Positions 1 to 64,000 of a DNA stretch of 64,000 nt are shown here, one piece after another; within the stretch, counting starts at the first letter, position 1, and every line of letters begins with the position of its first letter. Under the pieces are notes generated by a model. The model saw nothing but the letters and a program-made list of their open reading frames with translations. It had not been told where the DNA came from and did no database searches. Origin of the DNA: Bacteroidales bacterium (GTDB lineage: Bacteria; Bacteroidota; Bacteroidia; Bacteroidales; UBA12077); contig JAEINU010000001.1 of the NCBI GenBank assembly GCA_016342685.1, positions 682,001 to 746,000 of the forward strand, written 5' to 3'. The position numbers were made by a program, and so were the translations under genes.

Positions 1-3000
1 ATGTCATATTTTATATTACTTAACTGCTTTAGCTCAACTAACTTAAATTTTTCAAATGTAGTTAATATTGTATCTTTTTCTAGTTTACTAATATATCTAC
101 CGTAATCTATATTAGCCTCTAATTGTTTCATTATATAAAGTAATCGTATTTTTGTGTCACTACTTATAGAAGATTCTAGTTTCCAAATTACATCATCAAT
201 TATTTTTGATTCATTAATACTTACTTGATAATCATGTTTTTTAGCTTTTGCTAGAGCTTCTAGTGCATGATTACTAATCCAATATGACGATTCAGATGTA
301 TTCCACCATCCCCATAGTCCATCTGCATTTTGATTTTTTTCAAGTTTCTTTACTAACTTCTTAATTTGTTTTGAATCTTTCTTTTTGTTTTTCTTAAACT
401 CAAGGATAGTTTCATAAGCTAAATGTGCTTTAAGTTTTGATGCAAGTTGTTCATTACATAAGTATTTGTATCTGAACAATCTTTTTATTTCTTCTTCAAT
501 AATTTCGATTTCATCTAATCTGGCATAAAGATTAATACTACCTAATGTATCATTGAATTGTAAATCTATCGTTGTATCCGAATCAAGAACATAAAAGTTA
601 TCAAGAGTTTGTTCCAATCCCTTTTTAAACACAGGAATTTCTCTTTCTTCACCGTCAAAATAGCCATCAGTTTTTTCCAAGAAGTACTTAGCTTTTATTG
701 TATCAATATTATTTGGAATAATTTCTAATGAATCTATTATCGAGTTAATGCACATTTTCTTTTTTGAGAATATTAATGAATCATTTATTTCAAAGTTTAT
801 TGTAATAGGTATAGAATCCATGGTGTAATTTAAAGATTTACCTATTGCATATGTTGAATCTCCCTCAACTAAAAATCTAGGTAGTGTTAGTTGAGCCATC
901 AGAGGTTTATATGATTTTATATTTCTTTGTATTTGACCGGTTTGATTTTTTTCATTTATAGCAAGTACAAATGTGCTCCAATTGGTAACATCATCTGGGA
1001 ATGTTACATTAAATGATACTTTACCTTCTTCATCTGTAACAAGACTTGGTTGCCAATATGCATAATCTGAGAAATTATTTCTAATGGAGTTAGCTTGAGA
1101 TGCTGATACAAGAAATTTATGATCAAAATTAGCACCTTTTGTGTTGGTAATGAATGATTTATTTTTTGTAGTAATTAATATTACACCATTAGCTGCAAGA
1201 GAACCATATAAAGCAGTCATTGAATCATCTTTTATTACATTCATACTAGAAATTAGATCAGTGTCTAAATCTGCTGGATCACCTAAGTAAGGAACTCCAT
1301 CTATTACAAATAAAGGAGTATTAGATGCATCTATACTTTTCATTCCCCTTAAAAGAATTTTATTACTTGAATTATCATGAACTTGTATTTGAAGACCTGC
1401 TACTTTTCCTGCAAGTGCTTTCGCAGCTCGGGTGCCAGAAACCTTAGATGTTGAATAGTTTAATGATTCTCTTTTTCTACTAATTCCAAATGCAGTAACA
1501 ACAACTTGTTCCATTTCAAGTACATCTGCTTCCATGGATAAATCAATGTAATTTTGTCCATCAATAGGAACTTCAATTTTTTTCATTCCGACAAATGAAA
1601 ATTCAAGGGTTTGAGCGTTATCAGGAACGGTTAAACAATAATACCCTTCAATATCTGTAGTTGTACCGATTGTTGGATTTTCTTTCACCACAACACTTAC
1701 TCCAGGTATTGATAAACCATCTTCTGCACCTTTAACAAATCCGCATATTAAATTCAATGGTATATCTTCATTATATTCAGCGTGATATATTTTGTTTATT
1801 TTGTTTAATTCATTATAACTATTATCATAATTATTGTAGTCAGTTGTAAATATGTTTTTTATAATTACTTCACTTACATCAGAACTAAATTTGTCTTTAT
1901 CATTAATTTTTATGTTTTGAACATTATAATAATTTAAACCATTTGTTTTTACCTTAAGTGAATCTATAAGACTATATCCTGCGCCAGGATAAAAAATTAT
2001 TATTCTATAATCACCATCTTTAAGATCATGAAAATGTTTTAGGTATCCTGGATAAACTCTAATAAACAATGGATCTTTTGGATTGACAAGAAGAATATTA
2101 AGTGGAAATAAATTTTCCTTTTTAGAATATTCATATTCTACTAGAAGTTGTCCTTTCCCATCAGTAGTTGAATTTGGATTATGATATTGTGCTGTTTTAT
2201 ACCTTTTTTGGTTAACATAATTTTCCCAATCCTCTTCAAGTTTTTTTTCAGTTATTACTTCGTCTTTAAGTTCATGAATTGCAAGATGTTTGATTTGTTT
2301 AGGATATCTGAACTTCTCGCTTATGCATCTCATTTTTAATAATGTAGCCGATAGTTCATATTCATAGAATGGCTCAAATATAAAGTTGTTACTATATCCG
2401 TTTAAATGTTTAAGATTAACGTGATGTGGAGATATTGGACCAGCAAAATTATTTCCATAATGATGTTGGAAGTATATTTTGGTATTATCGTTATAGTTTA
2501 GTACGGTGATGTTATTGTTTTGCTTTAGATATGCATAGTCTTCGCCAAAGGTATTTTTGAAAGGGAAAATATATTTATATAGTGTACTTTTTTCATAATC
2601 GGTAAGTAATCGAGGCATTTTCTTAATTCTTACATTCTTCAAGTTAACCGTATCATTCAAGCTAAAAATTGTCTTTTTGTTTTTATGGAAATACATACTG
2701 TCAATTATTATTGATTTATAAGGTAACCTGAGTTCAATTTTATGATATCCACCATCAGTCTTAAAAGAATAAGGTTGATGATTTGTACTCCAGTTGAAAT
2801 ACACAGGTTTTCTATCAATATATATAACACCAATTGGTCGAATATTACCATTATGAACTACAAATGGAGAAAATTGTGTTATGGAATCAGTTGTAAAATA
2901 AGAGTAGGTATATATACTACTTCTAGGATAAAGGAATTTATAATATTCTATACTATCTATTTCTGCTAAGGTTTTCCAATTATTATAATTAATGTTTCTA

Positions 3001-5126
3001 TAAGGATTTCTTAAATTCCAATTTTGAATAGAGAATTTATTTATTTTCTCCCTTATTTTTCTTTTCTCAATTTGAACTGGTAAGCTAGGTGGAGTAAAGT
3101 TAAATTTACTAGTTAATGCAAATGCAGTTAAATCAACGTTTTGTATAGGGAAACCTGAATTGTTGGTAACCTTAATTTCTATTTTTGATTTTTGACCTGG
3201 ATAAATAAGTGTTGGTTGGTTAATTTGAATATTTAATTTTTTATCCAAATACGGAATCTCATAATCTACATCAATTACTTTTCCTCCCCATAAATATTGT
3301 ATTGAAATGTAATAATTTTTGTCTGTGTTAACTTTTTCTTTAAATTCAAATTTTTTATCTGAATGACCTCTTTTTAATTCTTTGTTAAGTTCATATATGT
3401 AGTAATTAAAAGGGATTTTTCTGTTATTCTCAATCAAAATATATACAGTATCTTTTGTACGTTCAGACAAACAATTGATTCCTGATGATTTTTTGTCAAT
3501 ATTTATAGTTTTATAAATACTGTCAACCATAATTTCATAATAAGCAAAATAAGGATTGATTTTATTTTTATATGGTAAAGAAACTTTCTTCGTATTAAAT
3601 TTATTACCAAATCCATCTATCCCACTCATAATAGCATCAGTAGATTCTTTATTTCCATTTATTTCATAAGAGAATAATATGGAATCAACTTGTAGTTCAA
3701 AGTCAATCTTTTCTGAATTATGGTAATATTTAATTGTTTTCGTTTCTTCTAGAGTTTCATTGTCTGATGTTTTTAACTTAACATTTACTTTATAGCTAAA
3801 ATTAGCTCTTGGGAATATTGAATCAGGAATTATAACTTCTGTTTCATCTGTTGCTTTCAGTTCTTTTTCTATATATAGTAATGTATCAGGGATAAATTCG
3901 TTTTCTGAAAAGTATTGGGTAGCTTTTAATCTTTCTATATAAACTTTAAAAGTAGCATCCAGTAAATTTAAATTATTTTCATCTGTACCTTTTACAAATA
4001 GTTTTAACTCATTTCCATTATAATGAACTTTTTTATTCGTTCTAAGTTGAAGTTTACTTTTTGTTAATTCATAATCCTCGTATTCAAAAGATTCTGAAAT
4101 TAAAGTGCTTCTGGATTTTATATCTTTTAAAAATATTCTATATGTTTTATCTAATTTAAGATCGAGACTGTCATGTAAATAAAATTTATGAGTATAACCA
4201 CCTTTATTATATGGCTTTATCGACGCTATTTTTACTTGGTCATCCCAATATCTATTCAAAATTACATTGACATCTTTGTCATAAGGAACCTCATTTTTGT
4301 CAAGAATATATGCTTTAAATTTAACCGTATCGCCAGGTTGGTATTTGGGTTTGTTAAATACCATATAGCCTTTATAAGAAGATGAGTAATTATAATCATT
4401 ACAATAGTAGTCATCAAAAATACAAGCTATTTTTTTAAAGGCTTTATCAAAGTAATATTTTGTTGTCCCAATAGTTTTATATGGATACCATTTTATTAAT
4501 GAAATCACACCATCTAATGGTAATCGAACTATGAATCTTACAGGTCTCCACACAAATCTAATTGGAGTCGAGTATATTACTTTTTGACCAATACGTTTAA
4601 ACTTTGAATTATTAAGTTCACGATTTATATTATAATAGGCGATTTGATCATTGTAAGTGACTTTTATCAAGCCTTTTTTATTGCTTTTTTTATGACGATA
4701 ACTTAGCGTTTTCTGATCAAACTTGAGTTTTTTTCCTTTAATTTTTACATTTGCATTGTTTACAATAGTTCCAATAGAGTCATAAACTTGGATATTTAAA
4801 TCCGAATTATTATTAAGAATTTTTACATCAAAATTTTGGATTGTTAAAATATCAAGATTTAGTTTACTGCCTTTTGTGTAAACTTTTAAATAATGACCCG
4901 GAATTAAATCAATATTAAATGAACTGTCGGTTGGTATAGAATCTACTATGGAATGAAAATATGAATCTTCAACTTTCCATAAATCGTTTTTATATAAATA
5001 TTCTGCTTCTTTGTTTGTAAGCTTGTAAATGTATGTATGATAGCTAGTTTTTCTGCTGGTTAATAAATCCTGACTATAGGATGTAATATGGAATAGGATA
5101 AATAATACTAAAAATATTTTTCTCAT
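1..5126 (-). CDS. alpha-2-macroglobulin-like protein with internal CarboxypepD_reg + TonB plug (C-terminus beyond window)
   Basis: An open frame of 1708 codons starts with ATG at 5124-5126 and runs off the left edge with no stop, so the C-terminus is missing. Residues 1-19 form a signal peptide. An MG2-type macroglobulin domain lies near residues 253-350, with further beta-rich MG-like stretches to about 1100. A CarboxypepD_reg domain follows at about 1126-1204, then a TonB-box-like segment beginning MEQVVVTAFG at 1205 and a SusC-type plug to about 1322 (ending in VILITTKN). The A2M domain comes next (YWQP near W1358, TD..G...F..PD), then a thioester motif C1557-N-E-Q1560. No TonB beta-barrel follows the plug. 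Family knowledge: bacterial A2Ms trap proteases through a bait region and a Cys-Gln thioester, and the plug module sits about where a bait region would be. The role is inferred: a periplasmic or surface protein, either a protease trap or an envelope structural protein. Domain assignment is strong; function is uncertain. Confidence 0.85.
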   Translation of the reverse strand, partial: MRKIFLVLFILFHITSYSQDLLTSRKTSYHTYIYKLTNKEAEYLYKNDLWKVEDSYFHSIVDSIPTDSSFNIDLIPGHYLKVYTKGSKLNLDILTIQNFDVKILNNNSDLNIQVYDSIGTIVNNANVKIKGKKLKFDQKTLSYRHKKSNKKGLIKVTYNDQIAYYNINRELNNSKFKRIGQKVIYSTPIRFVWRPVRFIVRLPLDGVISLIKWYPYKTIGTTKYYFDKAFKKIACIFDDYYCNDYNYSSSYKGYMVFNKPKYQPGDTVKFKAYILDKNEVPYDKDVNVILNRYWDDQVKIASIKPYNKGGYTHKFYLHDSLDLKLDKTYRIFLKDIKSRSTLISESFEYEDYELTKSKLQLRTNKKVHYNGNELKLFVKGTDENNLNLLDATFKVYIERLKATQYFSENEFIPDTLLYIEKELKATDETEVIIPDSIFPRANFSYKVNVKLKTSDNETLEETKTIKYYHNSEKIDFELQVDSILFSYEINGNKESTDAIMSGIDGFGNKFNTKKVSLPYKNKINPYFAYYEIMVDSIYKTINIDKKSSGINCLSERTKDTVYILIENNRKIPFNYYIYELNKELKRGHSDKKFEFKEKVNTDKNYYISIQYLWGGKVIDVDYEIPYLDKKLNIQINQPTLIYPGQKSKIEIKVTNNSGFPIQNVDLTAFALTSKFNFTPPSLPVQIEKRKIREKINKFSIQNWNLRNPYRNINYNNWKTLAEIDSIEYYKFLYPRSSIYTYSYFTTDSITQFSPFVVHNGNIRPIGVIYIDRKPVYFNWSTNHQPYSFKTDGGYHKIELRLPYKSIIIDSMYFHKNKKTIFSLNDTVNLKNVRIKKMPRLLTDYEKSTLYKYIFPFKNTFGEDYAYLKQNNNITVLNYNDNTKIYFQHHYGNNFAGPISPHHVNLKHLNGYSNNFIFEPFYEYELSATLLKMRCISEKFRYPKQIKHLAIHELKDEVITEKKLEEDWENYVNQKRYKTAQYHNPNSTTDGKGQLLVEYEYSKKENLFPLNILLVNPKDPLFIRVYPGYLKHFHDLKDGDYRIIIFYPGAGYSLIDSLKVKTNGLNYYNVQNIKINDKDKFSSDVSEVIIKNIFTTDYNNYDNSYNELNKINKIYHAEYNEDIPLNLICGFVKGAEDGLSIPGVSVVVKENPTIGTTTDIEGYYCLTVPDNAQTLEFSFVGMKKIEVPIDGQNYIDLSMEADVLEMEQVVVTAFGISRKRESLNYSTSKVSGTRAAKALAGKVAGLQIQVHDNSSNKILLRGMKSIDASNTPLFVIDGVPYLGDPADLDTDLISSMNVIKDDSMTALYGSLAANGVILITTKNKSFITNTKGANFDHKFLVSASQANSIRNNFSDYAYWQPSLVTDEEGKVSFNVTFPDDVTNWSTFVLAINEKNQTGQIQRNIKSYKPLMAQLTLPRFLVEGDSTYAIGKSLNYTMDSIPITINFEINDSLIFSKKKMCINSIIDSLEIIPNNIDTIKAKYFLEKTDGYFDGEEREIPVFKKGLEQTLDNFYVLDSDTTIDLQFNDTLGSINLYARLDEIEIIEEEIKRLFRYKYLCNEQLASKLKAHLAYETILEFKKNKKKDSKQIKKLVKKLEKNQNADGLWGWWNTSESSYWISNHALEALAKAKKHDYQVSINESKIIDDVIWKLESSISSDTKIRLLYIMKQLEANIDYGRYISKLEKDTILTTFEKFKLVELKQLSNIKYD

Positions 5127-5460
5127 AACATAATTTATTTTAACAAGGTAAATTAGAGAATGAAAATAGTAAAACATTTTGAAGATTCCTGAAAATGTTT
5201 CTAACTCTAGAAACTGTAAAATTTTTTAAATAATTAATGTGTCTGATTTAGAGGAGTTAAACACTGTTTTTATTCAAGTGGTTAGCTAATTGAGTGAGAA
5301 ACGAGAAAAGCTTAAAAACAGAATGGATTATCGAATTTGAATGGAAGGTAATCTATGAAGAAATGAAAAGGATCAAAAGAAAAAGAACAGAATGATTTTA
5401 AGAGTCTATTAGGCAGATTTGATCGATAGAAGCATGTATGGGATTTACATAAATATTATT
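5127..5460. other. non-coding stretch, no supported feature
   Basis: This A+T-rich gap lies between the divergent start of the macroglobulin-like gene and the tRNA-Leu hairpin. The longest plus-strand open run here (about 30 codons ending near 5395) is lysine/glutamate-rich, has no convincing start and no recognisable homology. I see no clear promoter hexamers for the macroglobulin gene. Confidence 0.5.
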
Positions 5461-5507
5461 AAATAGAAATGCAACGGCTTATATGTTAGTTTGTTGCATT
5501 TCTATTT
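5461..5507 (-). terminator. long perfect hairpin downstream of tRNA-Leu
   Basis: The arms 5461-5475 and 5493-5507 are perfect 15-nt reverse complements (AAATAGAAATGCAAC) around a 17-nt loop. The hairpin begins 4 nt past the 3' end of the minus-strand tRNA, which is where a transcription terminator is expected. The tract after the stem is A/T-rich rather than a clean U-run, so termination is inferred from position and stem strength. Confidence 0.6.
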
Positions 5508-5511
5508 TTTG

Positions 5512-5595
5512 TGCCCAGAACAAGACTCGAACTTGCACGCCCTTGCGAGCACCGGCCCCTCAAGCCGGCTTGTCTACCAATTTCAACATCTGGGC
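5512..5595 (-). tRNA. tRNA-Leu (anticodon GAG)
   Basis: Read on the minus strand this is an 84-nt class II tRNA. The acceptor arms GCCCAGA and TCTGGGC pair over 7 bp and are followed by discriminator A. The anticodon stem CCGGC/GCCGG encloses the 7-nt loop TTGAGGG, giving anticodon GAG (reads CUC/CUU). A long variable arm typical of tRNA-Leu follows. The T-arm is GCAAG-TTCGAGT-CTTGT with one G-U pair. No CCA is encoded. Confidence 0.95.
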
Positions 5596-5703
5596 ATTTT
5601 TTAAGGAATACAAAAGTAGTTAAATTCTTATAAGATCAATATATGAAATAAAAAAAGTGTCAAGAATATTTTACCTGACACTTCAAATATTTTATAGCTT
5701 TTG

Positions 5704-7881
5704 TTACAAATTTTCTAAAATGAATTCCGTAAGTTTTGTAAATAAATGATAACGAGTGTTTTTACCTCGAATACTATGAGCTTTGTCGATATAAAATTGC
5801 ATATCGAATTGCTTATTTGCTTCTGTTAATTTACGAGCGAGTTCAATTGAATTTTGAAAGTGTACATTATCATCTCCAGTTCCATGTACTAATAGAAATT
5901 TACCTTTCAATTTATCAACATGTGTTAAAAGAGCGTTGTTGTCGTAACCATCTTTATTATCTTGAGGTAAGCCCATATAAAGTTCGGTATAGATCGAATC
6001 GTAAAAACGATAGGTGCTTACAGGAGCAACAGCAATAGCCATTTCAAATATATCGGAACCATGTAACAGACTTGATGTTGATATAAAACCACCATAACTC
6101 CATCCCCAAATGCCAGTCCTGTTTTCGTCAATGTACGATAAAGAACTCAAATATTCGGCAACTTCAATCTGATCTATTGTTTCATATTTTCCTAATTGTC
6201 CGTATGTAAGTTTCTTAAATTCTTCGCCACGCGCACCAGTGCCTCTGGAATCCACACATGCTACAATATAGCCTTTCTGTACAAGCATCTGATTCCAAGC
6301 CATATTTCTTAACCACGAATCAGTTGTGCGCTGGGAACCAGGACCACTATATTGGAACATCAATAATGGATATTTTTTGTTTGGATCAAAATTCGCGGGT
6401 TTCATGATATATGCATTTAAATCCCATTTGCTCGATGGTGTATTGATAGTAATAAATTCAGCATTAACAAAATTATAATCTTTAATTGCCTGATTTAATT
6501 GTTTGTTATCCTCTAATACACGAATTAGCTTGCCTTTATTATTATGAAGGCTTACTAGTTTGGGCGTATTAGCGTTTGAATAATAATTTATATAATATTT
6601 GAATCCATTGCTAAAATTAGCTTTGTTTGTTCCTTTTTTTGTTGATAATTTATTTTTTTTTGTTCCATCAAGTTTAATCGAATAAACAGCTTTATTGAGC
6701 GGAGATTCTTCGGCAGATTGATAGTAGATCCTTTGATTTTTGCTATCTAAGCCAATAAAATCAGTCACATCCCAGTTTCCTTTTGTTATCTGATTAATAA
6801 AGTTCCCTTGAATATCGTATAAGTATAAATGATTCCAACCATCTTTTTCACTGTTAATAATAAAGTAATTACCATCATCAGTCATGGTCATATACCAATC
6901 ATCAATTCGTTCAATGTAGTATTCATTCTTTTCGGAATAAATTACTTCCGATTTCCCATTATTTACATTAGCAATTAAAATCTCTAGATGATTTTGCAAT
7001 CTGTTTTCTCTAATAACGGAAAGCTTATTTTCTAAGGTTGTCCATTTAATTCTAGGGATGTACTGATCTGTTTCTGCTCCAACATCAATTTTTTGAGTCG
7101 TTTTATTATTTAGATCGTAAACGTGAATGCTAACAATCGAGTTGTTTTCGCCAGCTTTTGGATATTTGAAAGCATAGTTTTCAGGATAAAGTTCTTCGTT
7201 GTATTTTGTCATATTAAAAATCGGCACATCAGTCTCATCAAATTTGTAATATGCTATTTTATTTCCAGTAGGCGACCAGAAAAAAGCCCTGGTAAAAGCA
7301 AATTCTTCCTCGTAAACCCAATCCGTCCCACCATTAATTACATAATTAAAATTCCCATCAAAAGTAATTTGCTTTTCTTTATTTGTTTGTAAATCGCTAG
7401 TAAATATATTGTTATCTCTAACGAAAGCAACTTTTAGTGCATTTGGAGAAAAGGCAGCATATTTTTGTTTGCCATTTTTGCTAAGCTTTTTTAGTTTTTT
7501 TGTTGCAATGTCATAAATATAATAATCAGCCATATACGATCTTCTGTATATATATTCGGCATTAACTGCTAATAATATCTTCGATTCGTCTGATGAAAAA
7601 GTATAATCTTCGATTTTAAAATCATTTTCGATTGTATTGAAAAGTATTTTAATTGCTTGGCCTGTTTTATAACTGAACTTTGTTATTTTTCGGTTGTTTT
7701 TTAAGGTTGTAAAATGTTCACCATCTAACATAGATCTTAAACCCTTTACAGAATGCTCGTTAAACTTCTTGTTTAAATAAATATCTTTTAGAGTGATTTC
7801 TTTTTTTAGATCTTGAGCAAAGCCAAAGTGAGTAAAAAGAATGAGAGCAGCAAAGATAATAACCGTGTAGATTTTTTTCAT
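5704..7881 (-). CDS. dipeptidyl peptidase IV family serine peptidase (S9B)
   Basis: A 725-residue exported peptidase expected to remove Xaa-Pro/Xaa-Ala dipeptides from peptides in the periplasm. The N-terminus is a signal peptide ending at about residue 22 (FGFAQ). Residues ~90-450 form the DPP-IV-type beta-propeller and include DWVYEEE near residue 190, the double-Glu motif that holds the substrate amino terminus. The C-terminal alpha/beta-hydrolase domain has Ser595 in GWSYGG, Asp670 in GTGDDNVH and His702 in DKAHS, a complete catalytic triad in the expected order. Length matches bacterial DPP-IV (~700-750). It is transcribed away from thrS across a 227-bp divergent gap and ends about 100 bp from the tRNA-Leu gene, so it looks monocistronic. 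Family and activity class are certain; the exact substrate is not. Confidence 0.93.
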   Translation of the reverse strand: MKKIYTVIIFAALILFTHFGFAQDLKKEITLKDIYLNKKFNEHSVKGLRSMLDGEHFTTLKNNRKITKFSYKTGQAIKILFNTIENDFKIEDYTFSSDESKILLAVNAEYIYRRSYMADYYIYDIATKKLKKLSKNGKQKYAAFSPNALKVAFVRDNNIFTSDLQTNKEKQITFDGNFNYVINGGTDWVYEEEFAFTRAFFWSPTGNKIAYYKFDETDVPIFNMTKYNEELYPENYAFKYPKAGENNSIVSIHVYDLNNKTTQKIDVGAETDQYIPRIKWTTLENKLSVIRENRLQNHLEILIANVNNGKSEVIYSEKNEYYIERIDDWYMTMTDDGNYFIINSEKDGWNHLYLYDIQGNFINQITKGNWDVTDFIGLDSKNQRIYYQSAEESPLNKAVYSIKLDGTKKNKLSTKKGTNKANFSNGFKYYINYYSNANTPKLVSLHNNKGKLIRVLEDNKQLNQAIKDYNFVNAEFITINTPSSKWDLNAYIMKPANFDPNKKYPLLMFQYSGPGSQRTTDSWLRNMAWNQMLVQKGYIVACVDSRGTGARGEEFKKLTYGQLGKYETIDQIEVAEYLSSLSYIDENRTGIWGWSYGGFISTSSLLHGSDIFEMAIAVAPVSTYRFYDSIYTELYMGLPQDNKDGYDNNALLTHVDKLKGKFLLVHGTGDDNVHFQNSIELARKLTEANKQFDMQFYIDKAHSIRGKNTRYHLFTKLTEFILENL

Positions 7882-8072
7882 ATTTTAGTTGTTAAGAATT
7901 TAACTTTGATTTTTAATAAAGTATACGACAGATTTAATTTGCAAATGTTTAAAAAATCATCATTTAAACAAAGTATCTAAACAAATATTAATAAAAACTG
8001 TTAAATCTCAAAATATTGGGTATTAACTAACATTTCTTAATGATTTGATTTATAACTTAAGTAAAGAATTCT

Positions 8073-8080
8073 TATCTTTG
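8073..8080 (+). promoter_or_regulatory. Bacteroidetes-type -7 element upstream of thrS
   Basis: TATCTTTG fits the Bacteroidota primary sigma consensus TAnnTTTG exactly and lies 29 nt before the thrS ATG. A TTTG at 8044-8047 is a possible -33 element, but its 25-nt spacing is longer than usual. Only the -7 part is therefore well supported. Confidence 0.55.
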
Positions 8081-8108
8081 CATTCCTGAATTTGAAAATA
8101 TATTATAA

Positions 8109-10058
8109 ATGATAAAAATAACATTACCAGATAATTCTGTACGAGAGTTCGAGAAAGCCGTTTCGGGTTATGAAATAGCTAAAGATATAAGTCCAAGACT
8201 AGCTAAAGAAGTATATTCAATTACAGTTAACGATGAGGTCTGGGATTTACAGCGTGAAATCCAAGAAGATTCAAAAATTAAACTACATAAATGGGATGAC
8301 GAAGAAGGTAAACATGCATTTTGGCATTCTTCGGCACACTTATTGGCAGAAGCCTTAGAAGCTCTATATCCTGGAGTAAAACTTGGTATCGGACCAAGTA
8401 TTGAGAATGGCTTTTATTATGATGTTGATCTTCCTGAAGGAAACGTAATTTCTGATTCGGATTTTTCTAAGATTGAATCAAAAATGAAAGAATTAGCTCA
8501 GCAAAAGAATGAGTATATTCGAAAGGAAGTAACTAAAGATGAGGCCTTAGATTTCTTTACTAAGAAAGGCGATGAGTATAAGATTGAACTAATTTCTGAG
8601 TTAGAAGATGGAACAATATCTTTTTACGAACAAGGTGATTTTACAGATTTATGTCGTGGGCCACATTTACGAAGTACTGAATTTATTAAAGCAATAAAAA
8701 TACTTAAAGTTGCAGGTGCATATTGGCGCGGCGATGAGAAAAGAAAGCAATTAACACGTGTTTACGGAATCACTTTCCCAAAACAAAAAATGCTTGAGGA
8801 GTACTTAACGCTATTAGAAGAAGCTAAAAAAAGAGATCATAGAAAAATAGGGAAAGAATTAGAATTATTTACTTTCTCGGCAAAAGTTGGACAAGGATTA
8901 CCATTGTGGTTACCTAAAGGTGCTGAATTAAGGTCTCGTTTAGAAGAGTTCTTGAAGAAAATTCAGAAGAGATATGGTTATCAGCAAGTAATTGCTCCAC
9001 ATATTGGACTAAAAGAGTTATGGGTAACTTCGGGTCATTATGAAAAATATGGTAAAGATTCATTCCAGCCAATTACGACTCCTACCGAAGGAGAAGAGTT
9101 TTTACTAAAACCAATGAACTGCCCACATCATTGTGAGATATACAAACATAAACCACATTCTTATAAAGATCTGCCGGTTAGATATGCAGAGTTTGGAACT
9201 GTTTATCGTTACGAACAAAGTGGAGAGTTACATGGCTTAACACGTGTTCGTGGGTTTACTCAAGACGATGCACATATTTTCTGTCGTCCGGATCAATTAA
9301 AAGATGAGTTTAAAAAAGTTATGGATATTATTTCTATAATTTTTGATGCTCTTGATTTTAAGGATTTTACAGCTCAGGTTTCATTGCGTCATAAAACGGA
9401 TCGCTCAAAATATATTGGAAGTGACGAAAATTGGGAAAAATCGGAAGCTGCAATTCTTGAGGCTGTTAAGGAAAAAGATTTAAATTATGTTGTAGAATAT
9501 GACGAAGCTGCATTTTATGGACCTAAATTAGATTTTATGGTAAAAGATGCTTTAGGTCGTCATTGGCAATTAGGAACAATTCAAGTTGATTATAATCTCC
9601 CTGAACGATTCGAGCTAGAGTATATCGGTGCTGATAATCAGAAGCATAGACCTGTAATGATTCACCGTGCACCATTTGGTTCTATGGAACGATTTGTTGC
9701 AGTATTAATTGAGCATACTGCAGGAAAATTTCCATTATGGTTAACACCTGAACAGGTAGTTATAATGCCGATTAGTGAAAAATTTAATGATTATGCAAAA
9801 AAAGTTTTGAATTTCCTAAATAATTGCGATATTCGCACTTTAATTGACGATCGTAACGAAAAGATAGGTAGAAAGATTCGAGATAATGAAATGAAACGTA
9901 TACCTTATCTTCTAGTTGTTGGTGAGAAAGAGTCTGAAAGTGAGACGGTTTCAGTGAGACGTCAAGGTGAAGGAGATCAAGGAAGTATGAATCTTGATGC
10001 ATTTGCCGAAATGATAAATAATGAAGTAAAGGCTCAAACAGAGGCTTATAATAAATAA
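8109..10058 (+). CDS. thrS: threonine--tRNA ligase
   Basis: A 649-residue class II aminoacyl-tRNA synthetase that charges tRNA-Thr in the cytoplasm. Domain order is canonical: an N-terminal TGS domain (residues 1-61), an editing/SAD domain with [11 protein letters not shown] near residue 75 and the paired C.GPH motif near residue 185, the catalytic core with motif 2 [17 protein letters not shown] and motif 3 [10 protein letters not shown], and a C-terminal anticodon-binding domain (GEKE near residue 615). Length is standard. It is the first gene of a thrS-infC-rpmI-rplT cluster, conserved in many bacteria, and follows a good -7 promoter element. No T-box or tRNA-mimic operator is evident in the short leader. 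Confidence 0.98.
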
Positions 10059-10075
10059 TAAATATTAACAAAATT

Positions 10076-10081
10076 AGGAGG
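10076..10081 (+). promoter_or_regulatory. perfect Shine-Dalgarno site for infC, defines ATA start
   Basis: AGGAGG is complementary to the 16S rRNA 3' end and lies 8 nt upstream of ATA at 10090-10092. Most genes in this window have A-rich leaders with no Shine-Dalgarno sequence, so this site stands out and decides the infC start. Confidence 0.8.
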
Positions 10082-10089
10082 ACCAAGTT

Positions 10090-10659
10090 ATAGCGGGACC
10101 AAGACCAAGGCCTAGATACAGAGGCCCAATAAAAAAACAGGAACCATTACACAAAATTAATAATTTAATTCGTGCAAGGCTTGTTAGACTTGTTGGTGAT
10201 AATATTGAAAAACCTGATGTTTATTCTATTCAGGATGCACTTAAGATTGCAGATGAGTTAGAGTTGGATTTGGTGGAGATTTCTCCAAATGCAGATCCAC
10301 CTGTTTGCAAGGTTACAGATTATCAAAAGTTTCTTTATCAACAAAAGAAGAGACAAAAGGAACTGAAAGCTAAAACTCAAAAAGTTGTTTTAAAAGAAAT
10401 TAGATTCGGTCCACAAACCGATGAGCATGATTATCAATTTAAATTAAAACATGCACAGAATTTTCTTGAAGAAGGAGCTAAGGTCAAGGCGTTCGTATTT
10501 TTTAAAGGTCGTTCTATTTTATTTAAAGAACAGGGAGAAATCTTATTGTTAAGATTAGCTCAAGATCTTGAGGAATATGGTAAGGTGGAACAATTACCTA
10601 AATTAGAAGGTAAGCGTATGATTATATTTATTGCGCCTAAAGCCGTTAAGAAAAAATAA
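10090..10659 (+). CDS. infC: translation initiation factor IF-3, non-canonical ATA start
   Basis: A 189-residue IF-3, which binds the 30S subunit, discriminates against non-standard start codons and prevents premature 50S joining. The reading frame is open and IF-3-like from codon 10090 ([13 protein letters not shown]...), well before the first in-frame ATG at 10264. Starting at 10264 would remove most of the N-terminal domain (residues 1-58, including [18 protein letters not shown]). The only sensible start is ATA at 10090, 8 nt after AGGAGG. The C-terminal domain contains [18 protein letters not shown]. Known biology: infC of E. coli starts with AUU and is autoregulated because IF-3 rejects that codon; an AUA start here implies the same feedback. 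It lies 31 bp after thrS and 26 bp before rpmI. Confidence 0.92.
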
Positions 10660-10685
10660 TTAATTTTTAATTAAATATTAGTATA

Positions 10686-10883
10686 ATGCCAAAGATGAAG
10701 ACAAAGGCCAGTGCTAAAAAACGTTTTAGCATAACAGGCTCAGGGAAGATTAAAAGAAAACATGCTTTCAAAAGTCATATTTTGACTAAGAAAACTAAGA
10801 AGCAAAAGAGAAATCTTACTGCAACTGGTATAGTAGCCAAATCTGATGAAAGCAACATTAAGTTGTGTTTAGCAATGAAATAA
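10686..10883 (+). CDS. rpmI: 50S ribosomal protein L35
   Basis: A 65-residue, very basic protein with the L35 signature at its N-terminus ([14 protein letters not shown]) and a G..K...[13 protein letters not shown] stretch. L35 is a late-assembling 50S protein that contacts 23S rRNA. Length is exactly that of the family. It follows infC by 26 bp and precedes rplT by 98 bp, the conserved infC-rpmI-rplT arrangement. Confidence 0.97.
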
Positions 10884-10923
10884 TCTTTTAATCTAGAATT
10901 ATTAAGTAATTAACCAGGATGAA

Positions 10924-10960
10924 TTAGCAGAAACAAGTGTCGAAATGAGTCGACCGCTAA
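10924..10960 (+). promoter_or_regulatory. candidate structured leader before rplT
   Basis: Two nested inverted repeats lie in the 98-bp rpmI-rplT gap: TTAGC (10924-10928) with GCTAA (10956-10960), and GTCGA (10939-10943) with TCGAC (10950-10954) closing a 6-nt loop. The bulge is asymmetric (10 nt left, 1 nt right). In Firmicutes and Gammaproteobacteria, L20 represses this operon by binding a leader structure. That this element serves the same purpose is inference. Confidence 0.4.
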
Positions 10961-10981
10961 CCGTTCACAAAAAGAAAAATT

Positions 10982-11329
10982 ATGCCAAGGTCAGTAAATT
11001 CAGTAGCTTCAAGAGCTAGAAGAAAAAAAGTATTAAAACTCACTAGAGGATATTGGGGAAGAAGAAGTAACGTTTGGACAGTTGCTAAGAATGCATTTGA
11101 AAAAGGATTAACTTATGCATATAGAGACAGAAAAACAAAAAAGAGAAACTTTAGAGGTTTATGGATTCAAAGAATTAACGCTGGTGTTCGCGAACACGGA
11201 ATGTCTTATTCTGAATTCATGGGACAAGTACATAAAAAAGGTATTGCTCTTAACAGAAAAGTATTAGCCGATTTAGCAATGAATCATCCAAAAGCTTTTG
11301 CTGCTGTTGTTAAAGCTGTTAAGAAATAA
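10982..11329 (+). CDS. rplT: 50S ribosomal protein L20
   Basis: A 115-residue basic protein needed early in 50S assembly, where it binds 23S rRNA. The N-terminus [27 protein letters not shown] is the characteristic L20 extension, and the globular domain contains [26 protein letters not shown]. Length matches the family. It is the last gene of the thrS-infC-rpmI-rplT operon and is followed 23 bp later by a strong terminator. L20 is the operon repressor in other bacteria, which makes the structured gap upstream of interest. Confidence 0.98.
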
Positions 11330-11352
11330 AATATTTCTATATTAAATAGTAG

Positions 11353-11381
11353 AAGGGAAGCAAATTTGCTTCCCTTTTTTT
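11353..11381 (+). terminator. rho-independent terminator after rplT
   Basis: 11353-11376 is a 24-nt perfect palindrome built on AAGGGAAGCA...TGCTTCCCTT, followed by a run of T to 11381. It is the textbook end of the ribosomal-protein operon. Confidence 0.9.
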
Positions 11382-11476
11382 ATATTTACAAACTAAGTGA
11401 AACTGTTAACATTTTTTAAGAAGATTTAATTTAAGTTTTCATAGGATTTAAATAAATTGCACTACAAATAAATAAT

Positions 11477-12193
11477 ATGAATATTGCTATTGTTGGTTAT
11501 GGAAGAATGGGAAGGGCGATCGAGCAAATTGCCTTGGAGCGAGGTCATCAGGTTGTTTTAAAAATTGATGCAAAGGATATTGATAGTATTGCAAAAAGTG
11601 ATTTTAACAATGTTGATGTTGCAATAGAATTTTCGACACCAGAAAGTGCCTTTTCAAATATCAATCTTTGTATAGATAATAAAATACCTGTCGTAAGTGG
11701 CACAACGGGGTGGCTTAATAGAATAGAGCAAGTTGTTGAAAGATGTAAGAATGAAGATGCAACTTTCTTTTATGCTTCAAATTACAGTTTAGGGGTGAAC
11801 TTATTTTTCAAAATCAATGAGAATTTAGCTAAGATTATGAGTAAATTTTCTGATTATTCGATCGAGTTAGAAGAAACACATCATATTAAAAAGCTTGATG
11901 CTCCAAGTGGAACAGCAATTACTTTAGCTGAAGGAATTATAAAGAACAATCAAAAAATAAATACTTGGAAAGAAGAGGAATCTACTACCTTTGATTCAAT
12001 ACCTATTGTATCAAAAAGAGAAGGCTCTGTGCCTGGAAATCACAAGGTTACTTATGAGTCAGATTTTGATAAAATTATAATTGAGCACGATGCTAAAAGT
12101 AGAAAAGGCTTTGCTTTGGGTGCTGTTCTTGCAGCAGAATTTATCGCTGATAAAAGAGGGTATTTTACAATGAATGATTTGTTAGAAATTTAA
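11477..12193 (+). CDS. dapB: 4-hydroxy-tetrahydrodipicolinate reductase
   Basis: A 238-residue NAD(P)H-dependent reductase of the diaminopimelate/lysine pathway. The N-terminal Rossmann loop is GYGRMG (residues 7-12). The substrate-binding signature EETHHIKKLDAPSGTA contains the catalytic His pair and Lys of the family, and the C-terminal FALGAVLAAEFI is typical. It is shorter than the E. coli enzyme (~270 residues), as usual for Bacteroidota. It precedes lepB by 17 bp, a dapB-lepB order that is common in this phylum, and the two are probably co-transcribed. Confidence 0.95.
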   Translation: MNIAIVGYGRMGRAIEQIALERGHQVVLKIDAKDIDSIAKSDFNNVDVAIEFSTPESAFSNINLCIDNKIPVVSGTTGWLNRIEQVVERCKNEDATFFYASNYSLGVNLFFKINENLAKIMSKFSDYSIELEETHHIKKLDAPSGTAITLAEGIIKNNQKINTWKEEESTTFDSIPIVSKREGSVPGNHKVTYESDFDKIIIEHDAKSRKGFALGAVLAAEFIADKRGYFTMNDLLEI

Positions 12194-12210
12194 CATGAAA
12201 AAAATATATA

Positions 12211-13623
12211 ATGACACTAAAAGAAATCTTAAACAACAAATACTTTAAATTCGCTTTATCAGCTGTAATTTATTTATTATGGGTTATTTGGATTAAGAAT
12301 TTTTGGTTCTTAATTGGAATGTTTGTTATAATTGATGTTCATTTAACAAAGTTTGTTAATTGGTCTTTTTGGAAGAAAAGAGGCGAATCTAAAGCAAAAA
12401 ATAAAGTTGTAGAGTGGGTTGATGCATTAGTTTTCGCAGTTATTGCTGCTACATTAATTAGAATGTTTCTGATTGAAGCCTACACAATTCCAACCTCTTC
12501 AATGGAAAAAACTTTACTTGTTGGCGATTATTTGTTCGTAAGTAAAGTGAGTTATGGTCCTAAATTACCAAATACTCCATTGTCTTTTCCGTTTGCACAT
12601 CATACAATGCCGTTAACGAAAAATACAAAGTCATATCTCGAGTGGATAAAAAGACCATATAAAAGAATTGCTGGATTTGGAGATGTTAAAAGAAACGATA
12701 TTGTAGTGTTTAATTTTCCTGCTGGAGATACTGTTATTGTTGAAACGCAAGAAACTCAGGACTATTATTCTTCCTTACGTGGATATACAGAAGGACTAAA
12801 ACGTAGAGATATTCAAAAAGAAAACCCAATTAAGTCGTTTGATGAATATAAAAAACAAGCGCGCAAGCATATTTGGGATCGTTTCACAATAACCGTTAGA
12901 CCAGTTGATAAACGCGAGAATTATATTAAGAGATGCGTTGCAATTCCTGGAGATTCATTAAAAATTATTCATGGACAAGTATTTGTAAATGGAGAAGAAC
13001 AAGAACATTTTGAAAAGATGCAATACGATTACTTTGTTAAAACAAACGGTAAACAGATTAATTCAAAATATTTCGAAAGACTCGATATTGCTGAAGATGA
13101 TAGAAGGTATATAGCCTCAAGCGCATTGTACGAATTGCCATTAACGGCAGAAAATGTTGAAAATTTAAATAATTTCACTGCAGTTTCTGCAGTTTCAAAA
13201 TACGAGAATACAAATAAAAACATGGCGAATATTACAATATTCCCATATGATCAAAGATATCCATGGACTGAAGATAATTTTGGAACACTATATATTCCTA
13301 AAAAAGGTGTAACTGTTGATCTAAGTATAGATAATTTGTCTTTGTATCATAGAATCATTAATTTATATGAAGGAAATGATTTGCGAGTTGATGGAAATGA
13401 TATATATATTAATGGCGAGATTGCAACAGAATATACATTTAAAATGAACTATTATTTTATGATGGGAGATAATCGTCATAATTCTGCCGATTCTAGGTTT
13501 TGGGGATTTGTTCCAGAAGATCACGTGGTTGGTAAAGCGGTATTTATTTGGTTGTCGTTAGATAAGGATAAATCATTTCTCGATAAAATAAGATGGAAAA
13601 GAATGTTTTCCTTGATTCATTAA
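12211..13623 (+). CDS. lepB: signal peptidase I, long Bacteroidota form
   Basis: A 470-residue inner-membrane serine protease that removes signal peptides from exported proteins. Two hydrophobic segments lie at residues 12-29 and 30-45, and a third at 70-88. The catalytic Ser97 is in [12 protein letters not shown] and the general-base Lys240 in [11 protein letters not shown]. Box E is present as [15 protein letters not shown] near the C-terminus. The protein is about 150 residues longer than E. coli LepB because of inserts between the boxes (about residues 180-225 and 270-370), a known feature of Bacteroidota signal peptidases. It lies directly after dapB and is closed by a hairpin. Confidence 0.95.
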
Positions 13624-13643
13624 AAATAAAATATTAACATATG

Positions 13644-13673
13644 CACCGGATAGTTAGCTGTCCGGTGATTTTT
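13644..13673 (+). terminator. terminator between lepB and the WbqC-family gene
   Basis: CACCGGA (13644-13650) pairs with TCCGGTG (13661-13667) and is followed by TTTTT. It ends only 2 nt before the ATG of the next gene, so it may attenuate rather than fully stop transcription into that gene. Confidence 0.7.
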
Positions 13674-13675
13674 AT

Positions 13676-14302
13676 ATGAGTAAAAAAATATTATTATCAA
13701 CTGCATATCTTGCTCCAATACAGTATTTTACTAAGCTATTGAAATACGATAGTGTAATTATTGAAGCTCATGAAAATTTCATCAAGCAAACATATCGTAA
13801 TAGATGTATAATTTATGGAGCAAATGGAGACTTGTCATTAAGTATTCCGGTATCAAAAAATAAGAAAAAGGTTATTATTAAAGATTTGATGATTGATTAT
13901 AGTACAAATTGGAAGAAACTACACTTAAAATCAATTGAATCTGCTTACAAGTCATCTCCTTATTTTGAATTTTACTTTGATGAAATTCGACCATTTTTCG
14001 AGAAAAATTATAAATTCTTATTTGATTTCAATACATTAATTCAGGAAGTTATTCTAGAACAACTGGAAATAGAAACTCAAATTAATTATTCCGATAATTA
14101 CTTTTTTTCTAATGATTTAGATGAAATTGATGATTTTCGAGAAAAAATACTTCCCAAGAAGAAAATTCTTGATAATGAATTTTATATCCATAAATACAAT
14201 CAGGTTTTTTCTGATAAGCATGGATTCAAGCCCAATTTAAGCATAATTGATTTATTATTTAATGAGGGACCTAATGCTATTAATTTGCTACGTTCGCATT
14301 AA
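13676..14302 (+). CDS. WbqC family protein
   Basis: A 208-residue soluble protein with the WbqC signature: LLSTAYLAPIQYF near the start, YRNRCIIYGANGDLSLSIPV at about residues 40-60, and conserved SAYKSSPYFEFYFDEI. WbqC proteins occur in O-antigen and surface-polysaccharide loci but their biochemical role is not firmly established. The gene directly follows lepB, a linkage seen elsewhere in Bacteroidota. There is no signal peptide or membrane segment. Family assignment is good; no specific reaction is claimed. Confidence 0.85.
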   Translation: MSKKILLSTAYLAPIQYFTKLLKYDSVIIEAHENFIKQTYRNRCIIYGANGDLSLSIPVSKNKKKVIIKDLMIDYSTNWKKLHLKSIESAYKSSPYFEFYFDEIRPFFEKNYKFLFDFNTLIQEVILEQLEIETQINYSDNYFFSNDLDEIDDFREKILPKKKILDNEFYIHKYNQVFSDKHGFKPNLSIIDLLFNEGPNAINLLRSH

Positions 14303-14387
14303 TTAATTAATATTTAGTCAAAAAAAAATTTTTAGATCTAATTTTTTCATTAATTTTAAAACAATATTTGAAAAAAAAGAACTAGAA

Positions 14388-14762
14388 ATGAATAATTTAT
14401 CGATCCAAAAAACTGATTCAACCCCCGAAATTGATTTTGAATTAAATGGTGATTTGAAAATTACAGGACGATCTTTACCCGAGGACGTGCATAAATTTTA
14501 TGATCCACTTATTGAGTGGGTAAGAAATATGGATGCGGTAGATGTAAAGTTAGAATTGAAATTGGAATACTTAAACACGTCTTCAACAAAAAAAGTTTTA
14601 AATCTATTAATCGCTTTAGATGAGAATATTAGTATCAAAAATATAGAAGTTAATTGGTACTATGAGTTTGATGATCTTGAGATGGAAGATTTAGGACAGA
14701 TTTACGAAGAAGATATAAGTAGAGCAAAATTCAATTACATAGAAGGAATTGATATTTTTTAA
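14388..14762 (+). CDS. SiaC-like regulatory phosphoprotein (DUF1987)
   Basis: A 124-residue acidic cytoplasmic protein. The family pattern is visible: TDSTPEIDF near the start, LKITGRSLPEDVHKFYDPLIEWVRN at ~25-49, and LEYLNTSSTKKVLNLL at ~60-77. In Pseudomonas, SiaC is phosphorylated on a threonine of the NTSS-type region by SiaB and dephosphorylated by SiaA to control a diguanylate cyclase. No SiaA, SiaB or cyclase gene is adjacent here, so the partner must be elsewhere or the role differs. The gene stands alone between the WbqC-family gene and the giant adhesin. Confidence 0.8.
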   Translation: MNNLSIQKTDSTPEIDFELNGDLKITGRSLPEDVHKFYDPLIEWVRNMDAVDVKLELKLEYLNTSSTKKVLNLLIALDENISIKNIEVNWYYEFDDLEMEDLGQIYEEDISRAKFNYIEGIDIF

Positions 14763-14862
14763 ACACTTGTTAGGATCGATCCATCTCTTATTATTCGTGT
14801 TCAATGTTTACAACAATATTTATCATTAAAAACGAGCTATTCATCAAATTAACAAGGTCTTA

Positions 14863-14953
14863 TTAAACTAATTATATTAATATTAGTTTAAATAAAATAA
14901 GGAAGCATTGGTAATTCCAATATGCAACTATTGGTATTGTTAATGCTGTTATT
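14863..14953 (+). promoter_or_regulatory. inverted repeats in the leader of the giant adhesin gene
   Basis: A perfect 10-bp inverted repeat TTAAACTAAT/ATTAGTTTAA spans 14863-14872 and 14882-14891. Just downstream, AGCATT...AATGCT encloses CCAATA...TATTGG, and the first CCAAT can also pair with the preceding ATTGG, giving two mutually exclusive hairpins. The first repeat may be a terminator of the SiaC-like gene or an operator; the second set looks like a folded 5' leader. The function is not known. Confidence 0.4.
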
Positions 14954-15001
14954 ATGTGATTTTTTTAATTATTTGGATATTAAAAAGTAAAATAATATAA
15001 C

Positions 15002-18000
15002 ATGAAAAAGTTATTATTAGTCATAGGATTATTTATATCGTTATACTCGATAGCGCAGGAGGGAACTAAGCAATTTATGCCAAATTCTACGGATCGATTG
15101 TGGTTAGAGGTATATAGAGCTTCAAATAAATATTTTGCTACATATAATGCAAATGACAAAGAGCGTTTATTTGTTTATTTAAATGATGGAGAAGTTATGC
15201 ATTTTGGTATGAAGCTAGCTACTAGCGAGTATTATATGGAAGATGATGCAAGACTTATTTCTTATCGTATAAAGGATTCTGGTGGAAATATTGTAAAGGC
15301 AGAGAGCTGGATTCCTGTGTCAGGAGAAAATGGATACATCGATACATATAGTGAAGCTGTTACTGGGCCAGATGGTGTTATTCTTAATGGATCAGCTTTA
15401 ACCGGTGGATATGCACCACTAACTTTCACAGCTAATAGTGATGGAGATTATTATATTGAGTTTGAAACCTGGGAATGGTATAGAGATGCAAGTACTGGTT
15501 GGCAGTGGGAACGAAGGGTAGATCCTGGAACTCGATTTGCTTTGGAATATTTTGATGTTACTGTTACTGATGCTATTAATAACATAATTACAAACTCTGG
15601 AGAACCAAACACTTCAGCTGGTAGGTTATGGTCAAAAGGATGGGGTTTTACAACAACAAGTTATGATTTATATCCTGTTAAATCGCAGTTTTTTGTTTTC
15701 ACAGCAGATGAGTTTGTAAACAAAGTTCAGTATGAAATGAAGCCTTTTTCTTTCAATTTTGTTGCAAATTCATATGGAGTTCAAACAAATTCAGGTTTTA
15801 CTTATGTAGAAAGGGCTCAAAGTCAAGATGGTGACTATACAAACACTTCAAATATTTCAGAATATAGAATTTTCTTAAATGATCCAGACAGGACTGTTTG
15901 GCCTAATACGAAATTACCACCTCCAGTGGTTAAAGTTTGGGTTGAAGAAACATTAATATATGATTATGATTACGATAGAAATCCTCAATTGTTAGATTTA
16001 TCTGTTGATACTATTGGTTTAGAAAAAAATAGTATATCATGTCCATATTCGGATATAACAATGTTCAGGATTGAATCAAATGTCGATGGTTTCACTGCAA
16101 TTTTACTTGATGTAGATGGAGGAGGTTATTCAACAGCAGGTACTGATAAGGTATTGTATTTAGACGTTAAAAAAGGAATGAATTATGTTCTGTGGAACTT
16201 CCGAGACGATAATGGAGATATAGTTCCTAATGGACATTTTTCTGCTTCAGCAACTTTTCTTGGTAGGGGACCAGCACATTTCCCATTATACGATGTTGAA
16301 TCATTAAGTGGAATTTCTACTTCATCAATTAGACCATTTAATAAGCTTGGACCTACATTATATTGGGATGATACTCAAATATCTAATTGGGGTGATGCTG
16401 GAGGAGCAATGGTCGAAACAAGTCAGTCTCAATTGGTAATTGAAAACCACGTTCCAAGACTTTGGGTTTATGATGCCAGTGAGGGGCAACATAATGGAAA
16501 TGGAACTACTTTAAATTCATGGTTTAATGCAATTGATTTAGGATTACCAGAAGTAAATTTTGATGTTAATCAAAGTTTAATAAAGTGTATAAATGGCGAT
16601 GCACCATATGTTGCAGATATTTATAAATATTTGGCAGTAAATAGTTTTGTAGATTTTAACACAAATGATTTCGATGAAAAATATTTTGATCCGAATAACA
16701 ATGATTTAGATAGTATCGCAATATTGACATTGCCAACTAATGGAACATTTGAGTTAAATGGATCAGCTATAAATGTAAATGATTCAATTTCCCGTCTAGA
16801 CATTCCGAATATAAAATTTACTCCAACTTCAGCATGGAGTGGAATGGATAAATTTGTATGGAAGGCAACAAACGGAACATATTGGTCAATCAATCAGGAT
16901 ACTGTATATTTAATTGTTAATACAGATCCAACCATATCGACTTTTAATGATACTACTATCTGTACTAATACTAGTTTAGCAAACCTTCCATTTATAGTGG
17001 GAGATGCTGAAACTGTAGCTGCAGATTTGAATGTTGTAGCTTATTCTCATGATCCAGCGGTAGTTCCTAATTCAAATATTACTTTAGGCGGCTCAGGTGC
17101 AAATAGAACAATAACTATAACTCCACCTGCAAATACTTCGGGTTATACTATTATATATGTAAAAGTTGATGATGGTTTAACAGAAGTAATAGAAGAATTT
17201 GCATTATATATTGGTCCTTCAATTACTTTTACTGGAGATACGACCATATGCGTCGGAAACCCTTTAGAATTGTCGGCTGTTGAGTTTGGTGCCGATTCTT
17301 ATTCGTGGGATTTCGAGGGAACCGAAATTAGAACTACACAAGACTTAACGATTGATCCTTTTACAACAGATTCTGTGGGATTATACACATTAACAATTCA
17401 AAAAGGTGGTTGTGCTGCTTCAAGAGAAATAAATGTTTCAATTGCTCCGATTACAACATTCACTGGTGATACTGAAGTTTGTATGGGTGAAGATATTTCA
17501 TTAAGTGCTGATGAAACTGTTGCAACCTTGTATTCATGGAAAAAAGCAGGAGTTGAAATTGGTTCTAGTAAAGTGTTAGAAATTTTAACAGCGGATGCTA
17601 CTGCTATTGCATCTGATTATTCCTTAGAAATTACTAAAGAAGGTTGTAATAATACTTCCCCTGACTTTTCTATTTCAGTTATTGTTGCACCAAATACAAG
17701 TTTAACATTGGTAAACGATACCATTACAGTAGGAATGAATGGTACTATTACAATAGTAAGTGCCGAGAGTGGAATTACATATAATGCTTATAAAGGAACT
17801 ACTCTTGTTGGCTCAGGGATTGGTGCAGGTGTCAATTTAGATATCTCAATTGACGGAACAAAGTTAAGTACAGGAAATAATGTAATTACAATAAAAGCAC
17901 AAAATGCTAATTGTGAATTAGATAATAGCACAAGTACAAATGTATTTGTACGGTTACCCGGAATTTCTGTATCTCCCATAAGTGGAAATACAAATGAAGA

Positions 18001-21000
18001 TGGTACAATCGCAACATTTACTGTTGTTCTTGATGCAGAGCCAATAGCCAATGTAACAATTGGTTTAAGTTCAACTGATACAGGAGAAGGAACTGTTTCT
18101 CCAATTAGCATAACATTTACTTCTGCAAATTGGGATACAGAACAAATAATTACAGTAACTGGGATTAATGATGATATTGATGACGGAAATCAAACTTTTA
18201 CAATTATAACTACGGATGCATCTAGTACAGATGGAAATTATTCAGGGTTAGTGGTTGATGATGTAACTGTTATAAATGAAGATGATTCTGACAATTCTGG
18301 AATAACTGTTTCTGCTTTATCAAATAATACACAAGAAAATGGAACTACAGGAACATTTACAATTGTTCTGGATAGTGAGCCAATAGCAAATGTAACAATT
18401 GCACTTAGTTCAAACGATACTGGGGAAGGTACGGTTTCTCCTGCAAGTGTTACTTTTACTCCTGCTAATTGGGATACTCAGCAAACTGCGACAATAACAG
18501 GTGTTGATGATGATTTAAACGATGGAGATCAATTATATACTATAGTTACCGCTGATGCAACAAGTACCGATGGTAACTATTCAGGAATGGTTGTTGGAGA
18601 CGTTACAGTAACAAATATAGATGATGATGCAGCTGGATTTAACATTACAGCCATTAGCGGAAATACGACCGAAGCTGGCGGTACGGCTACATTTACAATT
18701 GCTTTAACTTCTGAACCTACAGCCAATGTACAAGTAAATTTAAGTTCTAGTGACATAGGAGAAGGAACGGTTTCTCCAGTAATTATAACTTTTACTTCTG
18801 GGAATTGGAATGTTGCACAGACTATTACTATTACTGGGGTGGATGACGATTTAGATGATGGAGACCAGCCTTTTAATATTATAACTTCGAACGCAATAAG
18901 TTCCGATCTTGATTATTCGGGATTGTTAGTAGCAGATGTGGCTTTAACCAATAATGATGACGATACAGCTGGAATTACAGTTTCTTCTATTAGTGGAAAT
19001 ACTTCAGAAACAGGAACTACAGCAACTTTTACAATCGTATTGGATAGTGAACCTACTGCAAATGTTACTATTGGATTAAGTTCTGATGATTTAGGTGAAG
19101 GAACAGTTTCTCCAGCGAGTATAACATTTACAACCGCTAATTGGAATATAGTTCAAACAATAATTGTTACAGGAGTTAATGATGATATCGATGATGGAAA
19201 CCAATCGTATAATATTGTAACAGCTTCTGCAATAAGTGCAGATGGAAGTTATTCTGGAATGAATGCAAATGATGTTGCTGTAATTAATACAGATGATTTG
19301 GATGTAGCAGGAATCACGGTTTCAGCAATAAGTGGAAATACATCTGAATCAGGAACTACAGCTACGTTCACAATTGTATTAGATAGTGAACCAACTTCAA
19401 ATGTTACTGTTGGATTAAGTTCTGATGATACTGGTGAAGGTACAGTGTTGCCAGCAAGTGTAACGTTTACATCAGGAAATTGGAATGTAGCACAAACTGT
19501 AACTGTAACAGGAATTAATGATGATATTGATGATGGAAATCAAACATATAGTATAATAACAGCTGCAGCAACAAGTACAGATGGTAGTTATTCTGGAATG
19601 AATGCAAATAATGTATCTCTTATTAATACGGATGATGATAATGCAGGAATTTCAGTATCTGCAATAAGTGGCAATACTACAGAGAATGGTGCAACTGCAA
19701 CGTTTACAGTTGTATTAGATACAGAACCAACTGCAAACGTAACAATTGGCCTAAGTTCAGATGATACAGGGGAAGGATCTGTATTGCCTGGAAGTGTGAT
19801 ATTTACAACGGGAAATTGGAATGTAGCACAAACAGTAACCTTAACAGGTGTAGATGACGATATTGACGATGGAAATCAAACTTATAATGTAATAACGGCT
19901 GCAGCGACAAGTTCAGACGGAAATTATTCTGGATTAAATGCTGCAAATGTGAGTGTTATCAATGAAGATAATGGAGATAGTGTAGGTGTAACTTTTTCAG
20001 CATTAAGTAATAGTACCGAAGAGGATGGAACAACAGGAATATTCACAATTATTCTAGATAGCGAACCTACAGCGAATGTAGTTATTGGGATAAGTTCAGA
20101 TGATATAGGTGAAGGAACTGTTTCGCCAGCAAGTGTAACATTTACTTCTGGAAATTGGAATATAGCTCAAACAGTAACAATAACAGGAGTTGATGATGAT
20201 ATTGATGATGGAAATCAAACATATAATATTGTAACAGCAGCAGCAACAAGTACAGATGGTAATTATTCTGGATTGAATGCTTCTGATATTTCAGTTGTTA
20301 ATATTGATGACGATAATGCAGGAATAACAGTTTCTGCAATTAGCGGGAATACATCTGAAACTGGAACAATAGCAAGCTTTACAATTGTTTTAAATACTGA
20401 ACCTACAGCTAATGTATTAATTAATTTGAGTTCAGATGATTTAGGAGAAGGAACAGTATTACCTGTCAGTGTAACTTTTACTTTCGGCAATTGGAACATT
20501 GCTCAAACAATAACAGTTAAAGGAGCTAATGATGACCTTGATGATGGAGATCAACCTTTTAATATTGTAACATCAAATGCTATTAGTACAGCCCCAGAAT
20601 ATACAGGAATGTTTGTAGCAGATGTTGCTGTAACAAATAACGACGATGATAATGCAGGAGTAACAGTTTCTGCAATTAGTGGAAATACTTCAGAAACAGG
20701 AACAACAGCAACATTTACAATTGTTCTTGATACAGAGCCTACAGCTAATGTTATAATTGGTTTAAGTTCAAGTGATACTGGCGAAGGTACGGCACTCCCA
20801 ATAAGTGCAACGTTTACATCAGGTAATTGGAATGTAGCTCAAACAATTACAGTTACTGGTGTCGATGATGACATTCAAGACGGAAATCAATCATACACAA
20901 TAGTTACAGCATCGGCAACAAGCACTGATGGTAATTATTCAGGAATGAACGTAAATGATGTAGCTGTTATTAATAATGATGACACTGATGCCGCAGGAAT

Positions 21001-24000
21001 TACTGTTTCAGCAATAAGTGGAAATACTTCTGAAACAGGTGTAACTGCTACTTTTACTATTGTTTTAGATAGTGAACCAACAGCAAATGTAATTATCCCA
21101 TTAAGTTCAGACGATATTAGTGAAGGAACTGTTTCTGCAGGAAGTATAACATTTACACCTGCAAACTGGAATGTTGCACAAACAGTAACAGTAACAGGAA
21201 TTGATGATGATATTCAAGATGGAAATCAAACATATAATATAATAACGGCCGCAGCAACAAGTACAGATGGAAATTATTCAGGAATAAATTCAAGTGATGT
21301 AGCTGTAATTAATAATGATGACTCGGATGCCGCAGGAATAACTGTTTCGGCGATAAGTGGAAACACATCAGAATCGGGAACAACAGCAACATTTACAATT
21401 GTTCTGGATTCTGAACCAACTGCAAACGTTACAGTTAATTTAACATCAGACGATTTAACTGAAGGAACTGTTTCACCAGCAAGTGTAACTTTTACCTCAG
21501 TAAATTGGAATGTGTTTCAAACAGTAACTGTAACAGGTGTTAATGATGTAATAGCTGATGGAAATCAAACATATAATATAATAACTGCAGCAGCAACAAG
21601 TACAGATGGTAATTATTCAGGAATGAACCCTGGTGATGTTACAGTTATAAATGTTGATGGAGATGTTGCTAGTATTAATGTTTCAACTATTAGTAATCAT
21701 ACCGCTGAAGATGGAACAACTGCAACATTTACAATAGTGCTAACAAGTATGCCAACCGCCAATGTAACAGTAGGATTGACTTCTGATGATATAAGTGAAG
21801 GAACAGTTTTACCAGCAAGTATAATATTCACGACCGGAAATTGGAATGTAGCTCAAACGGTAACTGTAACAGGAGTAAATGATGCTATTGATGATGGAAA
21901 TCAATCATTCAATATTATTACAGCAGCAGCAACAAGTACGGATGGTAATTACTCTGGATTAAATCCTAATAATGTTGTAGTTATTAATGATGATGATACA
22001 GATGCAGCTGGAATAACTGTTTCAGCAATAAGTGGAAATACAACCGAAGCAGGTGGATCGGCTACATTTACAATTGTATTAGATAGTGAACCAACTGCAA
22101 ATGTAATAGTTGGATTAAGTTCTGATGATACAGGTGAAGGTACAGTGTTGCCAGCAAGTGTAACGTTTACATCAGGGAATTGGAATGTAGCCCAAACAGT
22201 TACAGTAACTGGTATTAATGATGATATTGATGATGGAAACCAAACATATAATATTATAACAGCAGCAGCAACAAGTTCAGATGGAGTTTATTCAGGACTA
22301 AATGCAAATGATGTAGTTGTAATAAATACAGATAATGATTTAGCAGGAATAACAGTTTCTGCGATAAGTGGTAATACAACGGAAGCAGGCGGAACAGCTA
22401 CATTTACAATTGTATTAGATAGTGAGCCAACTGCAAATGTAACAATTAGCCTAAGCTCTGACGATACAGGGGAAGGAACAGGATTACCAGCAAGTGTAAC
22501 ATTTGTTCCAGGAAACTGGAATGTTGCTCAAACAGTAACGGTAACTGGTATTAATGATGATTTAGATGATGGAGATCAAACATATAATATAGTAACAGCA
22601 GCGGCAACAAGTGCTGATGGCAATTATTCAGGAATGAATGCCAATGATGTAACAATTATTAATACTGATAATGATATAGCTGGAATATCCGTTTCAGCAA
22701 TAAGTGGAAATACAACTGAAGCAAGTGGAACGGCAAGTTTCACAATTGTATTGGATAGTGAACCAACAGCAAATGTAACAATTGGGTTAAGTTCAGACGA
22801 TACTGGTGAAGGAACTTTAGCTATAGCTAATGTGGTATTTACGCCTGCAAATTGGAGTGTTGCACAAACAGTAAGTGTAACTGGTGCTAATGATGATATT
22901 GATGATGGAAATCAATCATATGATATAATAACTGCGGCAGCAACTAGTTCTGATGGAAATTATTCAGGATTAAATGCAAATGATGTAGTTGTAATAAATA
23001 CAGACGATGATTTATCAGGAATTACTATATCTGCAATAAGTGGACATACAGGAGAGGATGGAACAACAGCTACTTTTACTGTTGTATTAGACAGTGAACC
23101 AACAGCAAATGTAACCATTGGATTAAGCTCTAATGACACGGGTGAAGGTACTATTTCTGTTGGAAATGTGATCTTTACATCAGGAAACTGGAATATTGTT
23201 CAAACAATTACAGTAACAGGTGTTAATGATGATATAGATGATGGAGATGTAACTTACAATATTATAACAGCCGCAGCGGTGAGTGCTGATGGAAATTATG
23301 GTGGTGTTGACGAGCCGGATGTTGCAGTAATAAACGATGATAATGGCGATGCTGCTGGAATAACAGTATCTGTAATTAGCACAAATACAACAGAAGCAGG
23401 TGGAATAGCGACTTTCACAATTGTACTGGATACTGAACCAACAGCAAATGTTACTGTTGGCTTAAGCTCTGATGATGCAAGTGAAGGAACAGTACTTCCT
23501 GTAAGTGTAACATTTACATCAGGAAACTGGAATGTTGCACAAACTATAACAGTAACAGGAATTGATGATGATTTAGATGATGGAAATCAAACATTTAATA
23601 TAATAACAGCTGCAGCTATAAGTTCTGATGGAAATTATTCTGCCATGAATGCGAATGATGTTGTGGTTTTAAATATGGATGATGACGAAGCAGGAATAAG
23701 TGTTTCGTTTATTAGTGGAAATACAAATGAAGGTGCAGCAACTGCAACATTTACAATTGTATTAGAAACCGAACCAACATCAAATGTAACAATTCCATTA
23801 AGCTCTGACGATACTGGAGAAGGTACTGTTTTTCCAATAAGTGTCACCTTTACTTCTGTAAATTGGAATGTTGCACAAACAATTACAGTAACAGGAGTTG
23901 ATGATGATATTGAAGATGGTAGTCAATCCTATAATATAATAACAGCTACAGCCACAAGTTCAGATGGAAATTATTCTGGATTAAATGCCAACAATGTAAT

Positions 24001-27000
24001 GGTTATAAATGATGATGATGGAGATTCATCGGGAATAACTGTGACAGCAATAAGTGGAAATACCACCGAAGCAGGAGGAACAGCAACATTTACAATTGTT
24101 TTAGATAGTGAACCAATTTCTGATGTGACAATTGGTTTAGGATCCGATGATTTAGGGGAGGGAAGTGAAGCTCCAATAAGTGTTTTATTTACTGCTGCTA
24201 ATTGGAATGTAGCACAAACAATTACAGTAACAGGAGTTGATGATGATATTGATGATGGAAATCAATCATATGATATTGTAACGAATGCAGCAACTAGCTT
24301 AGACGGAAACTATAGTGGTTTAAATGCTTCTGATGTTTCAGTATTGAACATTGATGATGATAACGCTGGAATTATAGTATCTGCAATAACAGGAAATACT
24401 ACCGAAATAGGAGGTACTTCAACTTTTACAATTGTCTTGGCAAGCGAACCAACAGCAAATGTTTCAATTGACTTAAGTTCCGACGATACTGGCGAGGGAA
24501 CAATTTCCACAACAAGTGTAAGTTTTACACCTGCAAACTGGAATATCGCACAAACAATTACCGTAACAGGTGTCGATGATGATATTGATGATGGTGATCA
24601 GTTATACAATATAATTACTGCAGCAGCAATAAGTTCAGATGGTATTTACTCTGGAATGAATGCTACTGATGTTGCTTTACTAAATATTGATGACGATAAT
24701 TCTGGTATATCAGTTACAACAATAAGCAATCATACTACTGAAAATGGCATAACTGCAACATTTACAGTAGTTCTGAATAGTGAACCAACAGCAAATGTGA
24801 CAATTGGATTAAGTTCAGATGATTTAACAGAAGGAACTATTTCTGTGTCAGACCTTGCTTTCAATTCTACAAATTGGAACGTTGCACAAACGATAACTGT
24901 TACAGGGATCGATGATAATATTGATGATGGAAATATTTCTTATAATATTGTTACAGCAATAGCGGTTAGTACTGATGGGAATTATGGAGGTCTTAATGCA
25001 AACGATGTTGTTGTTATAAACGATGATAACGGCGATAGTTCAGGAATCTCGGTTACAACAATAAGCAATCACACAACAGAAGCAGGCGGAACAGCTACTA
25101 TTACTATTGTATTAGATAGCGAACCAATAGCAGATGTATCAATTGATTTAAGTTCCGACGATTTATCAGAAGGAATTGTATCAACCGGTAATATTGTATT
25201 TAATTCTGGCAATTGGAATTTACCGCAAACCATTACGATAACAGGAGTTGATGATAATGTGGATGACGACGATCAGGCATTTAATCTTATAATTGATGCA
25301 AGTGTAAGTATTGATGGAAATTATAATGGACTTGATCCAGCTGATATTATAATTATAAATGAAGATAATGATGAAGTCGGAATCTTGGTTTCATCAATAA
25401 GCAATCACACAACAGAAGCGGGAGGAACAGCAAGTTTTACAGTTGTTCTTGAAAGTGAACCAACCGCTGATGTTATTATTGGTTTATCATCTGATGATAC
25501 TGGTGAAGGCACTGTACCAATGACAAGTATTACGTTCATACCAATAAATTGGGATACACCTCAAACTATTATAGTTACAGGAGTTGATGATGATATCGAT
25601 GATGGAAATCAGTTTTACAATATTGTTACTGCAGTAGCTGCAAGTGCTGATACAAAATATTCTGGAAGAACTGTGGCTGATGTTGCAGTTACGAATGACG
25701 ACGACGATATTTCAGGAATCACAGTAACAGCAATAAGTGGAAACACAACAGAAACAGGTACTTCTGCAAGTTTTAGTATCGTGTTAGATTCAGAACCAGT
25801 TGCCGATGTTACAATTAATTTAAGTTCTGATGATTTAACAGAAGGTACGCTTTCAGGTGCTAGTATTACATTTAATAATACAAATTGGAATAGTGCACAA
25901 ATTATAACCGTAAACGGTATAAATGATGATATCGATGATGGAAATCAGACATATAATATTACAACATCAAATACAATATCTACCGATATAAGATATTCAG
26001 ATAAAGATGTTGATGATGTAACTGTAACAAATATAGATGATGATAATGCTGGAATTACAGTTTCAACAATTACTACAAATATTACAGAAGCAGGAAGTAC
26101 AGCTTCATTCACAATTGTTTTGGATTCAGAACCAACAGCGAATGTTACAGTTGGCCTTAGCTCGGATGATTTAAGCGAGGGAACCATTCCTGTTACCAAT
26201 GTAATATTCGATAATACGAATTGGGATAATCCACAGACAATTACAGTTACTGGTGTTGATGATAATATTGATGATGGGGATATAATATTTAATATTTTAA
26301 CAGCAAATGCAACATCAACCGATTTAGTTTATTCTGGAATGGTTTCTAATGATGTTTCTGTTACAAATGAGGACGATGATACAGTAGGATTTACAATAGC
26401 AGAAACTGGTGGAAGTAGTATAACTTCTGAAAATGGCTCATCGGATATTTTTACAGTTGTATTAGATTCAGAACCATTAAGCAATGTTGTATTTAATATA
26501 TCTGTTGGCGATGCCACCGAAGGAACAGTTGATAAAGCTACATTAACATTTATACCTTCAGAATGGAATATTGCACAAACAGTTGCTATTACTGGTGTCG
26601 ATGATGTTATAATCGATTTAACGCAAACATATACTATTACCGTAAGCGTTGATGATCCTGGTTCTGAAGATAATTTTGATGTATTACTAGATCAAACAAT
26701 TAGTGTTAATAATACCGATAATGATGCGGCAGGAGTTACTGTTTCATCTATTTCGAATAATACAATTGAAGATGGAACATCAGCAAGTTTCACAATAAAT
26801 CTTAATACTCAACCTACAGGCGATGTGACTATAAATCTTTCATCAAACAATACGAGTGAAGGAACAATTTCGCCAAATAGCGTAACATTTACTTCATTAA
26901 ATTGGAATTCAAATCAAACGATAACAGTTTATGGAGTTAATGATAATATTGATGATGGAAATCAACCGTTTGAAGTAATAACAGGGGTTGCAATAAGTGC

Positions 27001-30000
27001 TGATGGTGATTATAATGGAATTGATCCAGACGATATTTCTGTTATAAACGAAGATGATGATGATGCAGCAATAACAGTATCTGTTATAAGTGGAAATACA
27101 AATGAAGCCTTAGGACAAGCAACATTTACAATTGTATTAGATAGTGAACCAACAGCAAATGTAACAGTCGGATTAAGTTCAGATAACACAACAGAGGGAA
27201 CAGTATTCCCTGCAAGTATTGCATTTAATAATACAAACTGGAATATAGCGAGAACTGTAACTGTAACTGGTGTTAATGATAATGTAGATGATGGAGATAT
27301 CCCTTATAATATTATTACAGCTATCGCAGTTAGTGGCGATGGTATATACAATGGTATTGATCCGGTTAATGTTTCTGTTATAAATGAAGATGATGATGTT
27401 GTGGGAGTAACAGTCTCAGTAATATCTAATAATACAACTGAGTTAGGTGTTACAGCAACATTTACCATAGTTCTAAATACCGAACCTACAGATGATGTAA
27501 TTATCGGATTAACTTCTGATGATATTACCGAAGGAACAATTTCAGTATCTGATGTTACTTTTAACTCAACAGATTGGAATGTACCACAAACTATTACTGT
27601 AACAGGTATCGACGATAATATTGATGATGGAGATATTTCTTTTAATATTATTACAGGACAGGCAACAAGTCTAGATGCAAATTATGCAGCAATAGATCCA
27701 AACGATGTTGCAATTGTTAATTTAAACGATGCAGTTCCAGTAGCCATAGATGATAGTGCGGTTACAGATGAAGATGATAATGTCAATATTGATGTAATAG
27801 CAAATGATACTGGTATTGATGATGGCGGATTGTCCATTACGATAATTACTCAACCAACAAATGGAACATTATTAATAAATGTTGATAATACAATTACTTA
27901 CAGACCAAATACAGATTATTATGGTACTGATAGTTTTGTTTATGAAGTTTGTGATTCAGATCCAGAATGTGATCAGGCAACCGTTAATATTACTATAAAT
28001 TCGGTAAACGATCATATTCCAATTGCAATTGATGATGCAAGAGGTACTGAGATAAATCTTGCCTTAGATGTAGATGTTCTTGTAAATGATAATGGCTTAG
28101 AGGATGGAGGAATTGTTGTAACAGTTCTTGGAATTCCTACGAACGGAGCAGCAATTGTAAACGCTGATAATTCAATTAAGTATACACCAAATTTAGATTA
28201 TACTGGATCTGATAGTTTCGATTATCAGGTATGTGATATGGATGGCGATTGCGCAACGGCAACTGTAATTATTAGCGTTAAAGCAACAAATGCAAAACCT
28301 CTGGCAATCGATGATATATTAACAACTTTAATAGACCAATCTAAAACAATAAATGTTTTAAGTAACGATTCTGGATTAGAAGACGGTGGAATTGTTGTTA
28401 CATCAAATGCAAACCCATCTAATGGTTATATTACTATTAATCCAGATAATACAATTACTTATACACCAAATGTATCTTATTTAGGGCCCGATAGCTTTGA
28501 ATATAAAATTGAAGATGTCGATGGTGATTATTCAATCGCAAAAGTTGATGTCTCTGTTATCGAGGTGCCAGATTATTTGCCAGTTGCAGTTAACGATTCA
28601 AGAGGTACAAGTATTAATTCTGATGTAATTGTTGATGTATTGGTTAACGATTCTGGATTAGAAGATGGAGGTTTAGTTATAAGTATTCTAAGCGTAGCCA
28701 CAAATGGAACAGCTACAGTAAATCCAGATAATACCGTAACCTATAGTCCAAATACAGATTATTTAGGAAGCGACAGCTTCGATTATCAGGTATGTGATGC
28801 AGATGGAGATTGTTCTTCAGCAACAGTTACAATAACTGTTAATTTGACAAACTCGGTACCTGCAGCAGTTGACGATAATATCAATACTTTAGTAAATATA
28901 CCTGTAACGGCGAATGTGCTGAATAATGATACCGGCTTAGAAGATGGAGGAATAGTAGTAACTATATTCTCAAATCCAGCTAATGGATCTGTTATTATAA
29001 ATGCCGATAACACAATTACATACACACCAGATGCTTGGTATAAGGGCAACGATAGTTTTGAATACTTAGTGAACGATGGTGAGGGAGATCAATCAATAGC
29101 AACAGTTAATGTTACCATTACAGAAATTCTTAACTATATTCCTGTAGCAAACGACGATTCTCGTGGAACAAGTATAAACACAGATGTAATTGTCGACGTA
29201 TTAGTTAACGATTCTGGATTAGAAGATGGAGGATTGTTATTAACAGTTTCAAGCCCAGCATCAAATGGAACGGCAACAGTTAATGTTGATAATACTATTA
29301 CCTATAGTCCGAACCTTGATTATATTGGATCAGATAGTTTCGAATATCAGATTTGTGATACCGATGGAGAATGCTCTACTGCAACAGTAACTATTACTGT
29401 TAAGGAAAGCAATCTAATTCCAGATGCAATAGATGATAACATAACAGCAGTTATGAATTCAGCAGTTTCTGTTAATGTTTTAAGCAACGACACAAATCTT
29501 GATGATGGTGGAATAGTTGTAAGTATTCACGAAAATCCAGCAAATGGAACTCTGATTGTAAACGGAGACAATACAATAACTTATACCCCATATAATTGGT
29601 ATCAGGGAAGTGATAGTTTTAAATATATGGTTAAAGATGCCGAAGGTGATTACGATGTTGCAACAGTATTTGTAACCATTAATGCGATACCTAATTATAT
29701 TCCTGTTGCACAGGATGATTCAAGAGGTACAAGTGTTGATATGCTTGTTGTTATTGATGTTCTTACAAATGATTCAGGATTAGAAGATGGTGTAAAAACA
29801 CTTACAGTATCAAATGATCCTGACGATGGAAATACAATAGTTAACCCAGATAATACAATTACATATACTCCTGATAATGGATTCACAGGAACGGATGTAT
29901 TTGAATACGAAGTTTGCGATAACGATGATGAATGTTCAACTGCACAAGTAACAATTACTGTCCGTGAAACGAATAATGAGCCTAATGCAATTGATGATAA

Positions 30001-31213
30001 GATATTTACAAATATAGGTACCGAAGTTATTATTAATGTATTAGAAAATGATTTAGGACTTGAAGATGGATTAGCATTATTGGTAATCGAAGATGATGCT
30101 GTAAACGGGAGCCTAATTGTTAATGCTGACAATACAGTTTCGTATACACCTGAATCGTGGTTCGAAGGAACAGATAATTTCTCATACAGAATTATTGATG
30201 TAGACGGTGATTACGATATTGCAAATGTTCAGGTAATTGTAATGACAGGAACCTTACCAAGTGTTGTAGTTTCCGGAATTTCTGAGAACACAAAAGAAGA
30301 TGGAACTGAAGCAAGCTTTACAATTGTTCTTAATACACAGCCAACAAATGATGTTAATATTGATTTAAGTTCTAATGACATAACAGAAGGTGTTGTTTCA
30401 GATACAAGAATTACTTTCACGAATTTAAATTGGGATCAGGCAAAAACGATAACAATTACCGGACAAGATGATTTTGTCGATGATGGTGATATTAGTTACC
30501 AAGTTATATTAGAAAATGCTGTCAGCTCAGATTCATTTTACAATGGACTTGGTGTTGAAGATATCAATGTAATAAATATCGATAACGATACTGCAAGAAT
30601 CAATGTTAGCATTACCAATTTCGAAACAAGCGAAGATTTAATAAATACTAGTTTTGAGATTGTACTAAACTCTGAACCAGAGTCTAATGTTGAGATTGAA
30701 ATCTCGACAAGCGATGATACCGAAGGTGATATTGAAATTGATTTTGTTGAGTTTACACCTGCAAATTGGAATGAGTCTAAAACAATTGATGTTATTGCTC
30801 AAGACGACGATGAGGTTGATGGTGATATTAAATACAATATTGAATTTGATATAACTACTACCGACCTTAAGTATGCTGTGGATATAGATTCACTAAATCT
30901 TACCAATTTAGATAATGATGTTCTAGTAAACGACATATTTATTCCTGAAGCATTTTCTCCTGATAGTGATGAGTACAATCAATTCTTTGAGATTAAAGGA
31001 TTGGAACGATTTGATAAGGTTGAGGTAAAAATCTTTAATCGTTGGGGAAGTTTAGTTTACGAGGAGTCTAATTATAAAAATAAGTGGGATGGTAAAACCA
31101 ATGTTGGATCTACTCTTGGAAATGAGGATTTACCTACTGGTACGTATTTCTATGTAATTAAAATAGTTGATGAAAATAAAGAACTAAGTGGATATATCTA
31201 CTTAAAGCGTTAA
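15002..31213 (+). CDS. giant T9SS-secreted repeat adhesin (5403 aa)
   Basis: A 16.2-kb gene encoding one of the largest classes of bacterial surface protein. Residues 1-19 are a signal peptide. About 20-990 holds a unique N-terminal region with a cadherin-like segment (~520-640) and two PKD/Ig-like domains (~735-900). Residues 987-4244 are 29 contiguous ~112-residue Calx-beta-like repeats, 4245-5084 nine ~93-residue cadherin-like (tandem-95) repeats, and 5085-5311 two diverged Calx-beta-like repeats. Residues 5312-5403 form a gliding-motility type B C-terminal domain (FNRWGSLVYE near residue 5345; ends YIYLKR), the T9SS export signal. The repeats are rich in DDDIDDG motifs that probably bind calcium. 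PorP/SprF-like and PorE-like genes follow at once. By analogy with SprB-like adhesins it should be exported across the outer membrane and form a long surface fibre; adhesion or gliding is inference. Confidence 0.93.
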   Translation: MKKLLLVIGLFISLYSIAQEGTKQFMPNSTDRLWLEVYRASNKYFATYNANDKERLFVYLNDGEVMHFGMKLATSEYYMEDDARLISYRIKDSGGNIVKAESWIPVSGENGYIDTYSEAVTGPDGVILNGSALTGGYAPLTFTANSDGDYYIEFETWEWYRDASTGWQWERRVDPGTRFALEYFDVTVTDAINNIITNSGEPNTSAGRLWSKGWGFTTTSYDLYPVKSQFFVFTADEFVNKVQYEMKPFSFNFVANSYGVQTNSGFTYVERAQSQDGDYTNTSNISEYRIFLNDPDRTVWPNTKLPPPVVKVWVEETLIYDYDYDRNPQLLDLSVDTIGLEKNSISCPYSDITMFRIESNVDGFTAILLDVDGGGYSTAGTDKVLYLDVKKGMNYVLWNFRDDNGDIVPNGHFSASATFLGRGPAHFPLYDVESLSGISTSSIRPFNKLGPTLYWDDTQISNWGDAGGAMVETSQSQLVIENHVPRLWVYDASEGQHNGNGTTLNSWFNAIDLGLPEVNFDVNQSLIKCINGDAPYVADIYKYLAVNSFVDFNTNDFDEKYFDPNNNDLDSIAILTLPTNGTFELNGSAINVNDSISRLDIPNIKFTPTSAWSGMDKFVWKATNGTYWSINQDTVYLIVNTDPTISTFNDTTICTNTSLANLPFIVGDAETVAADLNVVAYSHDPAVVPNSNITLGGSGANRTITITPPANTSGYTIIYVKVDDGLTEVIEEFALYIGPSITFTGDTTICVGNPLELSAVEFGADSYSWDFEGTEIRTTQDLTIDPFTTDSVGLYTLTIQKGGCAASREINVSIAPITTFTGDTEVCMGEDISLSADETVATLYSWKKAGVEIGSSKVLEILTADATAIASDYSLEITKEGCNNTSPDFSISVIVAPNTSLTLVNDTITVGMNGTITIVSAESGITYNAYKGTTLVGSGIGAGVNLDISIDGTKLSTGNNVITIKAQNANCELDNSTSTNVFVRLPGISVSPISGNTNEDGTIATFTVVLDAEPIANVTIGLSSTDTGEGTVSPISITFTSANWDTEQIITVTGINDDIDDGNQTFTIITTDASSTDGNYSGLVVDDVTVINEDDSDNSGITVSALSNNTQENGTTGTFTIVLDSEPIANVTIALSSNDTGEGTVSPASVTFTPANWDTQQTATITGVDDDLNDGDQLYTIVTADATSTDGNYSGMVVGDVTVTNIDDDAAGFNITAISGNTTEAGGTATFTIALTSEPTANVQVNLSSSDIGEGTVSPVIITFTSGNWNVAQTITITGVDDDLDDGDQPFNIITSNAISSDLDYSGLLVADVALTNNDDDTAGITVSSISGNTSETGTTATFTIVLDSEPTANVTIGLSSDDLGEGTVSPASITFTTANWNIVQTIIVTGVNDDIDDGNQSYNIVTASAISADGSYSGMNANDVAVINTDDLDVAGITVSAISGNTSESGTTATFTIVLDSEPTSNVTVGLSSDDTGEGTVLPASVTFTSGNWNVAQTVTVTGINDDIDDGNQTYSIITAAATSTDGSYSGMNANNVSLINTDDDNAGISVSAISGNTTENGATATFTVVLDTEPTANVTIGLSSDDTGEGSVLPGSVIFTTGNWNVAQTVTLTGVDDDIDDGNQTYNVITAAATSSDGNYSGLNAANVSVINEDNGDSVGVTFSALSNSTEEDGTTGIFTIILDSEPTANVVIGISSDDIGEGTVSPASVTFTSGNWNIAQTVTITGVDDDIDDGNQTYNIVTAAATSTDGNYSGLNASDISVVNIDDDNAGITVSAISGNTSETGTIASFTIVLNTEPTANVLINLSSDDLGEGTVLPVSVTFTFGNWNIAQTITVKGANDDLDDGDQPFNIVTSNAISTAPEYTGMFVADVAVTNNDDDNAGVTVSAISGNTSETGTTATFTIVLDTEPTANVIIGLSSSDTGEGTALPISATFTSGNWNVAQTITVTGVDDDIQDGNQSYTIVTASATSTDGNYSGMNVNDVAVINNDDTDAAGITVSAISGNTSETGVTATFTIVLDSEPTANVIIPLSSDDISEGTVSAGSITFTPANWNVAQTVTVTGIDDDIQDGNQTYNIITAAATSTDGNYSGINSSDVAVINNDDSDAAGITVSAISGNTSESGTTATFTIVLDSEPTANVTVNLTSDDLTEGTVSPASVTFTSVNWNVFQTVTVTGVNDVIADGNQTYNIITAAATSTDGNYSGMNPGDVTVINVDGDVASINVSTISNHTAEDGTTATFTIVLTSMPTANVTVGLTSDDISEGTVLPASIIFTTGNWNVAQTVTVTGVNDAIDDGNQSFNIITAAATSTDGNYSGLNPNNVVVINDDDTDAAGITVSAISGNTTEAGGSATFTIVLDSEPTANVIVGLSSDDTGEGTVLPASVTFTSGNWNVAQTVTVTGINDDIDDGNQTYNIITAAATSSDGVYSGLNANDVVVINTDNDLAGITVSAISGNTTEAGGTATFTIVLDSEPTANVTISLSSDDTGEGTGLPASVTFVPGNWNVAQTVTVTGINDDLDDGDQTYNIVTAAATSADGNYSGMNANDVTIINTDNDIAGISVSAISGNTTEASGTASFTIVLDSEPTANVTIGLSSDDTGEGTLAIANVVFTPANWSVAQTVSVTGANDDIDDGNQSYDIITAAATSSDGNYSGLNANDVVVINTDDDLSGITISAISGHTGEDGTTATFTVVLDSEPTANVTIGLSSNDTGEGTISVGNVIFTSGNWNIVQTITVTGVNDDIDDGDVTYNIITAAAVSADGNYGGVDEPDVAVINDDNGDAAGITVSVISTNTTEAGGIATFTIVLDTEPTANVTVGLSSDDASEGTVLPVSVTFTSGNWNVAQTITVTGIDDDLDDGNQTFNIITAAAISSDGNYSAMNANDVVVLNMDDDEAGISVSFISGNTNEGAATATFTIVLETEPTSNVTIPLSSDDTGEGTVFPISVTFTSVNWNVAQTITVTGVDDDIEDGSQSYNIITATATSSDGNYSGLNANNVMVINDDDGDSSGITVTAISGNTTEAGGTATFTIVLDSEPISDVTIGLGSDDLGEGSEAPISVLFTAANWNVAQTITVTGVDDDIDDGNQSYDIVTNAATSLDGNYSGLNASDVSVLNIDDDNAGIIVSAITGNTTEIGGTSTFTIVLASEPTANVSIDLSSDDTGEGTISTTSVSFTPANWNIAQTITVTGVDDDIDDGDQLYNIITAAAISSDGIYSGMNATDVALLNIDDDNSGISVTTISNHTTENGITATFTVVLNSEPTANVTIGLSSDDLTEGTISVSDLAFNSTNWNVAQTITVTGIDDNIDDGNISYNIVTAIAVSTDGNYGGLNANDVVVINDDNGDSSGISVTTISNHTTEAGGTATITIVLDSEPIADVSIDLSSDDLSEGIVSTGNIVFNSGNWNLPQTITITGVDDNVDDDDQAFNLIIDASVSIDGNYNGLDPADIIIINEDNDEVGILVSSISNHTTEAGGTASFTVVLESEPTADVIIGLSSDDTGEGTVPMTSITFIPINWDTPQTIIVTGVDDDIDDGNQFYNIVTAVAASADTKYSGRTVADVAVTNDDDDISGITVTAISGNTTETGTSASFSIVLDSEPVADVTINLSSDDLTEGTLSGASITFNNTNWNSAQIITVNGINDDIDDGNQTYNITTSNTISTDIRYSDKDVDDVTVTNIDDDNAGITVSTITTNITEAGSTASFTIVLDSEPTANVTVGLSSDDLSEGTIPVTNVIFDNTNWDNPQTITVTGVDDNIDDGDIIFNILTANATSTDLVYSGMVSNDVSVTNEDDDTVGFTIAETGGSSITSENGSSDIFTVVLDSEPLSNVVFNISVGDATEGTVDKATLTFIPSEWNIAQTVAITGVDDVIIDLTQTYTITVSVDDPGSEDNFDVLLDQTISVNNTDNDAAGVTVSSISNNTIEDGTSASFTINLNTQPTGDVTINLSSNNTSEGTISPNSVTFTSLNWNSNQTITVYGVNDNIDDGNQPFEVITGVAISADGDYNGIDPDDISVINEDDDDAAITVSVISGNTNEALGQATFTIVLDSEPTANVTVGLSSDNTTEGTVFPASIAFNNTNWNIARTVTVTGVNDNVDDGDIPYNIITAIAVSGDGIYNGIDPVNVSVINEDDDVVGVTVSVISNNTTELGVTATFTIVLNTEPTDDVIIGLTSDDITEGTISVSDVTFNSTDWNVPQTITVTGIDDNIDDGDISFNIITGQATSLDANYAAIDPNDVAIVNLNDAVPVAIDDSAVTDEDDNVNIDVIANDTGIDDGGLSITIITQPTNGTLLINVDNTITYRPNTDYYGTDSFVYEVCDSDPECDQATVNITINSVNDHIPIAIDDARGTEINLALDVDVLVNDNGLEDGGIVVTVLGIPTNGAAIVNADNSIKYTPNLDYTGSDSFDYQVCDMDGDCATATVIISVKATNAKPLAIDDILTTLIDQSKTINVLSNDSGLEDGGIVVTSNANPSNGYITINPDNTITYTPNVSYLGPDSFEYKIEDVDGDYSIAKVDVSVIEVPDYLPVAVNDSRGTSINSDVIVDVLVNDSGLEDGGLVISILSVATNGTATVNPDNTVTYSPNTDYLGSDSFDYQVCDADGDCSSATVTITVNLTNSVPAAVDDNINTLVNIPVTANVLNNDTGLEDGGIVVTIFSNPANGSVIINADNTITYTPDAWYKGNDSFEYLVNDGEGDQSIATVNVTITEILNYIPVANDDSRGTSINTDVIVDVLVNDSGLEDGGLLLTVSSPASNGTATVNVDNTITYSPNLDYIGSDSFEYQICDTDGECSTATVTITVKESNLIPDAIDDNITAVMNSAVSVNVLSNDTNLDDGGIVVSIHENPANGTLIVNGDNTITYTPYNWYQGSDSFKYMVKDAEGDYDVATVFVTINAIPNYIPVAQDDSRGTSVDMLVVIDVLTNDSGLEDGVKTLTVSNDPDDGNTIVNPDNTITYTPDNGFTGTDVFEYEVCDNDDECSTAQVTITVRETNNEPNAIDDKIFTNIGTEVIINVLENDLGLEDGLALLVIEDDAVNGSLIVNADNTVSYTPESWFEGTDNFSYRIIDVDGDYDIANVQVIVMTGTLPSVVVSGISENTKEDGTEASFTIVLNTQPTNDVNIDLSSNDITEGVVSDTRITFTNLNWDQAKTITITGQDDFVDDGDISYQVILENAVSSDSFYNGLGVEDINVINIDNDTARINVSITNFETSEDLINTSFEIVLNSEPESNVEIEISTSDDTEGDIEIDFVEFTPANWNESKTIDVIAQDDDEVDGDIKYNIEFDITTTDLKYAVDIDSLNLTNLDNDVLVNDIFIPEAFSPDSDEYNQFFEIKGLERFDKVEVKIFNRWGSLVYEESNYKNKWDGKTNVGSTLGNEDLPTGTYFYVIKIVDENKELSGYIYLKR
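17960..27733 (+). repeat. 29 tandem Calx-beta-like coding repeats
   Basis: In-frame repeats of 110-115 codons, averaging 112.3, with the consensus GITVSAISGNTTE...FTIVLDSEPTANV...SSDDTGEGTV...NW..AQT.TVTG..DDIDDG. Copies 5 to 15 are the most alike. Copies 21-29 are more diverged, and copy 26 is the most divergent, lacking both the DDIDDG loop and the NYSG motif. DNA identity between some distant copies is high (see findings), consistent with recent duplication or gene conversion. Confidence 0.95.
27734..30253 (+). repeat. nine cadherin-like (tandem-95) coding repeats in two alternating subtypes
   Basis: Nine in-frame repeats averaging 93.3 codons, each beginning PxAxDD, with VLxNDxGLEDGG, NPDNTITYTP and SDSFEYxVCDxDG motifs. 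From the second copy on, repeats with a RGTS and a VCD.D..C cysteine pair alternate with cysteine-free repeats containing DVDGDY or DGEGD. This indicates growth by duplication of a two-domain unit. Confidence 0.9.
30254..30934 (+). repeat. two terminal, diverged Calx-beta-like repeats
   Basis: Residues 5085-5311 of the adhesin return to the Calx-beta-like pattern (GISENTKEDGTEASFTIVLN...DDFVDDGD; then FEIVLNSEPESNVEIEIS...DDDEVDGD). They are separated from the main array by the nine cadherin-like repeats and lead directly into the secretion domain. Confidence 0.85.
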
Positions 31214-31246
31214 ATAAAAATTGAATATTATTAAAATAATTATATT

Positions 31247-32167
31247 GTGAAAAGGATTTTATTGGGTTTATTAGTGTTTACTCTTATTGGTATTCTAAAA
31301 TTGAATGCACAACAAGAGCCGATGTATACACAGTACATGTTCAATACATTAGCTGTGAATCCTGCATATGCAGGAACTCGAAATGCACTAAATTTAAATA
31401 CCCTAACTCGACTACAGTGGGTTGGACTGGAAGGTTCGCCTAAAACTTTTAGTGTGGCCTTACATTCGCCAATTAACAAAAGAAAAATTGGTGTGGGTAT
31501 GACTTTAGTAACCGACGAGGTTGGACCGGTAAGGAATACGTATGTTACCCTTAACTACGCTTATCGATTAAGAATTACCGATGATTTAACCTTATCGATG
31601 GGTATAAAAGGAGGATTGAGTAATTATCATGCTGGATTAGCCGAGTTAAAAGTTAATGACCCAGAAGACCCGCATTTTCAGGTCGACGAAAAGAAACTCA
31701 GTCCGAATGTAGGTCTTGGATTTTATTTGTACAGCGATAAATATTATGTTGGTTTTTCTGCTCCAAAACTTATTGAAACTACTGTTGATGAGGAGTATGC
31801 AGCAAGTAAAAATGAACTAAAAAGACACTACTATATTATTGGTGGTTATATTTGGAAAATTAACTCGCACTGGATCTTTAAGCCATCATTACTAACGAAA
31901 GCAGTGTCGGGAGCCCCCGTGTCAAACGATATTACAATGCAATTTTTGTACAACGATAGAATTTGGATGGGAGCAATGTATCGAATAGGCGATGCCGCAG
32001 GTCTTTTTGTCGATGTAAAAATCAATAAACAACTTATTATTGGTTACGGATATGATTTTTCTTTAAACGAATTATCTGGAATTAACAGCGGAACACATGA
32101 GATAATGCTTAGTTTCGATTTCGATGGATTTGCAACAAGCAAAGTAAAATCACCTCGATATTTTTAA
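31247..32167 (+). CDS. PorP/SprF family outer-membrane protein
   Basis: A 306-residue beta-barrel protein. It starts at GTG (31247), giving a signal peptide through LNAQ at about residue 22; the next in-frame ATG would remove it. The family hallmark QQEPMYTQYMFNTLAVNPAYAGTR follows immediately, and the barrel region contains repeated aromatic/glycine strands such as KIGVGMTLVTDEVGPV and the terminal MLSFDF. PorP/SprF proteins associate with the T9SS and are needed for secretion or anchoring of a neighbouring type B CTD adhesin. It lies 33 bp after the giant adhesin gene and 10 bp before the OmpA-like gene, so the three form an operon. It is probably the dedicated outer-membrane partner of the adhesin. 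Confidence 0.92.
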   Translation: MKRILLGLLVFTLIGILKLNAQQEPMYTQYMFNTLAVNPAYAGTRNALNLNTLTRLQWVGLEGSPKTFSVALHSPINKRKIGVGMTLVTDEVGPVRNTYVTLNYAYRLRITDDLTLSMGIKGGLSNYHAGLAELKVNDPEDPHFQVDEKKLSPNVGLGFYLYSDKYYVGFSAPKLIETTVDEEYAASKNELKRHYYIIGGYIWKINSHWIFKPSLLTKAVSGAPVSNDITMQFLYNDRIWMGAMYRIGDAAGLFVDVKINKQLIIGYGYDFSLNELSGINSGTHEIMLSFDFDGFATSKVKSPRYF

Positions 32168-32177
32168 TTAATTGTAC

Positions 32178-34409
32178 ATGATCAAGAAAAACACATTAGT
32201 CGTGAAAAAAATTATTACAATAATATCAGCTGTCTTTTTAATAGTAGGATTTAATTCTAATTCATTCGCCAATAGTAAACTCGATTCAATAATTTATGAG
32301 TTTAACTTAAAACGAGCCGATAGAGCATTCGAAGATATGGCTTATGTAAAAGCTATTGATATATACAGCGGATTAGTGAACAAGAATTTTGTTAGTTCTC
32401 ATATCTATAGAAACCTTGCTTTTTCGTATTCCAAAACTTCGCAAAATCAAAAGGCTGAGGAGCATTATCAAATTCTAACTCGTAATTATACTTATGAACC
32501 GATCGATGCATATAACTATGCACAAATCTTAAAATCGAATGGGAATTATTCCGAATCCGATAAATGGTTAAATATATACGCAAGTTTAAATTCAGAAGAT
32601 ACAAGAACAAAACGACAAGCAAATACTGGTTCAAAAATTCGCGAGATTAAGGCAGTTTTTAAGTACGATATCGAAACAGTACCATATAATAGTAAGTTTG
32701 CCGACTTTGGTCCTACATTGCGCGAAAATAAGCTGTATTTCGCTTCAGAACGAAGAGAAGATGCAGTTGTGAATTATGAGTATGTCTGGAAAGAGGCTCC
32801 ATATTTAGATATTTACGAAGTGGATATTGAAGGCAATGTTTCGTCACCTAAATTTTTAAAAGGAAAGGTGAACTCAAAATATCATGATGGACCTGCTTGT
32901 TTTAGCAAGGATGGGAAGGAGATGTTTTTTACTAGAAACAATTCAATATTCAGATTTATCTCGAAAAAAGGAGAAAACAATGTAAATAATTTGAAGATAT
33001 ATTATGCTCAATATGTAAATGGAGATCTAACAAATCCCGTTGAGTTATCTTTTAATAGCGAGAATTATTCTTGTGGACATCCTTCTATTTCTGCGGATGG
33101 TAATACATTATATTTTACTTCGGATATGCCTGGTGGATTTGGTGGTTCAGATATTTATGTAACAGAGCGTGTTGGATCTTCATGGTCGAAACCTGAAAAT
33201 TTGGGTTCCGAGATAAATACTGAAGGCGATGAGATGTTTCCATTTATTCACGAATCGGGAATCTTATTTTTTGCATCCAATGGTCATCTTGGATTAGGTG
33301 GTTTGGATCTTTTTAAAGCTGAACTTGATTACGGAAAATATATAATCGAGAATCTTGGATATCCATTAAATTCACAGAGCGATGATTTTGCTTTAATTGT
33401 TGATGAAGAACAACAAGAAGGATATTTTTCATCGAATCGTGAAGGAGGAAAAGGTGATGATGATATTTATAAATTCTTTGCTCTGGAAGTGAATTTAAAT
33501 CTTCGCGGAAAAGTTTTTGATCAGGCAACAAAAGAGCATATCGAGAAAGCTTCTGTTGTGTTGGAAGATTCAAAAGGAGAGAGCATGAGATTATTTTCAT
33601 CTAGTGATGAGTTTGACTTTACCATAGAAGTTGAACCGAACGAAAAGTATATTATACATGTCGATAAAGAAGAATATAATTCATATAGATCTTCTTTCGT
33701 TCCTTCAGAGTTAACTAAAAAAGGAAATGTTGTTGAGTTTGATGTGTATATGAAGAAGACTCCCGTTTGGGGAATTTTCGGGAAAGTATATTACAAAGAA
33801 AGTTTGGAGGTAATTCCTGAAGTGAATATCCACATAACAAATAACAGTACTGGAAAAGTAGAAGATTATATGTCCGATGATGAAGGACAATTCAGGATCC
33901 AGTTGGAACAAAATACAGATTATAAACTCTTCCTCGAAAAAGAAGGTGTATTCTCAATTCGTGGTGATTATTCGACACGTGGTCGTGCGGCAGGATGGGT
34001 TAATGCTGATGAATTTATTGAATTGGCTTTTGAAAAAGTTGAACTAAATAAAACAATCGAAATTCCAAATATTTATTACGATGTAGGTAAATGGAACATT
34101 CGTGCCGATGCAGCAATTGAGCTCGATAAGGTGGTGCAATTTTTAACCGATAATTCTAATATTAAGATTGAGTTAGGTTCGCATACCGATTCAAGAGGTA
34201 GTGCAGTTTCAAATCAATCATTATCGCAAAAAAGAGCACAGTCGGCTGTTGATTATATTGTTAGTAAAGGAATAGAAAGAACAAGAATATCTGCTAAAGG
34301 ATATGGCGAATCACAATTAAAAAATAGATGTACCGATGGAGTAAGTTGCTCAAAAGCAGAACATCAGGAAAATAGAAGATCTGAAATTAGAATTACTGGA
34401 ATAAAGTAA
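32178..34409 (+). CDS. PorE-like OmpA family protein (TPR, PD40 propeller, CarboxypepD_reg, OmpA)
   Basis: A 743-residue periplasmic/outer-membrane protein. The start chosen is ATG 32178; GTG at 32202 is a plausible alternative that would place the signal peptide directly at the N-terminus. Order of domains: signal peptide to ~32, TPR-like helices ~35-150, PD40/WD40-like propeller ~165-430 (GPACFSKDGKEMFFTRN, HPSISADGNTLYFTSD, GYFSSNREGGKGDDDIYKF), two CarboxypepD_reg-like domains (~435-520 and ~530-600), and a C-terminal OmpA peptidoglycan-binding domain ~635-743 (ELGSHTDSRGS, LSQKRAQSAVDYI, AKGYGESQ). This order is that of PorE, which ties the T9SS to peptidoglycan. With the preceding PorP/SprF-like gene it probably anchors the adhesin export complex. 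Confidence 0.9.
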   Translation: MIKKNTLVVKKIITIISAVFLIVGFNSNSFANSKLDSIIYEFNLKRADRAFEDMAYVKAIDIYSGLVNKNFVSSHIYRNLAFSYSKTSQNQKAEEHYQILTRNYTYEPIDAYNYAQILKSNGNYSESDKWLNIYASLNSEDTRTKRQANTGSKIREIKAVFKYDIETVPYNSKFADFGPTLRENKLYFASERREDAVVNYEYVWKEAPYLDIYEVDIEGNVSSPKFLKGKVNSKYHDGPACFSKDGKEMFFTRNNSIFRFISKKGENNVNNLKIYYAQYVNGDLTNPVELSFNSENYSCGHPSISADGNTLYFTSDMPGGFGGSDIYVTERVGSSWSKPENLGSEINTEGDEMFPFIHESGILFFASNGHLGLGGLDLFKAELDYGKYIIENLGYPLNSQSDDFALIVDEEQQEGYFSSNREGGKGDDDIYKFFALEVNLNLRGKVFDQATKEHIEKASVVLEDSKGESMRLFSSSDEFDFTIEVEPNEKYIIHVDKEEYNSYRSSFVPSELTKKGNVVEFDVYMKKTPVWGIFGKVYYKESLEVIPEVNIHITNNSTGKVEDYMSDDEGQFRIQLEQNTDYKLFLEKEGVFSIRGDYSTRGRAAGWVNADEFIELAFEKVELNKTIEIPNIYYDVGKWNIRADAAIELDKVVQFLTDNSNIKIELGSHTDSRGSAVSNQSLSQKRAQSAVDYIVSKGIERTRISAKGYGESQLKNRCTDGVSCSKAEHQENRRSEIRITGIK

Positions 34410-34428
34410 AAATTAGTATTTAAAAGAA

Positions 34429-34460
34429 AAAGCTTGCCATATATTGAGCAAGCTTTTTTT
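34429..34460 (+). terminator. terminator of the adhesin operon
   Basis: AAAGCTTGC (34429-34437) pairs perfectly with GCAAGCTTT (34448-34456) and is followed by a T-run. It lies 20 bp after the stop of the PorE-like gene and ends the adhesin-PorP-PorE operon. Confidence 0.85.
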
Positions 34461-34485
34461 TGTCATTCTGTCCCGTTTTTTTAGT

Positions 34486-34846
34486 GCAAGCGTCACGCTT
34501 GCGCCATGGGGAGTCTTACTTTGTCATCCCCAACTTGATCGGGGATCTTACAACAGTCATATTGACTGCTCAATATAAGATTCCCTTGAACTTCTTTTAT
34601 GAAAGAAGTTTAAGGGAATAACAGTTTTAGGTTTTTTGTATAGCCCCTTTCTTTTTGTTTCAATCCCAATAGCTGAAGAGATTCAAAGAATTTATTCAGT
34701 TAACAATGTCACATTGAGCCTGTCGAAATGTGACATTGTTAATTACATCTTCACATTTTGAAAATCTTTCTTAGTATTATTATTTTATGACGATCAAGCT
34801 TGAATTAATCTACACTACTTGTGTCATCTTGAGCCTGTCGAAAGAT
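34486..34846. repeat. cluster of six palindromes, two sharing the loop GAGCCTGTCGA
   Basis: This gene-free stretch is packed with inverted repeats: GCAAGCG/CGCTTGC (34486-34502), ATCCCC/GGGGAT (34526-34546), CAGTCA/TGACTG (34554-34568), an 18-bp arm pair with one mismatch (34580-34597/34602-34619), a perfect 16-bp pair TTAACAATGTCACATT (34700-34715/34727-34742) and ATCTT/AAGAT (34826-34846). The last two enclose the same 11-nt loop GAGCCTGTCGA although their arms differ. The stretch resembles REP-type elements, and a RAYT transposase lies about 2.3 kb away. The final element may also end transcription of the converging FadL-like gene. Confidence 0.7.
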
Positions 34847-34869
34847 TTGTAACTTTTTTTTATTCTATC

Positions 34870-36243
34870 TTAAAAAGTATAATTAAGTCCTATACTAATA
34901 ACGTAGGCTTTATCTTCGCACTTTACATTTGTGTTTGTGATTGGAACACCTCCTAGTTGAAGCATTTCTGCATTCTTAGAGCTTGTATCATAATCTTTCC
35001 AGAAGGTCATTGCAAAACCTAAATTAAGTTTTAGGTTATTAACAACTTCATAAGCACCACCAAGTCCAATATTTAAATTGGAGTTTTTAAGAGCTTCGTA
35101 CCAACCAAGATTCGAATAATAAACTTCTTTATCTTCATCATTTTCGTATCCAAAGTGAGTGTATGAGCTACCAATACTAAGTTGTAATTTTTCATTCATA
35201 TCGTAAGCAAATCCAAGACCTAAAGTATAACAATCTCCGGCTATTTCAGATGTTTCCACTTCAAGAGGAGTTCCTTCATACGTTTTTCCCCAATCAGCTT
35301 TTGTTTGGAAATAGTAGTTGTAGTTTATTTCTGTTCTTAATTTATCCGTAATCTTATAAGAAATACCAGTATTAATTACAGCAGGAAGATCTCTGCGATT
35401 TTTCTTTCCATCGGTAAACATTCCTGTATCATCCGTTTTTACATCGTTTTCAAAGTCAAGTTTAACTTTTGATTCATAATGAGCCGCAATGTTTATCTTT
35501 TTGTTTAATGCAACATTAAGACCTAAAACATACCCAAAACCATTCGCTTCGGCGCTATAATCAATGTTTATCGATTGATCCGGGGCTCCAAAAGGAGAAT
35601 CAGTTAAACTTAAAGAAGCCTTTGTTTTGTTTGTTCCTTTAATATATCGACCACCAGCAGAAACAGAAAATACATCGTTTATTTTATAACTAAAGCCTAA
35701 AGGAATTGTCAAATAATACGACGATGCCTCAAGAGATTGCTCATTTGCTCCATAAATATCGTTTAGTGTTGTTCCTACAGGAAATGGAGCAGGAGCGGCA
35801 GTTGTGTAAAGTATTTGTTTTGTAATAATATCTGTTGATATCGATCCATCGGGATAATTAACCGTAGCACCGCCTCCTGCGATATAAACACCACTATAAA
35901 CTGCCCACTTTTCTTTTACGTATGTAGCGTAAAACATTGGAAGAAAAGCATCAATGCCATCTTGTTCAAATGTTTTTTCTCCTTCGCCTAGACCCAAATC
36001 GTAGGTGTGTTTAGGCTGACGAATAAGCGTTTGATTACTTATGTTGATATGTAATCCTGGGTTTAAAAATGTTAATCCTGCAGGATTGTAATTCACAATA
36101 TCAGCAGCATCTAGCGATGCATTTCTGTTGTTCATTCGAATCCATTCCGAACTCATGTTCGCTAAATTATCCATTTGTGCATTTACCTTGCTATAAAAGA
36201 CAGATATTAAGATAAATGATACTAATAATATACGTTTTTTCAT
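34870..36243 (-). CDS. OmpP1/FadL family outer-membrane porin
   Basis: A 457-residue outer-membrane beta-barrel of the FadL type, which imports hydrophobic compounds such as long-chain fatty acids. The start at 36243 is chosen because it places a signal peptide (ending KVNAQ, residue ~23) at the N-terminus; an upstream in-frame ATG at 36291 would add 16 polar residues before it. The hatch region contains NRNASLDAADIVNYNPAGLTFL, the NPAG motif being diagnostic. Alternating amphipathic strands fill the rest, and the chain ends with aromatic Phe (VISIGLNYTF), the barrel assembly signal. It is monocistronic between hairpin-rich gaps. Substrate not determinable. Confidence 0.92.
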   Translation of the reverse strand: MKKRILLVSFILISVFYSKVNAQMDNLANMSSEWIRMNNRNASLDAADIVNYNPAGLTFLNPGLHINISNQTLIRQPKHTYDLGLGEGEKTFEQDGIDAFLPMFYATYVKEKWAVYSGVYIAGGGATVNYPDGSISTDIITKQILYTTAAPAPFPVGTTLNDIYGANEQSLEASSYYLTIPLGFSYKINDVFSVSAGGRYIKGTNKTKASLSLTDSPFGAPDQSINIDYSAEANGFGYVLGLNVALNKKINIAAHYESKVKLDFENDVKTDDTGMFTDGKKNRRDLPAVINTGISYKITDKLRTEINYNYYFQTKADWGKTYEGTPLEVETSEIAGDCYTLGLGFAYDMNEKLQLSIGSSYTHFGYENDEDKEVYYSNLGWYEALKNSNLNIGLGGAYEVVNNLKLNLGFAMTFWKDYDTSSKNAEMLQLGGVPITNTNVKCEDKAYVISIGLNYTF

Positions 36244-36322
36244 ATTTATGCGTTTTATTAAATTATTAGAATGATTTGGTAGAATATTCAAATTTAAAAA
36301 TATTTTTTTTCTTTAGATCAAA

Positions 36323-36345
36323 AATGAGTGAAAATATCACTCATT
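36323..36345 (-). terminator. hairpin with T-run, end of methyltransferase transcript
   Basis: AATGAGTGA/TCACTCATT is a perfect 9-bp inverted repeat with a 5-nt loop. On the minus strand it is followed by TTT within TCATTTTTGATC. It lies 120 bp after the methyltransferase stop and 80 bp before the FadL-type start, so it probably separates the two transcripts. Confidence 0.6.
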
Positions 36346-36379
36346 ATCAAACTTAGCCTGATTTTGAAATAGTAGATTG

Positions 36380-36412
36380 TGGGTTAATTGATAGGTTTTA
36401 TCAATTAACCCA
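36380..36412 (-). terminator. second hairpin downstream of the methyltransferase gene
   Basis: TGGGTTAATTGATA (36380-36393) is perfectly complementary to 36399-36412 around a 5-nt loop, a 14-bp stem. No U-run follows on the minus strand, so it may protect the mRNA 3' end or act with the second hairpin rather than terminate alone. Confidence 0.45.
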
Positions 36413-36463
36413 ATGAATGTTTAAAGGAGATGAAAGAAATCTAATACTTTGATTTAGTAAAGA

Positions 36464-37171
36464 TTAGTATTTGTGAATTAAAAAGATTGATGGTCGTTTA
36501 TGCAGATTCGGAATGTCTTTTTTCCATTCTTTTACCGATCTGGTTTTAATATATTCCGTTTCAAGTGTGATATCAGCAGCTATGCCAATTTTAGTTTCTG
36601 CAGAACAACTTGATAATAAATCTTCAAATAAGTGATTATTTCTGTACGGTGTTTCAATAAATAATTGAGTCTGGTTCTCCACTTGAGATCTTCTTTCTAA
36701 ATCCTTAATACGTTTAATTCGCTCTTGCTTTTGGATTGGCAAATACCCTACAAAAGCGAAACTTTGTCCGTTTAAGCCAGAAGCCATTACAGAAAGTAAA
36801 ATAGACGATGGTCCAACCAAAGGAACAACTGGAATGTTTTTTTCATGTGCAATTGCTACAATTTCAGCACCTGGATCAGCAACTCCCGGAGTACCCGCCT
36901 CCGATATGATACCGACATTCTGATTTTCTTTTATAGGATTTAAATACGCTGCATATTGATCTGGCGACGAATGCTTATTTAATTCGTAAAAAGTTAAATC
37001 ATCAATCTTCGTTTTAATTCCTGCTTTAATTAAGTACCTGCGAACAGTTTTTATATTTTCTACAATGTAATGATTTGTCGAGTTAATAATATCGACAACA
37101 TATGAAGGAATAACTTGTTCTATAGGACTATCGCCTAGTGTAGTTGGAATTAAATATACTTTTGCACTCAT
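36464..37171 (-). CDS. RsmI-like tetrapyrrole-methylase-fold methyltransferase
   Basis: A 235-residue SAM-dependent methyltransferase of the TP-methylase fold. The N-terminus (KVYLIPTTLGD) matches the RsmI-type start, VGIISEAGTPGVADPGAEIV at ~85-105 is the RsmI signature, and VVPLVGPSSILLSVMASG at ~116-133 completes the SAM site. RsmI proper 2'-O-methylates C1402 of 16S rRNA. This shorter form is the RsmI-related paralogue common in Bacteroidota, and I cannot tell whether it modifies rRNA. It lies 11 bp downstream of the RAYT transposase stop, on the same strand, which may be insertion next to it rather than a functional operon. Confidence 0.85.
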   Translation of the reverse strand: MSAKVYLIPTTLGDSPIEQVIPSYVVDIINSTNHYIVENIKTVRRYLIKAGIKTKIDDLTFYELNKHSSPDQYAAYLNPIKENQNVGIISEAGTPGVADPGAEIVAIAHEKNIPVVPLVGPSSILLSVMASGLNGQSFAFVGYLPIQKQERIKRIKDLERRSQVENQTQLFIETPYRNNHLFEDLLSSCSAETKIGIAADITLETEYIKTRSVKEWKKDIPNLHKRPSIFLIHKY

Positions 37172-37182
37172 TTTTATTTTAT

Positions 37183-37866
37183 TTAAAATGAATCTTCAAT
37201 CAATTGACCTTTTAATTGATTTAGTTCATGTTGTTGTTTATGAAAAAATATTAGATTATTTAAATCATCAAACAATTCTATAACATCGTTTCGAACTAAT
37301 TTAGTTTCTTTCAATGATAAAATCGATTGAAAACTACTCCATTGATATTCACTTATTTCATCCGTGAAATTATGATGAACAGGATTATGGTGAATATAAT
37401 AAACTAAGTATTTTAAATAACTTTCATCTGCAATTAACTTTCTTCGAAAAGCCTTTTCAAATAAGCTGCCATGTCGATTATATCTTTTATTGAAATACTT
37501 AGCGTAAGCATTAAATAAATGAGAAAAATGTTTTATTGGCTTAGGTTTTAGGACACTTTCAGGTTCTTTGAACTCTGAAAGGTCTTCTGTTATTTTAAAC
37601 CTAACGGAGTCGTTAGACCCGTTAGAGTTTGAATCTAAAGATTTATAGTAACCAATTTCATCTTCTTCCTTTATTCTGATTAGGAAATGAAAGTGATTTG
37701 TCATTAAACACCATGCATAAGTATTTGCAATAGGATCTATATATTTTGTATATAATTTCAAAAAATGTTCATAATCATTTTTATCTACAAATAGATTGCA
37801 ACTATTAATACCACGATTGTATATGTGATAATACTTACCGTATTCTATTGGCGCTAATTTCGTCAT
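37183..37866 (-). CDS. RAYT-type (REP-associated, Y1) transposase
   Basis: A 227-residue single-strand DNA transposase-like protein. The chosen start is ATG 37866 (MTKLAPIEYGKYYHIYNRG), which is the usual RAYT N-terminus; an in-frame ATG 24 bp upstream adds only eight residues. The HUH motif is NHFHFLI at about residue 68, and the probable catalytic Tyr is in YLKYLVYYIHHNPV near residue 165. RGSLFE-like RHGSLFEKAFRRKL precedes it. RAYTs process palindromic REP sequences and are usually domesticated, single-copy genes without IS ends. No flanking IS termini are visible, but palindromes occur on both sides (34486-34846 and 37986-38062), which fits. Confidence 0.88.
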   Translation of the reverse strand: MTKLAPIEYGKYYHIYNRGINSCNLFVDKNDYEHFLKLYTKYIDPIANTYAWCLMTNHFHFLIRIKEEDEIGYYKSLDSNSNGSNDSVRFKITEDLSEFKEPESVLKPKPIKHFSHLFNAYAKYFNKRYNRHGSLFEKAFRRKLIADESYLKYLVYYIHHNPVHHNFTDEISEYQWSSFQSILSLKETKLVRNDVIELFDDLNNLIFFHKQQHELNQLKGQLIEDSF

Positions 37867-37947
37867 AATAATTTGTAAAGTTAAGTACAATATGTGGAAA
37901 TTAGTATCTAAATTTTAAAATACCAATTTTATAATTGCCCCTTTTTT

Positions 37948-37980
37948 TTAAGATTCTATCTCGATATTACCACTATGTTC
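37948..37980 (-). pseudogene. short remnant of a histidine kinase C-terminus
   Basis: On the minus strand 11 codons read EHSGNIEIES then stop, matching the last conserved beta-strand region (H.G.IE) of kinase ATPase domains. An 18-nt block ACATAGTGGTAATATCGA is identical in the remnant at 38095-38269. The upstream sequence is a palindrome, so the rest is lost. Confidence 0.45.
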
Positions 37981-37985
37981 TGTTG

Positions 37986-38062
37986 GCGCGGACATGTTGT
38001 CCGTGCTAATAACTATTGTGCTTTGTCTATCCTTCGAGTCCCGATAACTAACTGGACAGGAT
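37986..38062. repeat. REP-like palindromes upstream of the RAYT gene
   Basis: GCGCGGACA (37986-37994) pairs with TGTCCGTGC (37998-38006) with one G-T wobble and a 3-nt loop. ATCCT (38029-38033) pairs with AGGAT (38058-38062), and the element ...ATCCTTCGA...ACAGGATGAC resembles a split version of the GAGCCTGTCGA elements at 34700-34846 read on the other strand. Confidence 0.5.
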
Positions 38063-38094
38063 GACAATTTGATATAATTTTTATCTTTAAACTA

Positions 38095-38269
38095 TCAACT
38101 AAAAACTAGACTTACAGAAGTTTTACCTTGCTTCGAAGAAATTTCGATATTACCACTATGTGCAAACATAATTTGTATTGCAATGGAAAGCCCTATTCCC
38201 CAGCCATTCAGTTTTTGCAGTATGAAATTGGGAAATGTTTTTTTTAAATCACCCAATGAATTATTTCTT
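38095..38269 (-). pseudogene. truncated second histidine kinase C-terminal tail
   Basis: Immediately after the stop of the intact kinase, a second minus-strand frame is open for about 57 codons. It contains WGIGLSIAIQIMFAHSGNIE followed by a typical kinase end (GKTSVSLVFS) and TGA at 38095-38097. This is the G2 box and last strands of an HATPase domain, similar to but distinct from the intact kinase end (SGIGLSLARQIMFSHNGNIE). There is no start codon or upstream kinase domain. It is best read as the remnant of a duplicated or replaced kinase tail. Confidence 0.65.
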
Positions 38270-38272
38270 TTA

Positions 38273-39619
38273 TTAGATTTCGTTAAAAATTAATTTAACA
38301 CAGGTTCCTTTGGAGCCAGGTGAAAACTCAATATTTCCATTATGAGAAAACATTATTTGTCGTGCTAAAGAAAGACCGATGCCACTTCCTTGTTCTTTTG
38401 TTGTGTAAAAAGGGAGAAATACTTTTTTTGCAACCTGCAATTCAATGCTTTTGCCATTATCATAAAATTCAATATAATTTTTATTTTCAAGCTTAAATGC
38501 CTTGATTTCAATAGTTGTTTGCTCTCCATCTAAACCAGCTTCAATGGCATTTTTTATAATGTTGTTAATGGTAAGTTCGATTAGCCTTTTATCCATTTTT
38601 ATCAATAAATCATCTGGCATTATACTGATATTAAATCGAATATGAGAAAAATTAGTTTTGTAAACATCTATAATATTTTCCAATAAATCAGAAATATTAA
38701 CCTCTTCAATTTCAGGTGTATTAAGTTCCGAAAACTGTCTGAATTTTCCTATAAAACCTTGTAAACTATTAATTCTGTTTTCTATTAGTGAAACACTCTT
38801 AACAGAATCTAAAATGTCTTTTTCGTTTATCTCGTTTAACTTTTTCGCATTTTCTTCAATAAGCAAACAATCTTTTAAAGTATCAACTACAGTTGATATA
38901 GGAGTTACTGTATTTAAAATTTCGTGAGAGAGAACTTTAATTAAACCATTCCACGATTGTAATTCGTAATCGGTAATTTCGCGATCTATATCATGAAAAG
39001 AATAAACTTTTAGATCTTGATTATCTTCTTTAATTCCTGATAATGATATTAAAATACGTCGGGTTAAATTATTAATTTGAATAGTTTCAATACTTTGTTC
39101 GCCGATATTTAATCGATTAAGATTCTCAAATACAGAACTCACTTTTTCTCTTAGATTATTACAGTCGGTAGCAGAAGTACCTAAAATGTTATGAATTGCT
39201 TTATTAGAAAGTTTAATCTTGTTATTACTATCAAACACAATTATTCCGGTTCCAACCTGATTCATTAACTGATTTAAAAGATTCTGTTTTTTTATTTTAT
39301 CATTATTAATCGTCTTTATTTCTGTGTTTATTTTTTCAAATTCTTTTGATAATCCTTTAAATGATTTATCAACTACAGATTTAGAAAAGGCTAAGGTTGT
39401 GTCTTGTTCCTTTATGTGAATCAAAAAGTTAGCTAAATCTGTATTTATTTTACCAACATATCTTATCAAAAGGTAAATCTGAATTGTAAATAGAATACCT
39501 AAAAAAACAAGTGTAAATATCCAATCTCTATTATTAAATAGAAATGCAATTCCAAGAGCAGTTAAGGCAAGGATTAGGGAACGAAATATTATATTAAGAT
39601 TGAAATTATTAAAGTTCAT
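38273..39619 (-). CDS. NtrY-like membrane sensor histidine kinase
   Basis: A 448-residue two-component sensor. Two membrane segments at residues ~10-28 and ~33-53 enclose a periplasmic loop of only a few residues, so it probably senses membrane or cytoplasmic signals. A PAS-like domain spans ~112-205. The H-box is SHEILNTVTPI with His232, the N-box NNIIKNAIEAG near 358, and the G2 box GSGIGLSLA near 413. Its start overlaps the 3' end of the upstream response-regulator gene by 11 bp, so the two are translationally coupled partners. The C-terminus abuts remnants of a second kinase tail. Signal unknown. Confidence 0.93.
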   Translation of the reverse strand: MNFNNFNLNIIFRSLILALTALGIAFLFNNRDWIFTLVFLGILFTIQIYLLIRYVGKINTDLANFLIHIKEQDTTLAFSKSVVDKSFKGLSKEFEKINTEIKTINNDKIKKQNLLNQLMNQVGTGIIVFDSNNKIKLSNKAIHNILGTSATDCNNLREKVSSVFENLNRLNIGEQSIETIQINNLTRRILISLSGIKEDNQDLKVYSFHDIDREITDYELQSWNGLIKVLSHEILNTVTPISTVVDTLKDCLLIEENAKKLNEINEKDILDSVKSVSLIENRINSLQGFIGKFRQFSELNTPEIEEVNISDLLENIIDVYKTNFSHIRFNISIMPDDLLIKMDKRLIELTINNIIKNAIEAGLDGEQTTIEIKAFKLENKNYIEFYDNGKSIELQVAKKVFLPFYTTKEQGSGIGLSLARQIMFSHNGNIEFSPGSKGTCVKLIFNEI

Positions 39620-40979
39620 ATTTCGATATTTTAAAGTATAGGGTTGTTCTTGATATTCCCAATGATTCGGCTGCTTTCGACATATTCCCTTTTGTTTGCT
39701 TTATCGCTTTTTTAATTGCAATTTTTTCTAGCTCTGTTAGATTTAGGATATCCAAATTTTCAAAGTGTGATTGAATATCCGAAAAAGCAAAATCTTCAGG
39801 AGATAAAATCTTTTTGTCAGAAAGAATTACAGCTCGTTCTATAGAATGTTTAAGTTCTCGAATATTACCTGGCCAGGAGTAATTCTCCAATTTTGTAATA
39901 GCAGATTTACTTAACGTGATATTTGGCTTATTATATTTATGCGAATATGTTTGAATAAAATGATTGCATAAGGGCAATAAATCTGCTTTTCGATTTTTCA
40001 AATCAGGCACATCAATTTGTACGGTGTTAATTCTAAATAATAAATCTTCTCGAAATTTATTCTCTTGAATGAGCGATTTTAGAGGTTTGTTAGTCGCACA
40101 AATCAACCTGAAATCTATTTTCTTTGATTTCGACGATCCTAATCTGGTAATGGTTTTAGTTTGTAAAACAGTTAATAATTTCGATTGTAGATGCATTGGT
40201 AGGTTTCCAATTTCGTCTAAAAAAAGTGTACCATTATTGGCAACCTCAATTTTTCCAGCTCTATCTTCTTTTGCATCTGTAAAAGCCCCTTTTTTATATC
40301 CAAATAATTCACTTTCAAACAAAGATTCTGTTAATGATGACAAATCAACCGACATAAAAACCTGATTTTTTCGATACGATTTACGGTGAATTTCTCTGGC
40401 TACAACTTCTTTTCCGCTTCCATTCTCTCCCAGAATTAATATGTTCGCATCCGTTTCAGCAACTTTGTCAATTATGATTTCTATTGCTTTCATCTCTTCC
40501 GAAGATGTTCTTAAAATGCCTTTCCCAGAATCGATAGGATTGTTAAGTATATGTTTTTGATCTATTAGCTCATTAACTTCGTTTCGGGATTTTCTTAGTT
40601 TTATTCCTGCTTTTATTGTCGTCAAAAGTTTCTGATTATCCCAAGGTTTCAAAAGAAAATCAAACGCACCTTCTTTAATTCCATCAACTGCTAATTCAAC
40701 TTTTCCAAAAGCGGTTATTAAAATTATTACGGCATCCTTATCACGTTTCAGAATTTCTCGAAGCCAGAATATACCTTCATTTCCAGAATGTTTTCCGGGA
40801 GATAAATTCATGTCTAATAAAACAATGTCAAAACTTTCCTTCTCGAAAGTACTTATTAAAGTATTTGTCGAAGCTAAGGATTGTACCGAAGAAAAATGCC
40901 GACCTAAAAACAATTCAAGCGATTCGCGTATTTGCTGGTTATCGTCAATAATAAGTATGTTGGAATTTATGATTCCCAT
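39609..40979 (-). CDS. NtrC-family sigma-54-dependent response regulator
   Basis: A 456-residue activator of sigma-54 RNA polymerase. The receiver domain (~5-125) has acidic pair D12/D13, phospho-acceptor Asp56 and Lys111 (LLKPWD). The AAA+ domain has Walker A GENGSGKE (184-191), the sigma-54-contact loop as GAFTDA (231-236, a G-to-D variant of GAFTGA) and Walker B LFLDEIG (252-258). A Fis-type helix-turn-helix closes the protein (GNMSKAAESLGISRTTLY, ~430-447). It is co-transcribed with the sensor kinase and divergent from an FtsX-type permease; a candidate sigma-54 promoter with paired upstream sites lies in the shared intergenic region, making the permease its likely target. Confidence 0.95.
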   Translation of the reverse strand: MGIINSNILIIDDNQQIRESLELFLGRHFSSVQSLASTNTLISTFEKESFDIVLLDMNLSPGKHSGNEGIFWLREILKRDKDAVIILITAFGKVELAVDGIKEGAFDFLLKPWDNQKLLTTIKAGIKLRKSRNEVNELIDQKHILNNPIDSGKGILRTSSEEMKAIEIIIDKVAETDANILILGENGSGKEVVAREIHRKSYRKNQVFMSVDLSSLTESLFESELFGYKKGAFTDAKEDRAGKIEVANNGTLFLDEIGNLPMHLQSKLLTVLQTKTITRLGSSKSKKIDFRLICATNKPLKSLIQENKFREDLLFRINTVQIDVPDLKNRKADLLPLCNHFIQTYSHKYNKPNITLSKSAITKLENYSWPGNIRELKHSIERAVILSDKKILSPEDFAFSDIQSHFENLDILNLTELEKIAIKKAIKQTKGNMSKAAESLGISRTTLYFKISKYEL

Positions 40980-41003
40980 TTTTTTAGCTCAAATATAAAA
41001 AAT

Positions 41004-41058
41004 TGTAAGCTTTCTTAACAATAAGTGTAAGGTTTCTTAACACTATTTGAGAGTGTTA
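41004..41058. promoter_or_regulatory. candidate enhancer sites for the NtrC-type regulator
   Basis: Two copies of TGTAAGsTTTCTTAACA (41004-41020 with C, 41026-41042 with G) repeat with a 22-bp period, two helical turns. Each copy is itself a gapped near-palindrome (TGTAAG...CTTAACA). A third symmetrical site TAACACT/AGTGTTA spans 41038-41058. They lie 70-130 bp upstream of the predicted transcription start of the permease gene, the normal place for an NtrC-type activator, and just before the regulator's own start. Confidence 0.6.
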
Positions 41059-41106
41059 TTCTTATTTCTAATTGTAAACTACAGAAGAATAGTGTGTTGA
41101 AAAATG

Positions 41107-41122
41107 TGGTACGGCAATTGGT
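41107..41122 (+). promoter_or_regulatory. candidate sigma-54 (-24/-12) promoter
   Basis: TGGTACG-GCAA-TTGGT fits TGGCACG-N4-TTGCW: GG at 41108-41109 and TTGG at 41118-41121, with the required 10-bp spacing between GG and the -12 dinucleotide. Deviations are C-to-T in the -24 box and C-to-G in the -12 GC. A start near 41132 would give a leader of about 23 nt before ATG 41155. Confidence 0.55.
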
Positions 41123-41154
41123 TCATTGAGTTAAAATCAATTAATTTTACAGAT

Positions 41155-43506
41155 ATGTTTAAAAATTATTTAAAAGTCTTTTTTCGAAATACATTTAAGA
41201 ATCCTGGTTATTCAACAATTAATATATTGGGCTTAGCAATTGGAATTGCAAGTAGTTTGGTTGCATTTCTTTATATTAACAATGAGTTAAGTATAAATAA
41301 AGGATTTAAAGATTACGATACAATTTATAGAATTGGTGCTGGCTTACACAGTACTACGTTAAACGATTCTATGCCGAATACAGTATACGGGGTAGCTCCT
41401 GCTTTAATAGAGCAAGTTCCAGAAGTTGAAGCTGCAACACGTATTGTGCGTTGGTACGGAAGCGAACTAATTAAGATAGGACAGCAGTTTTATCCCGAAA
41501 CAAACATTTTAATTGCTGATTCGGCATTTTTCGATGTTTTTTCTTTTAAGCTGCTGCAAGGCGATAGAAAAGCATTTATGAAATCGCCTAGGCAAATAGC
41601 CATATCAAAATCATTTGCTATAAAAGTGTTTGGCGATAAAGATCCAATGAATGAAGTTATTGAATACGATGATCGAATTCTTGAAATTGCTTGGGTAATT
41701 GATGATTCGGAAAAAACAATGATAAAATTCGATATTATAAATAGTTTTTCTTATCATAAAGATTTAATTAGTTGGTTAATGTTGGATGTGCATACCTTTT
41801 TTAAACTTAAGGTACCAATTACTCCATTTGTTGAGAAAAAGATTCGCATGGTATCAGATAAAGTTTTATTAGACGCTGTAGGTCAATGGTCAGAAACAGT
41901 TAGTAGTCCTATACAAGCATTTAAAGATGTATACTTATATAGTAATTTAGGTAGAGAAATAGGTAAACGTGGATCTGTAAAAACGCTTTATTTATTTAGT
42001 TTTTTAGCATTTATAATTCTTCTGATAGCTATTATAAACTATGTAAACTTGCTAACATCACATTCCGAAAAACGAAATAAAGAAGTTGGAATACGTAAGG
42101 TCGTAGGTGCTTTTAAAAGTAAACTAAAGGTACAGTTTTTAATGGAATCAGTATTTTTAACGTTTATCTCGCTTCTTATTGGTTTTGTAATTACAGAATT
42201 CTTTTTATACATGGTAAATGGTAACTTGAATATGCAATTAACATTATTCGGTCAGAGCAATTGGTTAATTTATGTTGTGTATATTGTTATTGCAATTTTA
42301 ATTGGTGTATTATCTGGAATTTATCCGGCTTTTATTATGTCGGCATATAATCCAATAAAAGTAATAAAGGGTATAGTTAGTTCAGGAGCAAATACAAATC
42401 TTCTTAAAATTTTATTAGTATTTATACAGTTTACTATTTCAACATCTTTACTTATTGCTATTTTCATTTTTTATTCGCAAATAAACTTCTTAAAAGAAAA
42501 AGATTTAGGATTCGATAAAGAAAATTTGGTAGTATTAAGTGAATGTACAAGTAAATTGAATAATAGTTATGAAAGTATCAGAAATAAATTAATATCTCAT
42601 CCACGTATTCAAAATGTTGCAGGATCACAAAGTATTCCAGGTTGGGGAAGGAGCGGTCAAACAATTAGAAAACTTACCGACGATCCAAAATCAGAATTAG
42701 GATGTGCCGAGAATAGAGTTCTAGATCATTATACCGAAACAATGGGTATTGAAATAATTAAGGGAAGATCTTTTGATCCAAATCTCGACGATAATCGCTC
42801 TGTAATTATTAATGAGACAGCTGCTAGAGAATTAAAACTTGACGATCCAATAGGAGTTGAAGTAATGACAAATAGAGAATCAGTAATAATAGGAGTTGCT
42901 AAAGATTATCATTATTATGGAACTACTGAAAGTTTAACTCCATTGTATTTGTCGAATTATAGAGAAACATTTAATAATATTTCTGTTCGAATTGCCCCTG
43001 AGGATAGGCAAAATACTTTAAGATATATTAAGCAGGTTATTATGGAGCACGATCCTGATTATTTTTGGAATTATTTCTTTATTGATGATATGTTTGAAAA
43101 TCAGTATAAAGTTGAAGAAAGATTATTTAAGATGATTTTTTGGGGATCCGGAATCGCATTAATTCTTTCTGTATTAGGATTATTCGCACTAACATCCTAT
43201 AATGTATCTAGAAAATTTAAAGAAATCGGAATACGTAAAACCTTTGGTGCATCGGTTAATAGTATTGTTAGTAAATTAAATAAGGATATTGTTCGGTGGG
43301 TTTTATTAACAAATATAATATCGTGGCCAGCTGCATATCTTGCAATGAATAATTGGCTGCAAAATTATCCTTACAGAGTGGATATTAATTGGATGTATTT
43401 TATTCTTGCAAGTGCAATAAGTTTAATAATTGCGATTATAACCATTTCGTTTCAAGCATTTAAAGCGGCACGAATGAATCCTGTCGATGCTATAAGATAT
43501 GAGTAA
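41155..43506 (+). CDS. FtsX/MacB-type ABC transporter permease
   Basis: A 783-residue permease with two FtsX repeats. The start at 41155 gives the usual N-terminus MFKNYLKVFFRNTFKNPGYS; an in-frame ATG at 41104 lies upstream of the candidate -24/-12 promoter and is unlikely. TM1 (residues ~20-43) is followed by a large MacB-PCD periplasmic domain, three TMs at ~285-420 with the KEVGIRKVVGAFK coupling motif, a fourth TM, a second periplasmic domain and three C-terminal TMs with KEIGIRKTFGAS. Both coupling motifs are intact. No ATPase or periplasmic adaptor gene lies in the window, so it must use a subunit encoded elsewhere. The link to the divergent sigma-54 system suggests envelope-stress or export control. 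Confidence 0.9.
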   Translation: MFKNYLKVFFRNTFKNPGYSTINILGLAIGIASSLVAFLYINNELSINKGFKDYDTIYRIGAGLHSTTLNDSMPNTVYGVAPALIEQVPEVEAATRIVRWYGSELIKIGQQFYPETNILIADSAFFDVFSFKLLQGDRKAFMKSPRQIAISKSFAIKVFGDKDPMNEVIEYDDRILEIAWVIDDSEKTMIKFDIINSFSYHKDLISWLMLDVHTFFKLKVPITPFVEKKIRMVSDKVLLDAVGQWSETVSSPIQAFKDVYLYSNLGREIGKRGSVKTLYLFSFLAFIILLIAIINYVNLLTSHSEKRNKEVGIRKVVGAFKSKLKVQFLMESVFLTFISLLIGFVITEFFLYMVNGNLNMQLTLFGQSNWLIYVVYIVIAILIGVLSGIYPAFIMSAYNPIKVIKGIVSSGANTNLLKILLVFIQFTISTSLLIAIFIFYSQINFLKEKDLGFDKENLVVLSECTSKLNNSYESIRNKLISHPRIQNVAGSQSIPGWGRSGQTIRKLTDDPKSELGCAENRVLDHYTETMGIEIIKGRSFDPNLDDNRSVIINETAARELKLDDPIGVEVMTNRESVIIGVAKDYHYYGTTESLTPLYLSNYRETFNNISVRIAPEDRQNTLRYIKQVIMEHDPDYFWNYFFIDDMFENQYKVEERLFKMIFWGSGIALILSVLGLFALTSYNVSRKFKEIGIRKTFGASVNSIVSKLNKDIVRWVLLTNIISWPAAYLAMNNWLQNYPYRVDINWMYFILASAISLIIAIITISFQAFKAARMNPVDAIRYE

Positions 43507-43514
43507 GTAGATAT

Positions 43515-43565
43515 ATAAACGTGTGTCGACTAAGTATTACTAAGACTTTGTCGACACACGTTTAT
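43515..43565. terminator. bidirectional terminator between converging genes
   Basis: ATAAACGTGTGTCGAC (43515-43530) is perfectly complementary to 43550-43565, a 16-bp stem with a 19-nt loop. The right arm contains the stop codon (43562-43564) of the converging minus-strand gene, so one hairpin serves both transcripts. Confidence 0.8.
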
Positions 43566-44515
43566 TTAATTATAATTGTTGTATCGTTAAGTTCTTTATT
43601 TAATCCTTCTAAATAGTAATTGCCAGATTCTTTTATAAAACCATACATACTGGTTAGCTCATTTACTTCAACGAATTTTTCTCTTTTTGCACTAAATAAT
43701 TTATAAATAGTTTCTGCCCTTGAAAATTCTATTTCTGATGGCATAAGTGTAAATATTATCCATTCAGAGTCAGGACTAATTTCCAAAACCTGATAAATAT
43801 ATTCTGAATTATAGAACAAGGTATCTGTTTCATTTAATGATACTTTTAACAAACCATGCTCGTCTTTTGTAAGTTCATAATATGGATTCGGAAGAATATT
43901 AATATCAGAAATACAGGCATCATTCCATTTATTGCCTTTATAAACATCAACGATCTTTATCTTTAGAATAAACAAATCCTTCGCAAATGTTCTATCATGC
44001 GAAAGCGATTCTTCTATTTCGCCCCAGTTAAAGTTTATTTTTAAATCCTGATAACCAAGTTTGTCTTCTAGTGCAGCCTGAATATTCAAGAGTTTTTCAC
44101 TAATAAAAAAACCATTATGCGATTCTGTTACATATCCCTCTGGATCATAACACGCAAAAAGCTGTAATTCAATATTTCTAGGTCGATTATTTGCAAAATA
44201 GATACTTTCACTTTTTTGATATCCATTCCTGATTCTTAAAGTTTTCGTTCCAGATGGAATAGTTAACCATATAAATTCATTAGAACCGTCACTTTCGGCT
44301 CCTTCTGCCCAACAAGTAGTGGGATCATTATCGGCTATATTTGTAGATCCATACTTTCCAAAATCGGCATAAATATCCATCTCAAGTTCAGACGATGAAC
44401 TCCAAAATATTTCATTACTAAATGCCATAAGAAGAGTGTCATTTACCTCTAATTGTGCGAAAGAATTGCAAATCGAAAAAAAACAAAGTATTAATAAAAA
44501 TTGAAATTTAATCAT
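43562..44515 (-). CDS. secreted protein with NADase-type glycan-binding (discoidin-like) domain
   Basis: A 317-residue exported protein with a signal peptide (residues 1-20, ending CNSFAQ). Residues ~45-205 match the NADase-type glycan-binding fold: NIADNDPTTCWAEGAESDGSNEFIWLTI, then LRIRNGYQKSESIYFANNRPRNIELQL, and ending VDVYKGNKWNDACISDINI. The C-terminal ~110 residues are unassigned. In this family the domain is a discoidin-like carbohydrate-binding module found in secreted proteins of unrelated function. No catalytic domain is visible, so enzymatic activity is not claimed. It is 21 bp downstream of a small lipoprotein gene and probably co-transcribed with it. Confidence 0.75.
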   Translation of the reverse strand: MIKFQFLLILCFFSICNSFAQLEVNDTLLMAFSNEIFWSSSSELEMDIYADFGKYGSTNIADNDPTTCWAEGAESDGSNEFIWLTIPSGTKTLRIRNGYQKSESIYFANNRPRNIELQLFACYDPEGYVTESHNGFFISEKLLNIQAALEDKLGYQDLKINFNWGEIEESLSHDRTFAKDLFILKIKIVDVYKGNKWNDACISDINILPNPYYELTKDEHGLLKVSLNETDTLFYNSEYIYQVLEISPDSEWIIFTLMPSEIEFSRAETIYKLFSAKREKFVEVNELTSMYGFIKESGNYYLEGLNKELNDTTIIIK

Positions 44516-44536
44516 AATGAGATATTGGTATAACTG

Positions 44537-44971
44537 TTATTGTCCATATTTAAAAGCCAGTTCATATACATCGTGTTTTTCCGAAACCAAAACAAAAAAC
44601 TTAAAGAAATTATCATCTTTAGTATAAACTGTTCCGTGCTGACCCCAGCCAGATTCAGGTTTTTCCCATCCTTTACTAAGCAATGCTTTATCGAACATTT
44701 CTTCGTAGTATGCCTGTAACGAATCTTGAATATTTTCAAAAGGTTCAACTTTATATATTATCTTGTAATTACCATCATTTGTTTTTTTGATGCGTTCAAA
44801 GCTCGCTTTTTCATGAATTGTGATGCTATTTTGGGCAAGAAAACCTTCATAAAATTCTTGAGACGACAAATCAATTTTCACTTTTGATTCTTCCTTTGTG
44901 GTTTGACTCCCACAACTAAATAAAAGTGCAGATATGAATAATACATTTGCAATTTGAATTATTTTTTTCAT
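44537..44971 (-). CDS. small lipoprotein, unknown function
   Basis: A 144-residue lipoprotein. ATG 44971 gives MKKII and a lipobox LLFSCGS with Cys20; an in-frame ATG 30 bp upstream would bury the signal peptide. The mature part is acidic and contains LSKGWEKPESGWGQHGTVYTKDD. I do not recognise a named domain. It precedes the glycan-binding-domain gene by 21 bp in the same direction, suggesting that the two act together at the envelope. Confidence 0.75.
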   Translation of the reverse strand: MKKIIQIANVLFISALLFSCGSQTTKEESKVKIDLSSQEFYEGFLAQNSITIHEKASFERIKKTNDGNYKIIYKVEPFENIQDSLQAYYEEMFDKALLSKGWEKPESGWGQHGTVYTKDDNFFKFFVLVSEKHDVYELAFKYGQ

Positions 44972-45117
44972 AAGATTCCCCCTTATTTGATTAGATATCA
45001 AATTTATGAAATACCCTCAGCAATTTCAAGTTGATTAATAGATTAAATTTCTACAACAATCACATCAAGATATTGTATATAAGCTTTTATATTTACACGA
45101 TAATCAATTCATCATAA

Positions 45118-46050
45118 ATGAATCAGTTAGTAAATTTTATTTTTAAAATAATTCTCAACCGAAATTTCATTTTAGTTTTTTCTGTTATTATGGGATTGTC
45201 TTTTGGAGATTATGCCCATTCCATTAAAGATTACACAATTTATATTTTAGTAATCACAATGGTTTTTTCAACTACAGGAATAGATTCTAAGGCCTTATTG
45301 CCAATTAAAAAGTTATTTAAACCAATGTTGGTAGGAACAATTCTTAATTATTTTGTTTTTGGAACCATCGTTTTGGTTTTGGCTTGGTTTTTAATGCCAA
45401 CTAAAGAATTATTTATGGGTTTTGTTGTAATTGTTGCAGCACCTCCTGGAGTAGCGGTAATACCATTTGCCGGAATATTAAAAGGAGATATTGAATATTC
45501 TATTTTAGGAGTTTTTGGTGGTTTTTTAGCATCAATAATAATTGCTCCAGCAATCATTAAGATTTTTTCGAATGGAGTAAGTTTGAGTGCATGGTCTTTA
45601 TTTATATTAATGATGAAGTTGGTTTTTGTTCCATTAATTGTGTCTCGTTTCTTACTGTACAAACCTATCTTTAAATACGTTTCAAAAATAAGGGGCAAAG
45701 CCGTTGACTGGGGTTTTGCAATAATTATATTTACGGCAGTTGGAATGAATAGAGATGTATTCTTTTCAAATCCAAAAATCCTGATTTTATCGTCGATTGT
45801 TCTGTTATCAGCAACATTTGGAATGGGTACATTATTCGAAATTCTTTCTCGAAGAAGAGGGAAAATCTATGAACGAAATATTACTCAGGTTTTATTATTG
45901 ACGATTAAGAGTTCTGGTTTTTCTGTTGTTACAGCAATGACCTTATTTGGGAAGGAAGCAGCTATCCCGTCAGCTATTTTAGCTGTAATAGTTTTATTAT
46001 ATTTGCTATATCTATCAATTAGATTAGAAATAAAAAGCAAAAAGAGTTGA
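45118..46050 (+). CDS. bile acid:sodium symporter (BASS)-like transporter
   Basis: A 310-residue integral membrane protein with about nine or ten hydrophobic helices and no signal peptide. The segment APPGVAVIPFAGILKGDIEYSILGVFGGFLA (~108-138) resembles the conserved crossover region of BASS/SBF-type transporters, and the two-fold repeated topology fits. The substrate could be an organic anion or a precursor molecule; nothing in the sequence decides this. Its stop codon overlaps the TTG start of the MBL-fold gene by 4 bp (TTGA), so the two are translationally coupled. Confidence 0.7.
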   Translation: MNQLVNFIFKIILNRNFILVFSVIMGLSFGDYAHSIKDYTIYILVITMVFSTTGIDSKALLPIKKLFKPMLVGTILNYFVFGTIVLVLAWFLMPTKELFMGFVVIVAAPPGVAVIPFAGILKGDIEYSILGVFGGFLASIIIAPAIIKIFSNGVSLSAWSLFILMMKLVFVPLIVSRFLLYKPIFKYVSKIRGKAVDWGFAIIIFTAVGMNRDVFFSNPKILILSSIVLLSATFGMGTLFEILSRRRGKIYERNITQVLLLTIKSSGFSVVTAMTLFGKEAAIPSAILAVIVLLYLLYLSIRLEIKSKKS

Positions 46051-46808
46051 AAGTTAAAATTTTAGGTACAGGAACATCGCAAGGAGTTCCGGTTATTGCA
46101 TGTAATTGTCAGGTTTGCCAATCAACCGACCCGAACGATAAGCGTCTGCGTACAGCGGCTTTAATTCAGGTCGATGGTGTTAATATTGTAATTGATGCCG
46201 GTCCCGATTTCAGACAGCAAATGCTGCGCGAAAAAGTTAGTGATATTGATGCTATTTTGATTACTCATGAACATCGCGATCATATCGCTGGATTAGACGA
46301 TGTACGTGCTTTCAATTTCATGAATCATAAACCAGTTGATATTTATGCAGAAGAAAGAGTACAAGCTGCCATAAGATCTGATTTTGCATATTCTTTTGCC
46401 GATAAAAAATACCCGGGTGCACCACAAATTAATCTTCACGATTTAACCGATGAACCTATCTCAGTAAAAGGGCTTAAGATTATTCCAATTAGAGCTTTTC
46501 ATTATAAGTTACCTGTGTATGGTTTTCGAATTGGTGATTTTACTTATCTTACTGATTTAAATTACATTAGTGAAGAAGAAAAAGTGAAGCTGCATGGTAC
46601 TAAATATTTAGTTGTTGATGCTTTACGAAAGCAAAAACATATTTCACATTATTCCTTGCCCGAAGCTATTGATCTAATCAAAGAATTAAGTCCCAAACGA
46701 GCTTATATAACGCATATTAGTCATCAAATGGGATTACACCACGATATAAATGAAGAACTTCCTCACGGAATCTCTTTGGCTTATGATGGATTAAGGTTCG
46801 AGGTATAA
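46047..46808 (+). CDS. MBL-fold metallohydrolase, PhnP-like
   Basis: A 253-residue metallo-beta-lactamase-fold phosphodiesterase-like enzyme. TTG (46047) is the start because it yields the canonical MKVKILGTGTSQGVPVIAC N-terminus. The metal motif is THEHRDH (H74, H76, D78, H79), with a further IDAGPDFR at ~49-56 and HISH near residue 223. Cysteines C19, C21 and C24 match the structural zinc site of PhnP. PhnP hydrolyses cyclic ribose phosphate in phosphonate use, but no phosphonate genes are nearby, so here it is a general phosphodiesterase. It overlaps the BASS-like gene by 4 bp. Confidence 0.9.
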   Translation: MKVKILGTGTSQGVPVIACNCQVCQSTDPNDKRLRTAALIQVDGVNIVIDAGPDFRQQMLREKVSDIDAILITHEHRDHIAGLDDVRAFNFMNHKPVDIYAEERVQAAIRSDFAYSFADKKYPGAPQINLHDLTDEPISVKGLKIIPIRAFHYKLPVYGFRIGDFTYLTDLNYISEEEKVKLHGTKYLVVDALRKQKHISHYSLPEAIDLIKELSPKRAYITHISHQMGLHHDINEELPHGISLAYDGLRFEV

Positions 46809-46911
46809 AAAATCTACTGTTTACTTTCTCATAAATTAATCTTAATTTTATTAGCATAATTTTTGCTGCGATCGCGAGAATGATATCAATTATAAAAAAT
46901 AAAATACAATC

Positions 46912-47886
46912 ATGAAAAAATTACTATTTGGGTTATTAACTGTTTTTGCTATTTATTCATGTGGAGGGGGTAACACGGATAAAGCTTATCTGCAAGAATT
47001 TACTTCCGATGATGCTGAATATGATATAGAAATGGAAGCCGTTGGCGAAATGCCAATGACCAGACAATCTAGTGTAGCCGGAAATGCATATACGAAACAA
47101 GAACCAACTGTTTCTATCGAGAAGAAAATTATTAAAGATGCCAGAGTAGGTGTCGAGGTCGAAGATTATTATGCGTATAGGCAAAATATTGATTCTCTAA
47201 TTTATTTCTTAAAAGCATATGTATCTGATGATAATTTGGATAAGAATGATTACAGTATTAATTCAAATCTCACTATTAGAATACCGGCAGTTAATTTTGA
47301 TAAATTAATTTCTAATTTAGAAACAGGAACAGAGAAATTGCTATATAAGAATATTTCTGCAAGAGATGTTACCGAAGAGTTTATTGATATTGAAGCCCGT
47401 TTAAAAACTAAAAAGGAAGTTGAGAAGCGATATACTCAATTGTTGGCAAAAGCCAGAAATATCAAGGAAATTCTGGAAGTTGAAGAAAAGCTAAGAGTTA
47501 TTCGTGAAGAGATTGAATCGAGAGAAGGTCGTTTAAACTATCTTAAAAAGCAAGTTTCATACAGTACAATTTATTTGCAGATAACTCAAAAAATAGATTA
47601 TAAATACGAGCCTGTTAAAGAAAAGAGTTTCTTTCAACGTTTATTCAAATCATTAGATAAAGGATGGAAAGGTTTTGTAAGCTTTTTAATATTCTTATTT
47701 AGAATATGGCCTATTATTCTTATTGGATTTGCAATATTTTTCTATATTCGTAAAATACGAAGAAAAAAGAAATTAATTAAAAAGCAAGAAGAAGAGAAGA
47801 AGAATAGGCATAGACCAAGTCCTAAGCGTTATTATAATAAACCACGTGCAACGAAAAGAGAAGATAAACCAGAATCAAATAATTAA
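46912..47886 (+). CDS. DUF4349 domain lipoprotein
   Basis: A 324-residue lipoprotein (lipobox YSCGGG, Cys17). Residues ~60-285 match DUF4349: IIKDARVGVEVEDYYAYRQNIDSL, NLTIRIPAVNFDKLISNLE, then a coiled coil ~165-215 rich in Lys/Glu, YSTIYLQI, and one membrane helix at ~250-275. The C-terminal 45 residues are highly basic. The function of DUF4349 is not established; it has two membrane attachments and may bridge or scaffold the envelope. It lies 12 bp before the LiaF-like gene, suggesting a cell-envelope operon. Confidence 0.85.
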   Translation: MKKLLFGLLTVFAIYSCGGGNTDKAYLQEFTSDDAEYDIEMEAVGEMPMTRQSSVAGNAYTKQEPTVSIEKKIIKDARVGVEVEDYYAYRQNIDSLIYFLKAYVSDDNLDKNDYSINSNLTIRIPAVNFDKLISNLETGTEKLLYKNISARDVTEEFIDIEARLKTKKEVEKRYTQLLAKARNIKEILEVEEKLRVIREEIESREGRLNYLKKQVSYSTIYLQITQKIDYKYEPVKEKSFFQRLFKSLDKGWKGFVSFLIFLFRIWPIILIGFAIFFYIRKIRRKKKLIKKQEEEKKNRHRPSPKRYYNKPRATKREDKPESNN

Positions 47887-47898
47887 AAACCAGAAAGT

Positions 47899-48594
47899 AT
47901 GGAATCAAATAGAAATATGGGTAGAGGAATAATTGGTATTGTTCTCATCTTAATTGGAGTAGCTTTTATTGGAAGAACTTTAGATTTTTTCCCAAATCGA
48001 ATCATGCATTATATTTTTACATGGCAGATGATATTAATTGTTTTGGGAATTGTATTTGTTTCTACAAAAGAAAATAAGACTACAGGGTGGATATTATTAA
48101 TTGTAGGATTGGTATTATGGATACCCGATTTTGTTCATATTCCATATTCAATAAGAAGATTGTTTTGGCCAACAATATTAATTGTAATTGGTGTTGTAAT
48201 AATATTAAGATCAACCAGTACTAAAAGACCAAATGTTGATACAAATTCGGTTGATTATATTGATGATATTTCGATCTTTGGAGGTGGTGATAAAGTTATT
48301 ACCTCAGCCAATTTTAAAGGTGGAAAAATAACTGCTATTTTTGGAGGATCTAAAATTGATTTAAGAAGTGCAAAGTTGGCTCCTGGACAAAATGTAATTG
48401 ACGTTCTTTGTATGTTTGGAGGAACCACAATAATAGTTCCAGAAGGCTGGAATGTTAAACACGATGTAATTTCAATATTAGGAGGTTTTTCTCATAAAAG
48501 GCATTCAGGTGCTGATCCAACCATAGAAATCGGAAAAGAACTTGTAATAAAAGGTTTTACGATGTTTGGTGGTGGTGAGATAAAGCATTATTAA
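47899..48594 (+). CDS. LiaF-like envelope-stress protein (DUF5668 + LiaF C-terminal domain)
   Basis: A 231-residue membrane protein. Four helices lie at about residues 10-28, 38-55, 62-80 and 88-105 (DUF5668-type LiaF transmembrane domain). The soluble C-terminal half has the LiaF-like beta-helix repeats ISIFGGGDKVI, AIFGGSKIDLRSA, CMFGGTTIIVPEGWNV, ILGGFSHKRH and GFTMFGGGEIK. In Firmicutes, LiaF restrains the LiaSR two-component system. No liaRS gene is adjacent, so a sensor-modulator role here is only suggested by homology. Confidence 0.85.
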   Translation: MESNRNMGRGIIGIVLILIGVAFIGRTLDFFPNRIMHYIFTWQMILIVLGIVFVSTKENKTTGWILLIVGLVLWIPDFVHIPYSIRRLFWPTILIVIGVVIILRSTSTKRPNVDTNSVDYIDDISIFGGGDKVITSANFKGGKITAIFGGSKIDLRSAKLAPGQNVIDVLCMFGGTTIIVPEGWNVKHDVISILGGFSHKRHSGADPTIEIGKELVIKGFTMFGGGEIKHY

Positions 48595-48639
48595 GATATT
48601 AATTTTCCCATTATTTGTTTGGGAAATGTAAAATAAAAA

Positions 48640-48678
48640 AAAGTTGTCATACTGAGTTTATAGAAGTATGACAACTTT
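48640..48678. terminator. bidirectional terminator between converging genes
   Basis: AAAGTTGTCATACT (48640-48653) is perfectly complementary to 48665-48678. It lies between the converging LiaF-like and EanA-like genes, with A-rich tracts on the left and a T-containing stretch on the right, and can serve both directions. Confidence 0.75.
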
Positions 48679-48703
48679 CTTATTTAATAAACAGTCGTAA
48701 TTT

Positions 48704-49702
48704 TTATTTTTCAAATAGAATCAATGCAAACCAATTATTATTATCGGTATATATTTGATTGATTTTTAATCCGGTTATTTCTTCTAATTCCTTAATTCTT
48801 TTCATCGAGAATTTATATGAATTCTCGGTGTGAATATTTTCACCTTTTTTAATATATATATCATCGTGATGATAAGGCGATTTTATTTGTAAATCCTCTT
48901 TTGCAATTAAGTGCATTTCTATTCTCGATTTTTCTTCGTTAAAAAATGCTTTATGTTCAAAATCAGAAATGTTAAAATCAGATTCAATTAGATTATTAAT
49001 TACGTTTAAAATATTTTTATTAAAATCAGCAGTAATACCTTGAGCATCATTATATGCTTCGTGCAAAACCGTGCTGGATTTAACTAAATCTGCACCAAGA
49101 ATAAATGTGTCACCAGAATTCATATTATCACTCAGATTTTTTAAAAAATTAGCAGATATATCTTCAGTAAAATTCCCAATTGTACTTCCCAGAAAGAAAA
49201 ACATTCTTTTTCTTTCTGCAGGAATTAAATCAAGTTGATTTATAAAATCGGCAACAATTCCATTTATTGATAAATCAGGAAATAAATCGGTTAATTCTTG
49301 TGCCGAATCATTTATAGCAGATAAACTTACATCTACAGGAATGTAATTGATTGTTTTCAGGTTCTCTTTCTGAATTGAGTTTAATAGGATTTTTATTTTG
49401 GAACAATCGCCACTTCCGAGCTCAACTAAATCCGTTTTTTCAAGATCATTCATTAAAATTGGAGCAATCTTATTCAAGATACTTTTCTCTGTACGAGTAG
49501 GATAGTATTCTGGTAATTTCGTAATATCTTCGAATAGTTTAGAACCTAAATCATCGTAAAAAAACTTACTCGAAATATGTTTGTGTTTGGATGTTAATCC
49601 TGTAATTATCTCTTTTCTAATATTATCAATTCCTAAATCAGTAAGATGATTTTTAATTTTTATTTGATTGGCCTCGAGAACTCCTGTTTCGGTATAATTC
49701 AT
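48704..49702 (-). CDS. L-histidine N-alpha-trimethyltransferase (EgtD/EanA-like)
   Basis: A 332-residue SAM-dependent methyltransferase that should convert L-histidine to hercynine. Hallmarks of the EgtD family: SSKFFYDDLGSKLFEDI at residues 44-60, YYPTRTE at 66-72, the SAM site LVELGSGDCSK near 92-102 and FFLGSTIGNF near 168. Length is close to EgtD (~320). Directly upstream (68 bp, same strand) is a three-rhodanese protein matching EanB, which inserts sulfur into hercynine without oxygen. No EgtB or egtC/E gene is visible. The pair is therefore better compared with the Chlorobium EanA-EanB pathway than with the mycobacterial one. Substrate specificity has not been shown. Confidence 0.88.
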   Translation of the reverse strand: MNYTETGVLEANQIKIKNHLTDLGIDNIRKEIITGLTSKHKHISSKFFYDDLGSKLFEDITKLPEYYPTRTEKSILNKIAPILMNDLEKTDLVELGSGDCSKIKILLNSIQKENLKTINYIPVDVSLSAINDSAQELTDLFPDLSINGIVADFINQLDLIPAERKRMFFFLGSTIGNFTEDISANFLKNLSDNMNSGDTFILGADLVKSSTVLHEAYNDAQGITADFNKNILNVINNLIESDFNISDFEHKAFFNEEKSRIEMHLIAKEDLQIKSPYHHDDIYIKKGENIHTENSYKFSMKRIKELEEITGLKINQIYTDNNNWFALILFEK

Positions 49703-49770
49703 TGAAATGTAATGTTTCTGTTGAAACTAGTTTGTCGTTTATTTTAACAATAAAAAAAGTAATTTGTTGA

Positions 49771-51078
49771 TTAATTATTTTCAATAAATACATTTTCAGG
49801 TACTCCAGTTTCAAATGGATTGTTTTCATTGCTCCATTCAAACCAACCACCATCGAAAACAGAAACTCTTGGCCAGCCCATTAACCAGGCGTTATAAAAA
49901 GCTTCGCTACCACGCCACCCTGTTCCGCAATAAAATGCATTGTGCTTGTCGGGAGTAATTCCAACTTCTTTCCAAATTTCTTCTACTTCATGAAATTCTC
50001 GAATTGTATGATCTAGATTTCGGTAGTTTTCCATATGATAGGCATCGGTTCCACAGTTTCCAAAAATTGCTCCTGGAATGCGTCCGGTTTTTTCAATATA
50101 GTTATAACCACTAACTTCACCTATGTATTCTGGCCAACTACGAACACAAACAAGATTTGAATTATCCGATAAAATCATTTCTTTAGCTTCAGGAATATCA
50201 ACAGCAAGTTCTGGTTTTGAAGGAATCATTGCTCCAAAATCGGAAATAGGAATCTTTTTAATATCATTTGTATCTATTTTAAAACCTGCATCAATCCACG
50301 ATTGAAAACCTCCATTAAGAACACGCACATCTTTTACACCGGCATACATCATAATAAAGGCATTTCGAATAGCTCCAATATGACCCGCTGCACTTCCTGG
50401 GAACTCATTGGTATTATCTGGCGACATGAATTTGCCATATAATATTACAGTAGTATCGGAACTTATTCCGTGCAGTTCTAAGGCTTGTTTAAGCTCTTCG
50501 GGTGATCGTCGATTCCAGGTCTCGGGGGATTCAAGTGCTAAAGTATCCATATCAATTGCTCCGGGAATATGCCCTGTAAGATATGCATCTCTGTTAAGAT
50601 AATGAGAATGACATATTACGAATTTGTTGTTATGGTATTCCTGCGGAGATTTTTCATAAATCAAATCCTTTACCCATTCCGGAGAAACCAATTGTTTATA
50701 TCGAGCAAGTTGCTCCATTGGATACTTCTCTAGAGCCGACCATTCATCTATAAAATGATTATAGATCTTTATATTATTGTAACCAGCCTTGCTAAATAAA
50801 TTTGCAATTTTTTCGGAATCTTCAAATGAGTATGAATATATAATTAAATCATTTTCAGGTACAATGTGTTTCGATCGTACAATTTCAATCCAATCAATAT
50901 AATTAGACCATTTTATGGGTAAACTTTTTGCACCTTGAATATGGCCACCACGTTTTTCATTTTTTAATTTCCATCCATTGTATGCATTAACAGAACGTAC
51001 ATCAATTATTTTAATGTTCTTATTCTTGAGTTGAGATAATAATTCTTGAGTTGATGTTTCTTTATGTACTTGGCTCAT
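49771..51078 (-). CDS. triple-rhodanese sulfurtransferase, EanB-like (ergothioneine formation)
   Basis: A 435-residue protein of three rhodanese domains (approx. 1-115, 120-265, 275-430). Domain 1 has Ser in place of the active-site Cys (IIYSYSFEDS) and domain 2 reads ILYGKF, so both appear inactive. Domain 3 carries C384 in the loop YCGTGWRGSE, which corresponds, from memory, to the persulfide Cys412 loop of Chlorobium EanB. EanB transfers sulfur from polysulfide to the epsilon carbon of hercynine to give ergothioneine with no oxygen requirement. The gene adjoins the EgtD/EanA homologue. An ordinary thiosulfate or mercaptopyruvate sulfurtransferase (two domains, ~280 residues) is the main alternative; the three-domain size, loop and neighbour argue against it. 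Confidence 0.82.
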   Translation of the reverse strand: MSQVHKETSTQELLSQLKNKNIKIIDVRSVNAYNGWKLKNEKRGGHIQGAKSLPIKWSNYIDWIEIVRSKHIVPENDLIIYSYSFEDSEKIANLFSKAGYNNIKIYNHFIDEWSALEKYPMEQLARYKQLVSPEWVKDLIYEKSPQEYHNNKFVICHSHYLNRDAYLTGHIPGAIDMDTLALESPETWNRRSPEELKQALELHGISSDTTVILYGKFMSPDNTNEFPGSAAGHIGAIRNAFIMMYAGVKDVRVLNGGFQSWIDAGFKIDTNDIKKIPISDFGAMIPSKPELAVDIPEAKEMILSDNSNLVCVRSWPEYIGEVSGYNYIEKTGRIPGAIFGNCGTDAYHMENYRNLDHTIREFHEVEEIWKEVGITPDKHNAFYCGTGWRGSEAFYNAWLMGWPRVSVFDGGWFEWSNENNPFETGVPENVFIENN

Positions 51079-51154
51079 AGTAATATAATTTGTAGTTTGA
51101 AGCTTAATTCTTTAAGTTACAAGAATATTTAAGCTAAAGCAAATAAGATAATTT

Positions 51155-52003
51155 TTATTCGTTTTTATACGAATTAATAATTTCAGAAATAGCTTTATGT
51201 TTTCTTCCTACAACTTTTTCAAAATCTGAGTCTATTTCAAATTCCCCATTTCTAATTTTCGCATATATACCTGAGATTATGGTACCCAGAAATTCCCCAT
51301 TTGTATTCTGTTGCCATGCTAAATAATCTTTTGGGGACATTGATTCGAATAAAAGGCTTGTTCCTAGGTATTTATTGAAATAGCCAACCAATTCGGTTTG
51401 AGTTATGGCTTCACCAACAAGTTCATATATTTTTCCGTTTAAAGAATTGTTCTTTAATAATTGTGAATAAGCTATTGCAAGTTCATCACGGCTTGTGTAG
51501 GAGCATTTTCCATCGGCTGCACAATTAGCTATTTTACCATCCTTTATATAGTTTTCCAAATACTCAATATCAGGTTCAATATATAAACCATTTCTTCCAA
51601 TTGCATATTCAAGATTGCTTTCTTTGATATCTTTTTCTGTTTGCCGATTCGAATTGACTACTGCATCAAAAGTTGAAGTTCCTGGTTTTCCAATAATACT
51701 GCAATAAACTATCTTTCGAACACCAGCTTCTTTTGCAGCATTAATTACATTTTGATGTTGTCGAATTCTATTCTCAGGTTTGTCCATTCCAGAGACTAAA
51801 AGAACTGCATTAATTCCTTGAAAAGCTTTAATAAAATCTTCTTTTGAATTGTAATCAGCTTTAAATACTTTTATTCCTAAAGATTTTGCATTTTCTGGAG
51901 TTCTGGCAGTGCCAATAACATTTTCTTTGCCGAATTCTTCGATTGCTCTTTTTGTAATTGCGGCTCCAAGCTGTCCACTTACTGCTGTTATTGCTATCTT
52001 CAT
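51155..52003 (-). CDS. NmrA/QorB-type NAD(P)-binding reductase
   Basis: A 282-residue atypical SDR protein. The N-terminal nucleotide-binding loop is VSGQLGAAITKRAIEEFG (residues ~8-25), followed by LLVSGMDKPENRIRQHQNVINAAKEAGVRKIVYCS, typical of the NmrA/QorB group of quinone reductases and redox sensors. The classical SDR Tyr-Lys pair is absent, as expected for this group. It is followed by its own short gap and sits downstream of an AraC gene on the same strand. The substrate cannot be fixed; a quinone or redox-sensor role is the family default. Confidence 0.85.
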   Translation of the reverse strand: MKIAITAVSGQLGAAITKRAIEEFGKENVIGTARTPENAKSLGIKVFKADYNSKEDFIKAFQGINAVLLVSGMDKPENRIRQHQNVINAAKEAGVRKIVYCSIIGKPGTSTFDAVVNSNRQTEKDIKESNLEYAIGRNGLYIEPDIEYLENYIKDGKIANCAADGKCSYTSRDELAIAYSQLLKNNSLNGKIYELVGEAITQTELVGYFNKYLGTSLLFESMSPKDYLAWQQNTNGEFLGTIISGIYAKIRNGEFEIDSDFEKVVGRKHKAISEIINSYKNE

Positions 52004-52087
52004 TAGATATTATTTTAATGATTTATATTGATAACAAAATAACATCAGATTAGACGAGATGTTTAAATCAAAATGACTTTAAAATTG

Positions 52088-52957
52088 TCATTTTGAAAAC
52101 TCAGATCGAAATTTATTAGGAGTAGAAGATGTGAGTTTTTTAAAAAATCTATTAAAATTGGCAGGTTCAGAAAAGTTTAATTTATAGGATATTTCGGATA
52201 CGGTTAGATTTGTGTAGATTAGTTCTTTTTTAGCTTCAATCAATATGCGAGATTTTATCAAATCCGAAGCAGATTTTCCAAATGATTTTAGCTTTTGATT
52301 TAAGTAGGTTTTACTTATTCCTAGTATTTTGGTGTAATCATTTACCTGATGCTTTTCTTTAAAATTCTTTTCTAGTAAACGAATAAACTTTAAAACTTCT
52401 ATGTTTTCAAAAAGTTCTCCTTTGATTTGGTGTTGATTTACATATAATCTATTTAGCTTAATTAATAAATAATACAAGATAGATCGAAGTAAGTGATGAC
52501 TATCGTTCATCAAGTTCGTTATTTCATTTTTTATTTCAATAACCTTATCAATATAAGCGTTAAAATACTTAAGATCAGCATTTAAATAAAAAGGGGTGTT
52601 GTGGTTATGGAAATAGTGAAATCGATATACAAATAGATTGTCATTAAAAAAACGTTCAATAAATTCACCTTCGAATAAAATAACATAAGCATCTGTCTGA
52701 CTTTTGGCAATCCATTCTCTTCTTCTGTTCGGAGGGAGAAACATAATCGTTCCTGTTTGATATGGAATAACTATGTCATCTAAAAGAAAAATTCCGTTTC
52801 CTTGTGTAATGAAAATTATTTCGTAAAAGGATATGATAAAGGGCTTTCTATTTACAAGATAAGCTTTTGTTTCGGAGATTTTAAGACAATCGATTAAAAG
52901 TTCTTTGCCATATTTGGTCTTATGAAATGTTATTTCTTTCAACAGATTTTCTTTCAA
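52088..52957 (-). CDS. AraC family transcriptional regulator
   Basis: A 289-residue regulator with an N-terminal cupin-like sensing domain (~20-120) and a C-terminal pair of helix-turn-helix motifs (~190-289), including ILGISKTYLNQKLKSFGKSASDLI and LTVSEISYKLNFSEPANFNRFFKKLTSSTPNKFR. The last is the usual AraC signature. It lies upstream of the NmrA-type reductase on the same strand and is 6 bp downstream of a small STAS-like gene, so the three may be one regulated unit. The ligand is unknown. Confidence 0.92.
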   Translation of the reverse strand: MKENLLKEITFHKTKYGKELLIDCLKISETKAYLVNRKPFIISFYEIIFITQGNGIFLLDDIVIPYQTGTIMFLPPNRRREWIAKSQTDAYVILFEGEFIERFFNDNLFVYRFHYFHNHNTPFYLNADLKYFNAYIDKVIEIKNEITNLMNDSHHLLRSILYYLLIKLNRLYVNQHQIKGELFENIEVLKFIRLLEKNFKEKHQVNDYTKILGISKTYLNQKLKSFGKSASDLIKSRILIEAKKELIYTNLTVSEISYKLNFSEPANFNRFFKKLTSSTPNKFRSEFSK

Positions 52958-52963
52958 AAATAC

Positions 52964-53335
52964 TTATTTATGAGAATCTTTCAACCATTTTATTGCAGCT
53001 TCTTTGGTTGAAAAAATTTTGCGTTGAGTTTTAGGATTGGTGGCAAAGTTTGAAAATAAAGTGGAATATGCTGTAATTTTAGGATCATCAACTAAAAAGG
53101 CTGTTTTTGTTGATGAGTATTCATGTGTTGAAATATCAGCTATTTGTGATATGATTTTGATTTCTGTAGGTGCAATATTCAATTTAGCATTTACTAAATC
53201 ATACAGGAGATGTAAATTTTTAGGAAGAGAATCTATCTTATCAAATTCCTTTAAATACTCAATAATATCTTCAAGTTTAATTTTTCCGGTAAAGCTTATA
53301 TATAAAATATCTTGGTCAAAAGTATACGAAATCAT
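52964..53335 (-). CDS. small STAS/SpoIIAA-like protein
   Basis: A 123-residue soluble protein of alternating beta-strands and helices. The N-terminal QDILYISFTGKIKLEDIIEYLKEFDKI and the central LHLLYDLVNAKLNIAP fit a SpoIIAA/STAS-like fold, but this is a pattern-level call with no diagnostic motif. It is 6 bp before the AraC gene in the same direction, which suggests co-expression. No partner anti-sigma or kinase is adjacent. Confidence 0.5.
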   Translation of the reverse strand: MISYTFDQDILYISFTGKIKLEDIIEYLKEFDKIDSLPKNLHLLYDLVNAKLNIAPTEIKIISQIADISTHEYSSTKTAFLVDDPKITAYSTLFSNFATNPKTQRKIFSTKEAAIKWLKDSHK

Positions 53336-53538
53336 CAGGTATAATTAAAGTGTAATACAAGTTACAAAAAATGAATTCTCAAACAATAGCGTGCAAAAAT
53401 AAAGAAAATAATGCAAATAGCCTTAATACGTAAAGGTTATCATTGTGTATTTATTAATATTCACAAGTTCAGTCATTTAACATTTTGATAATTAAATGAA
53501 AATTTCTAATTTTAATACTTCACCGAGAAAAATTAATT

Positions 53539-54579
53539 ATGAATCAAAGAACACATTCATGGATAGCAATACGTGCAATTGCTTTGTTAGAAGATGAAAA
53601 TACAGAGCCTAATCTTGTAAAGTTATTGAAACCATTTGTAAGAGAGGCATCCGTAGGAGCATGGATTCCAGATCAGGTTGATGCAAAAAGGGGCGGTGCG
53701 GGTGCAGCAACAGAGAATCATGTTTTGAAAATGGAACCATATGATGGTTATCAAACGAAAAGATTTACAACTTCAAAAGAAGATTTAGTTAAACATTGTG
53801 GCGATTATAGGAAGGTAATTCAATATCTACAACAAGATAATTACTTAGACAACGATTGGTGGTCTGCACCATATAAAGGTGATGTAAATAAACCAGGAAA
53901 ACATTTACCGAATAGAATAAGTGCATTGTGTACCATGTTAAAAGACTTGTTGTTATTAGGAAGTAAGAGGGTGGATAGTCTTATTCCAGGAAATATCTAT
54001 TTTGCGCAGTATCTTACAGATGATGTAAGAACAAAAGAAGCTGCTGCTGCAATGTATTTTTTTATGCTTAGTCATTTTATTGCTGATATTAGTATGCCAT
54101 GCCATTCGGATGCAAGAAAGCTTTCGTCTTACTCGAACGGTTTGCATAAGGAGTTGGAAGGGCACTGGTCTAAAAAAGTCGGAACTTATTTTGAGAAAAA
54201 GAAGCTGTGGAAAGACAACTCTAAGCTAAGTACTCGTGAAGTTACTTCTGATAGTAACAAAGTTATAAAGAAAGCTAAGGAAGTGGGAGATAAGTTTAAT
54301 TTAAGCTTTAGTAGCAATCCTATTCCAGATCTAATAAAAGGACATGATATTTGGCTCGAAGGAATTTTCTTATGTAGAGCATCTTTTTCTTTGGCGAGTA
54401 TTATTGCACCATATAAAAAATATCCTTACGATGATAGGATAAAAGAAGCACCATTTGAACTCTTATTTGATAATAATAAACCTTTTCTCGATACAGTTGA
54501 CGAAATTGTTATGCACGATGCAGTTTTAAATACTGCAATCTTTTGGAAGCACTTATGGAATAAAGTATCTAAAGAATAA
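53539..54579 (+). CDS. zinc-dependent phospholipase C / S1-P1 nuclease-like protein
   Basis: A 346-residue mostly helical protein without an obvious signal peptide. Family-type metal ligands are seen in order: N-terminal TH6SW, VGAWIPDQVDAKRGG (~38-53), then SHFIADISMPCHSDAR (~174-189) and LHKELEGHW (~196-204). This H..D..H and HxxxE pattern matches zinc phospholipase C and S1/P1 nucleases. The activity, lipid or nucleic acid, cannot be settled from sequence. The gene stands alone between the AraC unit and the arginine operon. Confidence 0.7.
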   Translation: MNQRTHSWIAIRAIALLEDENTEPNLVKLLKPFVREASVGAWIPDQVDAKRGGAGAATENHVLKMEPYDGYQTKRFTTSKEDLVKHCGDYRKVIQYLQQDNYLDNDWWSAPYKGDVNKPGKHLPNRISALCTMLKDLLLLGSKRVDSLIPGNIYFAQYLTDDVRTKEAAAAMYFFMLSHFIADISMPCHSDARKLSSYSNGLHKELEGHWSKKVGTYFEKKKLWKDNSKLSTREVTSDSNKVIKKAKEVGDKFNLSFSSNPIPDLIKGHDIWLEGIFLCRASFSLASIIAPYKKYPYDDRIKEAPFELLFDNNKPFLDTVDEIVMHDAVLNTAIFWKHLWNKVSKE

Positions 54580-54601
54580 TATCATTTATAAGTAATTTTA
54601 T

Positions 54602-54655
54602 TTTGAATGTTAATATTTATGCATAAATTTGCATCGAAAATGTATAAATATACAT
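54602..54655 (+). promoter_or_regulatory. argR promoter overlapped by two ARG-box-like operators
   Basis: TAAATTTG (54624-54631) fits the -7 consensus TAnnTTTG and TTTG at 54602-54605 is a fair -33 element (18-nt spacing). Two 16-bp inverted repeats cover it: ATGCATAAATTTGCAT (54619-54634) and ATGTATAAATATACAT (54640-54655), both of ARG-box type. They are offset by exactly 21 bp, the spacing of paired ARG boxes in E. coli. The first overlaps the -7 element and the second lies just before argR ATG 54662. This supports ArgR autorepression of the whole operon. Confidence 0.7.
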
Positions 54656-54661
54656 CAATTT

Positions 54662-55138
54662 ATGAAGAAAGAAGAACGCTTAAATGTAATTAAACAGATT
54701 ATTCTTAGTCAGAAGATTAGTTCTCAAGAAGAATTGCTTACTATTTTACTTAATCAAGGTTTTGAATTAACTCAAGCAACATTATCTCGTGATTTAAAGC
54801 ATTTGAAAGTAGGTCGAATTCCTTCGGAATCGGGGTCTACATATGTTATTTCAAATGATTTTATTAATTCAACCAGTGAACCTTCTCACTCACCTGTTGA
54901 AATGGGTTTCAAAACTATTGAGTTTTCGGGTAACATGGCTGTAATAAAAACCTTACCAGCATATTCACATGCAGTTGCAGATGCTTTAGATAAAGCAGAT
55001 ATTCAAGAGATTTTAGGAACAGTGGCTGGAAATGATACTGTTTTTTTAGTATTAAAAGATGGTGTTACGCGTAACCAGGTTGTTAGTGCTATTCTTTATG
55101 AATTACCAGAGTTGAAAAGTAAAATTAATCTTATCTAA
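54662..55138 (+). CDS. argR: arginine repressor
   Basis: A 158-residue ArgR. ATG 54662 is chosen because the longer frame from TTG 54629 begins inside the operator. The N-terminal winged helix-turn-helix domain (1-70) contains SQEELLTILLNQGFELTQATLSRDLKHL, and the C-terminal hexamerisation and arginine-binding domain includes AVADALDKADIQEILGTVAGNDTVFLV. ArgR hexamers bind paired 18-bp ARG boxes in the presence of arginine. It is the first gene of the arginine operon and has two ARG-box-like sites directly upstream, so it should regulate itself and the genes that follow. Confidence 0.95.
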   Translation: MKKEERLNVIKQIILSQKISSQEELLTILLNQGFELTQATLSRDLKHLKVGRIPSESGSTYVISNDFINSTSEPSHSPVEMGFKTIEFSGNMAVIKTLPAYSHAVADALDKADIQEILGTVAGNDTVFLVLKDGVTRNQVVSAILYELPELKSKINLI

Positions 55139-55151
55139 ATACATTATTACA

Positions 55152-56210
55152 ATGAAATTGGTTTTAGAAGACGGTACTCAAATCCAAGGAAAATCATTCG
55201 GATATCAGAAATCTGTTGCAGGTGAAGTCGTTTTTAATACTGCTATGACTGGTTACCCAGAGAGTTTAACAGATCCTTCATATAAAGGACAAATACTAGT
55301 ACTTACCTATCCACTTATTGGTAACTATGGAGTTCCTAATGTAGCGATTAAAGATAATATTCTTCAATACTTTGAGTCTGATAAAATCCAACTCAGTGGA
55401 TTAATTGTATCTGAATATAATGAAGATTACTCTCATTGGAATGCAGAAAAAAGTTTGGGAAATTGGATGAAAGAGCATAAGGTGCCTGGAATGTTTGGTG
55501 TTGATACGCGCATGCTTACAAAGATTATTCGTGAAAAAGGAGCTATGTTAGGTAAAATGATTTGTAATGATAAGGATGTTGAAGCATATGACCCCGATAA
55601 GGATAATCTTGTTGATAAGGTAAGTGTAAAAGAGAGGATTGTTTATGGGAATGGTGAAAAGAAGGTCTTATTGATTGATTGCGGAGTAAAAAATAATATC
55701 ATTCGTAATTTATTAAAAAGAGATTTTACTGTTATAAGAGTTCCCTGGAATTATGATTTTTTAAATGAAGATTATGATGGAATTTTAGTCTCTAACGGTC
55801 CGGGAAACCCTAAGCAATGTGAGGCTACCATTAATAATTTATCCAAAGCAATGAATCAAACGAAGCCAATAATGGGAATTTGTCTGGGTAATCAGTTAAT
55901 GGCTTTAGCTTCAGGTGCAGATACGTATAAGCTTAAGTATGGACATAGGAGTCATAATCAGCCGGTTATATTGGCAAATACAAATAGATCATATATAACA
56001 TCACAGAATCATGGTTACGCCATTGATCGGAAAACTTTACCAAAAAAATGGGAGTCCTTATTCATTAACCTAAACGATGGAACAAATGAAGGAATAAGGC
56101 ATAAATCAATGCCTTTTTTTTCTGTCCAATTCCATCCTGAGGCTTCAAGTGGACCTACAGATACAGAGTTTTTATTTGATGATTTTTTGAAAATGATTAT
56201 AGAAACATAA
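55152..56210 (+). CDS. carA: carbamoyl-phosphate synthase small subunit
   Basis: A 352-residue glutamine amidotransferase that supplies ammonia for carbamoyl-phosphate synthesis. The N-terminal CPSase small-chain domain includes VFNTAMTGYPESLTDPSYKGQILVLTYPLIGNYG (~28-60). The class I glutaminase domain has the nucleophile Cys244 in GICLGNQ, and His328 and Glu330 in QFHPEAS. All are present, so it should be active. It lies 13 bp after argR and is separated from carB by four genes, an operon split that couples carbamoyl phosphate to arginine rather than only to pyrimidines. A second carAB copy elsewhere is possible. Confidence 0.95.
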   Translation: MKLVLEDGTQIQGKSFGYQKSVAGEVVFNTAMTGYPESLTDPSYKGQILVLTYPLIGNYGVPNVAIKDNILQYFESDKIQLSGLIVSEYNEDYSHWNAEKSLGNWMKEHKVPGMFGVDTRMLTKIIREKGAMLGKMICNDKDVEAYDPDKDNLVDKVSVKERIVYGNGEKKVLLIDCGVKNNIIRNLLKRDFTVIRVPWNYDFLNEDYDGILVSNGPGNPKQCEATINNLSKAMNQTKPIMGICLGNQLMALASGADTYKLKYGHRSHNQPVILANTNRSYITSQNHGYAIDRKTLPKKWESLFINLNDGTNEGIRHKSMPFFSVQFHPEASSGPTDTEFLFDDFLKMIIET

Positions 56211-56214
56211 ACAA

Positions 56215-56817
56215 ATGAATATTTTAGATAAAGATACAATACAGGTTGTTTTAGCTGATAAAAACAATTTAGAATATATACCTGAAGTTATTGAGTTATT
56301 AAAAATTGCTGCACATAAAGAAGGCACTGGTTTAGCGATCCGTTCTGCCGAATATTTAAATGCTAAGTTTCTGGAAGAAAAGGCGATAATTGCATTTGTA
56401 AATAATAAGCTTGCGGGCTTTTGTTATATAGAAACATGGGATCATGGGAAATATATAGCTAACTCAGGATTAATAGTAAGTATGGAATTTAGAGCTTGTG
56501 GTGTTGCAAAAAAGATAAAGAAGGCAGCTTTTGAACTTTCAAGAAAAAAATATCCAAATGCAAAAATGTTTGGTTTAACAACCAGTTTAGCCGTTATGAA
56601 AATTAATTCATCACTTGGATATGTACCTGTAACCTTTTCAGAATTAACAACTGACAGTCAATTTTGGAAAGGATGTGAATCGTGCAAATATTACGACATA
56701 CTTGTACGAACTAAACGTGGCTCATGTCTGTGTACAGCAATGGTATTTAATAATTCAATGGAAAAAGAAAATAATATTAAAATTACAAAAGATGAAAAAA
56801 GTTGTATTAGCATATAG
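56215..56817 (+). CDS. GNAT acyltransferase, candidate N-acylglutamate synthase
   Basis: A 200-residue GNAT-fold protein. The acyl-CoA loop is R93-ACGVA (motif A), between a beta-strand ANSGLIVSMEF and a helix KKIKKAAFELSR. A C-terminal segment has Cys154, Cys157, Cys171 and Cys173 (WKGCESCKYYD...SCLCTAM), which resembles a zinc site and recurs in arginine-operon GNATs of Bacteroidota. Position between carA and argG makes it the probable starter enzyme (acetyl- or succinyl-glutamate synthase). Its last 26 bp overlap the argG start. Substrate is inference. Confidence 0.78.
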   Translation: MNILDKDTIQVVLADKNNLEYIPEVIELLKIAAHKEGTGLAIRSAEYLNAKFLEEKAIIAFVNNKLAGFCYIETWDHGKYIANSGLIVSMEFRACGVAKKIKKAAFELSRKKYPNAKMFGLTTSLAVMKINSSLGYVPVTFSELTTDSQFWKGCESCKYYDILVRTKRGSCLCTAMVFNNSMEKENNIKITKDEKSCISI

Positions 56818-57985
56818 TGGAGGTTTGGATACCAGTTTCTGTGCGAAATATCTTTCAGTAGAGAAAAAAATGGAAGTTTATTCGGTGATTGTTAATACTG
56901 GAGGTTTTGATACTGATGAGTTGGTAGAAATAGAAGAAAAAGCATATGAACTTGGTGCAAAAGATCATAAGACAATTGATATTACAGGAGAATATTATAC
57001 TAAATGTATAAAATACTTGATTTTTGGGAATATTTTAAAGAATAATACTTATCCCTTATCGGTTAGTTCAGAAAGAACATTTCAGGCTATAGCAATTGCC
57101 GAATATGCCAAAGAAATAGGAGCAGAGTATATAGCTCACGGAAGCACAGGTGCAGGGAATGATCAGGTGCGTTTTGATTATGTTTTTAATATTTTGGTTC
57201 CTGAAATTAATATAATAACTCCAATCAGAGAATTATCATTAAGTAGAGATCAGGAGATAGATTACTTAAAAAAGAGTGGTGTTATCGATAATTGGGCAAC
57301 AAAATCGTATTCAATAAATAAAGGATTGTGGGGAACAAGTATTGGAGGTAAAGAAACATTAACATCAAATAAAAGTTTACCAGAAGAAGCTTACACAAAT
57401 AAATTTATAGATCAGGAAGAAAAAGAAATTATTCTAGGATTTGAAAAAGGAGAAATTCATAGTCTCAATGGAACTGTTTTAAAAGACAAAGTAAATTTAA
57501 TAAAAAGGATTGATGAAATAGCTTCCTCATATGCTATAGGTCGTGACATGCATATAGGAGATACAATTTTGGGAACTAAAGGAAGAGTTGCTTTTGAAGC
57601 TGCTGCACCAATGCTTATTATAAAAGCTCATCATGCCTTGGAAAAGCATACACTTACAAAATGGCAGTTGCATTGGAAAGAACAGTTAGCTAATTGGTAT
57701 GGAATGTTTCTTCACGAGTCGCAGTACTTGGAACCTGTGATGAGAAATATTGAGAAATTTCTTGTTGATTCTCAGAAGTCAGTAAATGGAGAGGTAATTT
57801 TAAAGTTAGCTCCATATCGATTTTCAGTTGTAGGAATAAATTCTCCTAATGATCTTATGCAAAGTGATGTATGTGAATATGGAGAAGTAAATAAAGCATG
57901 GAAAGCTGATGATGTTAAAGGATTTACTAAAATTCTGGCAAATTCGCTTTCCATATACAGTAATGTAAATAAAATGGAATATTAA
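56792..57985 (+). CDS. argG: argininosuccinate synthase
   Basis: A 397-residue ATP-dependent ligase that joins citrulline and aspartate. ATG 56792 is chosen because it gives the canonical KKVVLAYSGGLDTSFCAKYL N-terminus with the P-loop SGGLDTS; an upstream start would add 39 residues with no family match. Further signatures are AHGSTGAGNDQVRFDY near residue 120 and GRDMHIGDTILGTKGRVAFEAAAPM near 250. Length matches the family. The start overlaps the GNAT gene by 26 bp and the stop overlaps the next start (TAATG), so translation is coupled. Confidence 0.96.
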   Translation: MKKVVLAYSGGLDTSFCAKYLSVEKKMEVYSVIVNTGGFDTDELVEIEEKAYELGAKDHKTIDITGEYYTKCIKYLIFGNILKNNTYPLSVSSERTFQAIAIAEYAKEIGAEYIAHGSTGAGNDQVRFDYVFNILVPEINIITPIRELSLSRDQEIDYLKKSGVIDNWATKSYSINKGLWGTSIGGKETLTSNKSLPEEAYTNKFIDQEEKEIILGFEKGEIHSLNGTVLKDKVNLIKRIDEIASSYAIGRDMHIGDTILGTKGRVAFEAAAPMLIIKAHHALEKHTLTKWQLHWKEQLANWYGMFLHESQYLEPVMRNIEKFLVDSQKSVNGEVILKLAPYRFSVVGINSPNDLMQSDVCEYGEVNKAWKADDVKGFTKILANSLSIYSNVNKMEY

Positions 57986-59049
57986 TGGATTTTGTGCAAC
58001 AGACTGGTGAAACATTAGAATTGCTGAAACACTTAATATCAATTCGTTCTGTAAGCAAAGAGGAAGGAGCTGTAACTGCTTTTTTATTTGATTACATCAC
58101 AAATAAAGGTTTTGAACCTTTTCGAAAAGGAAATAACATTTGGTTAAGAAATAAATATTTCTCATCTGAGCTACCAACAATATTATTGAATAGTCATATA
58201 GATACTGTTAAACCATGTGAAGGTTGGACAATTGATCCATTTACACCTTTTGAGAATAGGGATAAATTATATGGACTTGGAAGTAACGATGCAGGATTGC
58301 CTTTATCATCCTTATTTTCTGTATTCCAATATTTCTATAGTAAAAAGTCTTTAGGATATAATTTAATATATGCTGCAACAGCTGAAGAAGAAATTTCGGG
58401 AAAAAATGGGATTCAATCTATTTTATCTGAATTAGGTACAATTGATTTGGGAATTATTGGGGAACCAACAAATATGAAAATTGCTGTTGCCGAAAAGGGA
58501 TTAATTGTAATGGATTGTTATTCATCGGGTACAGCTAGCCATGCTGCACATGCAGAACAGAATAATGCAATCTTAAATTGTTTAGATGATTTACAATGGT
58601 TTAAAAACTATCAGTTTGAAAAAAAATCTACCTTACTTGGAGACACAAAAGCATCTGTTACTCAGATTAACGCAGGTAAGCAGCATAATGTTATACCAGA
58701 TAGATGTCATTTTGTAGTCGATGTGCGAGTTAACGATAAATACTCAAATCAAGAAATTGTTGATCTTATTAAAGATTCAATAAAATCAGAAGTAAAGGCA
58801 AGATCTTTACGCTTGAATTCCACATGTATAGCAGAAGATCATCCTATTGTGAAAAAAGGGAAGGATATAGGATTGGATATTTTTGGTTCACAAACATTAT
58901 CTGATCAAGCATTACTTAAATTTCCATCGGTAAAAATAGGGCCGGGCGACTCAGTTAGATCACATACCGCTGATGAATTTATTTATATTGATGAAATTGA
59001 GAATGGCATTAAAACATATATTAATTTATTGAATGGATTAAAATTATAA
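57985..59049 (+). CDS. M20 family acyl-ornithine/acyl-citrulline deacylase (ArgE-like)
   Basis: A 354-residue metallopeptidase-fold deacylase. Metal ligands and catalytic residues are in place: HIDTV (H71, D73), GSNDAG (D102), TAEEE (E136-E138) and a GEPTN strand near residue 160. The C-terminal RSHTADEFI is typical of ArgE. In several Bacteroidota, acylated citrulline rather than acyl-ornithine is the deacylation substrate and the ornithine carbamoyltransferase is replaced by an acyl-ornithine carbamoyltransferase (ArgF'). Location beside argG and argH fits that route, but the transcarbamylase is not in the window, so acetyl versus succinyl and ornithine versus citrulline are undecided. Start overlaps the argG stop by 1 bp. 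Confidence 0.87.
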   Translation: MDFVQQTGETLELLKHLISIRSVSKEEGAVTAFLFDYITNKGFEPFRKGNNIWLRNKYFSSELPTILLNSHIDTVKPCEGWTIDPFTPFENRDKLYGLGSNDAGLPLSSLFSVFQYFYSKKSLGYNLIYAATAEEEISGKNGIQSILSELGTIDLGIIGEPTNMKIAVAEKGLIVMDCYSSGTASHAAHAEQNNAILNCLDDLQWFKNYQFEKKSTLLGDTKASVTQINAGKQHNVIPDRCHFVVDVRVNDKYSNQEIVDLIKDSIKSEVKARSLRLNSTCIAEDHPIVKKGKDIGLDIFGSQTLSDQALLKFPSVKIGPGDSVRSHTADEFIYIDEIENGIKTYINLLNGLKL

Positions 59050-59052
59050 AGT

Positions 59053-60393
59053 ATGAAGCTTTGGGAAAAAGGGTATGATTTAGATAAAAAAACAGAGGAA
59101 TTTACGATAGGTAATGACAGGCTTATTGACCTTAATCTTGCAAAATATGATATAATTGGTTCCTTGGCTCATATTAAAATGTTATTAAGGATTCATATTT
59201 TAAATAATGATGAATACCATGTTTTAAGGAAAAAGTTAATTCAAATATACAATGATGTTAACTCTCCAAATTCATCATTTCAGATTGAAACAGAGGATAT
59301 TCATTCTCAGGTAGAATTAATATTAACAAATGAGTTAGGTGATTTAGGAAAGAAAATACATACTGCACGTTCTCGTAACGATCAGGTTTTACTTGATATA
59401 TACCTATTTTCAAGGGATAAAATCAAACAAATAGTTACTGCCTCAGAAAATCTGTTTAATTTATTGATACAATTAAGTAATGTGCATAAAGATGTATTAA
59501 TGCCCGGTTATACTCATTTGCAGGTAGCTATGCCATCATCATTTGGATTATGGTTTGGTTCTTATGCAGAATGCTTGGTAGATGATATGTCGGTATTGCA
59601 TCTGGCATATAAAATGGTTAACCAGAATCCTTTAGGCAGTGCAGCTGGCTATGGTTCTTCCATTCCGATCGATCGACAGCTAACTACAGAATTATTAGGG
59701 TTTGATGATTTGATTTATAATTCGGCAAAAGCCCAGCTTGGGCGTTCAAAAATAGAAGAAACAATAGCATTTTCATTGTCTTCTGTTGTATCGACACTTG
59801 CGAAATTTTCTTCTGATGTTTGTTTGTTTACGAGTCAGAATTTTGGATTTGTGAGTTTCCCCGATGAGTTTACCACAGGTTCGAGCATAATGCCTCACAA
59901 AAAGAACCCTGATATTTTTGAATTGGTTAGAGCAAAATCAAACAAAATAAAAACATTACAATTTCAAATTTCACAACTAACGGGAAATCTTACATCGGGA
60001 TACTTTAGAGATTATCAGATTGTTAAAGGTTTAATAATTCCTGCTTTTGATGAGGTTCTTCAACTTATTGATATTATTCATCATGCAATAAAAAATATTA
60101 AAATAAACAAGGAGATCTTAAATGATGATAAATATAAATACTTGTATAGTGTCGAGAATGTAAATCAATTGGTACAGCAAGGTGTTCCTTTTAGAGATGC
60201 GTATAAAATAATTGCAAAGCAAATTGATGACAATGTTTTTAAGCCATTAAAGAACAATCAGCATACACACATTGGAAGTGTAGGAAATCTGTGTAACAAT
60301 CAAATTGTAAACAAAATGAAATCAGTAACAAAGCAATTTGATTTTGAGAAAATAGAAGAAAAATATAATAATTTACTTGATTCAAACCTTTAG
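59053..60393 (+). CDS. argH: argininosuccinate lyase
   Basis: A 446-residue lyase that splits argininosuccinate into arginine and fumarate. The fumarase/aspartase superfamily signature is GSSIMPHKKNPDIFELVRAK near residue 276. Other conserved regions are HTARSRNDQV (~97-106) and VLMPGYTHLQVAMPSSFG (~148-165). Length fits the family (~450-470). It lies 3 bp after the deacylase gene and 5 bp before carB. Its product arginine is the ArgR co-repressor for this operon. Confidence 0.96.
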   Translation: MKLWEKGYDLDKKTEEFTIGNDRLIDLNLAKYDIIGSLAHIKMLLRIHILNNDEYHVLRKKLIQIYNDVNSPNSSFQIETEDIHSQVELILTNELGDLGKKIHTARSRNDQVLLDIYLFSRDKIKQIVTASENLFNLLIQLSNVHKDVLMPGYTHLQVAMPSSFGLWFGSYAECLVDDMSVLHLAYKMVNQNPLGSAAGYGSSIPIDRQLTTELLGFDDLIYNSAKAQLGRSKIEETIAFSLSSVVSTLAKFSSDVCLFTSQNFGFVSFPDEFTTGSSIMPHKKNPDIFELVRAKSNKIKTLQFQISQLTGNLTSGYFRDYQIVKGLIIPAFDEVLQLIDIIHHAIKNIKINKEILNDDKYKYLYSVENVNQLVQQGVPFRDAYKIIAKQIDDNVFKPLKNNQHTHIGSVGNLCNNQIVNKMKSVTKQFDFEKIEEKYNNLLDSNL

Positions 60394-60398
60394 TATCC

Positions 60399-63300
60399 AT
60401 GATAGAAAAAATTAAAAAAGTATTGGTTTTAGGCTCAGGAGCTTTAAAAATTGGAGAAGCCGGTGAGTTTGATTATTCAGGTTCACAAGCATTAAAAGCT
60501 TTAAAAGAAGAAGGAGTAGAAACAGTGCTAATTAATCCAAATATAGCAACTGTTCAAACTTCTGAAGGTATAGCCGATAAAATCTATTTTCATCCAGTTA
60601 CACCATATTTTGTTGAGAAAGTAATTAGAAAGGAAAAGCCGGAAGGTATACTTTTAGCTTTTGGTGGACAAACTGCCTTGAACTGTGGAGTAGAATTATA
60701 TAAAACAGGTGTACTTGAAAAATATCAAGTTAAAGTTCTTGGTACTCCTGTTCAGTCAATTCTGGATACTGAAGATAGAGAGTTATTTGTGAAAAAACTT
60801 GATGAAATAAATGTAAAGACAATTAAAAGTATAGCTGTAACTGATATCGAATCGGCGAAATCAGCCGCAACAGAACTTGGTTATCCTGTTATTATTCGGG
60901 CTGCTTTTACATTGGGTGGACAAGGAAGTGGATTTTGTGATAATAATGAAGAAATGGAAGTATTGGCAAAAAAAGCCTTTTCTTTTTCACCACAAATTCT
61001 TGTTGAAAAATCATTAAAGGGATGGAAAGAAGTTGAATACGAAGTTGTGCGTGATAAATATGACAATTGTATTACGGTTTGTAATATGGAGAATTTTGAT
61101 CCTTTAGGTGTACATACCGGAGAAAGTATTGTTGTTGCTCCATCACAAACCTTAACCAATGCCGAATATCACAAACTACGTTCATTAGCAATTAAAATTA
61201 TTAGGCATATTGGTGTTGTTGGTGAATGTAATGTTCAATATGCTCTCGATCCAAATTCTGAAGATTACAGGGTAATTGAAGTAAATGCACGTTTATCACG
61301 ATCAAGTGCTTTGGCTTCGAAAGCTACGGGTTACCCACTTGCTTTTGTAGCAGCTAAATTAGGCCTGGGCTATGGATTACACGAACTTAAAAATTCTGTT
61401 ACAAAAACAACGACTGCTTTTTTCGAACCAGCTTTGGATTATGTGGTATGTAAAATACCACGTTGGGATTTGAATAAATTCATTGGTGTATCGAAACAGA
61501 TCGGTAGTAGCATGAAAAGTGTTGGCGAAATTATGTCCATTGGGCGAACGTTCGAAGAAGCGATTCAAAAAGGTTTACGAATGATTGGGCAAGGAATGCA
61601 TGGATTTGTTGCCAATAAAGAAATCCAAATAGACGATATTGAAAAGGAACTTGCTGAACCAACCGATAAACGAATTTTTGTTATTGCCCAAGCTATACGA
61701 GAAGCTTATTCAATTGAAAAGATTCACGAATTAACAAAAATTGATAACTGGTTTTTGTATAAACTTAAGAACATTTATGATTTAGAAGAACTGGTTTCTA
61801 ATTATAGAAGTTTGAATGATTTGCCAAATGAAACTTTGATCAAAGCAAAACAATTTGGATTTTCAGATTTTCAAATAGCGAGATTGATATTTAATAGTGA
61901 AGATTCTGAAATTGAAAATGACTTAATGAAAGTCCGTAATTTTAGAATCGAAAATAAAATTACTCCTTATGTAAAGCAGATTGATACCTTGGCAGCAGAG
62001 TATCCTGCACAAACAAATTACCTGTATCTTACTTATAATGGAGCAAAGAATGATGTTGAATTCGAAAAGGATGAAAAATCCGTAGTTGTGTTGGGATCAG
62101 GTGCTTATAGGATTGGAAGTAGCGTTGAATTTGATTGGAGTAGTGTAAATGCCATAAATACGATTAAAAAGAACAATTTACGTTCTATCATGATCAATTA
62201 TAATCCTGAAACGGTGAGTACCGATTATGATGTGTGTGATCGATTATATTTTGATGAGTTAAGCTTTGAAAGGGTTATGGATATTATTGATTTGGAAAAT
62301 CCAAAAGGGACAATTGTTTCTGTAGGTGGGCAGATTCCAAATAATCTGGCTATGCGATTAAATGGAAGTGATGTCAAAATCCTTGGCACATCGGCTGATA
62401 ATATTGATAATGCCGAAGATAGACACCGATTCTCAAGTATGCTCGATGATCTAAAAATTGATCAGCCACGATGGAAAGAACTATCAAGTATGGATGATAT
62501 TTATCGTTTTGTTGATGAAGTGGGTTTTCCCGTACTTATTCGCCCATCTTATGTTTTGTCAGGTGCCGCTATGAATGTGGTTTCGAATAAAGATGAATTA
62601 GAGCATTTTCTTACACTAGCTACGAATGTTTCTAAAAAATATCCTGTTGTAGTTTCCGAGTTTATTCAGGAAGCTAAGGAAGTTGAAATGGATGCCGTTG
62701 CTAATAATGGTGAAATGATAGTTTATGCTATTTCTGAACATGTTGAGTTTGCTGGAGTTCATTCGGGTGATGCTACTATAGTTTTCCCAGCACAAAAGAT
62801 TTATATTGAAACTATAAAACGAATTAAGAAGATTACAAGACAAATAGCTAAGGAGCTCAATATTACAGGACCTTTCAATATTCAGTTTTTAGCAAAAGAT
62901 AATGATATAAAGGTTATCGAGTGTAATCTACGTGCTTCAAGAAGTTTTCCTTTTGTATCGAAAGTATTAAAAACAAATTTTATTGAGTTAGCTACTGAAG
63001 CAATGTTAGGATTAAACGTAGAAAAACCACAGAAATCAATTTTTGATTTAGATTACGTGGGAGTAAAGGCTTCTCAATTTTCATTCTCACGTTTATTAAA
63101 GGCTGATCCAGTTTTAGGTGTCGAGATGGCATCAACTGGAGAAGTGGGATGTATTGGAGAGAGTTATTATGAAGCAATTCTGACTGCAATGCTTTCGGTC
63201 GGTTATAAAATTCCTAAAAAGAATATCCTTATTTCGTCGGGTCCCCCAAGAGCTAAAGTGGAATTATTGCAAAGTGCAAGAATGCTTCATGAAAAAGGAT

Positions 63301-63617
63301 ATAATTTATATGCTACTGGTGGAAGTCAGAAATTCTTGGAATTACACGGTATTCCTGCAACTAAATTACATTGGCCTGACGAAAATCAAAAACCAAATGT
63401 TCTAGATTTCTTAAAAGCTAAAGAAATTGATATGGTAATTAATATACCAAAAAATCTTTCGAAAGATGAACTGTATAATGATTATACTATACGTAGGAGT
63501 GCTATTGATTTTAATATTCCACTAATTACGAATGCTCGATTAGCAAGTGCATTTATTTATTCATTCTGTAAAATCGATTTAGATTGTCTTGAAGTAAAAA
63601 GTTGGGATGAGTATTAG
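60399..63617 (+). CDS. carB: carbamoyl-phosphate synthase large subunit
   Basis: A 1072-residue synthetase making carbamoyl phosphate from bicarbonate, ammonia and two ATP. It is a tandem of two ATP-grasp halves: the first (~1-400) with LGSGALKIGEAGEFDYSG and QGSGFCDNNEE, the second (~560-930) with LGSGAYRIGSSVEFDWS and VEFAGVHSGDATIVFPAQ. An MGS-like allosteric domain closes the chain (~940-1072; SSGPPRAKVELLQSARML). All parts are complete, with the length of E. coli CarB. It is the last gene of the operon and is followed by a terminator. Confidence 0.97.
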   Translation: MIEKIKKVLVLGSGALKIGEAGEFDYSGSQALKALKEEGVETVLINPNIATVQTSEGIADKIYFHPVTPYFVEKVIRKEKPEGILLAFGGQTALNCGVELYKTGVLEKYQVKVLGTPVQSILDTEDRELFVKKLDEINVKTIKSIAVTDIESAKSAATELGYPVIIRAAFTLGGQGSGFCDNNEEMEVLAKKAFSFSPQILVEKSLKGWKEVEYEVVRDKYDNCITVCNMENFDPLGVHTGESIVVAPSQTLTNAEYHKLRSLAIKIIRHIGVVGECNVQYALDPNSEDYRVIEVNARLSRSSALASKATGYPLAFVAAKLGLGYGLHELKNSVTKTTTAFFEPALDYVVCKIPRWDLNKFIGVSKQIGSSMKSVGEIMSIGRTFEEAIQKGLRMIGQGMHGFVANKEIQIDDIEKELAEPTDKRIFVIAQAIREAYSIEKIHELTKIDNWFLYKLKNIYDLEELVSNYRSLNDLPNETLIKAKQFGFSDFQIARLIFNSEDSEIENDLMKVRNFRIENKITPYVKQIDTLAAEYPAQTNYLYLTYNGAKNDVEFEKDEKSVVVLGSGAYRIGSSVEFDWSSVNAINTIKKNNLRSIMINYNPETVSTDYDVCDRLYFDELSFERVMDIIDLENPKGTIVSVGGQIPNNLAMRLNGSDVKILGTSADNIDNAEDRHRFSSMLDDLKIDQPRWKELSSMDDIYRFVDEVGFPVLIRPSYVLSGAAMNVVSNKDELEHFLTLATNVSKKYPVVVSEFIQEAKEVEMDAVANNGEMIVYAISEHVEFAGVHSGDATIVFPAQKIYIETIKRIKKITRQIAKELNITGPFNIQFLAKDNDIKVIECNLRASRSFPFVSKVLKTNFIELATEAMLGLNVEKPQKSIFDLDYVGVKASQFSFSRLLKADPVLGVEMASTGEVGCIGESYYEAILTAMLSVGYKIPKKNILISSGPPRAKVELLQSARMLHEKGYNLYATGGSQKFLELHGIPATKLHWPDENQKPNVLDFLKAKEIDMVINIPKNLSKDELYNDYTIRRSAIDFNIPLITNARLASAFIYSFCKIDLDCLEVKSWDEY

Positions 63618-63622
63618 AAGAA

Positions 63623-63667
63623 TTTCACCCTATATGATTTAGTATCACGTAGGGTGAAAATTATTTT
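63623..63667 (+). terminator. terminator of the arginine/carbamoyl-phosphate operon
   Basis: TTTCACCCTA (63623-63632) pairs perfectly with TAGGGTGAAA (63650-63659) around a 17-nt loop and is followed by ATTATTTTTTT. It begins 5 bp after the carB stop. Confidence 0.8.
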
Positions 63668-63670
63668 TTT

Positions 63671-64000
63671 GAAAGTATATCAATTTTGTTTTAAATATTT
63701 TACAAGCGTTGCTAACTTTAAACACTGCATGGTCTTGTTCTTCAGTTGTATGTCCTGAATAATCGTCATCTTTTTATAATAATATCTGGTTGCAACCATG
63801 CTACCTTCTGGATTTATCATAGTATTAGCAATCAGAGTTTACTTTAAGCAATTAGTGTGATAGAATAGGATATAGGCTAATGGGCAATAAAATAGTATAT
63901 AATACCATTGTAGATATTATTTCATCTAGAAATGCTTTTGGTACTGTTCAATTTTTTGTTCTAGGTTAGCCGATAATTATGATGTACGATAGACATACTA
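63671..64000. other. non-coding stretch at window end
   Basis: No supported gene. A minus-strand frame of about 48 codons (63706-63852 approx., ending ...LVKYLKQN) has no recognisable domain and no convincing leader. It could be a decayed gene or chance. Confidence 0.4.

What the first reader, a model, noticed from the sequence alone, without database searches (positions are those of the whole stretch)
1..5126. Alpha-2-macroglobulin chimera with a SusC-type CarboxypepD_reg + TonB plug in the bait-region position
The protein keeps a thioester motif C1557-N-E-Q1560 and an A2M domain, yet between its MG part and the A2M domain it carries a complete CarboxypepD_reg domain, a TonB-box-like segment and a SusC-type plug (about residues 1126-1322), with no beta-barrel. 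In classical A2Ms a bait region precedes the A2M domain. A plug without a barrel could act as a substrate recogniser, a TonB/ExbBD contact or a docking module for a separate barrel. Seen: domain order and motifs. Known: A2M and SusC families. Inferred: function.
Basis: partly seen in the sequence, partly recalled or inferred. Interest (0 to 1): 0.7.

Follow-up and report, generated by a model that had tools for sequence, protein, structure and literature searches.

The report
Protease trap carrying a TonB plug
A bacterial relative of the protease-trapping protein alpha-2-macroglobulin carries, at the spot where its relatives hold their protease-cut trigger, the front part of a nutrient importer including the short tag that the energy-giving protein TonB grips, and the arrangement recurs across the Bacteroidota, which suggests a protease trap linked to the TonB system.

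Summary
The gene is complete in the genome: 1997 codons, reading on past the window edge. Pfam and NCBIfam place a SusC-type N-terminal domain (CarboxypepD_reg), TonB box and plug between the macroglobulin part and the A2M domain. Searching with only the A2M-to-end part, 73 of 77 informative loci among the 80 kept carry the module; in sampled genomes of the order and phylum, 13 of 25 genes do.

The site is exact. After the plug comes an invariant R-x-x-F that aligns with human A2M R732/F735, the alpha'NT segment that follows the bait region and the C3 anaphylatoxin. The TonB box is the one part of the module as conserved as in SusC proteins. A recognisable box stays in 6 of 7 loci that keep the N-terminal domain but lost all or part of the plug, 4 by strict pattern.

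Best reading: a periplasmic thioester trap whose bait is a barrel-less, partly unfolded SusC module held by TonB. Function is inferred. The architecture looks ancient; the window's own module appears to have been replaced from its genus's SusC genes.

The parts
1..5126 (-). A2M-plug gene from the second ATG (MRKIFL...); the 3' end lies 817 bases beyond the window start, in G000 contig C9
   Evidence: one open frame, no internal stop
5070..5126 (-). signal peptide region (MRKIFLVLFILFHITSYSQ), type I-like, no lipobox cysteine
   Evidence: sequence; 59 of 64 full-length relatives fit a crude pattern of a hydrophobic run ending in [ASG]Q; no signal-peptide predictor was run
4170..4373 (-). MG2-like macroglobulin domain (residues 269-336)
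   Evidence: Pfam MG2 21.5 bits, below its cut-off of 32.8; conserved stretch in the 15 rows shown
1497..1748 (-). CarboxypepD_reg-like domain = SusC N-terminal extension (residues 1144-1227)
   Evidence: Pfam PF13715 1e-14; AF2 pLDDT about 97; Foldseek to the NTE of BT3090 (9hfj), rmsd 1.2 over 78 columns
1485..1514 (-). TonB box MEQVVV plus TAFG (residues 1222-1231)
   Evidence: aligned with the SusC box; 65 of 74 A2M plugs and 72 of 84 SusC fit [LMI]x[EDQ][VI]3; Bt1763 box VDEVVV defined in PMC7782687 (passage)
1182..1436 (-). SusC-type TonB plug without barrel (residues 1248-1332)
   Evidence: Pfam PF07715 3e-10; SusC signature TIGR04057 45.0 bits, cut-off 46.2
1071..1082 (-). alpha'NT motif R1366-N-N-F1369, start of the second MG6 half
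   Evidence: R and F invariant in 62 of 62 rows; aligned with human A2M from residue 732
798..1061 (-). A2M domain (residues 1373-1460)
   Evidence: Pfam PF00207 8e-17
3..506 (-). thioester domain, cut by the window edge (residues 1558-1802 in full)
   Evidence: Pfam TED_complement 19.7 bits, cut-off 22; A1 profile matches the YfhM TED
447..458 (-). thioester motif C1574-N-E-Q1577
   Evidence: C, E and Q invariant in 62 of 62 rows

Best explanation
A periplasmic alpha-2-macroglobulin-type protease trap in which the bait segment is a SusC N-terminal module (NTE - TonB box - plug) without its barrel. Shown by sequence: the module lies directly N-terminal of the alpha'NT motif, in the slot of the A2M bait region and the C3 anaphylatoxin; the thioester motif is kept; the TonB box is the part of the module under the strongest constraint relative to SusC. 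Inferred: outside a barrel the box and the TonB-side half of the plug are unfolded, so they form an accessible, protease-sensitive tether. TonB grips the box, which holds the trap at the TonB-ExbBD machinery or keeps the tether stretched and exposed. When a foreign or stray periplasmic protease cuts this tether, the alpha'NT strand is freed from its channel, the protein collapses, and the CNEQ thioester bonds the attacker covalently.
For: Domain order and motifs. 73 of 77 informative loci carry the module through to the plug's C-terminal end. R-x-x-F invariant in 62 of 62 rows and aligned with A2M R732/F735; that motif follows the bait/ANA and threads the channel whose emptying triggers collapse (PMC9352918, abstract and section 6). 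Box conservation 3.40 bits in A2M plugs vs 3.38 in SusC, while NTE, plug N half and plug C half are 0.45-0.53 bits lower in A2M plugs. Of 7 loci that keep the NTE but lost all or part of the plug, 6 keep a recognisable box (L067, L125, L262, L265 strictly; L104 LEEVVA and L270 LMETVV nearly); five of these six were placed on the A2M tree and lie on separate branches. Box and TonB-side plug half have pLDDT 41-58, most of the plug C half 91-94. The isolated FepA plug behaves as unfolded (Usher 2001, as cited in a PMC11658791 passage). The 50 listed fold matches of the larger model are all from A2M or complement entries. The genome has 9 TonB_C matches above cut-off.
Against: No TonB binding, protease cleavage or thioester reactivity has been measured. 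Location is inferred from a type I-like signal peptide only. The strict box pattern fails in 9 of 74 aligned A2M modules (one, L122, only because its segment was cut short), against 12 of 84 SusC, and in 4 of the 13 full-module genes of the unnamed-genome sample (L253, L255, L264, L268), L268 having no recognisable box beside a plug. L261 keeps the NTE and part of the plug with a degenerate box. 7 of those 25 genes lack the module by the profile; in one of them, G050, a CarboxypepD_reg-like stretch under Pfam's cut-off sits there without a box. So the trap, if it works, can do without the box in some lineages. The larger AF2 model has pTM 0.44 and does not fix how domains sit together. No bait-region domain PF07703 is detected in this protein.
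Confidence: 0.42

Rival explanations
1. Integrated decoy: the module mimics the cell's own SusC plugs (or other outer-membrane proteins) so that proteases or bacteriocin-like invaders that attack or ride them bite the trap instead. TonB binding matters only as part of the likeness.
For: The window's module is sister to SusC plugs of its own genus (support 0.99) and 61% identical to own-genome SusC against 45% to the nearest A2M plug; L113 pairs with a SusC of its own genome (0.913). L107, which lacks the SusC module, has an outer-membrane-barrel-like stretch (DUF6089, 7e-9) at the same slot. Bt1763 had lost its plug by proteolysis in an earlier crystal structure (PMC7782687 passage).
Against: Only 3 of 20 A2M plugs tested have an own-genome SusC as nearest match; 15 are nearest to another A2M plug, 2 to another genome's SusC. 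Plug loss with box kept does not fit mimicry of the plug.
Confidence: 0.18
2. Force trigger: TonB pulling on the box unfolds the plug and moves the alpha'NT strand, so energy rather than proteolysis fires the thioester, for example onto envelope substrates.
For: Box retained. TonB-BtuB binding is strong enough to unfold half of the plug before letting go (Hickman 2017, as told in a PMC11658791 passage; abstract of PMC5413942).
Against: In human A2M, elongating the bait without breaking it does not trigger; discontinuity is needed (PMC9352918 abstract). Pulling on the box drags the strand towards its N-terminal side, opposite to the retraction described in section 6 (direction is my inference). 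A counter-anchor is not evident.
Confidence: 0.1
3. Docking plug: the module inserts into a SusC barrel whose own plug was displaced, placing the trap under the open pore.
For: SusC lacks its plug in the closed state in vitro (PMC7782687 passages). Several plug glycines are invariant.
Against: The plug is relaxed relative to SusC by about 0.5 bits per column, and is lost or shortened in 7 loci seen. No neighbour cluster occurs in more than 11 of 71 loci, and none of the clusters printed looked like a SusC.
Confidence: 0.08
4. Passive spacer: the module is a structured insert tolerated at the bait slot, without TonB contact.
For: 7 of 25 genes do without it, and four full-module genes of that sample lack a strict box. 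Plug halves also sit in M56-peptidase proteins without barrels.
Against: Does not explain SusC-level conservation of a six-residue box next to variable linkers, or its retention in 6 of 7 loci after plug loss.
Confidence: 0.17

Closest known systems
Type I bacterial alpha-2-macroglobulin (E. coli YfhM/ECAM, Salmonella SaA2M)
   Same: CxEQ thioester, A2M domain, TED, bMG10; the YfhM TED is the best sequence match of A1 among solved structures
   Different: Not a lipoprotein by sequence; no A2M_BRD hit; carries the SusC module at the bait slot; no PBP gene among the neighbours scanned. The genome's other A2M (L004) is the YfhM-like one: lipobox-like LAFSC start and a transglycosylase/transpeptidase PBP gene beside it
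Complement C3/C5 and human A2M
   Same: A folded insert (ANA) or bait N-terminal to the alpha'NT R-x-x-F motif; the A2M-domain part aligns with A2M from R732
   Different: The insert is a SusC NTE-box-plug, not an anaphylatoxin; bacterial gene
SusC/RagA TonB-dependent transporters
   Same: NTE, TonB box and plug in the same order; TIGR04056 3e-56 over residues 1146-1365
   Different: No beta-barrel; the module sits inside another protein and joins MG6 on its C-terminal side
M56 (BlaR1-like) peptidases with plug-like repeats
   Same: Barrel-less C-terminal plug halves in frames with an M56 domain (L234, L248, L239, L245; weak in L238); 30 of 51 M56 matches were examined
   Different: No A2M domains seen; mostly half plugs without the box region, up to three in a row

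Membership tests
alpha-2-macroglobulin superfamily, thioester type | A2M domain and thioester CxEQ | tested here: met
   PF00207 8e-17; C, E, Q invariant in 62 of 62 rows
alpha-2-macroglobulin superfamily, thioester type | TED and C-terminal MG domain | tested here: met
   bMG10 4e-13; TED 19.7 bits, under its cut-off of 22, backed by the A1 profile match to the YfhM TED
alpha-2-macroglobulin superfamily, thioester type | A2M overall fold | tested here: met
   The 50 listed Foldseek matches are A2M or complement entries, best E 1e-18; TM-scores are low (0.10-0.23), pTM 0.44, so domain packing is not confirmed
alpha-2-macroglobulin superfamily, thioester type | alpha'NT motif R-x-x-F after the bait/ANA | tested here: met
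alpha-2-macroglobulin superfamily, thioester type | recognisable bait-region domain PF07703 | tested here: not met
   Not among hits at E up to 1 in this protein; 6e-27 in the genome's other A2M
alpha-2-macroglobulin superfamily, thioester type | traps proteases | not testable with these tools
   needs protein
SusC/RagA TonB-dependent transporter | NTE, TonB box, plug | tested here: met
SusC/RagA TonB-dependent transporter | outer-membrane beta-barrel | tested here: not met
   TIGR04056 covered only to position 227 of 981; the A2M domain follows
YfhM-type lipoprotein A2M | lipobox and pbpC neighbour | tested here: not met
   No lipobox cysteine in the signal region; neighbours scanned are a DPPIV/S9 peptidase, a response regulator and a radical SAM protein. 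Of 64 full-length relatives 6 gave a lipobox-like pattern, by eye upstream of the [AS]Q end of the signal

The most novel reading that the evidence does not exclude
A TonB-coupled thioester protein: Bacteroidota use the proton-motive-force transmitter TonB to hold or arm a complement-like protease trap through a barrel-less SusC module in its bait slot, so TonB serves an envelope defence protein and not only transport.
Probability: 0.28. Interest if true: 0.88.

Novelty: new variant of a known kind. Interest (0 to 1): 0.65.

Why it matters
TonB boxes are known from outer-membrane transporters and from bacteriocins that ride them. A conserved TonB box inside a barrel-less thioester protein would be a new use of the TonB motor and would tie nutrient import to envelope defence. 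The site parallels complement C3, where a folded domain occupies the same slot, so it also offers a bacterial test of how inserts at this slot control thioester proteins. The architecture occurs in cultured strains (for example Mucilaginibacter lappiensis and Ohtaekwangia koreensis), so it can be tested directly.

Tried and rejected
Assembly error: rejected, since the same order recurs in 73 of 77 informative loci. A one-off chimera: rejected for the architecture. In a tree of 74 A2M plugs and 84 SusC modules the A2M/SusC label changes 4 times, against a mean of 52.7 (minimum 45) in 200 shuffles; kept only for the window's own module and for L066 and L113, whose sisters are SusC.

Conserved operon partner: 71 loci (53 with more than 3 kb on both sides), 865 neighbour ORFs. 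The 28 clusters printed reach at most 11 loci; the largest are all or nearly all Mucilaginibacter and near kin, others Cytophagales kin. One cluster that spans distant groups, a short-chain dehydrogenase (8 of 71, opposite strand), does not look like a partner; another, ABC-ATPase-like by eye, is in 6 of 71. Smaller clusters were not read. No relative of the MACPF protein near the window gene is among the 865. Five loci share a cluster with a second A2M-like protein; not followed.

Decoy refreshed from own SusC: nearest match is own-genome SusC in 3 of 20, another A2M plug in 15, another genome's SusC in 2. Only 1-5 SusC modules per genome were compared, out of up to 140 matches, and they were picked for likeness to A2M plugs. 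One of 25 handles, L091, was not held.

Box counts: a looser pattern on raw sequence found it in 62 of 77 loci; on the alignment 65 of 74. My first count of 6 of 6 for plug-loss loci left out L261; it is 6 of 7, 4 of them strict. I lowered the main reading from 0.45 to 0.42, the novel case from 0.30 to 0.28, overall interest from 0.66 to 0.65, and raised the spacer and decoy rivals slightly for this.

Literature: searches listed no paper that describes this architecture by title or abstract start; only open-licence PMC papers are searched, and InterPro architecture tables could not be consulted. Papers: PMC9352918 abstract, outline and section 6; PMC7782687, PMC11658791 and PMC4498604 passages; PMC5413942 abstract and outline; the rest search listings only.

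Full report
Observation. The finding covers a gene that runs off the window. In the whole genome it is complete on contig C9, 1997 codons from the first ATG and 1980 from the ATG at window 5126, with no internal stop. Pfam gives, in order, a weak MG2, CarbopepD_reg_2 (1144-1227), Plug (1248-1332), A2M (1373-1460), a TED just under its cut-off (1558-1802) and bMG10 (1885-1983). NCBIfam's SusC model matches 1146-1365 at 3e-56 and only up to its position 227 of 981. About 18 kb downstream lies an ordinary YfhM-like A2M with a bait-region domain, a lipobox-like start and a PBP gene beside it.

How widespread. I aligned only the part after the plug (A1) from four genomes, so that the search could not favour plug carriers. 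In genome contigs 265 stretches matched, 161 encode relatives and the best 80 were kept. Three of the 80 (L043, L075, L119) are cut before the region. Of the other 77, 73 carry the SusC-type module through to the plug's C-terminal end by a SusC-built profile, L067 and L104 carry part, L100 and L107 none. Carriers include records named Mucilaginibacter, Pedobacter, Pontibacter, Ohtaekwangia, Flexithrix, Saprospiraceae, Marinilabiliales and Bacteroides; a few record titles (Clostridiales, Thalassovita) look misassigned. Of 25 distinct genes from those two sets, the window's own left out, 13 carry the module through to the end (L268 weakly), L261 a truncated plug, 4 the N-terminal domain with the plug lost or cut short (L125, L262, L265, L270), and 7 none by the profile. 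One of the 7, G050, has a CarboxypepD_reg-like stretch under Pfam's cut-off. The architecture is therefore common in this A2M family but not universal, and the family itself is a minority of the phylum.

Where the module sits. In 62 of 62 aligned rows R1366, N1368, F1369, D1371 and W1375 are invariant. The A1 profile aligns this R with residue 732 of human A2M (6tav). PMC9352918 (section 6) names R732 and F735 as conserved residues of the alpha'NT segment that follows the bait region or, in C3, the anaphylatoxin domain, and that threads a channel made by MG2, MG3 and LNK; leaving that channel triggers collapse. The plug ends 27-34 residues before this motif, by profile or by Pfam. The SusC module is thus in the bait/anaphylatoxin slot. 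The thioester C, E and Q are also invariant.

The TonB box. Bt1763's TonB box is VDEVVV, and deleting it or turning it to alanine gives growth defects on levan (PMC7782687 passage). The window protein has MEQVVV at the matching place. Per-column information in 74 A2M modules and 84 SusC modules: N-terminal domain 2.26 vs 2.71 bits, linker before the box 1.24 vs 1.45, box 3.40 vs 3.38, the four columns after it 3.12 vs 3.34, plug N half 1.98 vs 2.47, plug C half 2.60 vs 3.13. Only the box holds SusC-level constraint. 65 of 74 A2M modules and 72 of 84 SusC fit [LMI]x[EDQ][VI]3; the nine A2M misses include L101 and L066, and L122 only because its segment was cut. In the unnamed-genome sample 9 of 13 full-module genes fit; L253, L255, L264 and L268 do not. 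In the seven loci where the N-terminal domain stayed but the plug was lost or cut short, the box reads LDEVVV, LEEVVV, LQEVVV, IEEVVV, LMETVV and LEEVVA, and is degenerate in L261. Five of the six keepers are on the A2M tree and lie on separate branches; L270 was not placed. Rows were not weighted for relatedness, and SusC rows were chosen by likeness to A2M plugs or to the window plug, so the bit values are comparative only.

Structure. AF2 of residues 645-1725 with 62 rows gave pLDDT 79.9, pTM 0.44; the 50 listed Foldseek matches are A2M or complement entries. AF2 of residues 1140-1375 with 73 rows gave about 97 for the N-terminal domain, 41-58 from the box through most of the TonB-side plug half, and 91-94 for most of the plug's C-terminal half. 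Its best matches are SusC N-terminal domains (9hfj, 6ytc), with SusC chains (8aa4, 8aa0) among the next ones. This agrees with a review passage that the isolated FepA plug behaved as unfolded.

History of the module. A2M modules form mostly one group apart from SusC: 4 label changes against a shuffled mean of 52.7. The window's module breaks the rule, being sister to SusC modules of its own genus (0.99), as do L066 (0.949) and L113 (0.913). A congeneric genome (G004) has the A2M end of the gene, 61% identical, on a 12336-base contig that ends just after the plug; a named contig of that length, a Marinilabiliales MAG, is L043. The break may reflect a repeat shared with SusC genes; not tested. 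On the A2M tree most members carry the plug; those without the module fall in one group of five plus L107 and the L100/L259 pair, L271 not being placed. L107 has an outer-membrane-barrel-like stretch (DUF6089) at the slot instead.

Mechanism. Shown: position, motifs, conservation, recurrence. Inferred: periplasmic location, TonB binding, protease cutting of the unfolded box/plug segment, release of alpha'NT, thioester attack. Pulling alone is less likely to fire it, since in human A2M lengthening the bait without a break does not trigger. Barrel docking is weakened by plug relaxation and loss. I put 0.42 on the TonB-held bait reading.

Membership. By motifs, thioester and alpha'NT it is an A2M-superfamily protein without a detectable bait-region domain; by lack of barrel it is not a SusC transporter. 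Eight literature searches listed no description of this architecture; the library holds open-licence PMC papers only.

Noticed in passing
L005:8610-10136 (-), about 4 kb downstream of the A2M gene in G000: A MACPF (membrane attack/perforin) domain protein, E 4e-14, on the same strand: a complement-like neighbour of a complement-like protein. No relative of it is among the 865 neighbour ORFs of the 71 loci.
   Followed up: partly
L107:8399-9490 (+): In this A2M relative without the SusC module, the stretch before R-x-x-F matches DUF6089 (7e-9) and weakly OMP_b-brl, an outer-membrane-barrel-like piece in the bait slot. One MAG contig; misassembly not excluded.
   Followed up: partly
Plug halves seem to be reused in Bacteroidota.
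   Followed up: partly
L057, L073, L085, L094, L111: Neighbour ORFs in one similarity cluster with a second A2M-like protein beside the first; in L111 a 1950-aa copy follows directly.
   Followed up: no
residues about 700-1140 of the window protein (window 1758-3080, -): A long insert between the first MG6-like half and the SusC module, with PEGA-like strands by eye (VIYIDRKPVYF...GGYHKIELR); no convincing Pfam hit there.
   Followed up: no
L103, residues 1120-1217 and 1239-1327: Flexithrix dorotheae has two CarboxypepD_reg-like copies in a row before its plug.
   Followed up: no
window 5511-5595 (-): tRNA-Leu(gag) between the A2M gene and the DPPIV-type S9 peptidase gene upstream.
   Followed up: no
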